Source of the DNA: Bacteroidetes bacterium RIFCSPLOWO2_12_FULL_37_12
Lineage (GTDB): Bacteria; Bacteroidota; Bacteroidia; 2-12-FULL-37-12
Reading direction: 5' to 3'
Length of the DNA stretch: 64,000 nucleotides
Assembly (NCBI GenBank): GCA_001769655.1
Contig: MEPC01000017.1
Coordinates: 26,157-90,156, forward strand
Shown piece by piece: positions 1 through 64,000 of this stretch. Made by a program: the position numbers and the translations under genes. The stretch's first letter is position 1. Each line of letters starts with the position of its first letter. The notes beneath the pieces are model-generated. The model had not been told where the DNA came from. It saw only the letters and a list, made by a program, of their open reading frames with translations, and ran no database searches.

Positions 1-1449
1 GAAAAAATAAACTGGTGGATTCACATTTCATTAATTTTTATTTTTCTGAATGTTCTCCCGTTATCGAAGCATTTTCATGTCATTCTTTCCATTCCGAATG
101 TTTTTCTTTCACGGATGGAACCAAAAACAAAACTAAACTCACTTCCGAGTGTCACTAATGAGGTGAAACAAATGTTAGACCCCTCGTTTCAACTCATTGT
201 AATCAGTGACACACCCAAACGCTTTGGGGTAAAAGATGTTGAAGATGTTACCTGGAAAAATTATCTGGATGCACTAACCTGTACAGAATGTGGCAGATGC
301 ACTTCTGTTTGTCCGGCAAATATTACCGGAAAAAAACTTTCACCCAGAAAAATATTTATTGATTTACGTGCCCGCATGAAAGAAAAAGGACCCGGCTTGT
401 TAAAATCAGGTGTAGAATATAGTGACCAACGAGCTTTGCTCGGAGATTTTATTTCCGCAGAAGAACTATGGGCTTGCACAACCTGTAATGCCTGCGTTGA
501 AGAATGTCCTGTCAACATAGACCATCCTTCTTTAATAGTGGATATGCGCCGATATTTAGTGATGGAAGAATCCAAAGCTCCTGCATTATTGAACACTATG
601 TTTACTAATCTCGAAAATAACGGAGCACCCTGGCAATTTCCGGCAGACGACCGCATGTTATGGGCTGAAGGTCTTGATATACCCACGATGGCAGATTTAT
701 CTGCAAAAGGCGAATCACCGGATATTTTATTCTGGGTAGGATGTTCCGGTAGTTTCGATGAGCGCTATAAATCAGTTACCAGGGCATTCGCAACTATATT
801 AAAATTCGCCGGGATAAAATTTGCTGTTCTGGGAACTGAAGAATCGTGTACGGGTGACCCAGCTAAACGGGCGGGAAATGAATTTATTGCTCAATTGCTT
901 GCATTAGGAAATATTCAAACTTTAAATCGTTATAACATTAAAAAAATTGTTACTGCCTGTCCGCATTGTTTTAACACGCTTTTAAATGAATACCCTGATT
1001 TAGGTGGAAACTATGAAGTGATTCATCATACAACCTTGTTGAAACAATTAATTGATAATGGCAATATACACTTCCATGATAGCCCCTCTTCAAATCCCAA
1101 AAAAATAACTTATCATGATTCCTGTTATCTGGGAAGAGGCAATGGAATTTATTCAGCTCCCAGAGCGGTTATAGAAAAATTGAATACAGAAGTTATAGAA
1201 ATGAAAAGTTCTAAAAGCCATGGATTATGTTGCGGTGCGGGTGGTGCACAAATGTTTAAAGAAGAAGAAAAAGGTAAAAAAGGAGTAAATATAGAAAGAA
1301 CGGAGCAAGCGCTTGAAACCGGAGCCGATGTAATAGCTACGGCTTGTCCTTTCTGTATGACCATGATGAATGACGGGCTAAAGGAAAAAAATAAAGAAGA
1401 AAACATTCAGGTACTTGATGTAGCCGAATTAGTGGCGAAACGGTTATAG
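1..1449 (+). CDS. (Fe-S)-binding protein, heterodisulfide reductase/GlpC-like (5' truncated by window edge)
   Basis: Frame 1 is open from base 1 (EKINWWIHISLIFIFLNVLPLSKHFHVILS...) into the 115..1449 ORF. Two 4Fe-4S motifs (CTECGRCTSVCP, CTTCNACVEECP) and CCG-type cysteine motifs (SCYLGRGN, CCGAGGAQMF, CPFCMTMM). Confidence 0.9.
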   Translation, partial: EKINWWIHISLIFIFLNVLPLSKHFHVILSIPNVFLSRMEPKTKLNSLPSVTNEVKQMLDPSFQLIVISDTPKRFGVKDVEDVTWKNYLDALTCTECGRCTSVCPANITGKKLSPRKIFIDLRARMKEKGPGLLKSGVEYSDQRALLGDFISAEELWACTTCNACVEECPVNIDHPSLIVDMRRYLVMEESKAPALLNTMFTNLENNGAPWQFPADDRMLWAEGLDIPTMADLSAKGESPDILFWVGCSGSFDERYKSVTRAFATILKFAGIKFAVLGTEESCTGDPAKRAGNEFIAQLLALGNIQTLNRYNIKKIVTACPHCFNTLLNEYPDLGGNYEVIHHTTLLKQLIDNGNIHFHDSPSSNPKKITYHDSCYLGRGNGIYSAPRAVIEKLNTEVIEMKSSKSHGLCCGAGGAQMFKEEEKGKKGVNIERTEQALETGADVIATACPFCMTMMNDGLKEKNKEENIQVLDVAELVAKRL

Positions 1450-1494
1450 AGGTATATGGGTATAGGGGAATAGGGATATAGGGATATTTGTGTA

Positions 1495-1516
1495 GCGACG
1501 CGGTGCACCGTGTCGC
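1495..1516. repeat. Intergenic GCACC-core palindrome, copy 1
   Basis: gcgacgcggtgcaccgtgtcgc. Confidence 0.85.
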
Positions 1517-1611
1517 GTTTAGGTATATACTATTAATTTATAAATTTCCTCAGGTATCATGATTATTCAATCCGATTCATTATATTTGCAACAATTTTAA
1601 TCAACGTTTTT

Positions 1612-2304
1612 ATGAAAAACTGCCTCACCTATTTATCCCTTTGCTTAGTCCTGATTTTTTCTATGTCTGCCACCCATTCGGTTTTCGCGCAAGATGAAGA
1701 TGAAAATGAGGAAGAAAACAAACAAAAAAATGACGATAAAGGACCCCATAAAAGTATTTATGGGCATAACATATTCAAGGTAAACATCCCCGACCTGTTA
1801 TTTGCCGGTAATGCCGGAGCTGAATATGAAAGGTATATAAACGATGATTTTTCAGCGCAACTTGGATTTATCTATGGATTTTCACCTGATAAAACATTAA
1901 CACAGGTAAATCTGTACAGGCAGGTTTTAAATTTTGAAATTACCGGTAAATGGTATTATTTCGGTAATGATTTTAATAAAAAATGGTCACCTGTGGGCAC
2001 TTATTTTGGAGTATTTTTCAGATATGGGATAGTGGATACATGGGAAAATCCTGATAATCCTCTCAGTGAGCGAAATCCAAAATATCCTTTTAAAGGAAAT
2101 ATATATTGGCCTGGATTAATAGCAGGTCGTCAATGGGTTTTTTCAAATTGGTCCTTTGACATTTTCTTTGCCGCCGGTTACAGATTCACTGCTTTTGACA
2201 ATGAACCCTTTGAACCAAAACCAACATGGCAAATAAGTGAAGGATTCAATATTCGCCAATTTGCGGGTATTAAATTTGGATTATCAGCCGGTTATAATTT
2301 TTAA
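1612..2304 (+). CDS. Hypothetical outer-membrane beta-barrel-like protein with signal peptide
   Basis: N-terminal signal peptide ending SVFAQ; aromatic alternating strands; TATATTTG-like promoter upstream. Confidence 0.6.
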   Translation: MKNCLTYLSLCLVLIFSMSATHSVFAQDEDENEEENKQKNDDKGPHKSIYGHNIFKVNIPDLLFAGNAGAEYERYINDDFSAQLGFIYGFSPDKTLTQVNLYRQVLNFEITGKWYYFGNDFNKKWSPVGTYFGVFFRYGIVDTWENPDNPLSERNPKYPFKGNIYWPGLIAGRQWVFSNWSFDIFFAAGYRFTAFDNEPFEPKPTWQISEGFNIRQFAGIKFGLSAGYNF

Positions 2305-2305
2305 C

Positions 2306-3046
2306 ATGAATTTCAACTTTTTATCTTCCTGCGGTAAATTTGGTTACGAAACGCTTCAAATTTTTTTATCATTCAGGTACATTTTCAAGGACCATAAACG
2401 GATTGCGTTTCAACTCGACCATATCGGAGTTAAATCCATCCCATTAGTAGCGTTTATAGGAATGTTTGCCGGAGGCATTGTTGCATGGCAAGCCGCCGCC
2501 CAGTTCAAGGGCATGGTTTCTCTTTCATTACTTGGTGGCGCCAGTAGCAGGGCTATTGCCATGGAGATGGGACCCGTACTTACTTCTTTGATTGTCGCAG
2601 GAAGAGTAGGCGCTTCCATGACCGCCGAAATTGGTACCATGAATATTACCGAGCAACTTGATGCACTCAGGTGCATGGCTATTAAGCCAACCCGTTATAT
2701 CGCAATGCCCCGTGTTTTCTCCATGATGATTATGCTTCCTCTTCTTGTATTAATGGCAAATGTTATTGGAGTTATCGGTTCTTATCTTGTAGCTAAAATG
2801 TTTCTTGACATGAGCGCATTCCAGTTTTTTGAATCGGTTCTTGGGATGTTCAGATTATCTGATTTATCAAGTGGACTTATAAAATCATTTGGTTTTGCTT
2901 TGATAATATCAGTTACTTCCTGTTATCTGGGAATGAATGATGTGAAAGGAGCTAAGGGTGTTGGGGAGGCAACTATTAAATCATTTGTTTTTTCATCCTT
3001 ATCGATTCTGGTTTTCGATTTTATAATCTGGATTTTGATTTATTAA
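2306..3046 (+). CDS. MlaE-family ABC transporter permease
   Basis: EMGPVLTSLIVAGRVGASMTAEIGTMNITEQLDAL is typical of MlaE permeases; start placed at the ATG at 2306 after the preceding stop. Confidence 0.88.
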   Translation: MNFNFLSSCGKFGYETLQIFLSFRYIFKDHKRIAFQLDHIGVKSIPLVAFIGMFAGGIVAWQAAAQFKGMVSLSLLGGASSRAIAMEMGPVLTSLIVAGRVGASMTAEIGTMNITEQLDALRCMAIKPTRYIAMPRVFSMMIMLPLLVLMANVIGVIGSYLVAKMFLDMSAFQFFESVLGMFRLSDLSSGLIKSFGFALIISVTSCYLGMNDVKGAKGVGEATIKSFVFSSLSILVFDFIIWILIY

Positions 3047-3128
3047 TGTGTCTTTAAAAAAAAGTATCAAAAAATTTAAAAATTGCAATTATTTCAAAAT
3101 TAATATTTACTTTTGCCTTTTCTTTAAA

Positions 3129-5660
3129 ATGCCCGCTTTTACACAGTCCCGGAATCCATTGAAATTCTCATTTTATTTATACATCCTTGCGGTAATAAGC
3201 ACTTTTACCGGTTGTAATACAGGTGCAAAACTTCTCAAGGAAGGAGATAATGAGTTTCGTTCTGCCAATTATTTCCCAGCTATTGAAAAATACAAACTTG
3301 CACAAGAAAAACTTACAAAAGACCCAAATATCCCATTTAAAATTGCAGAATCCTTTCGTTTGGCAAATAAAATTTTTGATTCGGAAACGTATTATCAGGA
3401 TGCAGACGCCAGAGGGTGCAAAATGAATTCATTACCATTCTACTATGGGATGTCACTGAAAACCAATGGAAAATATGATGAAGCGGCTCAGCAATTTAAA
3501 AATTATGTTTCACAGGCAGATGATCCTGACTTAAAATCCGCCGCCGCTTTTGAAATTGCAAATTTGAATGAGATTAAAAAACTTGCTGAAAAAAATACCC
3601 GGAATAAAATTAAAAATTTCTCCGCCATAAATACTTCTGCTTCGGAATTTTGCCCCGTGCTGATTAAAACAGGGCTTATTTTTTCATCTTCAAGAGGCGA
3701 GAATAATCCTACCTTCCTCACCGATGGCTCAAAATTTACTGATTTATACCGTGTTACTATAGAAAATGATGGAAATGTCAGCAATCCTGAACCGGTTGGA
3801 AGTCCTATAAATACACCAAACGCCCATGAAGCCACTACTGCTATTTCTTTAGATGGCAAAACGATGCTTTTTACAAGAAGTAATACGGGAATAAAAGATG
3901 ACGGAGTTGAAACAAATATTTATGAAACAAAACTTGAATTTGAAGAGTGGACAGCTCCTGCCAAATTAGCAATCAACGGAGATACAACCTGGGAATCGTC
4001 ACCGGCTTTTTCCTTAGATAATAATACTTTGTATTTTTCATCGAATCGTGAAGGTGGATTTGGAGGTCTTGACTTATACAAAGCAACCAAAGTGAACGGC
4101 GAATGGGGAAATGTTCAAAACCTCGGCTCCACTATAAACACAAGTGGCAACGAAGTATTTCCGGTTTTTGGTCACGATGGCACTCTTTATTTTTCTTCCG
4201 ATAGGCATGTTGGACTAGGAAATCTCGATATCTTTTATTCAAAACCAGATGGCAATACCTTCAGCAAGCCCTTAAACATGGGACCTCCTATTAATTCTCC
4301 TTTTGATGATTTTCATTTGGTAATGGATGAGTTGGAAACCAAAGGGTATTTTTCCTCCAACCGTGCGGGTGGATCAGGAGATGATGATATTTATGAAGTG
4401 GAATTAGTCCCACTGACATTTGGAGTAGATGGATTGGTTTTTGAAGTTCTTCCTGAAACCAAAGATACCGTACCTGTTACCTCAGCCAGAGTGCGCTTGA
4501 TTAAAGAGGCAACACAAATTGATGAGTTTATTACCAAAGAAGATGGTAAATTTTCTTTTGAACTTTCCCAGGAAAGTGATTTTGAAATAATTGGAACAAA
4601 GACCGCTTATTTTACAAAAACGCAGACAGTTACAACCAAAGGGTTAACTCAATCCACAAAAATTCTTGTGAAGATTTTGCTGGAACTTGAAAAAATTGAT
4701 ACTACTAAATATTATAAAGTGGATAATATTTATTACGATTATGATAAAGCAGATATCCGAGTTGATGCCGCCGCACAATTAGAGCGAGTGGATAATAAAA
4801 ACCCGGGTCTGATTCAGATACTCAAAGAAAATCCCGGTATTTCCATAGAACTTCATTCTCATACCGATTCACGGGGAACTGATGAATATAACAATGACCT
4901 TTCTCAACGAAGAGCAGAATCAGCTGTTAATTTTATTTCCATAAGAAAAATTGATAAAAAACGAATGAAGCCAAAGGGATTTGGTGAGTCAAAGCCGCTT
5001 ATTCCAAATGCTGAAACTGCCATTGAGCACCAGATAAACAGACGAACAGAATTCAAAGTTTTTGCCATTGACCCAACCAAAGAATACCAATACGAAGGTC
5101 CAACAGGGCAATCTTCAGATGCACCTAAAAAGCAAGAACCTGCAAAGAATGAAAAAACACAATTAACCAAACCGGAGCCAGTTGTACCTCCTCAAAAGCA
5201 AGTGTCTCTAATAGAAAAGAAACCGGTTGAGCCAATAAAAACTACTCCTTTATCACCAACAAAAACAGCAAAAAAAGATAGTGTCTCCAAAAAGCCGGTT
5301 CTTGTAAGTCCTACTCAAACACAACCTGCTCCTATTACTCCTGCTCCAGTCGAAAAAACTAATCCTACACCGGCTCCAGCTAATGCAATAACTCCTCCTG
5401 TAACTCCTCCTGCTAAAACACCAGAACCGGTTCAAACCGAACCAGCCCCAACTCCTGTTCCTATGTCTCCACAAGATACAACTGAAACTGAAATAAAGGA
5501 TGAAGAAATTAAATCTGAGACAACTCCACCCGATCCAACTGCGCCTGTTACAACTGAAAAAAGTGATACAGTGAAACCTATTAAGATAGAAAAACCTGTA
5601 ACCACACCCACTGAACCCGATACTACCAAAAAGAAAGACGACTCCGATGACGATTGGTAA
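3129..5660 (+). CDS. TPR + PD40 beta-propeller + OmpA-like C-terminal domain lipoprotein (PorE-like), with Pro/Thr/Lys-rich tail
   Basis: Lipobox-like STFTGC; PD40 segments (SSPAFSLDNNTLYFSSNREGGFGGLDLY); OmpA motif (HSHTDSRGTDEYNNDLSQRRAESAV). The ORF opens at 3048; the ATG at 3129 fits a signal peptide better. Confidence 0.8.
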   Translation: MPAFTQSRNPLKFSFYLYILAVISTFTGCNTGAKLLKEGDNEFRSANYFPAIEKYKLAQEKLTKDPNIPFKIAESFRLANKIFDSETYYQDADARGCKMNSLPFYYGMSLKTNGKYDEAAQQFKNYVSQADDPDLKSAAAFEIANLNEIKKLAEKNTRNKIKNFSAINTSASEFCPVLIKTGLIFSSSRGENNPTFLTDGSKFTDLYRVTIENDGNVSNPEPVGSPINTPNAHEATTAISLDGKTMLFTRSNTGIKDDGVETNIYETKLEFEEWTAPAKLAINGDTTWESSPAFSLDNNTLYFSSNREGGFGGLDLYKATKVNGEWGNVQNLGSTINTSGNEVFPVFGHDGTLYFSSDRHVGLGNLDIFYSKPDGNTFSKPLNMGPPINSPFDDFHLVMDELETKGYFSSNRAGGSGDDDIYEVELVPLTFGVDGLVFEVLPETKDTVPVTSARVRLIKEATQIDEFITKEDGKFSFELSQESDFEIIGTKTAYFTKTQTVTTKGLTQSTKILVKILLELEKIDTTKYYKVDNIYYDYDKADIRVDAAAQLERVDNKNPGLIQILKENPGISIELHSHTDSRGTDEYNNDLSQRRAESAVNFISIRKIDKKRMKPKGFGESKPLIPNAETAIEHQINRRTEFKVFAIDPTKEYQYEGPTGQSSDAPKKQEPAKNEKTQLTKPEPVVPPQKQVSLIEKKPVEPIKTTPLSPTKTAKKDSVSKKPVLVSPTQTQPAPITPAPVEKTNPTPAPANAITPPVTPPAKTPEPVQTEPAPTPVPMSPQDTTETEIKDEEIKSETTPPDPTAPVTTEKSDTVKPIKIEKPVTTPTEPDTTKKKDDSDDDW

Positions 5661-6813
5661 TTATTCTCTCCGAGGGGTTTCTTCCTCAAAAGAGGATGTT
5701 CACAAAGCCATAAAAAATTTAGATAAAGGCATTTACCCGAATGCATTTTGCAAAATACTGCCCGATTATCTGGGAAATAATAAAAATTATTGTAATATTC
5801 TCCATGCCGACGGCGCCGGTACAAAACCCGTATTGGCTTACCTGCATTGGAAAGAATTTAAAGACCCCGAAATCTGGAAAGGGATTATTCAGGATGCTAT
5901 AGTAATGAATCTCGATGACCTGTTATGCGTCGGTGCCACCGGTCCCTTTCTGTTATCATCGCTGATTGCTCGAAATAAATATAAAATTGAAGGAGAGGTA
6001 ATAAGTCATTTAATCAGTGCCACTCAAAAAATAATCAATGAATTTAAAAAATCTGGAATAAAAATTATACTTACCGGTGGTGAAACGGAGGACGTGGGTG
6101 ATGTGGTAAAAACGTTGAGTGTGAATTTCACCATGGCTTGCCGTATGAAAAGAATTGAAGTAATTCCTGTTAATATAGAGCCGGGCGATGTCATAGTAGG
6201 ACTGTCTTCTTCGGGAGTTACCAAGTATGAAAAGGATTTTAACAGTGGCATTGGATGCAATGGTTTAACTTCAGCCAGACATGATTTGCTTTCAAAACAT
6301 TATAGTATAAAATATCCAGAAAGTTATGACACGGAAATTCCGGAAAATCTTGTTTATTCCGGAAAAAACAAACTGAATCAAAAAAAATCAGGAGTGAATC
6401 CTGATATTACTAATTATTTGCTTTCTCCTACAAGAACATATTCGCCATTATTACTCGAAATTTTTAAATACGATAGAAAAAAAATTAATGGAATCATTCA
6501 TTGTACCGGTGGGGGTCAAACCAAAGTACTGCATTTTATAAAAAGTAATCATGTCATAAAGAATAATTTATTTCCTATCCCACCCGTTTTTAGTTTAATT
6601 AAGGAACAAAGCCAAACACAATGGGAGGAAATGTACAAGGTTTTTAACATGGGACACCGGATGGAGATTTATACCAATGAAAGTGTTGCCAATACGATTA
6701 TCAAAAAATCTCGTAAATTTGGAATAGATGCCCGAATCATTGGTTACGTAGAAAAAAGTAAAACAAAAAAACTTTCCATAATGACTGAGCATGGAGATTT
6801 TGTTTATTCATGA
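5647..6813 (+). CDS. purM: Phosphoribosylformylglycinamidine cyclo-ligase (AIR synthase)
   Basis: N-terminus YSLRGVSSSKEDVHKAI, HADGAGTKP, GGETEDVGDVV; overlaps the previous gene by 14 nt. Confidence 0.82.
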   Translation: MTIGNYSLRGVSSSKEDVHKAIKNLDKGIYPNAFCKILPDYLGNNKNYCNILHADGAGTKPVLAYLHWKEFKDPEIWKGIIQDAIVMNLDDLLCVGATGPFLLSSLIARNKYKIEGEVISHLISATQKIINEFKKSGIKIILTGGETEDVGDVVKTLSVNFTMACRMKRIEVIPVNIEPGDVIVGLSSSGVTKYEKDFNSGIGCNGLTSARHDLLSKHYSIKYPESYDTEIPENLVYSGKNKLNQKKSGVNPDITNYLLSPTRTYSPLLLEIFKYDRKKINGIIHCTGGGQTKVLHFIKSNHVIKNNLFPIPPVFSLIKEQSQTQWEEMYKVFNMGHRMEIYTNESVANTIIKKSRKFGIDARIIGYVEKSKTKKLSIMTEHGDFVYS

Positions 6814-6821
6814 TGACTCAT

Positions 6822-6845
6822 TTCGTTTGTGTGGACACAAACGAA
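6822..6845. terminator. Perfect hairpin between the purM-like gene and the lipoprotein gene
   Basis: ttcgtttgtgt-gg-acacaaacgaa; no clear T tract, so terminator role is tentative. Confidence 0.5.
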
Positions 6846-6854
6846 GGCGATATA

Positions 6855-6889
6855 TGACTAATGACTAATGACTAATAACTAATGACTAA
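6855..6889 (+). repeat. 7-bp tandem repeat (TGACTAA x5)
   Basis: tgactaatgactaatgactaataactaatgactaa directly before the 6896 ATG. Confidence 0.9.
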
Positions 6890-6895
6890 TGCCCA

Positions 6896-7849
6896 ATGAA
6901 TCTTTTCCCTTTTATACTATTTTTCATACTTACATTCTCCTCCTGCACTTTCAGAGATAATCCAACGCCCGTTCCTGAAGAAAAACCATTTAATAAAATT
7001 TACATTTCCTTTAAAAATTTCAAGCCATTAACCAATGGTTCTGTCTATACAGCATGGGTGCAGTTGAATAATAAAATATCCATTGCAGGTAAATTTTATT
7101 TAGACACGACAGGAAATGTTTTTAAGGATTCCACTTCCATAGGTTTTGTTTCCAATGCTTTGTTTGCTCTTTCTCAAGATGTAGGAAACGCGGAGCGTTT
7201 TTTCATTACATTAGAAAATAATAATGACAAGGATACGATCCCATCATCCCTGATAGTTGTGTCAGGAAATTTTATTAATAAGTCAGCCACTTGTCTTGCC
7301 TTAACCCCGAATGCCATTAACTTGAATTTTAATTTCGATTCCAGCAAATATGTGTTAGGAACTCAAACCACAATTCCATCCGATACACTTCCTTATGGAG
7401 TATGGTTTGCCGCAAGAATTGATACCAATCACAAAAACTTTAATTCTTCACTTAATTTACCGGTTCTTTCTTCAGCTTCTGACTGGATTTATGAAGGATG
7501 GCTACGGCACAAAACACAACCCGCCGATGAATGGTATTCTATGGGAAGATTTACAAATGGAAATGTAGCAGACAGTTCAAAAATCCCTCCTATGGCACCC
7601 AATCAAGTTCCGAAATCCTACCCCGGCGAAGATTTTATTTATTATAATGACACTTTGCCTGTAAACAATGGCGATTTTTCTGTACTTGTTACGCTTGAAC
7701 CGGTTAATTTCAAATCATCCATCCCATTTTTTCTAAAACTTTTTGAATCAGATATTCCATACCTTGAATTTTACAAGGACACAAGCTTAATATTAAATTC
7801 ACTCAAACCGGAAGATTTTCCGAGTGCAACGGTTAGAATAAGTCAATAG
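6896..7849 (+). CDS. Hypothetical lipoprotein
   Basis: Signal peptide with lipobox-like FSSC; complete ORF; no family recognised. Confidence 0.6.
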   Translation: MNLFPFILFFILTFSSCTFRDNPTPVPEEKPFNKIYISFKNFKPLTNGSVYTAWVQLNNKISIAGKFYLDTTGNVFKDSTSIGFVSNALFALSQDVGNAERFFITLENNNDKDTIPSSLIVVSGNFINKSATCLALTPNAINLNFNFDSSKYVLGTQTTIPSDTLPYGVWFAARIDTNHKNFNSSLNLPVLSSASDWIYEGWLRHKTQPADEWYSMGRFTNGNVADSSKIPPMAPNQVPKSYPGEDFIYYNDTLPVNNGDFSVLVTLEPVNFKSSIPFFLKLFESDIPYLEFYKDTSLILNSLKPEDFPSATVRISQ

Positions 7850-7916
7850 GATTTACGAAGTACGATTTACAAGTTGCGATTTTTAACTCGTAATTTTATT
7901 TAAAACAAAAAAAAAA

Positions 7917-8531
7917 ATGATTAAAACATTCCTATTACTCATCCTCATGTCAGCAAACTGCTATTCACAAAATTCTGATTCCATTCCGGTAGTAACTATT
8001 ACAACCGATTTTGGTGAGATAAAATTTGTTTTATCTGACAAAACACCAAAGCATAAAGAAAATTTTCTCAAACTTATTAAAGAAGGATTTTATGACGGAA
8101 CTACTTTTCATCGTATCATTCCCGGATTTATGATTCAAGGGGGCGATGGTAATTCTAAAGATACAATTCCCATGAATGACGGTACTGGTGATATGCCATA
8201 TCTTATCCCTGCTGAATTTAACGCCACTCTGAAACATTACAAAGGAGCTGTTGCCGCCGCCCGTAAAGGGGATATGGTTAATCCTACCCGTTCTTCGAGT
8301 GGGAGTCAGTTTTATATAGTACAAAATCCAACCGGTGAACACAGGTTAGACGGCGAATACACTGTTTTCGGACAAACTATTTCAGGAATGGAAGTAGTGG
8401 ATAAGATTTCCATGCAGGCAAGAGATAGAAATAACCGTCCTGTAAAAAATATAAAAATGAAAGTAACAGTTACCTATGAAGATTCGGGTTGGATGAAAAA
8501 AAATTTTCCGGAGGGGATACGTAATTATTAG
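7917..8531 (+). CDS. Cyclophilin-type peptidyl-prolyl cis-trans isomerase (exported)
   Basis: TTFHRIIPGFMIQGGDG and GSQFYIVQ cyclophilin motifs; signal peptide. Confidence 0.93.
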   Translation: MIKTFLLLILMSANCYSQNSDSIPVVTITTDFGEIKFVLSDKTPKHKENFLKLIKEGFYDGTTFHRIIPGFMIQGGDGNSKDTIPMNDGTGDMPYLIPAEFNATLKHYKGAVAAARKGDMVNPTRSSSGSQFYIVQNPTGEHRLDGEYTVFGQTISGMEVVDKISMQARDRNNRPVKNIKMKVTVTYEDSGWMKKNFPEGIRNY

Positions 8532-8541
8532 CTATCTGTTA

Positions 8542-9867
8542 CTATTCCTCCGCCGAACTTTGCATTATAACAGGAAAACTTTTTGTTGCTTTCGCTCCCA
8601 ACTCCTTTATTTTCTCGGCAGTTTTTAACATATTCCCTTTTCCGGTGTAGAGTTTTTTATAACCCTCCTGAAAAATATCCTGTGCCCGGATAAGCTCCTC
8701 TCCTACTTTTGTAAAGTCATCAGTGACACTTACCAATTTATCATACATTTCTCCACTTAAACGGGCAATCTCAAGCGTGTTTTTATTTTGATTCTCCTGC
8801 TTCCAGATATAGGCAATCGTTCTCAACGTAGCTAATAAAGTAGAAGGATATACCAACACAATGTTTTTTTCAAATGCTTCGTTATAGATAGCATGATCGG
8901 TTAGAATGGCGGCTGGTTCCACCGGAATAAATAGAAATACAAAATCGGGCGAATTGATCTGATACAAGGTTTGATAATTCTTTTGACTCAACTCTTTAAT
9001 ATGTTTCCTGAGCGCATTAAAATGTTCTTTCAAATAACCATCCTTTTCAATTTCATTTTCTGCATTAAAATATTTTTCATACGCAATCAGTGACACTTTA
9101 GAATCAATAATATAATGTTTATTCTCGGGAAGTGAAATAACAACATCCGGTTGGTACCGGCTCCCATCTTGTCCTGTAAATTGGCTTTGAATTTTGAAAT
9201 GTACATCCCTCTTAAGCCCTGATATTTCCAATATTTTCTCAAGAATGACTTCTCCCCAATTCCCACGTGTTTTGGCTTCTCCTTTTAAAGCACGGGTTAA
9301 ATTGGATGTCTCCTTTGAAATTACGTTCTGTGCTTCCCCCAGTTTGCGGATTTCAGTTTCAAGCGAAGTTCGTTGTTTGGATTCCCTGTCATAACTCTCA
9401 CTCAATTTACTTTGAAAGTCCTTTATTTTTTCGTTGAGGGTTTGAAAGGTCTGGTCAAGATTTAATTTGTTAATCTGAGTAAATTTTTCTGACTTCTCCT
9501 CCAACATCCGATTTGTGATGAGTGAGATTTCATTCAGCATTATTTTTTTCTTTTCATCTAATTCGGCTTTTTGTTGTTCAAGTTTTTCTTTTAGAAATTT
9601 GTTTTCCGAGAGCGAAGTTGTCAAAGATTGTCCGGTATCAATACGCCGGTTCCGTTCTTTTTCTAATTCCGTTTGAAGTTCTTTAATTTGCTTGATGTAT
9701 TCCTCAATTTTCGCAAGTGTCACTGCGTAATCCCGCGACAGGTTATCCTGTTTTTCTTTCGCGTTGGAAATTTCCTTAGATGCAATAAATCGGGAGATTA
9801 GGAAGCCGGTAATTAAGCCGGTGGCTGTAGCGATTAATAGGGGGAAGATTTCCATGGTTTTGAACAA
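8542..9867 (-). CDS. rmuC: DNA recombination protein RmuC
   Basis: N-terminal TM, coiled coil, then GNWGEVILEKILEISGL, YQPDVVISLPENKHYIIDSKVSLIAYEKY, FLFIPVEPA. Confidence 0.93.
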   Translation of the reverse strand: MFKTMEIFPLLIATATGLITGFLISRFIASKEISNAKEKQDNLSRDYAVTLAKIEEYIKQIKELQTELEKERNRRIDTGQSLTTSLSENKFLKEKLEQQKAELDEKKKIMLNEISLITNRMLEEKSEKFTQINKLNLDQTFQTLNEKIKDFQSKLSESYDRESKQRTSLETEIRKLGEAQNVISKETSNLTRALKGEAKTRGNWGEVILEKILEISGLKRDVHFKIQSQFTGQDGSRYQPDVVISLPENKHYIIDSKVSLIAYEKYFNAENEIEKDGYLKEHFNALRKHIKELSQKNYQTLYQINSPDFVFLFIPVEPAAILTDHAIYNEAFEKNIVLVYPSTLLATLRTIAYIWKQENQNKNTLEIARLSGEMYDKLVSVTDDFTKVGEELIRAQDIFQEGYKKLYTGKGNMLKTAEKIKELGAKATKSFPVIMQSSAEE

Positions 9868-9889
9868 AGGTAAGTAATATTTTATATAG

Positions 9890-9990
9890 AAATGGTTAGA
9901 TGGTTAGATAGTTAGATGGTTGACTGAAAACAATTAAGCATATACCTCTATACCCCTATACCCTATACCCTATACCCCTATATCCTCTAA
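9890..9990. repeat. Adjacent ATGGTTAG and CTATACCC microsatellites
   Basis: atggttagatggttagatagttagatgg followed by atacctctatacccctataccctataccctatacccc. Confidence 0.85.
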
Positions 9991-12900
9991 TTCCTGTGAT
10001 ATTTCATCTCTCTCCTCAAGGTATAGAGATAATCCCTCACAGCTTCACCCTGGTAGCGGGCTTCTTCCTCTACTGTCATTCCGGAGTTGGGAATCGGGAA
10101 ATCCACTTTCACATATCCATTGCCCCAGTTAGGTAACATTTTTGTGCTTTTCAGGAATCCCTGCGGATCGCCCAACCATTTGTGAGTCCAATCGGGTTTT
10201 AATTTTTCGTGCACGTCCCGAAGATCAGGGGCGTATTTAGAAAGGAAGATATCTTTGGGCTCCCCTCCTACTGCGTGACATTTCTGGCAATCAAACTTTG
10301 CTACAAGATCCTTTCCGAGCGCAATTTTATCCGGGGTTGTTTTAGGTGGAGAATTATCTTTCAACTGTAAGGATTTTCCTTCGGTAGAATGAAAATAATT
10401 CAGCACCACATTCATTTCTTCTTCCTTAAAATCAAACGAAGGCATGCGAATTAAAAAGTTAGGTCTAATCCCATACTCATTTCCCAGAGTAGGATCTTTC
10501 AAAAATTTTAGTAACCAGTTTTCCTGATACCGGCTTCCGGGAGTAGCTAAAATGGGAGGAGCATACGCAATATCATTTCCAAATTCAAAGGGATCCAATC
10601 CGATCAAAAGTTCCTGGTTAATCTGGTCCCGAATATGACCGCTTTTATAGTTTTCAATCTGGTGACATCCCACGCAATTATTATCTCTGAAAAACACTTG
10701 TCCCATATCTCTGGCTTTAACTACCGGAGAAGGCGATGGCTGATAAGGATCTGCAATTTTTCTCTTAGTCCACCCTTTCAATGCCACCGCAATTGCCTCT
10801 ATTTCCGTTTCATTCAATCCAAAATTAGGCATGGCAAGTGTAATCCTGTCTGTTTGATATTGACGTGGGTCTCGAACTTTTCCTTTTATCCAACCTTCCC
10901 AAGTATGGTTATGATGTTTAGGATTGGTGGATACCGAATTACCGAAATCAAGATTGTGAACATTTTTATCGGCAATCTCGATAAGAGAAACCGAAACATT
11001 CGAGAATTGATTATGTTCTTTCAAGTCGTGGCAACCATAGCAACCCTTCTGTTCTATTAATTTTGAACCGAGAGCAATCATTTTCTGGTCATCTAGTTTA
11101 AAAGCATCGAAACCAGTTAAGGTGGACTCCTCATTTTTTTCTTTAAGTGTCACCAGAAACGCTGTGATATCTGCCGCTTCCTGCGAGGTAAGGCGTAAAT
11201 CAGGCATTCTTGTTTCGGGGTGATATTTTTTTGGATTCAAAATCCAATCGTAAATCCAATCGGCTTTTGCTTTGGAACCCACTTTATTAAGATTGGGAGC
11301 AAAGCCGGAGCCTTCCTTCAAAAAGGGAGTAGGGGAAAGTTTCGACCATTGTATATCGCCTATTGAGTGGCAAGAAGTACAACCAACGTGCATGGCTAGT
11401 TGTGAGCCCCTTTCAGCATCTCCGTTGCCTGGATATGTTTCGGGTTGATACGTTGAAGATTTACTGAGATTTGCCAAATAAGCCGTTATAGCCATCGCAT
11501 CCTTGTCGGACAGATAAAAATTGGGCATTCGTGAGAATGAATAATAGTTTTTGGGATTCTTTATCCAACGATAAATAAATTGCGGGTTGGTTTTCGCCAT
11601 TAAACCATTAAGATTAGGTCCGACCTTTCTCAATTTATAATATTTATCTAACGGTGTTTGGTGACACCCCCAGCATCCCAAGTCCATAACCAATTTACGA
11701 CCGAGAGAAACCGTTTCTCCCATAGAGAGATTTACAGAAGTAGGATGACAGGATTGACAGGATGATTCTACATACTTTTCCCTCATTAATGGTTTTTCCC
11801 AATAATGGTCGTATCCGGGTTCATGCGGGCGAGAATGTGCTTCCCCAATATCAATGGCTATTCCCTGCCCCTGATGACAGGAGATACAACCTATTTTATC
11901 AACATTATGTACTTTAAGAATTTCAGGAGAGTGATATTGCAATGGATCCGTTCTGATTTCAAGGAGGTCCGTTTGAGTTGCTGTTAAAGGATCCGGCGCA
12001 GGAATTCTTACCGTTCCAGAATGTTTTTGGGCTACTTCTTCCAGAATTTTTGTCCGTTCTTCTGCAGGTAATGCATAAAATTCTTCTACGGTCAGAGGTG
12101 CCTCGTATTTCCAATGCATGTGGGCAAATTCTTTGTAAGTAATTTTTTTATAGAATGAAGGAATTTTGTATATTTTCTGAAGAGAATCAGCAAAACCTTT
12201 AAACTTGAACATATTTTCCGACTTATCATCAAACAAACTATCATTCCATGCAAGGTGGCAAGATTGGCAACGGTCAATATTCATTTCAAGATCAAAAAAG
12301 TTATTGGTAGAGTAGTCCTTCATGACTACCTGATTGATTCTTGATTTTACCTCAGAATACATGGTAGAATCATTATTGAGTTGAATAAGATCGGCATTTA
12401 ATTTTTCTATATTATCATGTAAATCATTAATGTTTTTTTCAAACTCCGCTATTTTAGATTTTTGTTCATCCCTGAGAGTTCTTATTTTTTCAATTTTTAA
12501 TCCTATGGTATAAATTGAGTCGGCATACAAATCAATGTCAGCTTTCATCTTTTTAATCACCTTAAAATCATTTTTCTTTAGCGCATCGGTATAGAAAAAG
12601 TACGCCTGCGCATCTTTTGCTTTCATATCTGATAACTTCACTGATTCATCCCTTAGCTGATTAAAATAAAGAATATACGAATTTTTGGCGCTTAGATAAC
12701 CGCTGAGTTTTGATACAGAATCGGAAACAATTCTTAAACGGATTTTCATGGCTGTGATTTGTCCGACTAAATTATTTCCGTTTTCATCCTTTGTATAAAG
12801 TAATTGGTCTTTTTTGAGACGGGTCATATTCAACCCTATTTGTTTATATTCGTTAATCCATTCCCTCCATTCTCTTCTGGGCAGGTCTTTCAGATAATTG

Positions 12901-13085
12901 ACACTTGAAAATTCATCGTAGGCGGCCCAGATGGTGCTTAGAAATAGTAATAGTGAAAAGAAAAGATAAACGGAAGTATAAGAACGCAATTCAACCGGGT
13001 CTTTCGTGAGCCGTTTTATGCGTTTCCATTTCATTTCTTCACGGAAAAGTTTTAGGTCTTGTTGAAATTGGGAAAGTAAGCTCAT
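9987..13085 (-). CDS. Membrane-anchored multiheme c-type cytochrome (8 CxxCH motifs)
   Basis: CQSCH, CISCH, CQSCH, CWGCH, CTSCH, CYGCH, CVGCH, CQKCH; N-terminal TM segment; coiled-coil-rich N-terminal third. Confidence 0.9.
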   Translation of the reverse strand: MSLLSQFQQDLKLFREEMKWKRIKRLTKDPVELRSYTSVYLFFSLLLFLSTIWAAYDEFSSVNYLKDLPRREWREWINEYKQIGLNMTRLKKDQLLYTKDENGNNLVGQITAMKIRLRIVSDSVSKLSGYLSAKNSYILYFNQLRDESVKLSDMKAKDAQAYFFYTDALKKNDFKVIKKMKADIDLYADSIYTIGLKIEKIRTLRDEQKSKIAEFEKNINDLHDNIEKLNADLIQLNNDSTMYSEVKSRINQVVMKDYSTNNFFDLEMNIDRCQSCHLAWNDSLFDDKSENMFKFKGFADSLQKIYKIPSFYKKITYKEFAHMHWKYEAPLTVEEFYALPAEERTKILEEVAQKHSGTVRIPAPDPLTATQTDLLEIRTDPLQYHSPEILKVHNVDKIGCISCHQGQGIAIDIGEAHSRPHEPGYDHYWEKPLMREKYVESSCQSCHPTSVNLSMGETVSLGRKLVMDLGCWGCHQTPLDKYYKLRKVGPNLNGLMAKTNPQFIYRWIKNPKNYYSFSRMPNFYLSDKDAMAITAYLANLSKSSTYQPETYPGNGDAERGSQLAMHVGCTSCHSIGDIQWSKLSPTPFLKEGSGFAPNLNKVGSKAKADWIYDWILNPKKYHPETRMPDLRLTSQEAADITAFLVTLKEKNEESTLTGFDAFKLDDQKMIALGSKLIEQKGCYGCHDLKEHNQFSNVSVSLIEIADKNVHNLDFGNSVSTNPKHHNHTWEGWIKGKVRDPRQYQTDRITLAMPNFGLNETEIEAIAVALKGWTKRKIADPYQPSPSPVVKARDMGQVFFRDNNCVGCHQIENYKSGHIRDQINQELLIGLDPFEFGNDIAYAPPILATPGSRYQENWLLKFLKDPTLGNEYGIRPNFLIRMPSFDFKEEEMNVVLNYFHSTEGKSLQLKDNSPPKTTPDKIALGKDLVAKFDCQKCHAVGGEPKDIFLSKYAPDLRDVHEKLKPDWTHKWLGDPQGFLKSTKMLPNWGNGYVKVDFPIPNSGMTVEEEARYQGEAVRDYLYTLRREMKYHRN

Positions 13086-13245
13086 GGTGAGTTACAGGTT
13101 TTTTAGCTTGAAAAATAAAGAATTTAAGTGGACTGATATTTCATATCAAATATTAATCTTTGTCATGATTTATATCATACCCATTGAAATTAAAGTGCAA
13201 ATGTAATATTTTATAGATAAAAAGGAAAGAGTTGGGGAAAAAAAA

Positions 13246-13328
13246 GGTATAGGGTATAGAGGTATAGAGGTGAAGGGTATAAGGTATAAAGGTACAGCCC
13301 CTATACCTTATACCTTATACCCCTTTCC
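13246..13328. repeat. GGTATAGG palindromic microsatellite
   Basis: ggtatagggtatagaggtatagagg...aaggtataaagg then inverted cccctataccttataccttatacccc. Confidence 0.85.
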
Positions 13329-13332
13329 TTCA

Positions 13333-14007
13333 TCACCCCAAAGTAAACTTAATCGGTAAGCTCATTCGTACTTTTACGGGTTTGCCTCGTTGCTTTCCGG
13401 GGTTCCATTTCATTAGTTTTACCACTCTGACGGCTTCTTCATCACAGCCACCACCAATCCCTTTCAAAACTTCTACATTATCAATGGATCCTTTTTCGTT
13501 GACCACAAATTGCACAAACACACGACCATCAATGCCGGCTTGTTTAGCCATTTCAGGGTAGCGGATATTGTCCTGGAGAAATTTTGCAATACCTGCCTGA
13601 CCACCTGGAAATGACTGGGGTTCTTCGACCACTAAAAAGATTTCTGAAACCACTTCTTCTGCCGGTGCTTCTTCTTTGATTTCCTGCGGAACTATCTGGG
13701 TTTCCTCCGTGATTTCTGCATCAAAACTAACTTTTGTTTCCTGAATAATTTCATCGTTGGCTACTTCTACAATTTGTGTTTGCTGTACCTGAGGAGGCGG
13801 AGGAGGGGGAACGTCCTGTTTGGTTTGAGGAATTTCGAGGGTTTCTTCAAATTGTGCATCAAGAACACCCAGATTAGCAACTGTATCGGAGTTTGATTCC
13901 CATTGAAAAGCCATAATGACAAGAGCAAGAACAACTACATAAGAAAACGCAAGGAAAAAAGCCCTTTTCTTATTGAGGTCAGCGGATTCTGTTTTTTTTA
14001 GTTCCAT
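13333..14007 (-). CDS. Energy transducer TonB family protein
   Basis: N-terminal KKRAFFLAFSYVVVLALVIMAFQW TM, Pro-rich linker, C-terminal FPGGQAGIAKFLQDNIRYPEMAKQAGIDGRVFVQFVVNEKGSIDNVEVLKGIGGGCDEEAVRVVKLM. Confidence 0.93.
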   Translation of the reverse strand: MELKKTESADLNKKRAFFLAFSYVVVLALVIMAFQWESNSDTVANLGVLDAQFEETLEIPQTKQDVPPPPPPQVQQTQIVEVANDEIIQETKVSFDAEITEETQIVPQEIKEEAPAEEVVSEIFLVVEEPQSFPGGQAGIAKFLQDNIRYPEMAKQAGIDGRVFVQFVVNEKGSIDNVEVLKGIGGGCDEEAVRVVKLMKWNPGKQRGKPVKVRMSLPIKFTLG

Positions 14008-14137
14008 GGTTTTTAAAGGTTTTGGTTCAGGTTGAAGTTGAAGTTAGTTAGTCAAGTTTGGTTAGGAAATGATTAGTTGTATAGGATGGTTTAATAAAAT
14101 TGTAAGAATAATATTCTAAATCTCTATCTCTTTTAAA

Positions 14138-14824
14138 TCAGAAATTCCTTAAACTAAATCTAACTGGCATGCTCCTGGGTACTTTGACAGGTATGCCACG
14201 TTGTTTTCCAGGACTCCATTTCATTAATTTTACCGCCCTAACTGCTTCTTCATCACAACCACTCCCGATCCCTTTTAATACTTTCACACTATCAATATTT
14301 CCTTTTTCATTAATAATAAATTGAACATATACAAGTCCTTCTGTACCAATTTGTGTTGCGATTTCAGGATAATGAATATTCTCCTGAAGAAATTTATTAA
14401 TGCCTGCATTACCACCAGGAAATGATGGTGCTACTTCAGGTACATATACAAAAGGGGGTTCTGAAACTTTTTCATCAGGGGGTTCAACAGCGAGCACCGG
14501 TAAAGCTGGAATCTCGGTTTCATCTGTGATTTCCGAAGTAAAATCAATCTTCGGATTTTCTATAATTACATCGTCAGGCACTTCTTTAATTTTCGGTTGT
14601 TTTGGTTGTGGAGTAGGTGGGGGTGGAAGCTCCTGTTTTGTTTGTGGAATAATAATGGTTTCTTCAAATACAGGATCAACTATTCCATAATTGGCTTCCT
14701 TACCAAGATTTGACTCCCACTGGAATGCCATAATGACAAGAGTAAGAACAACCACAAAAGAAAATAGAAGGAAAAAAAATCTTTTCTTATTGAGGTCAGC
14801 GGATTTGTTTTTTTTGAGTTCCAT
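14138..14824 (-). CDS. Energy transducer TonB family protein (tandem paralogue)
   Basis: Same architecture and near-identical C-terminal domain as 13333..14007; start set at MELKKNKSADL because the ORF extension to 14899 covers the likely promoter. Confidence 0.92.
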   Translation of the reverse strand: MELKKNKSADLNKKRFFFLLFSFVVVLTLVIMAFQWESNLGKEANYGIVDPVFEETIIIPQTKQELPPPPTPQPKQPKIKEVPDDVIIENPKIDFTSEITDETEIPALPVLAVEPPDEKVSEPPFVYVPEVAPSFPGGNAGINKFLQENIHYPEIATQIGTEGLVYVQFIINEKGNIDSVKVLKGIGSGCDEEAVRAVKLMKWSPGKQRGIPVKVPRSMPVRFSLRNF

Positions 14825-14913
14825 GGTTTCTGGAGATTTAGTTTGTTCTTTATTACATTCAATCCCCACAAATATACTAAAACTTTTGTGAATTTGCAAG
14901 CAACATTAAAAAT

Positions 14914-15294
14914 TTAATGCGCCACAATTTCCTCATACTGCGAAGAAGACAATAAGGCATCTATTTCCGTTGGATTGTCAATGGAAATTTTGATAATCCA
15001 TCCCTTTCCGTAGCAATCCTTATTTACCAAATCGGGATTGGTGGATAGTTCTTCATTTTTTTCAAGTACCTTTCCTGTTACAGGAGAAAAAAGGTCAGAA
15101 ACGGTTTTCACTGCTTCAACCGTTCCAAAAATTTCATCTTGCTTTATATTTTTACCGACCGATTCAATTTCAATAAAAACGATGTCGCCGAGTTCACTTT
15201 GTGCAAAGTTGGTGATTCCTACGGTTCCGATATTGCCTTCGATAAGGAGCCATTCATGGTTTTTGGTGTATTTGAGTGAGGAGGGGTATGACAT
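14914..15294 (-). CDS. gcvH: Glycine cleavage system H protein
   Basis: KYTKNHEWLLIEGNIGTVGITNFAQSELGDIVFIE and lipoyl site ETVEAVKTVSDLFSP-like (GTVEAVKTVSDLFSPVTG). Confidence 0.97.
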   Translation of the reverse strand: MSYPSSLKYTKNHEWLLIEGNIGTVGITNFAQSELGDIVFIEIESVGKNIKQDEIFGTVEAVKTVSDLFSPVTGKVLEKNEELSTNPDLVNKDCYGKGWIIKISIDNPTEIDALLSSSQYEEIVAH

Positions 15295-15517
15295 GGGAGT
15301 TAAAAAAAAGTTTTATGGTTATGTGGTTGGATGGTTAAATGGTTAAATGGTTATAAGGATGAACTATGGAATTTCATGCAAAAGTATAAATTTTAATGGA
15401 TATAATTTTAATAGGGAAATTATAGGGTTAATTTATTATTGAAATGCTGAGAAACTTCAGGCAGTCGCGTTAAGGACAAAATATCGGTAGAAAGAAAATT
15501 CAATGTTTTTCTATTGA

Positions 15518-15552
15518 AGTGCCCCTTCCTTCGTCAGGGTAAACTCCGGCAC
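15518..15552 (-). repeat. Inverted copy of the 63-bp repeat core
   Basis: Reverse complement gtgccggagtttaccctgacgaaggaaggggcact differs at about 2 of 35 positions from the matching part of 15933..15995. Confidence 0.85.
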
Positions 15553-15647
15553 AAATCATATTGTAACAACGGACTTCAGTCCGTTGTGGAAACGCTAACT
15601 TCAAACAATTGAGTGCCGTAGGCAGGAATCATAAAGAAAAAAAAATT

Positions 15648-15790
15648 ATGCCAAACACGTATTATCAGGTATATATACAAGGTGTCTTCGGGGTAATATA
15701 TCGCGAAGCAGTTGTTGAAAAAACCTGGTATTTTTGAAAAAGTTTGGAGTATCGTATGACGACAGATACCTTTTTGAGGATCTGATATGA
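15648..15790 (+). pseudogene. Internally deleted remnant of an IS200-like (Y1, TnpA) transposase
   Basis: 15648.. encodes MPNTYYQVYIQGVFGVIYREAVVE (resembles the N-terminus of Bacteroidota IS200-like transposases). 15725..15790, in another frame, encodes LVFLKKFGVSYDDRYLFEDLI* (resembles their C-terminus). The catalytic middle is absent. Confidence 0.65.
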
Positions 15791-15854
15791 ATCGTGCCTA
15801 CGGCACTTTTTACTATAAACCGTACGCACTTGAAGAATGGGCTAAAGTCCATCC

Positions 15855-15917
15855 TTACAAAATAAAATCGTACCGGAGTTTACCCTAACGGAGGAAGGGG
15901 TACTTTTAAACCCTTAG
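15855..15917 (+). repeat. 63-bp direct repeat, copy 1
   Basis: ttacaaaataaaatcgtaccggagtttaccctaacggaggaaggggtacttttaaacccttag; 3 mismatches to copy 2. Confidence 0.95.
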
Positions 15918-15932
15918 TGTATTATACTGAAA

Positions 15933-15995
15933 TTACAAAATAAAATCGTTCCGGAGTTTACCCTGACGGAGGAAGGGGCACTTTTAAACCCTTAG
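15933..15995 (+). repeat. 63-bp direct repeat, copy 2
   Basis: ttacaaaataaaatcgttccggagtttaccctgacggaggaaggggcacttttaaacccttag; 78 bp from copy 1. Confidence 0.95.
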
Positions 15996-16089
15996 GGGAA
16001 CTTTCTACCGGTGATTTAGAATAAAAATTGGTTGAAACATTTTTATCAGCACATCAAAATAAGAATTAGCCAAATTAAAGCATGTATCA

Positions 16090-19000
16090 CTACTGTGTAA
16101 GCGTAAACCTGATTTCAAATCCTGCAAGCGTGTATGTATTCGGGTAGGAGGTACTAACAAGAGGAGTATTCCGGGTAGTATCATAGAAGATACGCACTTT
16201 CAGCCGTTGATTTACCACGTAATCAATACTTGGGCTGAATTTTATAGTAGATTGACCGGAAGTAGGTTCCGGGTTTGAATTTACAATACGTTGAATGGTT
16301 CTGTTAACAGAATAACTCAAATCAATTTTAAAGGTTAAATCATTTTTCAACGTAAGTTGTTTACCTCTGAAATTAAATGGAGCTGTAAATCCTGCTTTTC
16401 TGTAACCCAATCCTATCATAAATTCGGTTCTTCTGGTTTCAGTAACCTGACTGTTTGATAAACTTAATGTCAGGTCCCGTGTTTTTTTAATTTCAAATCG
16501 TGTAGTGACATCATTTTTCCATGCAAAATCGAGACCGGCAAGTGGCGAGTATTGCTCTCTGATGCTGACGGCATCAATTACATATTCTGAATAGAAAATG
16601 CCATCATCTCTGGCAGTCGTTGGTTTTCCGTTATTGTCTTTATCATTATAATAGAGAGAAGTGACAGCACTTCCAACAGTGTAGGTAGAAGAATATCCAT
16701 GTGTAAAATTTACAGAACGGAAATATTCTTTCGCCCAGGGAATTTTCGATAAGCCGCCATACGTAAGTTTCCATTGAGGGAAAAGTAAAGGAGGAAAATA
16801 ATCAATGGATATATTTTCAGCATTGGTTCCCCTGTAAGCAGACAGAAATGCAGGAATTATTACTTCATTCGAATTATCACCGTATTCTGTAACACCTTGC
16901 GAATATTTTGGGTTATATTCAAGATTATTGACTCTGCTTTTTAAAATAGGAATATAAGCAGAAAAATTTGAAAATGCCTCGTTATTATTCAACGTATCAT
17001 CTCCCATTAATGAGGTTGCCCAGGTATTATATGAAACAGAATATGTGCGGGTATTTCTCGGGCTCTGGCTGACAAATTCTTCTAGTATTGGATCATATCT
17101 GAAAAATTCTTCTCTGTTTACTCCATCACTCCTTGTCCATGTAAAATCAACTTTGAATTCACTGAATGGCTCAAAAGAAGTCCGGATATTAAGATTATTC
17201 CGGTTTGTAAGCGTGAATTTTGAATTAAGGTTTGTATCGAGTGTTAAATATTTCTTTTTAGCCGCGGTTTGATGAATATTCTCATCCTGAAAACCCAGAA
17301 CATAACCTAACCCGGGAGCATTTGTAAAATCAACTTCATTATCTCTACGATTATCTAACCCAAAATACTTTGTTGAAGGCATGTATCCTGGTAGTAACGA
17401 ACCTTTATTAATAGTATATGACCAATTAATAGTACGGATAGTCATCAAGGCACGCAATACTTTTCTGAAATACTTATTATCAGAGACCTTTTTGACGGTA
17501 TCTTTTTTCGCGCCAGGCGCCGGTGGTGGTGTACCGGATGTTCCGGTGGGTGCTGTATTAATTGATTTCAAATAACTGCTTTTGTTATAGAGAGAAGTCA
17601 GATTGATATTGCCGTTATAATTCCAACCTTCACTGTTTTGAATAACGTTACCCAATGTCTCCTGACCAATGGGAGCGGCATCCCATGTATATCCACCGGT
17701 ATATCTTACATTGCCCGAAACCCAGTTTAAAAATGAAATTTTATCAAGTGGCACGCGGTAATCAAGTGAGGTGGTTTGATTATAGCGGGTGGTTCTTCCG
17801 TATCTAAAAACTTCTTGCCATACCGAGTCCTTTTTCTCTTTTGTGTCTATTCTTCCCATGGGCTCATCAATTCGCGCATTATTTACGGCGTTGTAGTCCA
17901 ATTTCAACCCTTTGGTAATATCCCATTTCAAATCATAAACTCTATCCCAATTAAATGATTTATTGAAAACATACTCCATTTCCACGTCGCCCGGACTTCT
18001 GAGTTTTGATTCATTAAACTTGCGGTCCATGTCGGAGCGAAAGCCGAGATTTTTTGGAAAGAGCGAATAATTAAAATCTTTAATTAATTTATACCTGGGA
18101 GGATTAAATGCCTGAATTTTTCCGAAGGGTTGATAATTTTTAATGGTAGGATTAATGTAATTGTAGCCCAAACTTCCTCTGTACTGGTTGGTAAAATTCC
18201 GTTCATAATTAATATTCCGGTTGAAATTATCATTGTAAGAAACCGTTGCGGCAAGATTTTCCACATCGTACAAATGCACTTTTTTACTGGGTTTCCTCAC
18301 CCGTTGCACATTGGTAAAACTAAGAGACCTCCGTTCGGTATAATCAATGGCTTCATTCTCAATTCTCTCTCTTTCTTCTCCTACATAATTGGTAAGTTTT
18401 TCAGACATGAGAACATCCTGATTTAAGGGGTCAAATTGCGGGCTGATGGTTGTTTCCCCATACGTGGCATACATAGGAATTCTTACTGAAAATGACTCCG
18501 GTATAAATTTCGCTAATTCAAGTGAAGTTGACAGATCGTATTGTGTAGCGTTCACTTTACTTCGGGTAGAAATCTTTGTATCAATAGAACCAAATCCGGC
18601 AGTGCTGTGATTACCGGCGGCAATAAAAGTTCCCACATCCGCGAGATTTGCCTGAAGCCGTCCGGTGGATGCCCAGCCGGCTTCTTCTTTAAAATCAGTG
18701 ACACGCATTTCGTTCACCCAGATGCACCCACTGAAATTCTGCCCGTCGTCTTTAGGATTTCTGATTCCAATCATAATCGTTTTTACTGCGGCTAAATCCG
18801 GATTGCCTCTTATGGTAATTATATTTCCTCCTCTGGAAATAGAATAGGGTTTATCAAGTGGCATTTTTTCATCGTTACGAAGGGCTTTGACTACTCCGAG
18901 GGCATCAAATAAAATATCGAGGTCATTTTCATACCGCCAGATTCTACCTTCAGCATCGGTAGAAGTAGGATCTACCGGACCTTGTGTAGGATGCAATGGA

Positions 19001-22000
19001 ATTTCGTATTCATAATAGTTTTGCGTGAAGTCGGTACCCAGACGAACGAATGCATTCAACTGTCCTGGTTCTGTAAAAGGAACCGAACCAGGTGAAGGTT
19101 TATTTTCTGCATGAATAAACATTTTAAATTTTTTGTACGTTCTGAAATCCATGCTGATGTTTTTATAAGCCGCTTTGGCGTCACCATCCAACAAGTCAGT
19201 GACACAAAGTTCAAGCGCCTGTTCATTCATTTTCCGTTGGTTGACAGATGCCACTTCAATTTCCTGTTGTATTCCGGGCGGGAGTACGTATGGAATGTTT
19301 GAGCCATCGAACGTACCATTATCTTCAATATTAACTGTTGAGATACTAAATGCAGTATTCTGGGATCCATCGGGAGGAACCCATGCGCCCTCTGAAAATA
19401 AATCCTGATTGTATCTTCTCCAGGAACCGCCAATAAGTTGAAAACGTGCAAAACGGAAAACTACATTTTCCTTAAATCCGGTTAAATACATGCGCATAAA
19501 ACGAATGGATTTAAAATCGCGGATATTCCCAATTATTTCTGTGGGATTGTTGATAGGAATACGAAATTGATACCAACTGATTGTGTCGGTTTCGCCATTT
19601 GCCAACTCCACCGGCGCTTTCACGCGGTCTGTAATGTAATTCTGACCTACCGTCATAGTGCCTGGGGTCAAATGCATTTTATATTCAAAATATTCTTCCA
19701 TTTCATTTAACGTATTATCTTTATTTATATCTTCATCATCCGGCAAATAGGTAGCAGAAGTTGCATAATCCTCTTTATTCTGTTCTTCAGAAGGAGAATT
19801 TCCCTGCATATTATTGTAATTCAAATAACGGGGAAGGATCTCCAGATTTTCAATATCAGACCCCCGGTAATAATGATAATTGTCTGCGGAGGGATCCTGT
19901 AAAATACTATCAAGAGCGGTTGGATTTGTAACGATTTTTCTTACCGTATCAAGATAAACGGAATCAAAAAAACTTTGCTCATCCAAATCATTCAGACCAT
20001 CCAGACCTAAATCCTGAAATTGGCGTGAACTTCCCTGATTATCGAATGCGTGCGCAATGGATTGCAGGGTTGAAACTCTTCCCCAGAAAGTTGTGTCAAC
20101 ATTCGAAACGTTAGTTGTCTTAGGCAAACCATCTTCAAAAGCTTTTCTGGAATCCTTCAATAAATCTTCGGAAACATTTCCTAGGTTCATATAAAAATCT
20201 CCTCCGGTATTATTCATTCCACCATGCGTGCCCTGAATAAAAGGATCGAGGAGCCAGAATTCGATAAATTCAATGTTTGCCGCTTCAAAATCGGTTGTAG
20301 AAATAATTGCTTTCATAACCCCTCCCCAACGTTTTTCAGGATTTTTCAAATGACCATTTTCGTCTAAATCCAACGCATAATTATAAGGTCCTCGTTTGGT
20401 TGGATAATAAGCGATATCCAAGGTTGCAAGGTTTGTTTCGCCTACTGTTTCATCACGTTTAGGAAAAACTTCGCGAGGTAAAACTTCCCGGTTGTAATGT
20501 CTTGATAATAATTCTTTGTTTCCCTTAATTACTTTGGGTGTTGCTGAATTATCATCTCTGAAAAACAAAGGGTCAATGGTGTACCAGGCAAGTTTTGCCC
20601 TGTCATAATTCCATTGCAGTGGATTTGATAACGAATATTTCTGAGCAAACCGCTGAGGCGTGCTTGCCAGCTTCCAACTATACTGACTTTGCATATCAAA
20701 CGGAATTTTGGAACTTTCAAAATCATCTATATATGCTTTTGCTTCTCCTTTTTTATCTTCAATACTGGAAGGATGACCGGGGAGTAATTGTGCAAATTCT
20801 GCATTGAATAAAATAGACGAAGGTTTTTTAGTAGTTAGAAACGGAAGTTTGTCAAGTGCTTTTGTGATAAATTGAGATTCTTTTTTCCAACTAAGATCCA
20901 AGCCCCAGATTGTATTTGAAATGGGTTCCTGACCTATGTCAATTTTTGGAGTCAACGGTCTTTCGTGCAATTTTAAAAATGCACCGCCCACATTAAAGTC
21001 CTCGTTAATTTTATAATCAAACCGTGACCCTATCAAGGATTTTGACTGAATGGTGAAAAACGAATTAGTTTCAAATTTAACACTTACTTTCTGACCGGAA
21101 GTCAATATGGCTTGATTAATAATTTTTACGCGGCCTAAGGTGTAATCCACTGTGTAATCCTGATTTTCAGTTAAGGGTGTTGTTCCTGCGCTCACTACTA
21201 CAGAACCCTTAATGACATTAATCGCATTTAAGGGAATTTCGGAAGAACTGGAGGAAAGATATTTTCCCTTCAGATAATATTTATTTAATTCCGCATTTTG
21301 CTGTGCATCGCTTTTTGTTTTCTTGTAGAGGTCTTCAAATACAAAGGAAGAGGCGGCATTGTCACCGTTAAATTTTACCTTTAAATTATTTCCAAAGGGT
21401 TCCAACACAGGGAAAATGACTCTGCCGTTATTAGCATCTATGGTATAATTTTCTATAAAGTCAAATACTCCGTCTTTCCCAACGTCATTGTTTGTGTTTA
21501 ATTTATCGAGATTTAAAATTTCTATAATACGTTGTCCGCTAAGCACCCCCGCTGAAGATGGAAAAACTGGTAAATTGAACCCTGTCCTGTCATCTTTAAA
21601 ATATATATTCAATTGAAAATCCTGTTTGTTTACCTGATAAGCACCAATGGAATAGATATTTTTCATCATCAGATTCCACATAGGGAGGTCAGTACGCACT
21701 GTCACTGATTTAAGAAGTTTTAAAAACAACACGTTTGGTTCAGAAATAGTTGGAGGCACGTCCTGAGAAAATTCACCGACCTGATAATTTTTACCGGCAT
21801 ACGTATATTCATAGGCGACAGCAAGCGCTTCATCTGAATTTAAGGAAGCATTGAGGGAAATATATCCTAACTGGGGTTGTATCTTGAACTCATTTGCCTG
21901 AAGTTTACGTGCATTATCAATTTTCTGAAAATCCTGTGCCTGAATTAAACTATCGGTTCCAATTGAAATCAGATTCAGGGCATTTATCGTTTTTTGAGCT

Positions 22001-23379
22001 ATGCGAACGTCCGGGTTATCTTTAATTTTCTGATACAATATGTTCGCATTGTTTTCTGGCAATAAAACACCATTCTTTTTCAACGAAACCAAATAAGGGA
22101 CTGGTTCGCCCAAATCCTGAAATCCAAGCGCATTTCTCACTCCTTCAGCCGTATTTCTTTTATTCGTCACCCAAACCTCGACACGAGTGACATTGTAAGG
22201 TGAATTTATAAAGGGAAGTTTTATTAAAGAGGTATCATACTGTTCTCTGAAAAACTGTCCAAGAAAAAAATGCCTGTTGGCATCGTATTCATCAGCTCTT
22301 ATTTCAAACGTATTACTTTGTGCGCCTCCTTCCACTTCAATTTCCTCTTTTTTTCCTTTTTGCTGGGAAGCGAGCGCTGTTACTGTCAATCTACCGAATC
22401 GCAATTGTGTTTTGATTCCGAAAAGATTTTGCGCACCTGTGATTAATGAACTGTTGAGAGGCAAGCTGACGTTTCCGGCTTCAATTTTTTGAATAATTTC
22501 TTCTTCGTAGCCGGTATATTCCAATTTTAATTGATTTTCGAAATCGAAATTTGCCTGAGTATCCCAGTTGGCAGTAATTTTTAATTTCTCACCAATATTT
22601 CCAATGACGTTCATCTGAATCTGCTGATCGAAATTAAAGCCGGTATGCGAGCGTTGTTCCTCCGAAATATTCGGATCTTGGTTTCTATTATGACTGGCGG
22701 CAAAAGTAAGCAACGCAGAACCATTTGGACGAATGTCCACATAATTGCCACCAAATATTCTGTCAAAAACTTTCGGTATAGGTAATTTAGGAATTACCCC
22801 TTTTTGGCTTACCACCTCTTCAGATCTTGCTTTTTCTTTCCAATAATTTTTAATGCTGTTTCGCATTTGCAACTTTGAAAATTCATCATACGTCATGGTA
22901 GAAGGAGAACGGTAATTTATCTTATTTCCGATTTTTTTATCCACCGAATAATTTTCAAGGGAAGAATCCACATTAATTTCTGTTTTAATGTTGGAAGGAT
23001 TTTTCAGAAACAATTCTGATTCAGAAAGACCGGGATCATGCTGAAAGCCGTCATCTTTCAACTGATAGTTCCATGGATTGGGAATTGTTTTTCGTGTAGA
23101 GTCCTTTTTAGTTGAATCTTTCTTAGATGTATCATAGGGCAACTCCAAAAACGAATTTTTTTCTATCCTCTTTATCTCCCTCCAAAGGGAGACATTTGGT
23201 TGAATTTTTAGAAGTGGCCTATAAAAAGAATTTTCCGGGAATGGTAAATTAATGTCTTTGATATCAAATTTAGCTGATGAAAAAAGGAGAGAATGGGAAA
23301 GGAGAAAAAAAACCGGAATGAATATAAATAAACGGTTCAGTGGGTACAGAACTTTTTTTATGAAGAATGTGAGTTTCAA
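16090..23379 (-). CDS. sprA: Cell-surface protein SprA (type IX secretion outer-membrane translocon)
   Basis: 2429 aa; PNIKTEINVDSSLENYSVDKKI, GGNYVDIRPNGSALLTFAASHNRNQDP, EGKAYIDDFESSKIPFD-like segments; neighbours ruvA and gcvH. Confidence 0.95.
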   Translation of the reverse strand: MKLTFFIKKVLYPLNRLFIFIPVFFLLSHSLLFSSAKFDIKDINLPFPENSFYRPLLKIQPNVSLWREIKRIEKNSFLELPYDTSKKDSTKKDSTRKTIPNPWNYQLKDDGFQHDPGLSESELFLKNPSNIKTEINVDSSLENYSVDKKIGNKINYRSPSTMTYDEFSKLQMRNSIKNYWKEKARSEEVVSQKGVIPKLPIPKVFDRIFGGNYVDIRPNGSALLTFAASHNRNQDPNISEEQRSHTGFNFDQQIQMNVIGNIGEKLKITANWDTQANFDFENQLKLEYTGYEEEIIQKIEAGNVSLPLNSSLITGAQNLFGIKTQLRFGRLTVTALASQQKGKKEEIEVEGGAQSNTFEIRADEYDANRHFFLGQFFREQYDTSLIKLPFINSPYNVTRVEVWVTNKRNTAEGVRNALGFQDLGEPVPYLVSLKKNGVLLPENNANILYQKIKDNPDVRIAQKTINALNLISIGTDSLIQAQDFQKIDNARKLQANEFKIQPQLGYISLNASLNSDEALAVAYEYTYAGKNYQVGEFSQDVPPTISEPNVLFLKLLKSVTVRTDLPMWNLMMKNIYSIGAYQVNKQDFQLNIYFKDDRTGFNLPVFPSSAGVLSGQRIIEILNLDKLNTNNDVGKDGVFDFIENYTIDANNGRVIFPVLEPFGNNLKVKFNGDNAASSFVFEDLYKKTKSDAQQNAELNKYYLKGKYLSSSSSEIPLNAINVIKGSVVVSAGTTPLTENQDYTVDYTLGRVKIINQAILTSGQKVSVKFETNSFFTIQSKSLIGSRFDYKINEDFNVGGAFLKLHERPLTPKIDIGQEPISNTIWGLDLSWKKESQFITKALDKLPFLTTKKPSSILFNAEFAQLLPGHPSSIEDKKGEAKAYIDDFESSKIPFDMQSQYSWKLASTPQRFAQKYSLSNPLQWNYDRAKLAWYTIDPLFFRDDNSATPKVIKGNKELLSRHYNREVLPREVFPKRDETVGETNLATLDIAYYPTKRGPYNYALDLDENGHLKNPEKRWGGVMKAIISTTDFEAANIEFIEFWLLDPFIQGTHGGMNNTGGDFYMNLGNVSEDLLKDSRKAFEDGLPKTTNVSNVDTTFWGRVSTLQSIAHAFDNQGSSRQFQDLGLDGLNDLDEQSFFDSVYLDTVRKIVTNPTALDSILQDPSADNYHYYRGSDIENLEILPRYLNYNNMQGNSPSEEQNKEDYATSATYLPDDEDINKDNTLNEMEEYFEYKMHLTPGTMTVGQNYITDRVKAPVELANGETDTISWYQFRIPINNPTEIIGNIRDFKSIRFMRMYLTGFKENVVFRFARFQLIGGSWRRYNQDLFSEGAWVPPDGSQNTAFSISTVNIEDNGTFDGSNIPYVLPPGIQQEIEVASVNQRKMNEQALELCVTDLLDGDAKAAYKNISMDFRTYKKFKMFIHAENKPSPGSVPFTEPGQLNAFVRLGTDFTQNYYEYEIPLHPTQGPVDPTSTDAEGRIWRYENDLDILFDALGVVKALRNDEKMPLDKPYSISRGGNIITIRGNPDLAAVKTIMIGIRNPKDDGQNFSGCIWVNEMRVTDFKEEAGWASTGRLQANLADVGTFIAAGNHSTAGFGSIDTKISTRSKVNATQYDLSTSLELAKFIPESFSVRIPMYATYGETTISPQFDPLNQDVLMSEKLTNYVGEERERIENEAIDYTERRSLSFTNVQRVRKPSKKVHLYDVENLAATVSYNDNFNRNINYERNFTNQYRGSLGYNYINPTIKNYQPFGKIQAFNPPRYKLIKDFNYSLFPKNLGFRSDMDRKFNESKLRSPGDVEMEYVFNKSFNWDRVYDLKWDITKGLKLDYNAVNNARIDEPMGRIDTKEKKDSVWQEVFRYGRTTRYNQTTSLDYRVPLDKISFLNWVSGNVRYTGGYTWDAAPIGQETLGNVIQNSEGWNYNGNINLTSLYNKSSYLKSINTAPTGTSGTPPPAPGAKKDTVKKVSDNKYFRKVLRALMTIRTINWSYTINKGSLLPGYMPSTKYFGLDNRRDNEVDFTNAPGLGYVLGFQDENIHQTAAKKKYLTLDTNLNSKFTLTNRNNLNIRTSFEPFSEFKVDFTWTRSDGVNREEFFRYDPILEEFVSQSPRNTRTYSVSYNTWATSLMGDDTLNNNEAFSNFSAYIPILKSRVNNLEYNPKYSQGVTEYGDNSNEVIIPAFLSAYRGTNAENISIDYFPPLLFPQWKLTYGGLSKIPWAKEYFRSVNFTHGYSSTYTVGSAVTSLYYNDKDNNGKPTTARDDGIFYSEYVIDAVSIREQYSPLAGLDFAWKNDVTTRFEIKKTRDLTLSLSNSQVTETRRTEFMIGLGYRKAGFTAPFNFRGKQLTLKNDLTFKIDLSYSVNRTIQRIVNSNPEPTSGQSTIKFSPSIDYVVNQRLKVRIFYDTTRNTPLVSTSYPNTYTLAGFEIRFTLTQ

Positions 23380-23416
23380 AAAAGTGGAAAATTAAAAACA
23401 GTGTAAATATAAAAAA

Positions 23417-23998
23417 TTATCTTGCTTTTAATGCCAAGCGGATAATTTCTTCAAGGGTGAGAGGTTGTGGAAACTGCCGGAAAAGTTGCTCAATGGTTTG
23501 TTCTGCCGCCATGCGTGTAAATCCCATATTTTGCAAAGCTGACATAGCGTCCCGTTTTATACTTGACCCGCTGTTTTCCACAGAAAAACCAGCATCCTTG
23601 CCTAATTTATCCTTCAGTTCAAGGATTATACGTTGTGCTGTTTTTGGTCCTATCCCTTTAATGGATTGTAATGATTGGATACTACTACGGATAATTGCTG
23701 AATGTAGTTCCGCTGGATTTGAGGCAGACAAAATATTAATAGCGGTGGCAGGACCTACTCCATTTACCGAGATAAGCATTTGAAAAATATTTTTTTCTTT
23801 TACATCGGCAAATCCATAGAGAAGATGGGCATCTTCGCGAATATGAAAATGAGTATAAAGCAAACAAGGTTGTTCGATGTTTGGTAATTTTTCATAGGTG
23901 AATAAAGAAATAATGCAACGGTAACCCACCCCACCACAATCTACGATTGCTTCAGAAGGAGATTTATGGATGAGGAGACCTTTGAGATAGGCAATCAT
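23417..23998 (-). CDS. ruvA: Holliday junction branch migration protein RuvA
   Basis: MIAYLKGLLIHKSPSEAIVDCGGVGYRC, LISVNGVGPATAINILS, IKGIGPKTAQRIILELKDKL. Confidence 0.97.
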   Translation of the reverse strand: MIAYLKGLLIHKSPSEAIVDCGGVGYRCIISLFTYEKLPNIEQPCLLYTHFHIREDAHLLYGFADVKEKNIFQMLISVNGVGPATAINILSASNPAELHSAIIRSSIQSLQSIKGIGPKTAQRIILELKDKLGKDAGFSVENSGSSIKRDAMSALQNMGFTRMAAEQTIEQLFRQFPQPLTLEEIIRLALKAR

Positions 23999-24006
23999 GG
24001 GTTGGT

Positions 24007-24315
24007 TTAACGGTGTTCTAAATCGTATTTCTGTGGCTTAAGATTTTTAAATCTTTTAATCAGCTTATGGGCTTCGAGGTCTAATTTTACAACTTCAACA
24101 TACCAGGGTAAAGAACCTTCGAATTCAATTTTGTTATCGGTAAGATAAATTTTTACGTAATCCACAATCTCAGAAAAAGAAATCCTTGGTTTTTTCTCCA
24201 GTACTTCCAGAATGGCTTTACGGATTATTTTGTATTTCTTTTTTTCGATGCGGAAACCCTGTTTGGATTCGGAGGGGTGTAAGGTTAAGACGGTTGTTTT
24301 GTCTTGTGCTGGCAT
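24007..24315 (-). CDS. Small hypothetical protein (DUF6958-like, tentative)
   Basis: LPWYVEVVKLDLEAHKLIKR resembles that family; 102 aa; TACCTTTG promoter-like element upstream. Confidence 0.6.
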   Translation of the reverse strand: MPAQDKTTVLTLHPSESKQGFRIEKKKYKIIRKAILEVLEKKPRISFSEIVDYVKIYLTDNKIEFEGSLPWYVEVVKLDLEAHKLIKRFKNLKPQKYDLEHR

Positions 24316-24384
24316 AACGAATAGAAATTTTCTGCAAAGGTAGAAAAATTTTATTTACAAATAACCAGGGTGAAAATCATTTCA

Positions 24385-24410
24385 TAGAGACACGGCACAC
24401 CGTGTCTCTA
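24385..24410. repeat. Intergenic GCACC-core palindrome, copy 2
   Basis: tagagacacggcacaccgtgtctcta (11-bp perfect arms). Confidence 0.88.
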
Positions 24411-24453
24411 CATTTACAATATTCTCTATTTTTTGGAAAGGGGCTGGGGAATT

Positions 24454-26718
24454 TTATTTCATTACTAATTGGGCATCAATGGCGGCAATTGCCACCATAT
24501 TTACAATTTCACGAACAGAACTACCGAGCTGAAGGATATGAACTGGTTTAGCCATTCCCATTAATATAGGTCCGATTGCCTCAGCATCGCCTAATTCCTG
24601 CAAAAGTTTGTAAGCCATATTTCCGGAAGCCAGGTCAGGAAAAATCAATGTATTGGTTTTGTGGCTTGCCAAATCACAAAATGGATAATTATCTTTTAGA
24701 AGTTGAGGATTCACTGCAAAATTTGCCTGAATTTCACCGTCAATAACCAATTCAGGGTATCGTAATTTTGCCAACCGGGTTGCTTCTTTCACTTTTTCGG
24801 GGAGTTCCTCGTTGCTTGAGCCAAAATTTGTATAAGACAGCATGGCAATGTGCGGCTCCACATTAAAATATTTTACGGCACGAGCTGTTAGTCCGGCTAT
24901 ATCCACAAGGTCTTCCACTGAAGGATTTACATTAACCGTAGTATCCGCCAGGAAAAAAGTGCCTTTCTTAGTTATCAAAATATACATGCCTGCTACTTTG
25001 CGAATTCCTTTTTCAACTCCAATTACTTCAAGCGCAGGTAAAATGGTGCGGCGATAGTTTTTAGTTAATCCTGAAATCAATGCATCCGCATCCCCTTTTT
25101 CCACCATCATGGCGCCAAAATAATTCCGTTCCTTCATGTGTGTTTTTGCATCATGCAGTGTCACTCCTTTTCGTTGTCTTTTTTTATAAAACAATTCAAT
25201 GTAATCCTTTTTGTTTTCCGCTTCAAAATGCGGGTCAATTATCTGAGTGTCTTTCAAACCCAATTTATTGTCTTTAATCAATTGTTTTATTTTTTGAATA
25301 TTCCCCAGCAAAATAGGAATGGCAATCTCTTCGTCTTTAATAATCTGAGCGGCTTTAAGAATTTTAAGATTATCGGCTTCCGCAAAAACCACTCTTTTCT
25401 TATTCATCTTTGCGCGATTAATCACATTAGACATAAGTTTCTGGTCAATGCCCATTCTTTTCAACAACTCTGTTTCATATACCTTCCAATCCTTAATTTT
25501 TATTTTAGCCACACCGGAATCCATTGCGGCTTTTGCAACAGCGGGAGCGACTACCGTAATTAACCTGGGATCGAGCGGAGTGGGTATGAGGTATTCTTTG
25601 CCGAAGGAGAATTTTTTCCCACCGTAAGCATTAATAACCGAGTCGGGCACAGATTCTTTTGCAAGCTGAGCAAGGGCTTTAACGGCGGCTAATTTCATGG
25701 CTTCATTGATTTGAGTGGCACGAACATCAAGAGCGCCTCTGAAAATGTAAGGGAAACCGAGCACATTATTCACCTGATTGGGATAATCACTCCTGCCGGT
25801 CGCCATAATGATATCATTGCGGGTTTTTACGGCAAGTTCATATTTGATTTCCGGATCCGGATTTGCCATTGCAAATACGATAGGTGTTTTTGCCATACTC
25901 AAGAGCATTTTGGGAGAGATAAGATCTTTGGTAGAAAGACCAATAAACACATCGGCTCCTTTCATGGCTTGTTCTAAAGAAATAAAATCATCAATGGCAA
26001 ATTTTTCTTTGTATTTATTGAGGTCTTTTCTCTTCTTACATAAAACGCCTTTGGAATCAAACATAACGATATTTGATTTTTTCATTCCTAAGGAAATATA
26101 AATATTCGCACACGAAATAGCCGCCGCACCTGCGCCGCTGATTACCAATTTAACCTGTCCGATTTTTTTGTTTGCGACCTCCAATGCGTTTAAAAGGGCG
26201 GCGCCTGAAATAATCGCTGTCCCATGCTGGTCATCGTGCATCACCGGGATTTTTAATTCCGCTCTTAATTGTTGTTCTATTTCAAAACTTTCCGGGGCTT
26301 TGATGTCTTCGAGATTAATTCCACCGAAGGTGGGTTCAAGGGCTTTCACCACCTGAATAAATCCTTGCACATCATCCATGCGTAATTCAATATCAAATAC
26401 ATCAATTCCGGCAAATTTTTTAAAGAGTACTCCTTTACCTTCCATGACCGGTTTTCCTGCTTCAGGACCAATGTTTCCAAGACCAAGCACCGCAGTGCCA
26501 TTACTGATAACCGCCACGAGGTTTCCCTTTGCGGTATATTTATAAACGTTTTCAACGTCTTTATAAATTTCTTTGCAGGGTTCAGCGACTCCAGGGGAAT
26601 AGGCAAGTGCCAGGTCGCGTTGGGTGGTGAGTGGTTTGGTAGGAACTACCTCGATTTTTCCAGGGCGATCCATAGAATGAAAATCGAGGGCATCTTGTTT
26701 GCGGCGTTGGTCTTCCAT
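24454..26718 (-). CDS. maeB: NADP-dependent malic enzyme fused to phosphotransacetylase-like domain
   Basis: [36 protein letters not shown]-terminal phosphate acetyl/butyryltransferase-like region. Confidence 0.96.
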
Positions 26719-26821
26719 GATTTTGTGTTATGAGTCAGATTTTAGTTTTCAGGAAAACCGTAAAGATAAGATAAAAAAAATTAGCCACAATTTACTTACA
26801 TTTGCATATTAAAGTTATTAT

Positions 26822-28402
26822 ATGCAGAGAGAATTTAACATTACCGGCACCTGTATTCCAGAAAAGCATTATATGGTAGATATTTCAGGAAAGCTCAAAG
26901 AAATTATGGTTTTGATTGAGAAAGGAAACTACTTTACGATTAACCGTCCGAGGCAGTATGGAAAAACCACTACTCAGTTTTTTTTGGAAAAGATCTTGGA
27001 AAAGAGAGAGGATTATTTAATTGCGAGAATATCTTTTGAAGGGGTGGGAGACAGCGTTTTTGCGAATGAAGAAGTTTTTGGAAAGAAAGTGATTGAATTT
27101 ATAGCAGACCGTATTTCAGCAGAAGAAGAAATACGAAACAAACTTTATGAATCTATCCATAATATATCCAGCATAAACACCTTATCCAAAGAAATAACAA
27201 AATTTTGTGAATCCATTAAAAAGAAATTTGTTTTACTTATTGATGAAGTGGACAAGAGCAGTAATAACCAGTTATTTTTGAGTTTTCTTGGGATGCTCCG
27301 CAATAAATACTTATTGCGGAATGAAGGAAGAGATTCTACCTTTCACAGTGTCATTCTTGCCGGTGTTCACGATGTGAAAACTTTAAAATTAAAACTGCGC
27401 CCCGGTGAGGAGCAAAAATACAACAGCCCCTGGAATATTGCCACTGACTTTAAAGTGGACATGAGTTTTAATCCGCAGGAAATTTCTACCATGCTCGTGG
27501 ATTATAGCAAGGATAAAAAAATAAAGATGGACATCACAAAAATCGCTGAAAGGATTTATCATTATACGAGTGGGTATCCGTTTTTAGTGAGCAAGATTTG
27601 CAAGGAAATAGACGAAAATATTTTACCTGAAAAAGAAAGAACGGAATGGAGTGTGAAAGAGGTAGAAAGAGCGGTGAAAACCATTACGCTTGGTGAAGAA
27701 TCCAATACAAATTTTGACAGTATTATTAAAAATATTGAAAACGACAGCGCTTTAGGTGATTTTGTTCTCAACCTGTTGTTAGGAAGCACCGAATATTCAT
27801 TTTTATACAATGTTCCTTTAATTTATAATGCTGTAACTCATGGAATCATAAAAAATGAAAAAGGCAAAGCAAAAATTCATAATAAAATTTATGAGGAATA
27901 CCTTACTAATTATTTTGTCATAAAATTAAAAACTGAAAATAAAAGTATTTTTTCTTCTTTCGATGTCGTTCAGAGTTCTTACATTAAACCAACCGGTAAA
28001 TTAGAAATTGAAAAAGTTCTCTTAAAATTTCAGGAAGTAATCAAAGAAAAATATTCCCAAAGCGAAGCATTAAAGAGCGATGAATTTCTGGAAAAGGAAT
28101 TACGAATGCGCTTTTTCTGTTTTATTCAACCCATTATGAACGGCATCGGCTTTGCGTTCAAGGAAGTAGAGACGGGAGAGGAAAAGAGGATAGATGTGGT
28201 GATTATCTTCCGTGATGAAAAATTTGTAGTGGAGTTGAAGCTCTGGCGAGGTATGAAATATCACAGACAGGGTATTAAACGGCTGAAAGATTATATGAAA
28301 AAAGAAGGTGTAAAAAAGGGATATATGCTTATAGCAGATAAGACCCGGCATAAGCAGTTTAAGGTGGAGAAGCAGGAAGGATTGATGATGGTGTGGATAT
28401 GA
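26822..28402 (+). CDS. AAA-like ATPase with C-terminal PD-(D/E)XK nuclease-like domain
   Basis: NRPRQYGKTT P-loop, FVLLIDEVDKS Walker B, C-terminal RIDVVIIFRDEKFVVELKLWRG (D...ExK). Confidence 0.8.
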   Translation: MQREFNITGTCIPEKHYMVDISGKLKEIMVLIEKGNYFTINRPRQYGKTTTQFFLEKILEKREDYLIARISFEGVGDSVFANEEVFGKKVIEFIADRISAEEEIRNKLYESIHNISSINTLSKEITKFCESIKKKFVLLIDEVDKSSNNQLFLSFLGMLRNKYLLRNEGRDSTFHSVILAGVHDVKTLKLKLRPGEEQKYNSPWNIATDFKVDMSFNPQEISTMLVDYSKDKKIKMDITKIAERIYHYTSGYPFLVSKICKEIDENILPEKERTEWSVKEVERAVKTITLGEESNTNFDSIIKNIENDSALGDFVLNLLLGSTEYSFLYNVPLIYNAVTHGIIKNEKGKAKIHNKIYEEYLTNYFVIKLKTENKSIFSSFDVVQSSYIKPTGKLEIEKVLLKFQEVIKEKYSQSEALKSDEFLEKELRMRFFCFIQPIMNGIGFAFKEVETGEEKRIDVVIIFRDEKFVVELKLWRGMKYHRQGIKRLKDYMKKEGVKKGYMLIADKTRHKQFKVEKQEGLMMVWI

Positions 28403-28480
28403 AGGGAACCCTATACCCATTTTCTTTCTATCATCTCAATCGTCTGTTTGGTATTATAAATATTTTTTCAAATCATCTAA

Positions 28481-28607
28481 CGGTTCGTGGGTTTAAGAAG
28501 TGGCGGATATTAAATGCACGTTACCGTCAGAAAACACAAAGTTAATTTAAAATAACGAACTTTCAAATTTTACGTACCCCGCCATTTCTTTAAACCCCCT
28601 GTTACCG
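28481..28607. repeat. Imperfect long inverted repeat element
   Basis: Left arm cggttcgtgggtttaagaagtggcgg (28481..28506), right arm ccgccatttctttaaaccccctgttaccg (28580..28607), about 73-bp loop. Confidence 0.75.
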
Positions 28608-28626
28608 CAAGTGCAATTGTCCTCTG

Positions 28627-30378
28627 TTATTGTTTTACCAGCTGAATGGTTTGTCCTTCAACTTTCAACAGATACACACCGTTATCATTCTTTGACAGGT
28701 CAATCGTTGTCTGTTTGTTCGTAAGATTACCCTTTTTAACCACTTTTCCTGTAATGTCAGTTATTTCAAAAGATTTATTTCCTGCTTTCACACGTTCAAT
28801 GATGAAGAGTCCGTTTGTAGGATTCGTATAAACCGAAAACTTATTATATTTGCTACTCTCAATTATTTCTGTAACGGTCGAATTGTAGCAGGAAGAAGTA
28901 TCCGTGCATCCGCTTTTTTCAACTGCTACCGCAAAATTGCCTGTAACTGTCGTAGTAAAGGTTTGATTGATTTCACCCGAGATTGTAGCGTAATTATTAT
29001 TGCAGTCCAGCCATTGATATGTTGCAACTGTAGCATTTGCTGTAAGTGAATTGGCAGAAGTTGTTACAGAAGTGTCCACCGTGTTAATGGTTAAATTAAG
29101 TGTCATCACACTGTCGCAGCCCACAGTGTTTGGAATAGTATCGGTGTAAGTTCCCGAAGATGTGTAGGTGATGGAGTTCCATGTATAACTGCCACACTCG
29201 GTAATAGAAAAAGATGAACCTGTATCTGTGCATGAAGTATCTGTTAGCTTTATCAAGATTACTTCATTCTGAAAAGAAGCCATGCTAAGTGTACTTCCGC
29301 TTAAAATAAATCCGCCATCAGCCGTTTGTTCTACATATCTTCCGTAAGCAGCTTCTTTGCCGGAAAATACTTTGGTCCACAAAATATCTCCTGACGAGTT
29401 TGTTTTAATTAAACAGATAGCAGATAGAAAAGTTGCATAAGTTTGAGTTTGCCCAATGAGTATGTAACCTCCATCGGAAGTTTGTTGTACTGTTTTACCT
29501 TTCTCACTTCCAGAACCTCCGTAAGTTTTTGTCCAAATGGTATCACCGCTTGGATTAGTTTTAATTAAATAAAAGTCATCACTACCCGCACCAAAACTTT
29601 TTGTTCTACCAAAAATAATATATCCACTGTCGGCTGTTTGCCTGATGGATTCTATCTCGTCATCATTTGCACCTCCGTAGGTTTTTGTCCAAAGCGTGTC
29701 TCCGATAGAATCGGTTCTGATAAAATAAAAATCTTTACCTCCGGAACCATAACTTTCTGTATAACCACCTAAAGCATAGCCACCTTCAGAAGTTTGAACA
29801 AAATCTTGCACAGATTCATTTTGATTACCCCCATATACTTTTGTCCATAAGGTATCTCCATTAATATCAGTTTTAACAAAGAATCCATTAAAATTACAGG
29901 GTCCATATACACACTGTGAACCAACCATTGCATAACCACCATCAGAGGTTTGATGAATTGTGTATCCATATTCGACTCCGCCATCAGCAGGAGTTTTCAC
30001 CCATTGCGTATTGCCTGAAACATCTAATTTAATAAGATAAAAATCGGGAAAATCACCTGCTCCGTAACTTTTTGTCCATCCAAAAACAGCGTAACCGGTA
30101 TCGGTTGTTTGTTCAACGGAATACCCCCAATCCTCATCCGTGCCTCCCAAAGTTTTAGTCCAACTTGTATCTCCGACTGCATCTGTTTTTACTACATAAA
30201 AGTCATATCCATTAGAAGTTGTTTGTCCCACCGATATATACCCGCCATCGATCGTTTGCTTTACTTCAACAGAATAATCATCGCTTGTTCCTCCATAGTA
30301 TTTTTCAAAGTCCACAGTGATCTGAGAAGAAACTTTTAACGAAAGTATCAATAGAACTGGTAGGATTAAATATTTCAT
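28627..30378 (-). CDS. Secreted T9SS type A sorting-domain protein with about 7 QT-x-DGGY repeats
   Basis: Repeated GD(T)xWTKTYGG...QTxDGGYxxxGxT units; C-terminal NPTNGLFIIE...FEITDITGKVVKKG...GVYLLKVEGQTIQLVKQ. Confidence 0.88.
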   Translation of the reverse strand: MKYLILPVLLILSLKVSSQITVDFEKYYGGTSDDYSVEVKQTIDGGYISVGQTTSNGYDFYVVKTDAVGDTSWTKTLGGTDEDWGYSVEQTTDTGYAVFGWTKSYGAGDFPDFYLIKLDVSGNTQWVKTPADGGVEYGYTIHQTSDGGYAMVGSQCVYGPCNFNGFFVKTDINGDTLWTKVYGGNQNESVQDFVQTSEGGYALGGYTESYGSGGKDFYFIRTDSIGDTLWTKTYGGANDDEIESIRQTADSGYIIFGRTKSFGAGSDDFYLIKTNPSGDTIWTKTYGGSGSEKGKTVQQTSDGGYILIGQTQTYATFLSAICLIKTNSSGDILWTKVFSGKEAAYGRYVEQTADGGFILSGSTLSMASFQNEVILIKLTDTSCTDTGSSFSITECGSYTWNSITYTSSGTYTDTIPNTVGCDSVMTLNLTINTVDTSVTTSANSLTANATVATYQWLDCNNNYATISGEINQTFTTTVTGNFAVAVEKSGCTDTSSCYNSTVTEIIESSKYNKFSVYTNPTNGLFIIERVKAGNKSFEITDITGKVVKKGNLTNKQTTIDLSKNDNGVYLLKVEGQTIQLVKQ

Positions 30379-30696
30379 ATCTATCTTTTTTGGGTGTTTA
30401 TAATATTTTTATGATCATGTCAGCCTAATGTTTAAAGTGAGTTACATTTCAATTTTTTTGTCGTATGTAACAGTTACACAGTGATAAAGTTAGTTCATTT
30501 GCAATTATCATGTCTATATGCAGTATCGTTTTTAACATTGGTGCTAACGTCATTATTTCCGCATTGCGTATTTAATGTCTATTGACTTTTTCACCTTTAT
30601 AAATTGACAAAAATACTCATTTTTTTGCCTAATAACCTGATATGCAAGGTCGCATTTTTTATGTTATGGTAGTTTTTCGAGTCACCCTAAAATTTT

Positions 30697-31740
30697 CTAT
30701 TTCTCCTCTTCCACCGTCCACAACAGCCCCTCCAATTCACGCATCAAATTCCTTTTGGGTTCGTTGGGCGCATATAAAAATGCTTCCACGAAGAAAAGAG
30801 TTTGAAATTTCTTATCCGTAAACACCAGCGCCATAAAAGGTCCCCCCATGGTGTTGTTATTTGTTTTCCATAAGCCCCTTATTTCTTTTCCTGTATTACC
30901 TTGATAGGTAATCCAGCGAGACACAAGGGGAAGTTCCTCTTGAAGCGTAAGAAATGAATTCTTTGAATCATTGCCATAAATAAATTTTTTTCCTGTTTCA
31001 CAGTGCCACTCCGTCAATGCCGAATCGGAAAACTGTTTTTGAGATAGGTACGGTTTCCATGAAATAAAAATATTCCGGTCGCGAATGTTCTCTGCATATC
31101 GCCACCAGACAAAGCCGGAGGTGTCTTTGATTAATAAAAATTCAGTTGGAAGATGCAGAGAAAATTCCCGGTTACTTTTTGGAAATGTTTCCGGAAATTT
31201 ATTTTTAAAAATCAACATTTTGTTTTTTATTTCCGTATCGAGTAAATTTTCCAATATAAATTTTCCTTCCTGTAGAATTTTTCCTGCTAATGCATCCTGG
31301 TTTCCTTCCACTAAAAAATGAATCTGCTGTCCACTGGCAAACAAATCTTTTTCACGGAAATAAAATAACGAATCCAAGCCATTAATTATTTTCTTTTGAG
31401 GTAAACGGTGATTGATAAATTTTCCTGTTGCATTAATGCCATCGAGCACTCCGGCAAAAAGAATTATTTTATGCCTTTTCCAGAAATCAGAAAATTTTTC
31501 CATAGGAATGTAGGTAATGTTGAAAAATGGTTCACATCCTGAAAAATAATGAATAGTATCCTTCAAGGTGTTTTTTAGCGCTATTCCCGCACTTGATTTC
31601 CATAACAAACTGTCGCATACAACCAGAATTTCACCTTCACGTCCTATAGAAGCAGGAAGTATGGAGGATTTTTTGTCGGATTGACAGCTTGCTGAATATA
31701 TCAGTAGAAAAGTAAGTATCGTTTTTTGGGAAAAGTTCAT
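30697..31740 (-). CDS. DUF4837 family protein (lipoprotein-like)
   Basis: [19 protein letters not shown] and overall layout; start [19 protein letters not shown] chosen over the 31854 ORF start. Confidence 0.7.
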
Positions 31741-31773
31741 GAATGTTATCCAACAAATTAACCCAAAAATATT

Positions 31774-31781
31774 TACATTTG
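31774..31781 (+). promoter_or_regulatory. TAnnTTTG -7 element of fbp
   Basis: TACATTTG 19 bp before the proposed ATG at 31801; no clear -33 TTG. Confidence 0.5.
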
Positions 31782-31800
31782 CGTCTTTACAACACACTAT

Positions 31801-32866
31801 GGCTGATTTTGATAAGCTCGCCGCTCCTGTAGGAACCACCCTGGACCGTTTCATAATGATGCGCCAGCAGGATTTTCTCTACGCAACCGGAGAATTATCT
31901 CAATTATTGAGAGATATTGCCCTTGCAACAAAAATTGTAAACCGGGAAATAAACCGCGCAGGGTTGATAAATATTTCCGGTACGTATGGAGCCATTAATG
32001 TGCAAGGGGAAGAACAACAGAAAATGGATGTGATTGCCAATATCCGTTTTATCCGTGCATTAAAAAATGGCGGTGAAACCTGTGTGATTGCCTCTGAAGA
32101 AAACGACACCATCATTGATACTGAAAAGTATCAAGGCAGATACGTAGTTGCCATAGACCCTTTAGACGGTTCGTCCAATATTGATGTAAATGTATCGGTG
32201 GGGACTATTTTTTCCATATACCGGCGAATGTCTCCCATAAATACTCCCGGTACCATTGAAGATTTCATGCAGGGTGGAACGCAACAAGTTGCCGCCGGAT
32301 ACATAATTTTTGGTTCTTCCACCATGTTTGTTTACACCACCGGTCATGGGGTAAACGGTTTCACGTATGAACATTCTCTTGGCGAATTTTTTTTATCGCA
32401 TCCGAACATGAAAATTAAAGATGCAGGAAAAATATATTCTATCAATGAGGGGCTTGCGATGGAGATGACCGAAGGGGTAAAAGCATATCTTGATTATTGT
32501 AAAGAAACAGACAAAGAAACTTATCGTCCCTATTCGTGCAGATATATCGGTTCGCTGGTTGCCGATTTTCACCGGAATCTGTTGAAAGGGGGAATTTATA
32601 TTTATCCTGCTACTAAAAAGCTCAAAACCGGTAAATTAAGATTGTTGTACGAGGCATTTCCTCTCTCATTCATTATAGAGCAAGCAGGTGGAAAAGCCAG
32701 TGATGGTATTAACAGAATGTTGGAAATAAAACCAACAACTCTTCATCAACGCACTCCGCTTTATATTGGTTCGAAAACAATGGTGGAAAAGGCAGAAGAG
32801 ATGTTGAGGATTCATGAAGCGGTGAAGACCTCACCCCAGCCCCTCTCCAAAGTGGAGAGGGGTTAG
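31801..32866 (+). CDS. fbp: Class 1 fructose-1,6-bisphosphatase
   Basis: [14 protein letters not shown]...[57 protein letters not shown]. Start at the internal ATG, 19 bp after TACATTTG. Confidence 0.96.
32827..32866 (+). repeat. CCTCACCCC/GGAGAGGGG repeat copy 1 (inside the fbp 3' end)
   Basis: gacctcaccccagcccctctccaaagtggagaggggttag. Confidence 0.93.
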
Positions 32867-32873
32867 AGATTTG

Positions 32874-33323
32874 TTATAATCCCTCCCCTTCTACTTCTTC
32901 GCGGGTTTCTCTCAAATCATTTATGGTATTTTCCAACTCAATAACTTTCAGGTTCATTGCATTTAATGCTTCTTCTAAAGCATTTTTATCGGTTTGTAAC
33001 TTGTCGCTTGCTTCTTTTAAGGTATGTATTTCTCTTTTTAATTCACTATTTTCATTGGTGTATTTGATGATTTCTGAATTTAATTTCGAATTTTGAAGCC
33101 GTACCACGGTCACTTCTGATTTTACATTTGTGATTTCCTTATTTTTTAATTCTACTTCGTTTTTCTTGTTCTCAATATCTGATTGTAAACTTTCGATTTT
33201 GCTTTTCAACTCTGAGATTTCTTTATTCCGGTTTTCCAATTCGAGCTTAATGGTAAGCAGATTGGAATAAAGATTAGTTACCTTGCCGGTAATTTCTTCT
33301 GCGTAATTTATTTTTGTTGCCAT
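32874..33323 (-). CDS. Small coiled-coil protein
   Basis: 149 aa, almost entirely E/K/N heptad-like. Confidence 0.65.
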   Translation of the reverse strand: MATKINYAEEITGKVTNLYSNLLTIKLELENRNKEISELKSKIESLQSDIENKKNEVELKNKEITNVKSEVTVVRLQNSKLNSEIIKYTNENSELKREIHTLKEASDKLQTDKNALEEALNAMNLKVIELENTINDLRETREEVEGEGL

Positions 33324-33407
33324 GGTTTAAAAGTTTTAATTCCAACTAACTTTGTTTCTTTGTGTCTTTGCGTTGAAAAAACTGCATTATGCAAGATATC
33401 TATTGAA

Positions 33408-34433
33408 TTACCATCCCGAGTCCTCTTTCTTTCCAGAATCATTTTTCTTTTCGGGCTCTTTTTTTTCTGTTTCTTTTTCGGATTCTTTCTTTTTGGAATC
33501 TTTCATTTCCTGTGCTTTTTTTAACTTCAATTTTTGCAAACTGTCTATTTTAATAAGAGCGGTGTCCGTTATAATGGTTGATTGCTGTATTTTCTTTTCG
33601 GAAATAATATTTTGCAATTCATTTAAAGAATAATTTTTATAATCCCCTTTGCCAGGTGCAGGAGAAGACGGTTTACTAATGTTATTAACCAAGTCGGTTT
33701 TATTTTCATTGGTGATCTTCTTTTCATTTTTAACAGGTAATTTTTCTGCTGTTTTAATTTTTTCTGGTTTAACTTTTTCTTTCTGGGGAGTTTCTTTAGG
33801 AACAATATTTTCACTCACCGGCTGATTTTTTTGTTTTTCCGGCTGTTTGACGATTTTCTCTTCCTGATTTGATTTCTTTTTTTTCTCCGCAACTACTGCA
33901 TTTTTTTCAACCAGTTTTGGTTCAACAGGTTTTGGTTTAGTTACGTCTGGTGTTTTAATTTCTTTTTTTTCAGGCACTTTTTCTTTCGAAGGTTCTGTTT
34001 TTTTAATTTCTTTTGTAGCGGCTACAACCGGTATATCCTTTTTTTCAACGGTGTTGTTTTCTTTTGATTCAAGAGCCAACTTTTCTTTTTGTTTCCATTC
34101 TTCTTCTTTTTTAGAAAAATCATCTGCTTGCTTTTCCAATTGAGTGATTTTGTTTTTTAGACCTTCATTTTCTTTTTTAAATAATTCCATTTCCGCCGCT
34201 GAAACTGCATCGCTGGATTTTCTGGGACTAAATAAGAGAAACACCACTCCAGCCAGTAAAACTCCGGATAAGATGATAAAAATACTTTTTAATTTACCGG
34301 AAGATTTCCGGTCAGCGTCAAACTTCTTAATATTTTCAAATATTTCGAGGTCGCTGTCGCACTTAGGGCAGTGGCGTAGCGATTCATCCAAATCCGGGTT
34401 ATTACAAACGGGACATTCGTGGAGAGTGGGCAT
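33408..34433 (-). CDS. Zinc-ribbon, single-TM, Lys/Glu-rich protein
   Basis: HECPVCNNPDLDESLRHCPKCDSD ribbon; IFIILSGVLLAGVVFLLF TM; KE/P-rich remainder. Confidence 0.7.
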   Translation of the reverse strand: MPTLHECPVCNNPDLDESLRHCPKCDSDLEIFENIKKFDADRKSSGKLKSIFIILSGVLLAGVVFLLFSPRKSSDAVSAAEMELFKKENEGLKNKITQLEKQADDFSKKEEEWKQKEKLALESKENNTVEKKDIPVVAATKEIKKTEPSKEKVPEKKEIKTPDVTKPKPVEPKLVEKNAVVAEKKKKSNQEEKIVKQPEKQKNQPVSENIVPKETPQKEKVKPEKIKTAEKLPVKNEKKITNENKTDLVNNISKPSSPAPGKGDYKNYSLNELQNIISEKKIQQSTIITDTALIKIDSLQKLKLKKAQEMKDSKKKESEKETEKKEPEKKNDSGKKEDSGW

Positions 34434-34477
34434 CTTTTTTAGTGAAAGTTACAAATTTATTACTAATTTTGGAAATT

Positions 34478-35815
34478 ATGAACATAAAAAAAATTCTTAT
34501 ACTGGGAGCCGGAAGGTCTTCCTTTTATCTGATAAATTATCTGCTCGAAAATGCTGACAAAGAAAATTGGTTAGTAACCGTAGTGGATAAAACCATTCAA
34601 CTTGCCAATGAAAAAACCAATAATCACCCCTGTTCAACCGCCCTTGGGGTTGATATTCTAAAACCCGAACAAAGATACCATTTAGTATCCGATTCTGACA
34701 TAGTTATTTCATTATTGCCTCCCGATCTTCATTTTCTGGTTGCAACTGATTGCCTGGAATTGAAAAAACATTTATTTACAGCTTCCTATATATCGCCCGA
34801 AATCCAGAGATTGAATGAGCCGGTAGAAAAAAATAACCTGTTGTTTATGAATGAAATAGGGTTAGACCCCGGCATTGACCACATTTCGGCTATAAAAATA
34901 ATCCACAAAATAAAAGCGAAAAATGGAAAATTAATTTCGTTTAAATCCTATTGCGGCGGGTTGATAGCCCCTGAATGTAATGATAATCCATGGAATTATA
35001 AATTTACCTGGAATCCCAGGAATGTGATTTTAGCCGGACAAGGAACTGCAAAATATTTGTTAAATGGAAAGTACAAATATGTCCCCTATAACCGGATTTT
35101 TACAAATTCAGAAATCGTCGAGGTGGAAGGAGCCGGGACTTATGAAGCATATCCTAACAGGGATTCGATAGGATACAGGAAAATATATGGGATTGAAGAT
35201 ATATCAACCATGCTCAGGGGAACATTGCGTTCACCCGATTTTTGCAATTCATGGGATATTTTTATAAAACTTGGACTAACGGATGATTCCTACCAGATAG
35301 AAAATTCAAAAAACATGAGTTATAAGGAATTGATTGAAAGTTTGCTACCACATTCTCAAGGAAAAACTCTCTCCGAAAAAATTTGTTCTGTTGCGAATGT
35401 TGCTGCTGACTCCACAGCATATAAAAATTTTCTCTGGACAGGAATAGCATCGGATGAAAAAATTCCTCTTGAAAAAGCCAGTCCGGCGATGATTTTGCAA
35501 AATCTTCTCGAATCAAAATGGAAAATGAATCCTAATGATAAAGACATGGTAGTCATGCATCATGAATTTTCATATATAAACAGTAACGGCAATCAAAAAC
35601 ATATTTCAAGTTCATTGGTAGTAAAAGGTGAAAATTCGCAATTAACCGCCATGGCAAAAACCGTAGGGTTGCCTTTAGCCATCACGGTAAAACTTTTTTT
35701 ACAGGGAAAAATTTCATTAAGGGGGGTACGAATACCGGTTTATAAAGAAATCTACCTTCCGGTTCTGAATGAATTAGAGAAAAATGGGATTATCTTTTCG
35801 GAAACGGAAGGATAG
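34478..35815 (+). CDS. Saccharopine dehydrogenase family protein
   Basis: MNIKKILILGAGRSSFYLINYLL Rossmann start; NEIGLDPGIDHISA; TAMAKTVGLPLAI. Confidence 0.9.
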   Translation: MNIKKILILGAGRSSFYLINYLLENADKENWLVTVVDKTIQLANEKTNNHPCSTALGVDILKPEQRYHLVSDSDIVISLLPPDLHFLVATDCLELKKHLFTASYISPEIQRLNEPVEKNNLLFMNEIGLDPGIDHISAIKIIHKIKAKNGKLISFKSYCGGLIAPECNDNPWNYKFTWNPRNVILAGQGTAKYLLNGKYKYVPYNRIFTNSEIVEVEGAGTYEAYPNRDSIGYRKIYGIEDISTMLRGTLRSPDFCNSWDIFIKLGLTDDSYQIENSKNMSYKELIESLLPHSQGKTLSEKICSVANVAADSTAYKNFLWTGIASDEKIPLEKASPAMILQNLLESKWKMNPNDKDMVVMHHEFSYINSNGNQKHISSSLVVKGENSQLTAMAKTVGLPLAITVKLFLQGKISLRGVRIPVYKEIYLPVLNELEKNGIIFSETEG

Positions 35816-35877
35816 GGAGAAAGAAATTTATTTATACTTTAAACGGAACAAATTTCAGCAAATGTCTATATTGACAT

Positions 35878-35952
35878 ATTGCTCTATTGTTTCATTGTTA
35901 ATTGACCCCATGATTTCAGCACAACAATGAAACAATGTAGCAATGGAACAAT
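35878..35952. repeat. 8-bp-phased CAATG palindrome
   Basis: attgctctattgtttcattgtt (35878..35899) vs aacaatgaaacaatgtagcaat (35923..35944), 22-bp arms with 2 mismatches. Confidence 0.88.
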
Positions 35953-35997
35953 GAACAGAGTTACACGAAAATTTATACCGATTGCAGTATAGTAAAT

Positions 35998-36525
35998 TCA
36001 TGATATCCCAATTATTAAATCCACCGCAGATATTAAATTTTTAGTTTTATAATCTTCCTTAAATGATTCCTCCTTATCTGAAATTAAAATTGTTCTAAGA
36101 TTCATTTTTTTTCCGGCAATAATGTCCCTCTCCGTATCGCCAATCATCCAGGATTTTGATATGTCAATGTTAAATTGAGAAATGGCTTTTTCATACAATA
36201 GCGTTCCCGGTTTGTGGACTAAGGATGCACTAAAACGTGAACGACAGGGACTGTAATAAAAAGCATCAATTGATTTTGCACATCTTTTTTGAATTTCGTC
36301 ATGAATAACTTTCAATTGCTCTCTGGTGAACAAACCTTCAGTAATACCACCCTGATTGGTGATCACAATCAATAAATATCCGTGTGATTTTAGTAGTTGT
36401 AATGCCTGGGATACTCCGTTGATTATTTTCAAATCTTCCACGCGAGCGATGTAGTCACCGCTCTCTTCATTGATAACACCATCGCGGTCTAAAAAAATGC
36501 ATTTTCTTTTTTTGGCGGTTTTCAT
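35998..36525 (-). CDS. HAD-IIIA phosphatase, GmhB/HisB-N-like
   Basis: CIFLDRDGVINEE, LIVITNQGGI, SWMIGDTERDIIAG. Confidence 0.9.
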   Translation of the reverse strand: MKTAKKRKCIFLDRDGVINEESGDYIARVEDLKIINGVSQALQLLKSHGYLLIVITNQGGITEGLFTREQLKVIHDEIQKRCAKSIDAFYYSPCRSRFSASLVHKPGTLLYEKAISQFNIDISKSWMIGDTERDIIAGKKMNLRTILISDKEESFKEDYKTKNLISAVDLIIGIS

Positions 36526-36544
36526 TCGGCAAATTTACAAACAT

Positions 36545-36695
36545 AAATGATTAAATGGTTAGATGGTTGGATAGTTGGATGGTTTGATGGTTTGATGGTT
36601 AAATGGCTAAATGATTAGATTGTTGGATGGTTAGATGGTTTTTACTCAACCATTTAACATTTTAACCATATAACATTTTAACCATTTAACCATAA
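36545..36695. repeat. 8-bp-phased inverted array (12 RRATGGTT units then 6 AACCATTT-type units)
   Basis: Unit-by-unit reading: aaatgatt aaatggtt agatggtt ... agatggtt / tttactc / aaccattt aacatttt aaccatat aacatttt aaccattt aaccataa. Confidence 0.92.
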
Positions 36696-36750
36696 TTTTT
36701 TGTCATATTATAAATATATTTGCAAAAACAAACAATATTCTGATATACTC

Positions 36751-37473
36751 ATGAGTTCCTGCTTAGTCATAATTCCCACTTACAATGAAGCTGAAAATGT
36801 TGAAGCAATCATTCATGCCGTATTCGGCTTAGAACAGGGGTTTGAGGTTCTTATTGTAGATGATAATTCCAAAGATGGCACTGCTGAAATTGTTAAAAAT
36901 CTAATGACGAAATTTAAAGATAAGTTACATCTTGAAAGCAGAAACGGTAAATTAGGATTGGGAACCGCCTATATACATGGATTTAAGTGGGCGTTGCAAC
37001 ATCATTTTGATTTGATTTTTGAAATGGATGCTGATTTCTCGCATAATCCGAAAGATTTAATTGCCTTACGGGATGCCTGTGAACGGGACGGAAATGACAT
37101 GGCTATCGGTTCGAGGTATATTAAAGGTGTAAATGTAGTAAATTGGCCCTTAGGGCGGGTTCTTTTATCCTATTTTGCAAGCATATATGTTCGTGTAATT
37201 ACCAGCATGCCCATTCATGACAGTACAGCCGGTTTTATTTGTTATAAAAGAAATGTCCTCGAAAAAATTGACTTTAATACCATTCAGTTTGTGGGATATG
37301 CTTTTCAGATAGAAATGAAATTTAATGCATGGAAGCTGGGATTTAAAATCAAGGAAGTCCCCATAGTTTTTACCGATAGAACACGAGGAGAATCCAAAAT
37401 GTCGAAAGGAATTTTTACTGAAGCGTTTACAGGCGTAATTGAAATGAAATGGAGAAGTTTGTGGGGGAAGTAG
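36751..37473 (+). CDS. Family 2 glycosyltransferase, polyprenol-monophosphomannose synthase-like
   Basis: CLVIIPTYNEAENVEAII, EMDADFSHNPKDL, FTDRTRGESKMSKGI. Confidence 0.93.
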   Translation: MSSCLVIIPTYNEAENVEAIIHAVFGLEQGFEVLIVDDNSKDGTAEIVKNLMTKFKDKLHLESRNGKLGLGTAYIHGFKWALQHHFDLIFEMDADFSHNPKDLIALRDACERDGNDMAIGSRYIKGVNVVNWPLGRVLLSYFASIYVRVITSMPIHDSTAGFICYKRNVLEKIDFNTIQFVGYAFQIEMKFNAWKLGFKIKEVPIVFTDRTRGESKMSKGIFTEAFTGVIEMKWRSLWGK

Positions 37474-37524
37474 GGAAAGGGGAAAGGTAAAAGGAGAAAG
37501 GAGAAAGGAGAAAGGAGAAAGGAA
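37474..37524 (+). repeat. 7-bp GAGAAAG microsatellite
   Basis: ggagaaaggagaaaggagaaaggagaaagg right after the glycosyltransferase stop. Confidence 0.85.
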
Positions 37525-37643
37525 ACCTGCAAGGTTTAGTAAGGGTCAGAGGCGCAAGTTAACCTTCAAGGTTTAAGCCCTAGATAATTCAAAAAACTGT
37601 ATTATTTTTGTTTCGTAAAAACTTTCTCTATTATTAAAAATAA

Positions 37644-39155
37644 ATGCAACTAAATTTGTATATGATAAAAAATATATTAACATTAATTTCAATCTGCTTA
37701 TTCATACAACCTGCTTTTTCGCAAAAGCAAAAATCTAAAGACAAGAAATCAACGGGGAACACTGGTTACGAAATAAAAGTCAAAATAAGAGGATTAAAGG
37801 ATACTATCTGTTTACTCGCCAATTATTATGGCGATAAACAATATCTGAGGGATACTGCTAAAGTAGATAAAGAGGGTTTGATGGTATTTGAAGGTGATAA
37901 AAAACTTCCGGGTGGAATTTACCTCGTTGTATTGCCCGATAAGCGTTTTTTTGAACTGATAATGGATAGTACTCAGATATTCTACATGGAAACCGATACT
38001 TCCCGGGAATTACAGGAAAAAGTTATCGTGAACAATTCCGCGGAAAATTCAGTGTTCTATGAATATCTGAAATGGGTAGGACAAAAACAAAAAGAGGATG
38101 AGCCATTGAGAAAGGCATATAGAAAGTTAACTGATAAAAAAGATTCGTCAAAAACGCCTGTCGAATTAACTCAGGTACAAAAGGACTCAGTGACACTCCT
38201 GAAAAAACAGTTAGGAGCAATAGAGAAAGAAGTTCACAATTTCAAAACAAATTTTATGAAAGAAAAGGAAGGTTATTTTATTGCGAAAGTGATCAAAGCA
38301 TCTTCAGAACCGGATGTTCCGGAGGCGCCTTTATTGCCCAATGGGAGAAAGGACTCCACCTGGTCATTTAATTATTATAAAAGTCATTACTTAGCCAACA
38401 TAGATTTTTCAGACGGAAGAATTCTTTATACCCCTATTTTTCACAATAAATTAAAATTTTATTTTTCTAACCTCGTGATTCAAATTCCAGATTCTATTAA
38501 AAAAGAAGCTGATATGATTATTGAAAAAGCAAGCGCTGATAAAGAATTATTCAAGTATATCGTTTGGTATATTACCAATACGTATGAAACATCCAACATT
38601 ATGGGAATGGATGCTGTTTTTGTGCACATGGTTGAGAAATATTACATAACCCACAGAGCATATTGGGTTGATTCTGCCGTTTTAGCTAAAATTACGGATA
38701 GGGCATTGACCGTTAAGAATGCACTCATCGGAAATCTTGCTCCTGGGCTGGTGATGAAAAATTTAAGTGGAAAGGACGTTTCTCTTTACAGTGTAAATGC
38801 TAAATACACCTGTTTGGTTTTCTGGGATTCTGACTGCGGACATTGTAAAAAGGAAATTCCAATATTGCATGAGAAATATAAAGAACTGAAAGCATTAGGG
38901 CTGGAAGTTTTTGCAGTTAACATTGAACAGAAGGAAGAGGGCTGGAAAAAATTTATTGAAGAAAAAGGGTTAACGGATTGGATAAATGTGAACGATATGT
39001 ACCATCGTACCAACTTCAGGAAATTATATGATATATATTCCACACCGGTCGTTTATGTTCTCGATAAAGAGAAAAAGATTCTTGCCAAAAGAATCGGTGT
39101 TGAACAAGTGGCTGATTTTATAAAACGGATTTCTGAGAAGGAGGTTGGAAAGTGA
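37644..39155 (+). CDS. Thioredoxin-like (TlpA/DUF4369-type) exported protein
   Basis: Signal peptide; thioredoxin fold with WDSDCGHCKKEIPIL. Confidence 0.85.
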   Translation: MQLNLYMIKNILTLISICLFIQPAFSQKQKSKDKKSTGNTGYEIKVKIRGLKDTICLLANYYGDKQYLRDTAKVDKEGLMVFEGDKKLPGGIYLVVLPDKRFFELIMDSTQIFYMETDTSRELQEKVIVNNSAENSVFYEYLKWVGQKQKEDEPLRKAYRKLTDKKDSSKTPVELTQVQKDSVTLLKKQLGAIEKEVHNFKTNFMKEKEGYFIAKVIKASSEPDVPEAPLLPNGRKDSTWSFNYYKSHYLANIDFSDGRILYTPIFHNKLKFYFSNLVIQIPDSIKKEADMIIEKASADKELFKYIVWYITNTYETSNIMGMDAVFVHMVEKYYITHRAYWVDSAVLAKITDRALTVKNALIGNLAPGLVMKNLSGKDVSLYSVNAKYTCLVFWDSDCGHCKKEIPILHEKYKELKALGLEVFAVNIEQKEEGWKKFIEEKGLTDWINVNDMYHRTNFRKLYDIYSTPVVYVLDKEKKILAKRIGVEQVADFIKRISEKEVGK

Positions 39156-39200
39156 GAAACATTTTAAATATTTTATTATTTTTTTAAATTTATTTACTGT

Positions 39201-39228
39201 GTATTGAAACAGTGCATCGTGTCAATAC
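39201..39228. repeat. Intergenic GCACC-like palindrome, degenerate copy
   Basis: gtattgaaacagtgcatcgtgtcaatac. Confidence 0.6.
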
Positions 39229-39249
39229 AATACGATTTCCTTCAAATTT

Positions 39250-39801
39250 ATGAGTAGCTCAAATTTATTATTGAAGTTTATACTAGTATATTTTTTCGTA
39301 GTATTTACATTTACCGGAGAAAAATGCCGTAAAGATTCAAAACCTAGCACTGATTCTAAAACTACTGAAACAAGCTTTTCAAATTCCAAAGGAATTAATC
39401 TCAATTACGAATTTCCAGCCAGCCAACTTGTACTTAGTTTTGAAAGAACTGCCTGTTTTGGAAGGTGTCCCATATATAAAGTAGATATTTATGCCAATGG
39501 ATCTGCAAATTATAAGGGACGAAATTTTGTTGAATATATTGGTTCTTTTACTTCTTCACTTTCCCACGATTCATTAATTAAAATTGTTAATAAAGCTGAA
39601 AGCATAGGATTTTTTGACATGAATGACAGATATGATTCCAATATCACTGACGTTCCCAGCACCATTACTACATTGCGAACACGTAGCGGCGCATTAAAGA
39701 GTGTCACAAATCGTTGGGATGGACCGGTTGTACTAAAAGAATTGGAAGATTTGATAGAAGCACAAATTAAAATAATGAAATGGACAAAAGCAGGTGAATA
39801 G
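39250..39801 (+). CDS. DUF6438 domain-containing protein
   Basis: FERTACFGRCPIYKVDIYANGSANYKGRNFVE. Confidence 0.75.
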   Translation: MSSSNLLLKFILVYFFVVFTFTGEKCRKDSKPSTDSKTTETSFSNSKGINLNYEFPASQLVLSFERTACFGRCPIYKVDIYANGSANYKGRNFVEYIGSFTSSLSHDSLIKIVNKAESIGFFDMNDRYDSNITDVPSTITTLRTRSGALKSVTNRWDGPVVLKELEDLIEAQIKIMKWTKAGE

Positions 39802-39865
39802 TATTTTTAGGTCGTGACAATTGATAACAATGCCTGCGTTTTGAAGTGACTTTTTGGATTAAAGT

Positions 39866-41272
39866 TTAGTTGACAGGCATTACCCCCAGAATTTCTTCCA
39901 ATTTCTTCTCTAATTCCTCCCCGTGTAAATTTTTTTCTATAATTTTTCCTTCCCTGTCAAGCAAAATAGTATGTGGGATGCCTTTTACATTATAAAGCAC
40001 TGCCGCCTGAGAATTCCATCCGTTTAAATCAGAGACATGATTTTCCCATTTCATTTGATCGTCGCTGATAGCGGCTACCCAACGATCCTTTTCTACATCT
40101 AATGAAATGGAATAAATCTCAAAACCGTGGTTTTTGAATTTAGAATACAATCTCACAACATTTGGGTTTTCAACTCTGCATGGCTTGCACCAGGATGCCC
40201 AGAAATCTATTAATACGATTTTCCCTCGTAATGCCGATAATTTTAAGGATTTTCCGTTTGGATTATTAAGTGCAAGCTCCGGTGCCATTCCTCCTGTTTC
40301 TAACTTTTTTTCATCTTTAATTCTAAGTGTCAAACCGGGTGTTCTACTATCGTTGGGAAAAGCTGAAACATACTTCTCGGCAAGTCGAATGAATAAATCG
40401 GTGGGTTGGTAATTTTCAAAAGCAGATAACAGATAATTCATGGTTGCCTGAAAAACCACTGTATTTACAGAGGTCTTTTCCATAATCAATTCTAACCCTT
40501 TCCAGTGTCCTTCTTTAGTTTGCTCGGCATATAGTTTCAGATACGTGAAATATTTTTCTTCGAGCATGGGACCACGGATTATTTCCTCCTTCGAAAAATC
40601 TATTAAATCAAAATAATGGTCGTGTAAAAAGTCAGCGTCATTCGAATAATTTTTACCGGTTTCTGGATTTGCCATCCGGTTGGGAACCTTTGCCACTTGT
40701 GCCACAATCGCCATAAATGATTCGGGATTTTCTGCGCCGGTTTGTTGCAATAAATTAATTTGCTCGGTTTCAAGCAAAGAAAATTCGTTTTCGAGCCGTG
40801 TCATTTCCCTTTGATCCGGAGTTCCGCCACCCAACGTTAGATTAGCGGCTTTTTCCCTTAAATCATTGATTTTGCCGAGTATCATTTTTTTCTTTTTTAA
40901 GAACCCAAAATAAATTTCATTCTCCTTGGAATTTTCTATCACCATATTCTCACCGAAGTGATCATAGTCGGTTGTAAATTTTATGGATTCATCCGATAAA
41001 ATTATATCCCCAAACGTTCTGTAATTGAAGCCAATTCTATAAAATCCTTTAGTCAACGGCTTGTTTGAAGATAAATGAAATTGAGAATTTTCGATTCTCG
41101 CGGAATCAATTTTTTTAATGGCGCCACATTGGTATTCCCATAGATAAATTTCTTCCCGGGGTCCTCCATGAACAGTCCCCTTAATAGAATATCCTGAATT
41201 TCTATGACTTCCGTTCTGACAGGAATCTGATAAAAACAGGAAAATAAAATAAATGAATAGCGATTTTTTCAT
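39866..41272 (-). CDS. TlpA-like thiol-disulfide oxidoreductase lipoprotein
   Basis: Lipobox-like LSDSC; DFWASWCKPCRVENPNVV. Confidence 0.9.
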   Translation of the reverse strand: MKKSLFIYFIFLFLSDSCQNGSHRNSGYSIKGTVHGGPREEIYLWEYQCGAIKKIDSARIENSQFHLSSNKPLTKGFYRIGFNYRTFGDIILSDESIKFTTDYDHFGENMVIENSKENEIYFGFLKKKKMILGKINDLREKAANLTLGGGTPDQREMTRLENEFSLLETEQINLLQQTGAENPESFMAIVAQVAKVPNRMANPETGKNYSNDADFLHDHYFDLIDFSKEEIIRGPMLEEKYFTYLKLYAEQTKEGHWKGLELIMEKTSVNTVVFQATMNYLLSAFENYQPTDLFIRLAEKYVSAFPNDSRTPGLTLRIKDEKKLETGGMAPELALNNPNGKSLKLSALRGKIVLIDFWASWCKPCRVENPNVVRLYSKFKNHGFEIYSISLDVEKDRWVAAISDDQMKWENHVSDLNGWNSQAAVLYNVKGIPHTILLDREGKIIEKNLHGEELEKKLEEILGVMPVN

Positions 41273-41300
41273 GTATGAATATTGATATATTTCTATTTGT

Positions 41301-41482
41301 TAATACTTTTGTAATACAGTTGTAATACGATTGTAATACAATTGTAATTCAGTTTTAATACGATTGTATTACCATTGCATTACCATTGTATTACTGTTGC
41401 ATTACCATTGTATTACTGTTGCATTACTATTGTATTACTATTGCATTACTATTGTATTACTATTGCATTACTATTGTATTAC
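41301..41482. repeat. 11-bp-phased inverted array A (17 units)
   Basis: TAATAC-type hexamers at 41301, 312, 323, 334, 345, 356, then (T/C)ATTAC at 41367 through 41477, all exactly 11 bp apart. Confidence 0.95.
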
Positions 41483-41499
41483 TAGTGTCCATGCTCCCC

Positions 41500-42957
41500 T
41501 CAATTCCCTTCCAATTTCTCAAGTACTAACCGGTTTACCGCCTTTGGTTCCGCTTTTCCTTTGCTTAATTTCATGACTTCTCCCACGAAAAGACCAAGCA
41601 ACCCCTTTTTCCCGTTTTTATATTCAAGAATTTTTTCCGGATACTTTTCAATTGCTTTTTCAACAAGTTCATTTAATAAACCGGTGTCATTCGTTTGAAG
41701 TAAATTCATTTCCTTCGCAATATCTCCGGGCATCTTTTCTTTATGGGTTAACATCAACGGATAAATCTGCTTTTCAGCAATATGGTTGCTTATTAATTGA
41801 TTATCTATCATATTGATTAATTCAGCAATCTTAACGGGTGACACCGGATATTCATGGATGCCTATTCCTAATTCATTCAAATAAGATTTTACAGTGACAG
41901 TAACCCAGTTAGCGGCGGATTTATAATTTGAAGTGTGCATGACTAATTCTTCAAAATAAAGAGCTATTTCTTTTGTTTCGGTAATCACTACCGCATCATA
42001 GTGAGATAATCCGAACTGATTTACATATTTTTCATATAATTCTTCCGGGAGACCCGGCATTTGCCGTTGTATCTGCTCTATCCACTCAGCGGAAATAACC
42101 ACAGGAGATAAATCGGGCTCCGGAAAATAACGATAGTCATCCGCTTGTTCTTTGGAACGCAACACAAACGTTTTGCCTGAATGGGCATCAAAACGGCGTG
42201 TTTCTTGTTTTACCCTGTTTCCGGATTCAATGAGTTCGATCTGGCGTTGAATCTCATATTCAATAGCTGAACGGATGTTTTTAAAAGAATTCAGATTCTT
42301 CACTTCCGTTCGAGTACCTAATTTTTCATCTTCTTTTTTCTTAATCGAAATATTGGCATCGCAACGCATGGAACCCTCTTCCATATTTCCATCACATATT
42401 TCCAAATATCTGAGCAATTTTCTCATTTCCGATAAAAATAAATGTGCCTCTTCCGATGAATAAATTTCCGGCTTTGTAACAATCTCAAGCAGTGGCACTC
42501 CCGCGCGATTAAGATCCACTAATGAGTCCTCCGGATCCTGGTCGTGCATGGATTTTCCTGCATCTTCTTCTATGTGAATACGGATAAGTCCAATTTGCTT
42601 TTTTACACCTGATTTATTCTTAATGGTGACAGAACCATTCGAACAAACAGGGCCTGTATGCTGACTTATCTGATACCCTTTAGGCAAGTCGGGATAAAAA
42701 TAATTTTTTCTGGCAAAAATATTATACTTGTTGATTTCGGAATGAGTCGCAAGTCCTAATTTTATAGCGAAATTAACTACTTCTTTATTCAATCGTGGCA
42801 ACGTTCCCGGATGCGCTAATGTGATGGCACTGATATGTGAATTAGGTAGCTCGCCATATTCAGCCGAGTCGGAAGAAAATGCCTTGCTCTTTGTCGAAAG
42901 TTGAGCGTGAATTTCAAGACCTATAACAGGTTGGTATTTATCAATGGAATTTTCCAT
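41500..42957 (-). CDS. gatB: Asp-tRNA(Asn)/Glu-tRNA(Gln) amidotransferase subunit B
   Basis: YQPVIGLEIHAQLSTKSKAFS, KNYFYPDLPKGYQISQ, EGSMRCDANIS; start after TACATTTG (complement of 42964..42971). Confidence 0.97.
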   Translation of the reverse strand: MENSIDKYQPVIGLEIHAQLSTKSKAFSSDSAEYGELPNSHISAITLAHPGTLPRLNKEVVNFAIKLGLATHSEINKYNIFARKNYFYPDLPKGYQISQHTGPVCSNGSVTIKNKSGVKKQIGLIRIHIEEDAGKSMHDQDPEDSLVDLNRAGVPLLEIVTKPEIYSSEEAHLFLSEMRKLLRYLEICDGNMEEGSMRCDANISIKKKEDEKLGTRTEVKNLNSFKNIRSAIEYEIQRQIELIESGNRVKQETRRFDAHSGKTFVLRSKEQADDYRYFPEPDLSPVVISAEWIEQIQRQMPGLPEELYEKYVNQFGLSHYDAVVITETKEIALYFEELVMHTSNYKSAANWVTVTVKSYLNELGIGIHEYPVSPVKIAELINMIDNQLISNHIAEKQIYPLMLTHKEKMPGDIAKEMNLLQTNDTGLLNELVEKAIEKYPEKILEYKNGKKGLLGLFVGEVMKLSKGKAEPKAVNRLVLEKLEGN

Positions 42958-42963
42958 AGATTG

Positions 42964-42971
42964 CAAATGTA
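42964..42971 (-). promoter_or_regulatory. TAnnTTTG -7 element of gatB
   Basis: caaatgta = TACATTTG on the minus strand just upstream of the 42957 start. Confidence 0.5.
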
Positions 42972-43041
42972 GGGAAAAACGGGTTTATTAGTAAGAAAGT
43001 TGGAAATTTTTAATAATTTTGTCTTTCGATATCTCCCTATC

Positions 43042-44172
43042 ATGTTTTTTAAAAATAAATCCAAAGACCCACACTCTTCTGCCAGAACCGGTGAAATTCA
43101 TACGGCACATGGTATTATTCAAACACCGGTATTTATGCCGGTAGGAACTGGCGCCAATGTAAAATCCATTCATTTCAAAGAGCTAAAGGATGAATTACGA
43201 TCTGAAATCATGCTTTGCAATACCTATCATCTTTACCTTCGTCCCGGTACCGATGTAATGCAAAAAGCAGGAGGAATACATGCATTTACAAATTGGAAAA
43301 ATCCAATTCTGACAGATAGCGGAGGATTTCAGATTTTTTCCCTCACAAAACAATTTAAAATTTCAGAAGAAGGCGCAGAATTCCGCTCGCATATAGATGG
43401 ATCCAAACACTTTTTCTCTCCGGAAAGTGTCGTTGATATTCAACGAAAAATCGGGGCGGATATCCTAATGGCATTTGATGAGTGTCCATCTTATCAAACA
43501 GATTTTCAGTCGGTAAATAAATCAATGGAATTAACCCATCGTTGGTTAGACAGAAATATTAATGCATTTCATACAACGGAAAACCATTATAAATACGATC
43601 AGCATTTGTTTCCTATTATTCAGGGGGGTATTTATCCAGAATTGAGAAGGAAGTCGGCGGAACTTGTGGCTGAAAAAAATTTGCCAGGAAATGCAATAGG
43701 AGGCCTGTCTGTTGGGGAGCCGGTAAATGAAATGTATTCCATGACAAAACTAATTTGTGAAATTCTTCCTCAGGATAAACCAAGATATTTAATGGGTGTT
43801 GGAACCCCTGAAAATATTCTTGAATGTATTAGTTACGGAGTGGATATGTTTGATTGTGTGCTTCCTACCCGAAACGGAAGGCATGGATTATTTTACACCT
43901 GCAATGGTATCATTAATATTAAAAATGAAAAATGGAAAAATGATTTTAGTCCGCTGAATGAACAATCTGAATTAGTTGCTGACCGGGATTATTCGAAGGC
44001 ATTTGTAAGACATTTGTTTATGACGGGAGAATTATTAGGAGCGCAAATAGGCAGTTTGCATAATCTTAATTTTTACTTTGGTTTGATGAGAGAATCCCGT
44101 AAACACATTGAAAATGGCGATTTTGTGGTATGGAAAGATAGTATTATAACAAATCTTGGTAAACGTTTGTGA
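43042..44172 (+). CDS. tgt: tRNA-guanine transglycosylase
   Basis: ARTGEIHTAHGIIQTPVFMPVGTGANVK, LTDSGGFQIFSL, LPTRNGRHG. C-terminal zinc-site cysteines are not obvious in the translation. Confidence 0.93.
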   Translation: MFFKNKSKDPHSSARTGEIHTAHGIIQTPVFMPVGTGANVKSIHFKELKDELRSEIMLCNTYHLYLRPGTDVMQKAGGIHAFTNWKNPILTDSGGFQIFSLTKQFKISEEGAEFRSHIDGSKHFFSPESVVDIQRKIGADILMAFDECPSYQTDFQSVNKSMELTHRWLDRNINAFHTTENHYKYDQHLFPIIQGGIYPELRRKSAELVAEKNLPGNAIGGLSVGEPVNEMYSMTKLICEILPQDKPRYLMGVGTPENILECISYGVDMFDCVLPTRNGRHGLFYTCNGIINIKNEKWKNDFSPLNEQSELVADRDYSKAFVRHLFMTGELLGAQIGSLHNLNFYFGLMRESRKHIENGDFVVWKDSIITNLGKRL

Positions 44173-44216
44173 TATTTTCAGCGTATTGGAGCACCGCGCC
44201 GCTACACACCCATTTC

Positions 44217-44240
44217 AGCGGCACGGAGCACCGTGCCGCT
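44217..44240. repeat. Intergenic GCACC-core palindrome, copy 4
   Basis: agcggcacggagcaccgtgccgct (10-bp arms); degenerate extra copy just upstream (ggagcaccgcgccgct). Confidence 0.85.
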
Positions 44241-44251
44241 TCACCCCACCC

Positions 44252-46891
44252 TTACTGCACCATCATCTTACCTGAAATCCTTCCATTATCTGTTTCGAGA
44301 TGATATAAATAAACCCCTTTATTTAAACCCTGTTCTTTTGTAGAAATCTTAAATTGATAACTGCCGGGTAAAAAATCTCCCTTCGTAATATCTATAATTT
44401 TCTGGTTCAAAAGATTGGTAATATAAAAATTTACGTGAGATTCCTCAGTGACACTTAACGAAAATTCAGTTTCTTCATCAAACGGGTTTGGTTTATTTTG
44501 ATTCAGTGACACTCCTTCAGGATAATTGTTTTCATTAATACCCAATCCGATGCTTATGATCTTTGTAAAAGAATTGCTACAACCTGACAAGGTATCGGTT
44601 ATGGATAGTGTAACATTATATGCGGCAACGTTAGTAAATGCATGACTTGTTGACCAATTTTTAACATCGGTTTTACCATCACCAAAGGTCCATTTAAAAC
44701 TATAATCAGAAGGGCTACCGGTAGTTGTGTTTGTAAAAGTTATGGTATCGTTTTTTCCCCCTGAATTCTTACTGGCTGTAAAACTGACTGCAGGAAGATC
44801 TACAACTCTGACAGTTACTGTATCTGCATCTGTGCAACTACCAACGTTTACTTCTAGAATATAATTAGTAGTTAAACCTGGTGAAGCAAGTGGGCTAAAG
44901 GAACTAGTGTCAGTAAGTCCTGTAGTGGGAGTCCATGAAAAATTTCCAATTAGCATTGGAACGGCTTTAATGGTATCCGCTTCACCACTGCATACTGCGA
45001 CATCCGGACCGGCTTTCGCTCTGATAAGAAAAACCCCCACTTCCGCTTTACTTTCACAACCGTTGCTGTCACTGACTGTCACTACAAAATAATTATCATA
45101 ATCATCCGGCACATTTTTTCCTAAAGTGATGGTAGGACTTGCACTGGTAGAATCATCTAAAAATTCAGGATGGCTCCAACGATAAGTAGTGCCACCACTC
45201 GCATGCAACTGTACTGACCCTTGCCCACAAATAAATGTGTCTGACTCTGCAAATCGAGCATTAAAACGACACGTTGGAATAGTGACATAACGGATTTCAT
45301 TATCTACAAAATCATGGTCGTAGTCCTTCGGTGTCGTTTCTCCGACTTTCGTTACAGCAACTCCCGGTAAATCATCTTTTTGATAAAGAATGTGTAAATT
45401 ATCATCCACTTTTTTGGCTAAGGATCCATACACTGCTTCAATGGATTGATACTCATTACCGGAAAATTCTTCTTTAGTGATGTGAACAGGATAAGACCAG
45501 CTATTTCCTCCATCATGAGATGCGACTGCAAACAAATTCCTGTAAAGTTCTCCATCGTCATTACCGGTGCTGTTTGTATTTTCAACTATGGAGGAATAAA
45601 CACAATAGATAGTTCCATCAGGACCCACAGCGGCAGAAGGCATTGAAATCAAGGCGGGTGAATAAATTTCGTTAGTCACATTGTTCTGATAAATACTATC
45701 ATCCCTTAATGTAATAAGACCATCGCCATTATCATCTTTAATTCGTGCTGTATTGATACTTTCCGGTTTATCCATGTTTTCATTCCAATACATTAATTCC
45801 AGTGTTGACCATGAATAAAAGTATAATGTATCATTTCTGTTAAAAGAGAATCTACCCCCAAAAAAAACATGCGCTATGTTATTACTATCCAATGCTACGG
45901 AGAATGAACCATCGGAGGCATATCGATTAGCATTCAGAACGGTGTCACCGGATGAAAAAAATATCGTATCAGAATGTGTAAGAATAGTTGTAGTATCCCA
46001 TGTCACACCGGCATCATTGGATTTGAAAAGTATTGTTTTATCTTCACCGGCTACGATAACAACTGTATTTCCTCGTGAATCCATTGCGTAAGAGTCCCCA
46101 CCAATACTTCCGGCGGCTTTAAAATTAATAGTATCCATTCCGGGTAATTTAACAGGACCAGTATAACTTAAGCCGGCGTTGAATGACCGGAAATAAGCAA
46201 TGCCGCTATTTACATTATTATAACTGCTTCCCAGACGGCTTGCGATAATGTGAATTGTATCACCTGTATTTGCCATTCGAGGCCAGGTAGCGCCGGTATC
46301 AGATACTTGCGTAATCCATTTATTAGTCCAGGATCCTCCTCCTTCTATTGGTCTGGAAGCTATGTTTAACCCGTTAGGGTTTGCAGAAGAAACTGCATAA
46401 TGAGAAACAACCATTTCATTGCCATTTCTTGTCAAAATGGGTTCTGGCCATCCACATCGTGCCGCTTCAATTCTTTCAGTAGGATCAGGTCCCCATGAGC
46501 TACCATCAAAATAGTTATAACCAGTCCCACGGTCATCAAAGGATGGTGAACCATCTAACCCGCGTGTCCATGTAGTAGTAATTTTGTTATTCTCATGGCG
46601 AATAATTCGACGGCAAACTGACGCGTTTGTCTGTAAATCATATTTGGTTATTCCCACCACTTCGCCGGTAATTCCCTGAGTGCCTCTGGCATGGGTTTGT
46701 TTTAAAGGGCGTGTCTTTTTGATGGGATCTATGTTAATTTTTTCTCTTCCGGAAATACGGGGGAGAGAAGCAACAGACACTGCTTTTCTGTATTTTGGAA
46801 TATCAGAATTTCTATACACTCTGTTTTGCGCGGAAATCGTGCAAGGGATTCCGATTAAGAGTAGCAAATAAATGAGGAAGTTTGTTTTCAT
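44252..46891 (-). CDS. Secreted sialidase/BNR-like repeat protein with PKD domain and T9SS type A sorting domain
   Basis: Signal peptide MKTNFLIYLLLLIGIPCTISAQ; PKD (FKWTFGDGKTDVKNWSTSHAF); C-terminal sorting domain (NQNKPNPFDEETEFSLSVTEE...GVYLYHLETDNGRISGKMMVQ). Confidence 0.85.
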   Translation of the reverse strand: MKTNFLIYLLLLIGIPCTISAQNRVYRNSDIPKYRKAVSVASLPRISGREKINIDPIKKTRPLKQTHARGTQGITGEVVGITKYDLQTNASVCRRIIRHENNKITTTWTRGLDGSPSFDDRGTGYNYFDGSSWGPDPTERIEAARCGWPEPILTRNGNEMVVSHYAVSSANPNGLNIASRPIEGGGSWTNKWITQVSDTGATWPRMANTGDTIHIIASRLGSSYNNVNSGIAYFRSFNAGLSYTGPVKLPGMDTINFKAAGSIGGDSYAMDSRGNTVVIVAGEDKTILFKSNDAGVTWDTTTILTHSDTIFFSSGDTVLNANRYASDGSFSVALDSNNIAHVFFGGRFSFNRNDTLYFYSWSTLELMYWNENMDKPESINTARIKDDNGDGLITLRDDSIYQNNVTNEIYSPALISMPSAAVGPDGTIYCVYSSIVENTNSTGNDDGELYRNLFAVASHDGGNSWSYPVHITKEEFSGNEYQSIEAVYGSLAKKVDDNLHILYQKDDLPGVAVTKVGETTPKDYDHDFVDNEIRYVTIPTCRFNARFAESDTFICGQGSVQLHASGGTTYRWSHPEFLDDSTSASPTITLGKNVPDDYDNYFVVTVSDSNGCESKAEVGVFLIRAKAGPDVAVCSGEADTIKAVPMLIGNFSWTPTTGLTDTSSFSPLASPGLTTNYILEVNVGSCTDADTVTVRVVDLPAVSFTASKNSGGKNDTITFTNTTTGSPSDYSFKWTFGDGKTDVKNWSTSHAFTNVAAYNVTLSITDTLSGCSNSFTKIISIGLGINENNYPEGVSLNQNKPNPFDEETEFSLSVTEESHVNFYITNLLNQKIIDITKGDFLPGSYQFKISTKEQGLNKGVYLYHLETDNGRISGKMMVQ

Positions 46892-46932
46892 GTGATTTTG
46901 ATTAAAGGGCATTTCTAAAAAACTTTCGCAAG

Positions 46933-48237
46933 TTAGAAAAAATCGGTTAAAAAAACAATAATTAATGTACCACTGTATATCAGAAACCATCCTGTTGGAA
47001 TATAATCCGAAAAATGAATGTTATTTCTTCTTTTGAGATACAACCCTAACACTATTTTTTCAAGCATAAAAGCTATCAATGAGGCATAAGCAACCCCCTT
47101 GATTCCAAAGATGTTGATAAACAGGACGCTTAGTGAAACGTGTACGCATAGTTCTATTATTGAAACCGTTGCCATCATCTTGTTTAATAATAAACCGGAT
47201 GAAACTGCCTGCGGAAAAACAACCCGGCTGATTACAAGCAAAAGATAAATCCTAAAAATAAAGACCGCATCCCTGAACGATTCCCCATACAATAAATTAA
47301 ATAATGGCTCTGAAAAAATCATCAGCAGAATGGTTAAGGGAAAGGCAATATGCATTAACTGCAAGGATTCTTTTTTAAGATTTAGTAACTCCTTATTCAG
47401 CGTATTGTTTTTAAGCCCGGTTGCTATCTGAGATGAAAAAGATATACTAAGCGCATTTGCCAGTAATAAAATGATGGGGAATTCTCTGGCACCATACCTG
47501 AACAGCGTAAAATCAGTTTTTGTAAATAAATTGCTTACTAATATATTATCAAAATAATCAGCAAATCCTCCGGCAAGTGTAATGAGCAAAATGGGAAAAA
47601 AATAAATTGCCGACTCCATAAATAAGTTGAAATTAAAAGCGGGTTTTGCAGATTTGCCGATTAACATAACTAAATAAAAAAATCGCAATATGCTAAAAAT
47701 TACAAGTGCATATAAGGAATAAACAAACGGCTTTCCCATAAAAACAGGAATAATAACTGCAAAAACCATTAGGATGAAAGTAATTGTACTGAATAGGACA
47801 AGCGTTTTCCGTTTATTTTCAGCAAACAGCAGGTATTCCGTAAAATAAGAAGGAGCGGAAAAAAAAGTATAAATAACCAACCATAACAGGTATTCCTGAT
47901 TTAACGATGGATATAGTAAGGTGCCCGTAAAATATATTGCAGTAGATGAAAAAATACTGCATAGACAAAGCCATAGAAAATTATGAAAAACTATCTCTTT
48001 TCTTTTTAGTATGTCTGCCTGACTATAGTAAGGTAGAAATGCTTTCAAAATTCCATTCACCCAAAAGAAAGTGAAGGTACCGGCTATCAATAAAAATAGT
48101 TCATATTGACTGATTAAAATTTTATCTCCGGACAGCCGCGCAAGTAAAATTGAAATCAAAAATAAAGCACTAAACCTTGCGAGCTGAAAATATTGTAAAC
48201 TGCGGGAACCCGTGTGGGTTAGAAAGGATATGAGCAT
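46933..48237 (-). CDS. Polysaccharide biosynthesis/flippase-like membrane protein (Wzx-like)
   Basis: Multiple TM helices; FRYGAREFPIILLLANALSISFSSQIA resembles O-antigen flippases. Confidence 0.75.
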   Translation of the reverse strand: MLISFLTHTGSRSLQYFQLARFSALFLISILLARLSGDKILISQYELFLLIAGTFTFFWVNGILKAFLPYYSQADILKRKEIVFHNFLWLCLCSIFSSTAIYFTGTLLYPSLNQEYLLWLVIYTFFSAPSYFTEYLLFAENKRKTLVLFSTITFILMVFAVIIPVFMGKPFVYSLYALVIFSILRFFYLVMLIGKSAKPAFNFNLFMESAIYFFPILLITLAGGFADYFDNILVSNLFTKTDFTLFRYGAREFPIILLLANALSISFSSQIATGLKNNTLNKELLNLKKESLQLMHIAFPLTILLMIFSEPLFNLLYGESFRDAVFIFRIYLLLVISRVVFPQAVSSGLLLNKMMATVSIIELCVHVSLSVLFINIFGIKGVAYASLIAFMLEKIVLGLYLKRRNNIHFSDYIPTGWFLIYSGTLIIVFLTDFF

Positions 48238-48271
48238 GCTGACATTTTTGAATCAATCCAGGATCCCAATC

Positions 48272-48308
48272 ACCCCTCTCCATTTTGGAGAGGGGCTGGG
48301 GTGAGGTC
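48272..48308 (-). repeat. CCTCACCCC/GGAGAGGGG repeat copy 2
   Basis: acccctctccattttggagaggggctggggtgaggtc. Confidence 0.93.
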
Positions 48309-48334
48309 ATTTTGAATCTATCCAGAGTCTCTTT

Positions 48335-48372
48335 CACCTCTCTCCATTTTGGAGAGGGGCTGGGGTGAGGTC
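48335..48372 (-). repeat. CCTCACCCC/GGAGAGGGG repeat copy 3 (overlaps the copA stop codon)
   Basis: cacctctctccattttggagaggggctggggtgaggtc; tandem with copy 2. Confidence 0.93.
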
Positions 48373-50542
48373 ATTTATATCGTAAGCGTAATGAGTTTCC
48401 AATCACCACTACATCAGAAAGCGCCATGGCGGCGGCTCCTATTATGGGCTGTAATAACCCCACAAAAGCTACCGGTATGGCTACTACATTATAAAAGAAA
48501 GCCCAGAATAAATTTTGTTTTATGGTTTGAAGCGTCTTGCGGGATAACTGAAAAGCCGTCACCAATGTATTCAATTTTCCATGCAAAAGAACAATATCGG
48601 CTGAATGAATAGCTATATCAGTGGCATTGCTCAGTGACACTCCGATGGTTGCTTTTGATAATGCCGGTGCATCATTAATTCCATCTCCTACCATGGCTGT
48701 AAATCCTTCTGAAGTTAATTTTTCAATAATGGAAAGTTTTTCATCAGGTAGTTTTTCATAAAATACCTTTTCAATGCCACAACGATTTGCTACCGCTATG
48801 CATTTTTCTTTCTTATCCCCGCTTAAAAGCACAGGTTGAATTCCCTTTGATTTAAACCATTGAACAATAGTTACAGCATCGGGTTTTAATTCATCTTCCA
48901 TGTCAATACCGGCAAGTATTTTACCATCTTCAACTACATAAATATCGTGCGGACATTCTATATTTTCAATTACGATTTCCTTTGAACCAATTTTATATTC
49001 ACGGTTGTTTTCATCCACCGCAAGCATACCTATTCCCTTTTGCTCTGTAATTGTTTTAAATGATAATACTTTTTCCGAATGAAAATTTTTAGCCAGCGAC
49101 TTTGCTATTACATGAGATGAATGTTTTTCGATATTATATATAAGGGTATTCATATCTGTATCATTATTTTGATACATTTTGATATTTCTGATTCTGAATT
49201 CTCCGTTAGTTAGCGTTCCTGTTTTATCAAAGACAATCGTTTTAATATTTGCGAATTTTTCGAGGGTCTTTCCTCCCTTTATCAGAATTCCGTTTCGGGC
49301 GGCTCTTCCAATTCCCACTATCAATGCAGTGGGAGTTGCTAATCCCATCGCACAGGGGCAGGAAATTACGAGTACCGCAATTGCAGACATGACTGATAAT
49401 TTAATGGCAACAGCTACCATCTGTTCATTAAAAAAAGAGTGATAGATGAACATAGTAATCAAAGAACAAAAGGAAATTCCTATTACTACCGGCACAAAGA
49501 TGGAGGAAATTTTATCACCAATTGCCTGGATTTCCGGTTTGGATTGCTGAGCCGATTTTACCAATTCAATAATTTTACTCAACATGGAATTATCCGCATT
49601 GCCGGTTGCCTTATACTTAAGATTTCCATCAGAAACCAAGGTGCCGGCATACACTTTATTTCCGTTTTTTTTGCTGACAGGTATGCTTTCTCCTGTAATC
49701 ATGGATTCGTCAAAAACAGCAGTGCCTTCTTCTATTACACCATCAACGGGAACTGCATCGCCGCTATGCAACACGAGTATATCATTCTCTGCAATTTTCT
49801 CAAATCCGGTTTCTTCGATTTTTTCATTCCCGTTTGCATCTGTGACAATTCGTTTTGCAATGTTGGGTTGAAGTTTGGATAATTGCTCTATGGCGTGAGT
49901 GGTTTTTTTAACGGCAGTTTTTTCGAGAAGATTACCCAGCAATACCAGCGTAATAATGGAAGCCGAAGTTTCAAAATACAAATCGCCCCCCCAAAACATG
50001 GCAAGCACACTATATATAAATGCCGCTGAAGAACCGGTAATAATGAGCACATCCATGTTTGGAATTTTTTCTTTTAAGGAATGCCAGGCGCTTTTTCCGA
50101 ATTGAATTGCTCCGATAAAATAAACCGGCAGACAAAGTAATAGTTGCGACCACTGATTATGAAATATATGAAAATAGGAAACCCAAGTGCCGGTAAAATT
50201 AAACGGTAAATGAAAAATCATGGTAGAGAAAAGCGGGAGAGTAAAAATCAAGGCGATAAAAAACCTGATTTTTAATTGTTTTGCAAAATCATGTATTGAA
50301 TCATGCTCAGAATGAATCCGGCTGTTTTTTTCCCTGGCTTTGTATCCAAGAGAATTTATTCCGGTTCTTATTTTGTCGAATGAAATTTTTTCATCCAAAT
50401 AAAAACTTGCTTCACCGGTGATAAAATCCACTTGAATATTCTGTGCTTTTTCTTTTTCAAGAAAATGGCTGATGGTTTTTGCACAATTCGTGCAGGTCAT
50501 TCCCTCAACTATAATCTCTGTTTTTTTGTTTTGGGTGTTCAC
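48371..50542 (-). CDS. copA: Copper-translocating P1B-type ATPase
   Basis: HMA motif GMTCTNCA, CPC motif (VISCPCAMGLATP), DKTGTLT, GDGINDAPAL. Confidence 0.93.
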   Translation of the reverse strand: MNTQNKKTEIIVEGMTCTNCAKTISHFLEKEKAQNIQVDFITGEASFYLDEKISFDKIRTGINSLGYKAREKNSRIHSEHDSIHDFAKQLKIRFFIALIFTLPLFSTMIFHLPFNFTGTWVSYFHIFHNQWSQLLLCLPVYFIGAIQFGKSAWHSLKEKIPNMDVLIITGSSAAFIYSVLAMFWGGDLYFETSASIITLVLLGNLLEKTAVKKTTHAIEQLSKLQPNIAKRIVTDANGNEKIEETGFEKIAENDILVLHSGDAVPVDGVIEEGTAVFDESMITGESIPVSKKNGNKVYAGTLVSDGNLKYKATGNADNSMLSKIIELVKSAQQSKPEIQAIGDKISSIFVPVVIGISFCSLITMFIYHSFFNEQMVAVAIKLSVMSAIAVLVISCPCAMGLATPTALIVGIGRAARNGILIKGGKTLEKFANIKTIVFDKTGTLTNGEFRIRNIKMYQNNDTDMNTLIYNIEKHSSHVIAKSLAKNFHSEKVLSFKTITEQKGIGMLAVDENNREYKIGSKEIVIENIECPHDIYVVEDGKILAGIDMEDELKPDAVTIVQWFKSKGIQPVLLSGDKKEKCIAVANRCGIEKVFYEKLPDEKLSIIEKLTSEGFTAMVGDGINDAPALSKATIGVSLSNATDIAIHSADIVLLHGKLNTLVTAFQLSRKTLQTIKQNLFWAFFYNVVAIPVAFVGLLQPIIGAAAMALSDVVVIGNSLRLRYK

Positions 50543-50589
50543 AAATGCAAATGTCCATGAAATTTTTTAATTTATACGCTATTAAACCC

Positions 50590-50630
50590 GACCTCACCCC
50601 AGCCCCTCTCCAAAAAAATGGAGAGGGGTT
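50590..50630 (+). repeat. CCTCACCCC/GGAGAGGGG repeat copy 4
   Basis: gacctcaccccagcccctctccaaaaaaatggagaggggtt. Confidence 0.93.
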
Positions 50631-50663
50631 AAAAAGCACCTGGATTTTCATTCGTACGTGTGT

Positions 50664-50689
50664 AAATCAAAATTTTCATGTAAGTTTGA
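50664..50689 (+). promoter_or_regulatory. Duplicated 26-bp promoter-like element, copy 1
   Basis: aaatcaaaattttcatgtaagtttga; contains TAAGTTTG (fits Bacteroidota TAnnTTTG -7); ATG at 50693 is close. Confidence 0.55.
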
Positions 50690-50692
50690 ACT

Positions 50693-52624
50693 ATGCTCCG
50701 CTCAATTATCCTCATTTTATTGATATTTTTTGGGTACTCCTCTTACGCTCAGATGAGTTTAAGTGACACTGATTCGTCAAGAAAAAAAAGTTGGGATTTT
50801 TCAAGTTCCCGGCTTGGTGTCAGCACCATCGGATTAACTAACCGGTTTTTAACATACTATCCTTATAAAAACAATGATTTTACATTTTTCTCGGTTGATA
50901 ATGATTGGTTGTACAACGAAAACCTTCCTGAGAACTCTTTTGTAAAGCGAGATATGAATTTGAATGTTTTTCATTACAACCGCATCCATGAAAATTTCCA
51001 TTACATTCCGCAGATTAGTTTAAATGAATATTACGGCAGTAAAACATCCATCCGTGGATTTATCAATAATTTCAGCATTGCCACCCCGTCGAGGGTATTT
51101 ATCAATGATTTTCAATTAGGGTATCAGCAAGACACCCGTGACACCCTGCAGGACAAAGGGTTAGTTTATGGAAGCAATCTACTTATGAAAATCCGTAATG
51201 ACAGCACATTTAAAACTGGAATCAGAGGGAACATTTTGCAAACACAGATTTATCCGCGTTCCAATAATAAATATTACATAGAGGGTTATCTTAATCAACT
51301 TCTCAATCCACAAGCTGATTATTCTCTTTCGCTCGGCTATAAAAGCAGAAGAGTAGAAGATTACCTGAATAATAATATTCAAAGCATAGTGAGCGATACC
51401 ATGATTACCGGATTAGGATTCCACTATGAAATGCTTAAAGGGCTTACTTTTTCTTCTCAAAACAGTTTTGAACTTCCTAAACGGAATTTTAATTACAGGA
51501 GATTTAACGATTCCCTTTTGAACAAACAAAACTCACGTTTTGAAGAGTCACGTTTAAACACAAAACAATCTCTCAGTTTTAGCCGGAATACCCTGAATAT
51601 TTTGTTTACTTTTTCAGATGTGACCCGAAGCCGGGATTATGAACTGGAAAATTCATTGTTTAATTCTACGGAGGCATTTACTAAAGAACTTGAAGCAGAA
51701 AAAATTAAAAATATAGATGAAGAGGTAAAAGAATGGAGAATTCTCACGAACTATGGAATTAATGCAAAGCATTCAATACAATTAAACAGTGTGGGACAAC
51801 TGTTGCGGATTGATACGCCCAGTGAAAAAGAGAATCAGGACCGCGATGAAGTATATTATCAAACCGAACTTGGATTTGTTTCGCAATGGAACCCCATATT
51901 CAAAACAAACATTTCTCTGGCTGGTAATTACAGGGAACACCGATTTATTAAAAGCGAAAATAGCAATATTAATTTTGTTCAACAGGGGCTTTTACTGACT
52001 CCGGGATTTCAATGGAACCCAGGCAATTTTTATTGGAGTGGTTTTTACGGGTTGAATGTATCTTATCTGGTAAAAAATTTACTTTTTGAGCAGGAAAAAA
52101 ACCGTTCCAACCGTCAGTTTCTATCATCGCAGAATTTTAAATACCTCTGGAATGAGAATCATTCATCGGAATTACTTTTTGTACACACTGAAAACTTTCT
52201 GAGCAGATTAAATTGGGAAAAATTTTCAGAAAGTCCTCTCGATTCCACCTTTAGTGATGAAATTCAACTGAATCACTTTTTATCGTTAGGAAAGAAAATT
52301 TCAAGAGGAAATTTAAAAACAGGTTATCGTGTTTTTTATCAGAGTAAAACCATGACAGGTACCCTGCAAAAATTGAATGGATTGCCGGTTATGATTTATG
52401 CTGAGTCCATGGTTTTACAGCAGGGTCCCGACATTGGTTTTTTATTTACAAAAAAAAGATTTTCATTTTCTGTTTCCTGCTGGTTTCAGTTTGCAAAAAA
52501 CTACATCCGTTATAAAGAAGGAATTGCACCGGGCTCCGGTCACCTATATACAGAAGAAGAATTAAATGCAGTGATTAGAAACTTTTATCCCTATTTCAGT
52601 GTGAGTTCGAAGTGGAATTTGTGA
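50693..52624 (+). CDS. Hypothetical outer-membrane beta-barrel-like protein
   Basis: Signal peptide MLRSIILILLIFFGYSSYAQ; aromatic beta-strand-like pattern to the C-terminus. Confidence 0.6.
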   Translation: MLRSIILILLIFFGYSSYAQMSLSDTDSSRKKSWDFSSSRLGVSTIGLTNRFLTYYPYKNNDFTFFSVDNDWLYNENLPENSFVKRDMNLNVFHYNRIHENFHYIPQISLNEYYGSKTSIRGFINNFSIATPSRVFINDFQLGYQQDTRDTLQDKGLVYGSNLLMKIRNDSTFKTGIRGNILQTQIYPRSNNKYYIEGYLNQLLNPQADYSLSLGYKSRRVEDYLNNNIQSIVSDTMITGLGFHYEMLKGLTFSSQNSFELPKRNFNYRRFNDSLLNKQNSRFEESRLNTKQSLSFSRNTLNILFTFSDVTRSRDYELENSLFNSTEAFTKELEAEKIKNIDEEVKEWRILTNYGINAKHSIQLNSVGQLLRIDTPSEKENQDRDEVYYQTELGFVSQWNPIFKTNISLAGNYREHRFIKSENSNINFVQQGLLLTPGFQWNPGNFYWSGFYGLNVSYLVKNLLFEQEKNRSNRQFLSSQNFKYLWNENHSSELLFVHTENFLSRLNWEKFSESPLDSTFSDEIQLNHFLSLGKKISRGNLKTGYRVFYQSKTMTGTLQKLNGLPVMIYAESMVLQQGPDIGFLFTKKRFSFSVSCWFQFAKNYIRYKEGIAPGSGHLYTEEELNAVIRNFYPYFSVSSKWNL

Positions 52625-52734
52625 GGGGTAGAAGGTATAGGGGTATAGGGGTATAGGGGCATAGGGCATAGCCGTAAACTTTAGTATTTAAAAAATTATG
52701 AACTAATTTATAGTTTTCACTTGGTGTTTTTTTT

Positions 52735-52771
52735 GCCCCTCTCCATTTTGGAGAGGGGCTGGGGTGAGGTC
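52735..52771 (-). repeat. CCTCACCCC/GGAGAGGGG repeat copy 5
   Basis: gcccctctccattttggagaggggctggggtgaggtc. Confidence 0.93.
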
Positions 52772-52801
52772 TTTTAAGTTGACGAGAATAGGTATAGGCA
52801 C

Positions 52802-52834
52802 AAAAAAAAAGGTCGATCAGATACCTGATCGACC
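52802..52834 (-). terminator. Intrinsic terminator (minus strand)
   Basis: ggtcgatcag-atac-ctgatcgacc perfect 10-bp stem, followed on the minus strand by a T tract (A run at 52802..52810). Confidence 0.85.
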
Positions 52835-52844
52835 CCATCTACCT

Positions 52845-52870
52845 ATGAAAAAAAGTACACTGGCGTGTAC
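52845..52870 (-). terminator. Possible second hairpin/terminator (minus strand)
   Basis: gtacac-tggc-gtgtac stem with an A run on the left (T tract on the minus strand). Confidence 0.5.
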
Positions 52871-52985
52871 GATTATCATATGCTCAAATACTGTGCCAGA
52901 AAAAAAAGTGCTTTATAATGCTTTATAAACGTGTTTTTATATACCATTTTCTAATTTTTGGACAAATTGTTTCATTTTGAGAAAA

Positions 52986-54338
52986 CTAATTTTGAGTATC
53001 AGCGGGTTCCCCTTCGGGTTTCATCAATCTGTAAACAGTGGACCTGCCTATTTGCAGGTGGTCGGCTACTTTCTCTATGTCATTGTTATACCTTTTAAGC
53101 AATCGTTTTATCATAAAAACCTTGATTTCATCAAGGGTATAATTATCCAACTCGATTTCTCCCTGTTGAATGATATTTGAAACAATGAAATGTTCTTTGC
53201 CAATTTCTTTACCCTCTGCCAAAATAGCAGACCTTTCGACAACGGCTTTTAATTCTCTGACATTTCCGGGCCATCCATAGCTCATTATAATCCTTATAAC
53301 ATCCGGGCTTAATTCCTTTTTCTCTAATTTATTCGACTTTATAAACTCTCTAAGGAAATGATTGGCAAGCAGAAGACAATCATCCCCTCTTTCTTTCAAT
53401 AAGGGCATATTTATTGGAAATCCGTAAAGCCGGTAGTACAGGTCTTCTCTGAATCTTCCTTTACTTACCTCTTCTTCCAGAAGTTTATTCGTTGCAACGA
53501 TAATCCTTGCATCAATCGGAATTCTTCCTGTTCCTCCAACGCGTGTGATTTCCTGCTCCTGTAATACTCTCAATAGTTTCACTTGCATTGAAAAGTCAAG
53601 TTCGGTGATTTCATCGAGGAAGAGCGTACCCCCAGTTGCTTCTTCAAATTTACCCATCCTACGGGCTAAAGCGCCGGTAAATGAGCCCTTTTCATGACCA
53701 AACAATTCGCTTTCAATTAAGTCCTTTGGAATAGCGCCCATATTGACAGATACCAGCGCCTTTTTTTTACGGGTAGAATTAAAATGGACAGCTCTGGCAA
53801 CAAGTTCTTTACCGGTACCACTTGCTCCGCTAATGCAAATTGTAATATTTGTTTGTGCGGCTTTTTTAATTAAGCTGAAAACCTTCTGCATGGGCTCGCT
53901 GACCCCGATAATATGTTGAAATTGATATTTTTCTTCCAGCGCTTCCTTAAGTTCTTCTACTTCCGTTTTCAAAGCCGCTGTTTTCATTAGAGCTCGAACG
54001 GTAACCAACAAGCGGTTTTCCCACTCTTCGCTCTTTATAATATAGTCACGAACTCCTTTTCTTAACATATTTATTGCAATCTCAACGTTGCTTTGACCTG
54101 ACAACATGATAACCGGTATTTCATTGGAAAAAGCATTAACTTGTTTAAATACATCCATCCCATTCATATCGCTTAATGAATAATCGAGAATGACAATGGA
54201 AGGTTTTTTATGCAAGTCAGCAAGCATTTTTTTTCCACTGAGGTATCTGTGGACTTCCAGTTCCGGCTCGTAACGAAGTGAGTATTCTACTAATTTTCCA
54301 AACATCTCATCGTCGTCAAGGATAAATACTTTAAACAT
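52986..54338 (-). CDS. Sigma-54-dependent two-component response regulator (REC-AAA+-Fis HTH)
   Basis: REC (ILDDDEMFG, VILDYSLSDMNG), SGTGKELVARAVHFNS, GSFTGA loop, GWPGNVRELK, C-terminal HTH. Confidence 0.96.
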   Translation of the reverse strand: MFKVFILDDDEMFGKLVEYSLRYEPELEVHRYLSGKKMLADLHKKPSIVILDYSLSDMNGMDVFKQVNAFSNEIPVIMLSGQSNVEIAINMLRKGVRDYIIKSEEWENRLLVTVRALMKTAALKTEVEELKEALEEKYQFQHIIGVSEPMQKVFSLIKKAAQTNITICISGASGTGKELVARAVHFNSTRKKKALVSVNMGAIPKDLIESELFGHEKGSFTGALARRMGKFEEATGGTLFLDEITELDFSMQVKLLRVLQEQEITRVGGTGRIPIDARIIVATNKLLEEEVSKGRFREDLYYRLYGFPINMPLLKERGDDCLLLANHFLREFIKSNKLEKKELSPDVIRIIMSYGWPGNVRELKAVVERSAILAEGKEIGKEHFIVSNIIQQGEIELDNYTLDEIKVFMIKRLLKRYNNDIEKVADHLQIGRSTVYRLMKPEGEPADTQN

Positions 54339-54348
54339 GGGAATTAAT

Positions 54349-54443
54349 TAATGCGATTGTGATAAGATTGTAATACAGTGGTAATACGGTGGTAATACTA
54401 TAGTAATACAATTGTATTACTATAGTATTACCATTGTATTAAC
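54349..54443. repeat. 11-bp-phased inverted array B (about 9 units)
   Basis: taatgc 54349, tgataa 54360, taatac 54371/382/393/404, then tattac 54415/426 and tattaa 54437; centre gtaatacaattgtattac. Confidence 0.92.
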
Positions 54444-54650
54444 TTAAATCAGCACGCTAAATTACGGATTTTCAAATAAAAAAAGTAACTTTGAGTTTCT
54501 TTTAGTTACAATTGTTATTTAATTAGCTATCTTTTGTAACTATTCAGGCGGGTATTATTTCTCACAAATAAAATGTCACGCAAAGAAGCAAAGTACGCAA
54601 AGAATTAATAACCATAATTTTCAATTCAAACAACCAATCTTTAAATATCT

Positions 54651-56555
54651 ATGACCAAAAAAACTAATAAAAAGCCACTAAAAAAAATTTATTCTAAAAA
54701 AGAAGTTGACCCCTCTTTTTATTCTGTGTTTGAAGGAGAAAAAATAAATGAGCGTTTTAACCGTTTAAGCAATGCGACCTTTGAGGCATTGGTTTTTCAT
54801 TACCATGAAATTATCGTTGACGTAAATTTATCCTTTACCCGCATGTTTGGGTATGAAAGGGAAGGAGTATTAGGAAAAAGCATCTGGATATTACCTGCCT
54901 GGGAAAAACAATCTGAACTAAAAAGATATATTAAGGAAAAATATAACAAACCTTTTGAAACGATTGGAATCAGGAAAGACGGAACTTCATTTAATTGTGA
55001 AGTGATTGGCAAAGAATTACCTTACAAAAACAAAAAAATAATCGTTTCGGCAATCCGTGACATAACCACTCAGGTTAAAACACGCAAAGAATTAGCAGAG
55101 AGCGAAGAGCGGTTCAGGGTTTTATCAGAATCCTCAACGGAAGCAATATTTATTCATAATCAGGGCATTATTGTATTAGCAAACACGGCCGCCTGCAAAT
55201 TATTTGGCTATACAAAAAGTGAATTGATTGGAATGACACCCAAAGAACTGGCTACACCCGAATACCACGCGATAATATTTCATAATATTAAAACTCAGAA
55301 TACAAGACCCTACGAAGTAACGGCAGTTCATAAAAACGGTTCTCATTTGAATATAGAAATAAAAGGGGATAAAGTTTTTTATAAAGGAAATGAGATGAGA
55401 GTGGTTTGCATAAGAGATATTACAGAAACCAAAAAAATGGAAGCTGTCTTGCGTGAAAATGAAGAAAAATACCGGAATTTGTTTGAAAATGCACATGACT
55501 TAATACAAAGCGTTAGTCCGGAAGGAAAATTTTTATATGTAAACAAGTCATGGCTCGATACCTTAGGTTATTCCGTAGAAGATCTTAATACCATGACTAT
55601 TTTTGATGTCATTCACCCTGAATCCATCTCTCATTGCGGAGACATTTTTTCACAAATTCTACAGGGAAAATCGTATGAAAATGTAGAAGTCACGTTTATG
55701 TGTAAAAACAAATCCATCATAATTGCTGAGGGAAACATTCATCCCCGTTATATGGGACAAAAAGTTATTGCCACTCAGGCATTGTTCCGGGATGTAACTG
55801 AAAAGAAGGAGTCGCTTAAAAAAATTAAAAAATTGAATGAAGAACTTGAGGAAAGAGTGCGGCAAAGAACGCTCGAACTGACACAAGTTAATCAGGAATT
55901 GGAATCATTTAGTTATTCTGTTTCGCATGACTTGAGGGGACCCCTGCGTAATATTGATGGTTTTTGCAATATTCTTCTGGCGGAATATTCTGTGAAGTTT
56001 GACAGCTTGGGATTAGATTGTCTGGAAAACATTCATCAATCGAGCCGGAAAATGAGTGTTTTAATTAACGATTTGATTAATTTATCAAAAGTTTCGCGGG
56101 CAGATATTATAAAAACAAGCATCAACCTAAGTTCGATGTTTGAAAAAATTGCCAATGATTATAAACTGAACCACTACGATCGTGCTATCCAACTTCAGGT
56201 GCAGAATGATATTTATTCAAACGGTGATGAAAATTTAATAAGCATTGTCATTGAAAATCTGATAAGCAATGCTCTAAAATTCACATCGAAGAAGCCCTCC
56301 GCCCTTATTAAATTCGGTCTATTGAAAGGTGATTTTGGAAATGCGTGTTTTGTGAGTGATAACGGAGCCGGATTTGACATGAATTTATATGACAGATTAT
56401 TCTGTGCTTTTCAACGGTTGCATCCGGCATCTGAATTTGAAGGAACCGGAATAGGGCTGGCTACCGTTAAGCGGATTATAGAACGTCATGGAGGAAAAAT
56501 TTGGGCTGAAGGAGAAGTGGAAAAGGGAGCTACTTTTTATTTTACCATCCCTTGA
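54651..56555 (+). CDS. PAS-domain (multi-PAS) sensor histidine kinase
   Basis: Three or four PAS/PAC segments; HisKA HDLRGPLRNIDGF; HATPase motifs (GTGIGLATVKRIIERHGGKIWAEGE). Confidence 0.95.
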   Translation: MTKKTNKKPLKKIYSKKEVDPSFYSVFEGEKINERFNRLSNATFEALVFHYHEIIVDVNLSFTRMFGYEREGVLGKSIWILPAWEKQSELKRYIKEKYNKPFETIGIRKDGTSFNCEVIGKELPYKNKKIIVSAIRDITTQVKTRKELAESEERFRVLSESSTEAIFIHNQGIIVLANTAACKLFGYTKSELIGMTPKELATPEYHAIIFHNIKTQNTRPYEVTAVHKNGSHLNIEIKGDKVFYKGNEMRVVCIRDITETKKMEAVLRENEEKYRNLFENAHDLIQSVSPEGKFLYVNKSWLDTLGYSVEDLNTMTIFDVIHPESISHCGDIFSQILQGKSYENVEVTFMCKNKSIIIAEGNIHPRYMGQKVIATQALFRDVTEKKESLKKIKKLNEELEERVRQRTLELTQVNQELESFSYSVSHDLRGPLRNIDGFCNILLAEYSVKFDSLGLDCLENIHQSSRKMSVLINDLINLSKVSRADIIKTSINLSSMFEKIANDYKLNHYDRAIQLQVQNDIYSNGDENLISIVIENLISNALKFTSKKPSALIKFGLLKGDFGNACFVSDNGAGFDMNLYDRLFCAFQRLHPASEFEGTGIGLATVKRIIERHGGKIWAEGEVEKGATFYFTIP

Positions 56556-56740
56556 AAAAAGTTATACCAATGGGATTCCGGTTACCGAATATTAGGGTGA
56601 GTATTGATAAAATAGTTAAATGGTTAAAATGGTTAAATGGTAGAGCTAAAACAAATAACAATTTAGTGATTTAACATGAATTTTGCAAACCTTTTTAGGT
56701 TGGTAAAACAAAAGAATCAACATTAAGCATGTAGTAAAAA

Positions 56741-57697
56741 ATGAATAAGTACTTTTCATTTAACATTATTTACCGCGCGTTTAGTATTATTCAGCTTTTC
56801 AATCTTTTCCACCCTGATCATCTATTTTCTCAAACCTTTGAAATAAAGAATAGTGACACTATAAATTATACTGACAAATATGGTCAGTCCCAATATTTAT
56901 GGAAAATTTTTTATACTAACGGAGGTGTTTTTTGTGAAGTATATTACAAAGACGGTGTATTTCATGGTCCTTGTGCTTTTTATCATCAAAATGGTAAACT
57001 AAGGAGTCAGGGCTATTATGCGGATGGAAATAAAACCGGAATTTGGCACTATTTTGATGAGAATGGCAGACCCTTGCGAGATGAAAGTATTCTTGACAAA
57101 GGAATTGATGAGGTTTGGAAATCCTACGATAAAAGCAATAAACTGGTACTTCAAAGCCGTGAAAAAAACGAAATCGTGAACGGAGAATACCGTACCTACT
57201 ATCCAAATGGTTCCCTGAATAGCATATCTTATTACCGTAATGGTAAAAAGGAAGGGACCTGGAGTTGGTTTTATAAAAATGGGACAGTCCTTCTTGAGCA
57301 AAATTATAAAACCGGAAAACTGCATGGACCCATTCATATTTTTTTTAAGACCGGCATCCTTGAATATTCCGGATTTTATAAAAACGGAAAAAATACAGGC
57401 ATTGCAGAAACCTATTTTGAAAATGGTGTATTGTCAGAAAGAATTAAATTCTGGGGAAATTCCAGCAAGGTGAAAACATACACTGAAAAAGGAGAACTCT
57501 CAGAAGTTTTTACATTAAGAAAAGGAATGTATCATGGGAAGTATAAATCTTATTATACTAATAATCTTAAAATAAATGAGGGGATGTATTTTAATGGAAA
57601 AAAGGAGGGGGAATGGAAATTATATTCACGCAACGGGAAACTTTTGAAAATTACTTTCTATAAGGAAGATGAGGTGGTTAGGGAGGAGATAAAGTGA
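56741..57697 (+). CDS. MORN/YwqK-type repeat protein
   Basis: Repeated NG(K)xxxxGxYxxGKKxGxWxxY units. Confidence 0.85.
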   Translation: MNKYFSFNIIYRAFSIIQLFNLFHPDHLFSQTFEIKNSDTINYTDKYGQSQYLWKIFYTNGGVFCEVYYKDGVFHGPCAFYHQNGKLRSQGYYADGNKTGIWHYFDENGRPLRDESILDKGIDEVWKSYDKSNKLVLQSREKNEIVNGEYRTYYPNGSLNSISYYRNGKKEGTWSWFYKNGTVLLEQNYKTGKLHGPIHIFFKTGILEYSGFYKNGKNTGIAETYFENGVLSERIKFWGNSSKVKTYTEKGELSEVFTLRKGMYHGKYKSYYTNNLKINEGMYFNGKKEGEWKLYSRNGKLLKITFYKEDEVVREEIK

Positions 57698-57700
57698 AAG

Positions 57701-57795
57701 AGTATAGGGGTATAGGGGTATAGGGGTATAGGGTATAGGGTATAGGGGTATAGAACTTCAAAATTTCCTTATACCCTTATACCTTTATACCTCAG
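57701..57795. repeat. GTATAGGG palindromic microsatellite between convergent genes
   Basis: gtataggggtataggggtata...gtatagaa then inverted ttatacccttatacctttatacc. Confidence 0.9.
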
Positions 57796-58580
57796 TATGG
57801 GATATGAAAATATAAATGCAATTCAATTCCCACCCAGGCATTTGTGGATGATTGGTAGGAATTATCGCCATAAGGAGTTAGCGCTCCTGTTTGATTTTTA
57901 TCCAGATCCCCGGAGGGATGATATTTACTGCGTGCATTTTTATCAATGATATCCGAGAGACCGTAATTAAACCTGAAACTTAAATCCAAACTAAAAAAAT
58001 CACTTAATTGATTGAAGGAAGTAAAACTAAAAACGGCGGAATAGGATAAAAGTGAAAAATCATTGGTGTTGGGTTCGTTGAAATCGCCAATTTTGGGTTT
58101 TGAGTTTGCCGCATTTAAATTATTATTTTTTCTTGTCTGATGTGCCTGTTGACGTATTGAAATCTGGGGTCCTACTAAAATACCTATTCCCATACCACCC
58201 GGTTCCCCACCTCTAATCTTATACAATAAAGGAATATGCATATACCATAATTCTTGTTGGGAATCATAAAAATCAAGAATATTCGTGCTATAATTACCAG
58301 CTGAGTCCATATACAATCCTGTGTATTTCTGCCCGAGTTTTCCCATGATTCCTTCTACCTGAATCCCTTGAAAATCTGTAAAATTCCAACCAAAAACACC
58401 TCCGTAACTTCCGCCGAAAGTTGGTTCAAAATCAATTTTATCTTCGGAATTCATCATGTTTTGATTAATAATCCATGAATTATTGAATCCACCAAAAAAT
58501 CCAAGATAAATGCTTCGTTGTGCTTGTGAGTTGAAAGCGGAGGTTAAAAAAAGCGTGACAAATAGAATTGGTTTATACAT
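57792..58580 (-). CDS. Outer-membrane beta-barrel protein (PorT-like layout)
   Basis: Signal peptide; GLGIGILVGPQ-like barrel segments; C-terminal ELHLYFHIPY. Confidence 0.65.
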   Translation of the reverse strand: MYKPILFVTLFLTSAFNSQAQRSIYLGFFGGFNNSWIINQNMMNSEDKIDFEPTFGGSYGGVFGWNFTDFQGIQVEGIMGKLGQKYTGLYMDSAGNYSTNILDFYDSQQELWYMHIPLLYKIRGGEPGGMGIGILVGPQISIRQQAHQTRKNNNLNAANSKPKIGDFNEPNTNDFSLLSYSAVFSFTSFNQLSDFFSLDLSFRFNYGLSDIIDKNARSKYHPSGDLDKNQTGALTPYGDNSYQSSTNAWVGIELHLYFHIPY

Positions 58581-58598
58581 AGTAATTATCGTTTAAAA

Positions 58599-60965
58599 TC
58601 AGAATACCGCAAATTTAGTAAATCCACTTGATTTTCCAATTATATTTATATGTGCAATATACAAACCGGCGGGCAGGGTAACCCTGAATCGAAAACCAGT
58701 TCCATAATTTCCTGTGAGAATAACGGATATCACTTTTCCGGTAATGTCAAATAGCCGGAATGTAAAGGGAGTATTTTTATTAAAATTATCGGAGAGAGAA
58801 AGTGCATATTCGTTTTGATTCACATTCTGCACTTTGATTGAGAAACCCTGTGCCTCCAACGCAGAAGGGTCAACACTTAGCGCGGCGGCATCCACTATTT
58901 TAATATAATCTATACCTGATTCTACCAGATGTCCGGGTTCAACATCTTCTGTTTCAAAAATTAAATTCATCGTTTGTGTAGGTGTAATAAAATTTTTAAT
59001 GTCATACTTTTGATAAATCCATTTGCCTTTTCCGAAGGCATCATTAAAAAAAGTATCCACGATAACTTCCTGTAAACCATTTGATATTTTAAAAATCAAA
59101 AAATCATTGGGTGTTCCATTAGTTCCATCGTTAAAAAACCAGCGGTAAAAACTGACTTGAGGAACTGTAAAATCAGCTATATCGAAAAGAGGTGAGGTGA
59201 CAATGGTTTTGCCGGAATCAACATCATATTTAGAGACGGAAGTGCCGCCATTTCCGGTGATTAAACAATGATTGCCGCAATCGTCAACAATATCTGAATC
59301 CGGATTTGAAGTATAACCGGCATAATACGTTCCTATAGGTGTGCCTTGCTCCCACTGACCGGCAACGGCATTACCAGTTACAACCCAATTATTATTTATA
59401 TTAAAATCTTCTACGATTCCTTTTTTCAATGAAAAATTCATCTGTTCATTGGAATTGATTATTTTGTTTGTTAAACACTGCGTAATAAAACCCCAACCAC
59501 CCACATTAATTTCATACGTGTCTTCATAAATAGGATTTAAAGCAAAAACTCCGTTGGTATCGGAGATGACCGAGTTATTATATTCGATACTGGTGGCTTG
59601 AATGATGCAACGTAATGGATTACCCTGATTGTCGGTCACTTTACCGGAAAGCATAAAAGATTTTCTGGGAGAAAGTATGATATCAAGTTGATTGGGAATA
59701 GTGTCACTCAGTGCCACATTCTCAATTTTCTTTGGAACATATCCCGGGCTGGAAACAATTATAACTGCTAATCCGGAAATAATACCACCGGTTTTATATT
59801 TCCCATCCAAGCCGGTAACTGAAATATGTTTTTCATTTTCTATAGTTACTGTCACTCCGTTGATGGGAAGCCCAGTCAAAGAATCAGTGACCGTTCCGGA
59901 AACCATGGTTACAAAACGGTACGTTGGTTTCAAAATGAATAAACCCTCCTCCATATCATTGGCAATAATATTTCCGGAAGGCAAAAAAGGATAAGCGCCC
60001 CAACAGCCATTGTACCCTGGACCGGATAAAGGAGATGTATCATAATTTCCTACTTCCACAAGAAAAGAGGGATCATGTGCATCCACAATAGTGACACCAT
60101 CGCGGTAATAAGCGGTAATTAAAAATCCATTTCGTACGATAGTATTATGTGCAATTGAATTGGAACCGGGGTTCGACTGATACCTGCTGATTTCTGTGAT
60201 ATTGGATAAGTCAGTAATATTATATGCAGTGACACTAGAATTATCAACCTCATCGGTTGTGAAAATAAACTTGCCGTCATCCGAAAGCCAGCAATTATGA
60301 GTGAAACTCCCCGGAGTTGGTTGGGTTGCAAGCAAAACTGGATTTGATTTGTTTCTGAAATCAACAACGGAAAACCATCCTCTGTAAATTTCGCCTGCCC
60401 ATAGTGTATCGTTTCTTACATATCCGTCGTGAATGTAGTTCAGCGAATACGAACCTACTTCTACAGGATTTGCCGGATCTGCTAAATCCAACACCACGGC
60501 TCCTCCATTGGCTTTATTACTTCCGAACAAATAGGCAAAACCTTTTTCATCAATAAACAAGGTATGTGCACTTTCCAACCCACCGGATGTATAATAGTTG
60601 GCAGTGGCACTGTCGGGTAACCGGCTTAAATCAATGATGAGCATGCCCTCGGAAACATTGTCGGTGGCGATATATGCAAATTTTTTCCAGATTTTGGGTT
60701 CCCTCCAGATAGATTCTTGCCCCTGAAAGAAGAATAATTGAACCGGGTTTGCAGGATTGGTGACATTAACAATTGAAACACCTTGGTTAGTTCCAACAAT
60801 TGCATATTCATTACCGGCGCTATCGGCATATCCCCAGAGATTGCTTAATTCGGAAGGAAACGACAGACGTCCAAGTAATTCAACATTGCGGTTATTGGTT
60901 TGGGCGTGAGAGAGTGAGAAAATTTCAGAGAGGCAAAACGTTAAAAATAAAATTGAACGGAGCAT
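58599..60965 (-). CDS. Choice-of-anchor-B-type beta-propeller protein with carboxypeptidase-regulatory-like domains and C-terminal T9SS-like sorting domain
   Basis: NLWGYADSAGNEYAIVGTNQGVSIVNVTNPANPV; SGTVTDSLTGLPINGVTVTI; C-terminal FRLFDITGKVISV...LPAGLYIAHI. Confidence 0.85.
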   Translation of the reverse strand: MLRSILFLTFCLSEIFSLSHAQTNNRNVELLGRLSFPSELSNLWGYADSAGNEYAIVGTNQGVSIVNVTNPANPVQLFFFQGQESIWREPKIWKKFAYIATDNVSEGMLIIDLSRLPDSATANYYTSGGLESAHTLFIDEKGFAYLFGSNKANGGAVVLDLADPANPVEVGSYSLNYIHDGYVRNDTLWAGEIYRGWFSVVDFRNKSNPVLLATQPTPGSFTHNCWLSDDGKFIFTTDEVDNSSVTAYNITDLSNITEISRYQSNPGSNSIAHNTIVRNGFLITAYYRDGVTIVDAHDPSFLVEVGNYDTSPLSGPGYNGCWGAYPFLPSGNIIANDMEEGLFILKPTYRFVTMVSGTVTDSLTGLPINGVTVTIENEKHISVTGLDGKYKTGGIISGLAVIIVSSPGYVPKKIENVALSDTIPNQLDIILSPRKSFMLSGKVTDNQGNPLRCIIQATSIEYNNSVISDTNGVFALNPIYEDTYEINVGGWGFITQCLTNKIINSNEQMNFSLKKGIVEDFNINNNWVVTGNAVAGQWEQGTPIGTYYAGYTSNPDSDIVDDCGNHCLITGNGGTSVSKYDVDSGKTIVTSPLFDIADFTVPQVSFYRWFFNDGTNGTPNDFLIFKISNGLQEVIVDTFFNDAFGKGKWIYQKYDIKNFITPTQTMNLIFETEDVEPGHLVESGIDYIKIVDAAALSVDPSALEAQGFSIKVQNVNQNEYALSLSDNFNKNTPFTFRLFDITGKVISVILTGNYGTGFRFRVTLPAGLYIAHINIIGKSSGFTKFAVF

Positions 60966-61017
60966 GGTGTTTTTTAAGGAAAGGCAAATGTAGCAATTAT
61001 TTTGTTATATTTCCACC

Positions 61018-61779
61018 ATGAAAGATTTTACTCAAATTCTGAATTTCTGTACAAAAGGCATTTTCAACTCAGCGCTTTGCATTATTGTCAATACCCATGG
61101 ATCTACTCCCCGGAAAACCGGTTCAAAAATGATTGTCTTTGAAAGCGGAGAAATTTATGGAACCATCGGAGGAGGGGAGTTGGAAAAAAAGGTAATTGAA
61201 TCGGCGCTTGAAGTAATTAAAACAAAAAAACCGGTAATTTGCAAACACGAATTGCTTCAGGACCACGGAATGTGTTGCGGAGGAACTGTAGAAATTTATA
61301 TTGAACCCATCCAAAAAATCATGAATTTATATATTTTCGGCGCAGGTCATATTGGCAAAACGCTTGCCCGTTTCGCATCGGAACTTGATTTTAGTGTCAC
61401 ACTTATTGATGAAAGAGAGGACGCATTTAATCCTATTGAGAATAAGGACATAAAAATTATTCATAAAAATCACCATCTTGCTTTCAAACAACTTGAGTTT
61501 GCTAAAAACACGTTTATTGCTATTATTACCCATTCACATTTGTATGACCGTGAGATTCTTGCTTATTGCCTGAAACACCCTTTTGCTTATCTGGGAATGA
61601 TAGGGAGCCAGCGTAAAGTAAAGATGACTGGAAAAATGTTTTTGAGCGGCAATATTGCCGGCGAAGAAGAATTAAAAAGAATAGATATGCCCATGGGGAT
61701 AGATATAAAAGCACAAACACCCGAAGAAATTGCGATTAGTATTCTGGCGAAGATGATACGGGTGAGGGCGGAATTATAA
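61018..61779 (+). CDS. xdhC: XdhC/CoxI family protein
   Basis: IVNTHGSTPRKTGSKMIV, GTIGGGELEK, GMCCGGTVEIYIEP, YLGMIGSQRK. Confidence 0.92.
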   Translation: MKDFTQILNFCTKGIFNSALCIIVNTHGSTPRKTGSKMIVFESGEIYGTIGGGELEKKVIESALEVIKTKKPVICKHELLQDHGMCCGGTVEIYIEPIQKIMNLYIFGAGHIGKTLARFASELDFSVTLIDEREDAFNPIENKDIKIIHKNHHLAFKQLEFAKNTFIAIITHSHLYDREILAYCLKHPFAYLGMIGSQRKVKMTGKMFLSGNIAGEEELKRIDMPMGIDIKAQTPEEIAISILAKMIRVRAEL

Positions 61780-61792
61780 AAGGAAGACGGAA

Positions 61793-61832
61793 GACCTCAC
61801 CCCAATTCCTCTCCAAAAAGTGGAGAGGGGTG
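61793..61832 (+). repeat. CCTCACCCC/GGAGAGGGG repeat copy 6
   Basis: gacctcaccccaattcctctccaaaaagtggagaggggtg. Confidence 0.9.
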
Positions 61833-61866
61833 AGAAATTTGTTGAATTTTTATACTGTTCATTTGA

Positions 61867-61892
61867 AAATCAAAATTTTCATGTAAGTTTGA
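61867..61892 (+). promoter_or_regulatory. Duplicated 26-bp promoter-like element, copy 2
   Basis: Identical 26 bp; TTTG 18 bp upstream of TAAGTTTG fits -33/-7 spacing; precedes xdhA. Confidence 0.6.
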
Positions 61893-61917
61893 TGTACCAT
61901 TTTAGGGCACAGCTATT

Positions 61918-63519
61918 TTGTCAGCAAAAAACTCTATATCATTCATCCTCGGAGAAGAAACCATTCACCTCTCTTTTACGAAAGAGGCGCCCTTCTCCCC
62001 TACTACTACTTTGCTCAACTACCTCCGCCAATTACCCAGCAGGAAAGGCACCAAAGAGGGCTGTGCCGAAGGGGATTGCGGCGCCTGTACGGTGGTTCTT
62101 GGCGAATTAACTAATGATAAGAAAATAAAATACACCGCCGTTGATTCCTGTCTTGTTTTTTTGCCGATGCTTAATGGGAAATGGGTGATTACTGTAGAAG
62201 ACCTGAAAGATGATTCAAATAATGCTATTGAAAACATTATTAGTGACACTATCGAATTGTCTGAAAATGAAAACTTATCCACACTTCATCCTGTTCAGAA
62301 ATCCATGGTAGAAAATCATGGTGCACAATGCGGTTTCTGTACGCCGGGAATTGTCATGTCGTTAGTCGGACTGTATAAAAATAAGCCAAATCCTGCAAAA
62401 AATGTCATTGAGGATGCTTTAACCGGGAATCTTTGCCGTTGCACCGGTTACAGACCTATCATTACAGCGGCTTTTCAATCCTGTTCTCTTTACGCCAAAG
62501 ATAAATTTGATTCTCTGGAGAAGAAAATAATTCCTGAATTAATTTCATTGAATAAAAGCAGAAAACCGCTTTATTTTCCGAATAGTGACACTCCTTACCA
62601 TAAAGTATTCCACCTTGATGATGCCTTAAAACTACGGGCTAAATTTCCCAAAGCTATTCTCTTATCGGGTGCCACTGATCTGGCATTGAAGGTAACAAAA
62701 AAATTTGAAAATCTGCCCGAAATCATTGATATCAGTGAAGTAAAAGAATTAAAACATATAAAAAAGTATAATAACCGGATTGAAATTGGGGCGGCAGTGA
62801 CACTCTCTGCATTGAAAGATTTTATTGAAAATAATCCTAAAAGGAATAATAGAAAAATCAGAAAACACCCAAAATATGATGGAGAAGAGTGGAAGAATAC
62901 GTTTTTGGCATTGCATAATCAACTATGTGTTTTTGGCTCTTTGCAAATAAGAAATCTTGCCACTCTGGGAGGAAATATCGGAACTGCCTCCCCTATCAGT
63001 GATCTAATTTCAGTTTTAATGGCATATAATGCTGAAATAATTCTACAAAACAAAAATAAAATACGTACCCTGAAACTGGAACATTTTGTAGTTGGCTATA
63101 GAAAAACAGCTATTAAACCCGGAGAGCTAATAAGCAAAATTGTAATTCCTATTCCTTCCTCTAACCTTTCTTTATATGCTATTAAAATCTCTAATCGTAA
63201 ACACCTTGATATTGCTACAGTAAATGCAGGATTTCGCTTATTGCTGAATGATAAAAAAGTTATTGAAGAGATTGCGCTATTCTACGGTGGCATGTCCGCA
63301 TGGACAAAACGGGCAGTGAAAACAGAAAATTTTCTAAAGGGTAAAATCTGGAGTAAAGAAACTATCGAAAAGGCGATGGATTTCCTACCTGAAGATTTTA
63401 CTCCCATTTCAGATGCAAGATCCAGCACTGAATTCCGCACGATGGTTGCTAAGAACTTATTGTTGAAATTTTATTATACAAACAACACACTCTCTCCATG
63501 TATCACGAAAGTGCCATAA
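61918..63519 (+). CDS. xdhA: Xanthine dehydrogenase small subunit (2Fe-2S + FAD)
   Basis: GCAEGDCGACTVVLGE, GAQCGFCTPGIVMSL, GNLCRCTGYRPI; apparent TTG start in the supplied ORF. Confidence 0.93.
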   Translation: MSAKNSISFILGEETIHLSFTKEAPFSPTTTLLNYLRQLPSRKGTKEGCAEGDCGACTVVLGELTNDKKIKYTAVDSCLVFLPMLNGKWVITVEDLKDDSNNAIENIISDTIELSENENLSTLHPVQKSMVENHGAQCGFCTPGIVMSLVGLYKNKPNPAKNVIEDALTGNLCRCTGYRPIITAAFQSCSLYAKDKFDSLEKKIIPELISLNKSRKPLYFPNSDTPYHKVFHLDDALKLRAKFPKAILLSGATDLALKVTKKFENLPEIIDISEVKELKHIKKYNNRIEIGAAVTLSALKDFIENNPKRNNRKIRKHPKYDGEEWKNTFLALHNQLCVFGSLQIRNLATLGGNIGTASPISDLISVLMAYNAEIILQNKNKIRTLKLEHFVVGYRKTAIKPGELISKIVIPIPSSNLSLYAIKISNRKHLDIATVNAGFRLLLNDKKVIEEIALFYGGMSAWTKRAVKTENFLKGKIWSKETIEKAMDFLPEDFTPISDARSSTEFRTMVAKNLLLKFYYTNNTLSPCITKVP

Positions 63520-64000
63520 AACACGTAACCGGTGAATCCGTTTATATTGATGATATTCCAATGCCGGATACCCTTCTCTATGGAAAAGTTGTGTTTAGTC
63601 CTTACGCAAAAGCGAATATTTTATCAGTGGATTTCAGAAAAGCGCTTTCTTTAAAAGGAGTTCACGCCATTTTAAATTATAAAGATATTCCCGGGCATAA
63701 CCAACTGGGTCCCGTTATTCCGGATGAGCCATGCCTTGCTGAAAAGGAAGTAAGTTTTATAGGGCAAGCCATTTTGTTAATTGCCGCTGAAAGCGAAAAA
63801 ATTTGTAGAGATGCAGAAAAATTAATTAAAATCCGGTTTGAAGAAAAGGATCCCATCTTAACGCTGGAGGATGCCATTAAAAAGAAAAGTTTTTTGTCTA
63901 CTCCCCGCATAATACGAAGAGGAGAACCTGAAAAAATTTTAAAATCCTGCGCTCATAGTATCAAAGGTGAGTTACGAACGGGAGGACAAGAACACTGGTA
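63498..64000 (+). CDS. xdhB: Xanthine dehydrogenase molybdopterin-binding subunit (3' truncated by window edge)
   Basis: MYHESAIKHVTGESVYIDDIPMPDTLLYGKVVFSPYAKANILSVD...; overlaps xdhA by 22 nt; not in the ORF track because it runs off the window. Confidence 0.9.
   Translation, partial: MYHESAIKHVTGESVYIDDIPMPDTLLYGKVVFSPYAKANILSVDFRKALSLKGVHAILNYKDIPGHNQLGPVIPDEPCLAEKEVSFIGQAILLIAAESEKICRDAEKLIKIRFEEKDPILTLEDAIKKKSFLSTPRIIRRGEPEKILKSCAHSIKGELRTGGQEHW

Follow-up and report, generated by a model that had tools for sequence, protein, structure and literature searches.

The inverted array at positions 54349-54443 of the window (the whole 64,000-nucleotide stretch of DNA that we analysed) is probably one copy of a lineage-specific intergenic short tandem repeat, dispersed through its genome and grown by slippage, and not a dedicated operator for the regulator beside it. 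The array, its flanking genes and a sister array in the same window are laid out as follows, with the two flanking genes assigned by Pfam.

52986-54338, minus strand: sigma-54-dependent response regulator with a receiver, an AAA+ domain and a weak Fis-type HTH
54348-54369, unstranded: decayed outer units TTAATGCgatt and GTGATAAgatt, seen in the sequence on the common 11-bp lattice
54370-54409, unstranded: left arm, four exact GTAATAC units with a period of 11 bp and spacers agtg, ggtg and tata
54390-54433, unstranded: 44-bp perfect palindrome TGGTAATACTATAGTAATACAATTGTATTACTATAGTATTACCA, from a palindrome search
54414-54442, unstranded: right arm, GTATTAC, GTATTAC and GTATTAA in the 11-bp phase of the left arm, spacers tata and catt
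54651-56555, plus strand: multi-PAS sensor histidine kinase (PAS/HisKA/HATPase)
41300-41482, unstranded: sister array with 17 units on the lattice, flanked by gatB and a thioredoxin-like gene, which are codirectional

A sequence-only reading had described an inverted TAATAC/TATTAC array with an 11-bp phase, and we confirmed this for 54370-54442 plus the two decayed units that extend to 54348. GTAATAC units begin at 54370, 54381, 54392 and 54403, GTATTAC units at 54414 and 54425, and GTATTAA at 54436, with every unit step equal to 11 bp, including the one that crosses the centre. The four-unit inverted pattern has an exact match at 54392-54431 against none expected from shuffles, so a chance origin is excluded. 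Because 54348-54369 holds just two decayed units, the stated outer limit of 54349 is reasonable, and the claim that the array starts 11 bp upstream of the response regulator agrees with the position of its ATG (54338). Both neighbours are indeed transcribed away from the array, the regulator on the minus strand and the PAS kinase on the plus strand. GTATTAC is the reverse complement of GTAATAC and departs from it at the central base only; both orientations thus fit one 11-bp lattice, and the inversion is therefore less informative than it appears. The perfect centre that had been reported is present as an 18-bp dyad, gtaatacaattgtattac (54403-54420), but its size was understated, since the real palindrome measures 44 bp. 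This is the longest gapless palindrome in the 1.15 Mb of the genome that we searched, where the runner-up (38 bp) is part of a different repeat, and its predicted stem is ~28 bp both as RNA and as DNA. Folding predictions for the whole array gave -43 kcal/mol as RNA (z -6.9) and a z of -9.1 as DNA. The window had no match to an Rfam family at gathering score, and a plasmid search with the response regulator returned only distant homologues (<60% identity). Between the array and the start of the PAS kinase lies a dispersed repeat of the CGCAAAGNNGCAAAG type (54579-54593), which also occurs at 33358-33372.

Across the 3.94-Mb genome (~36.5% G+C in the sampled part), TAATACN5TAATAC matched 108 times, versus 4 times for the reversed control. 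By our own array definition these matches resolve to ~32 arrays, with a few single-pair matches falling below it; all of the arrays are intergenic, and none (0/32) lies inside a gene. The family unit is GTAATAC-R-R-T-D (11 bp), and GTAATAC precedes GTATTAC in all 12 of the 12 regions with a single arm switch. Having noticed the same hexamer and phase at 41301-41482, the sequence-only reading had proposed a defined element class; the second array is real, albeit between codirectional genes, and the class is borne out by the shared unit, phase and order of the full set. The right arm of this sister array has a 22-bp higher-order repeat (GTATTAC/GCATTAC), and L053 contains 22-bp higher-order repeats too. 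The three-unit pattern did not occur in the 388 other members of the class that were searched, none of them of the same order, or in ~200 genomes from the rest of the phylum; among the genomes searched, the array family is restricted to its own. With a short unit of period 11 set head to tail at many dispersed loci, all intergenic and sharing no neighbour function, it fits the intergenic short tandem repeats. Literature searches returned nothing relevant on an 11-bp GTAATAC repeat, and as far as these searches reached the unit is new, while its kind is already known.

The same genome carries many further 7- and 8-bp arrays, at least two families of which, ATGGTTRR and GGTATARR, share the two-armed build and, together with GTAATAC, the common form of a core hexamer followed by two purines. 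Their left-to-right arm order is likewise constant in single-switch regions (7/7 and 19/19, respectively). ATGGTTRR recurs in G007, a genome from another family of the class, and GGTATARR in G058, G066 and G096, so both are patchy across the class. Within the window, GGTATARR/YYTATACC inverted arrays of 7-8 bp period occupy 9855-9986, 13085-13332, 52624-52985 and 57697-57791; such arrays often sit just past stop codons, several have a centre like GGAAATATTGAAGTTCTATTTTTC, and some have T runs behind them and may work as terminators. ATGGTTRR/YYAACCAT 8-bp arrays lie at 15294-16089 and 36525-36750 and are abundant in G007. Separately, a palindromic family with the core GACACGGTGCACCGTGTC or a close variant occurs at L047:3744-3781, L065:14420-14447, L046:5004-5031 and L048:12654-12675, and a 64-bp unit is present twice in tandem at window positions 48246-48376 (89% matches), with an inverted CCCCTCTCCATTTTGGAGAGGGG motif inside.

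The sequence-only reading had favoured a regulatory leader or operator at 54349-54443, in keeping with the position of the array, 11-105 bp ahead of where the regulator starts, and with the 18-bp dyad inside it. Such an element would be an operator through which the adjacent sigma-54 response regulator controls its own gene, a control site of the PAS kinase, or both. We consider this very unlikely. The arrays follow the general intergenic layout, with 23 codirectional, 8 divergent and 1 convergent context (n=32) compared with 66.9%, 20.8% and 12.3% of the remaining intergenic regions; convergent gaps are slightly under-used (P 0.07-0.08) and divergent gaps are not over-used. The median distance from an array to the nearest start, approximate in that start positions come from our own simple gene caller, is 31 bp; placing arrays at random within their own gaps gives 30 bp. 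Most other arrays do not adjoin regulators: the neighbours are a mix of housekeeping and secreted genes and include RNase Y, TopA, RpiB, PDH E2, a NuoE-like protein, asparaginase, MetH, RuvC, CcmB, PhaC and others, among which Pfam revealed no regulator or functional theme. Operators of transcription factors form isolated sites upstream of related genes, and no isolated exact dyad was found outside the arrays of this genome. For the same reason we rejected dyads as seed operators. The intergenic region between the response regulator and the PAS kinase also lacks a sigma-54 -24/-12 match at up to 2 mismatches. The genome-wide search with tabulation of neighbours, which had been proposed as the check, therefore returned, at least with respect to regulators and start codons, the outcome named as counting against an operator, and because the spread of the arrays ignores both, the operator reading is unsupported. 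That a repeat is conspicuous and adjoins a regulator is thus no evidence in itself of regulation.

The strong predicted folding of the 54349-54443 copy, along with the GGTATARR sister copies that often lie just past stop codons and in some cases precede T runs, could instead suggest that the arrays act as hairpins, whether as transcript terminators, attenuators, mRNA-stabilising stems or DNA cruciforms. For this array a terminator had already been called unlikely, correctly so at a divergent site, and the array does not resemble an intrinsic terminator, having an AT-rich stem and no T run after it. As GTAATAC and GTATTAC differ at the central base only, the heptamers of opposite arms pair automatically, and the spacer is the informative part of any test for hairpins. 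In the 16 two-arm arrays, spacer complementarity was 43%, significantly lower than the 54.5% obtained when arms were swapped between arrays (P=0.002). The GGTATARR family behaved likewise (P ~0.006 and 0.001), and ATGGTTRR showed the same direction without significance. Moreover, the sense strand folds no better than the antisense strand, which was the better-folding one in 12 of 20 codirectional arrays (sense in 7); selection for a sense-strand RNA hairpin was rejected on this count. One quarter of the arrays lie between divergent genes, and among the arrays only the one at 54349-54443 and one other, with 22 bp, contain a perfect palindrome longer than 10 bp. Since the arms of one array match each other less well than arms exchanged between arrays, an RNA- or DNA-hairpin function is disfavoured, and we regard it as improbable. 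This arm result recurs in two unrelated families and is of use beyond the present case, as a caution against the assumption that arrays are inverted for the sake of hairpins.

The arms are also asymmetric in a consistent manner, with a GTAATACRRTT arm joined to a GTAATACRRTR arm in 13 of the 14 scorable two-arm arrays; the sole exception is the array at 54349-54443. We read the low arm complementarity in one of two ways: long perfect palindromes are selected against or lost, or the arrays stem from a single asymmetric seed. The 54349-54443 array would then be a recent exception.

The 22-bp higher-order repeats and the single-arm arrays are indirect signs of slippage, but purely neutral slippage does not predict how the unit is conserved. 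When scored on interior units only, which limits circular selection without fully removing it, mismatch to the arm majority was 1-5% at core positions 1-5 and 7 and 19-31% at spacer positions 8, 9 and 11. Position 10 (T) mismatched in 6% of interior units, and position 6 in 18%, mostly A-to-G, with much of this amplified in the 22-bp higher-order repeats. Purines nearly always fill the first two spacer positions, 132 of 138 steps are strictly 11 bp, and A/T switches fall in phase in 21 of 21 cases. The heptamer core is thus kept far better than the spacer, a pattern that simple slippage does not explain and that is of use beyond the GTAATAC family. No other observation argues as strongly for a sequence-specific factor, and a protein-based explanation stays in play, in which a DNA-binding protein (nucleoid-associated or a global repressor) would recognise GTAWTAC on each helical turn and coat the arrays, and so organise the chromosome or silence genes close by. 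We hold this to be unlikely. The conserved interior core, the strict 11-bp lattice maintained across the A/T switch and a core that, judged by its sequence, is a pseudo-palindrome suited to a dimer are consistent with it; the lack of isolated exact dyads beyond the arrays and of a common function among neighbours, and the two other families with periods of 7-8 bp that are therefore not helically phased, speak against it, and no candidate protein was identified. Less credible still is the more specific proposal in which the arrays are multi-site loading platforms for a protein particular to this lineage that recognises GTAWTAC at every helical turn, although this, if true, would account at once for the conserved core, for an 11-bp step that stays strict where the arms switch and for the lack of hairpin complementarity.

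Mobilisation by a transposase acting in trans, with the array as a REP/REPIN-type or MITE element, would account for arrays that are dispersed, intergenic and two-armed, and the genome contains three Y1 transposase matches, one of them ~1.2 kb from an array. However, the two full Y1 (RAYT-like) genes that we examined carry flanking palindromes of their own:

L126, ~1300-2050: Y1 transposase gene with palindromes of the CCCCGTAGGGG type
L127, ~1270-2010: Y1 transposase gene with palindromes of the GCCCTGAAAGGGC type

REP/REPIN repeats flank their Y1/RAYT gene, and neither of these two is flanked by the GTAATAC unit; RAYT/REP mobilisation was rejected on these grounds. MITEs have fixed terminal inverted repeats, whereas the arms here differ in length and the flanks have no common ends. 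The flanks of different arrays are unrelated, apart from a trivial overlap of two adjacent arrays and matches of 15-18 bp at the E-value limit, and transposition, of which shared flanks would be a sign, was rejected accordingly. We therefore see little prospect of the arrays being REP/REPIN or MITE elements.

Under the favoured reading of a slippage-grown short tandem repeat, a two-armed seed with arms ending RRTT and RRTR would have dispersed through intergenic DNA, and its arms may then have gained and lost one or two units at a time through slippage or unequal exchange. Arrays would be placed wherever non-coding DNA tolerates them and not as dedicated operators, consistent with the context tests. 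At 54349-54443 the arms appear to have become near-identical, probably through template-switch correction of a quasi-palindrome that yielded the 44-bp perfect palindrome; we infer this because the otherwise uncommon tata spacer sits symmetrically in both arms. If the array influences the response regulator, which starts 11 bp away, it would do so incidentally.

Short tandem units dispersed in intergenic DNA, as in the GTAATAC arrays, are familiar from the cyanobacterial STRR, which differ in being heptamers of other sequence in another phylum. The present genome holds several intergenic repeat families side by side, and GTAATAC has counterparts among described systems. Xanthomonas GGGAATC heptamers (PMC4692102, 2015) are similarly dispersed, mostly intergenic short tandem arrays beside unrelated genes, many of them convergent inverted pairs of fixed relative orientation; that unit is a G-rich, quadruplex-capable 7-mer biased close to the 5' neighbour, whereas GTAATAC is an 11-bp, AT-rich, pseudo-palindromic unit with in-phase arms. 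The TAACTGA heptamers (MacGregor 2015, PMC4679880) are also intergenic tandem arrays without a functional theme among neighbours, and their patchy distribution over lineages that include some Bacteroidetes resembles the patchiness of ATGGTTRR and GGTATARR. They are, however, direct repeats that share one orientation and mostly lie just ahead of start codons, at a distance of a few nucleotides, whereas GTAATAC arrays are two-armed and have no start bias. BrickBuilt of Porphyromonas gingivalis (Klein et al. 2015, PMC4596501), a minisatellite/MITE with 19 copies in one strain, is likewise a species-limited intergenic tandem repeat of the Bacteroidota, but it has a 23-bp unit, a leader, a tail, small inverted ends and demonstrated promoter activity, and GTAATAC arrays have no such ends. 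Set beside these systems, GTAATAC is a well-defined 11-bp addition to the poorly understood short tandem repeats of bacterial intergenic DNA.
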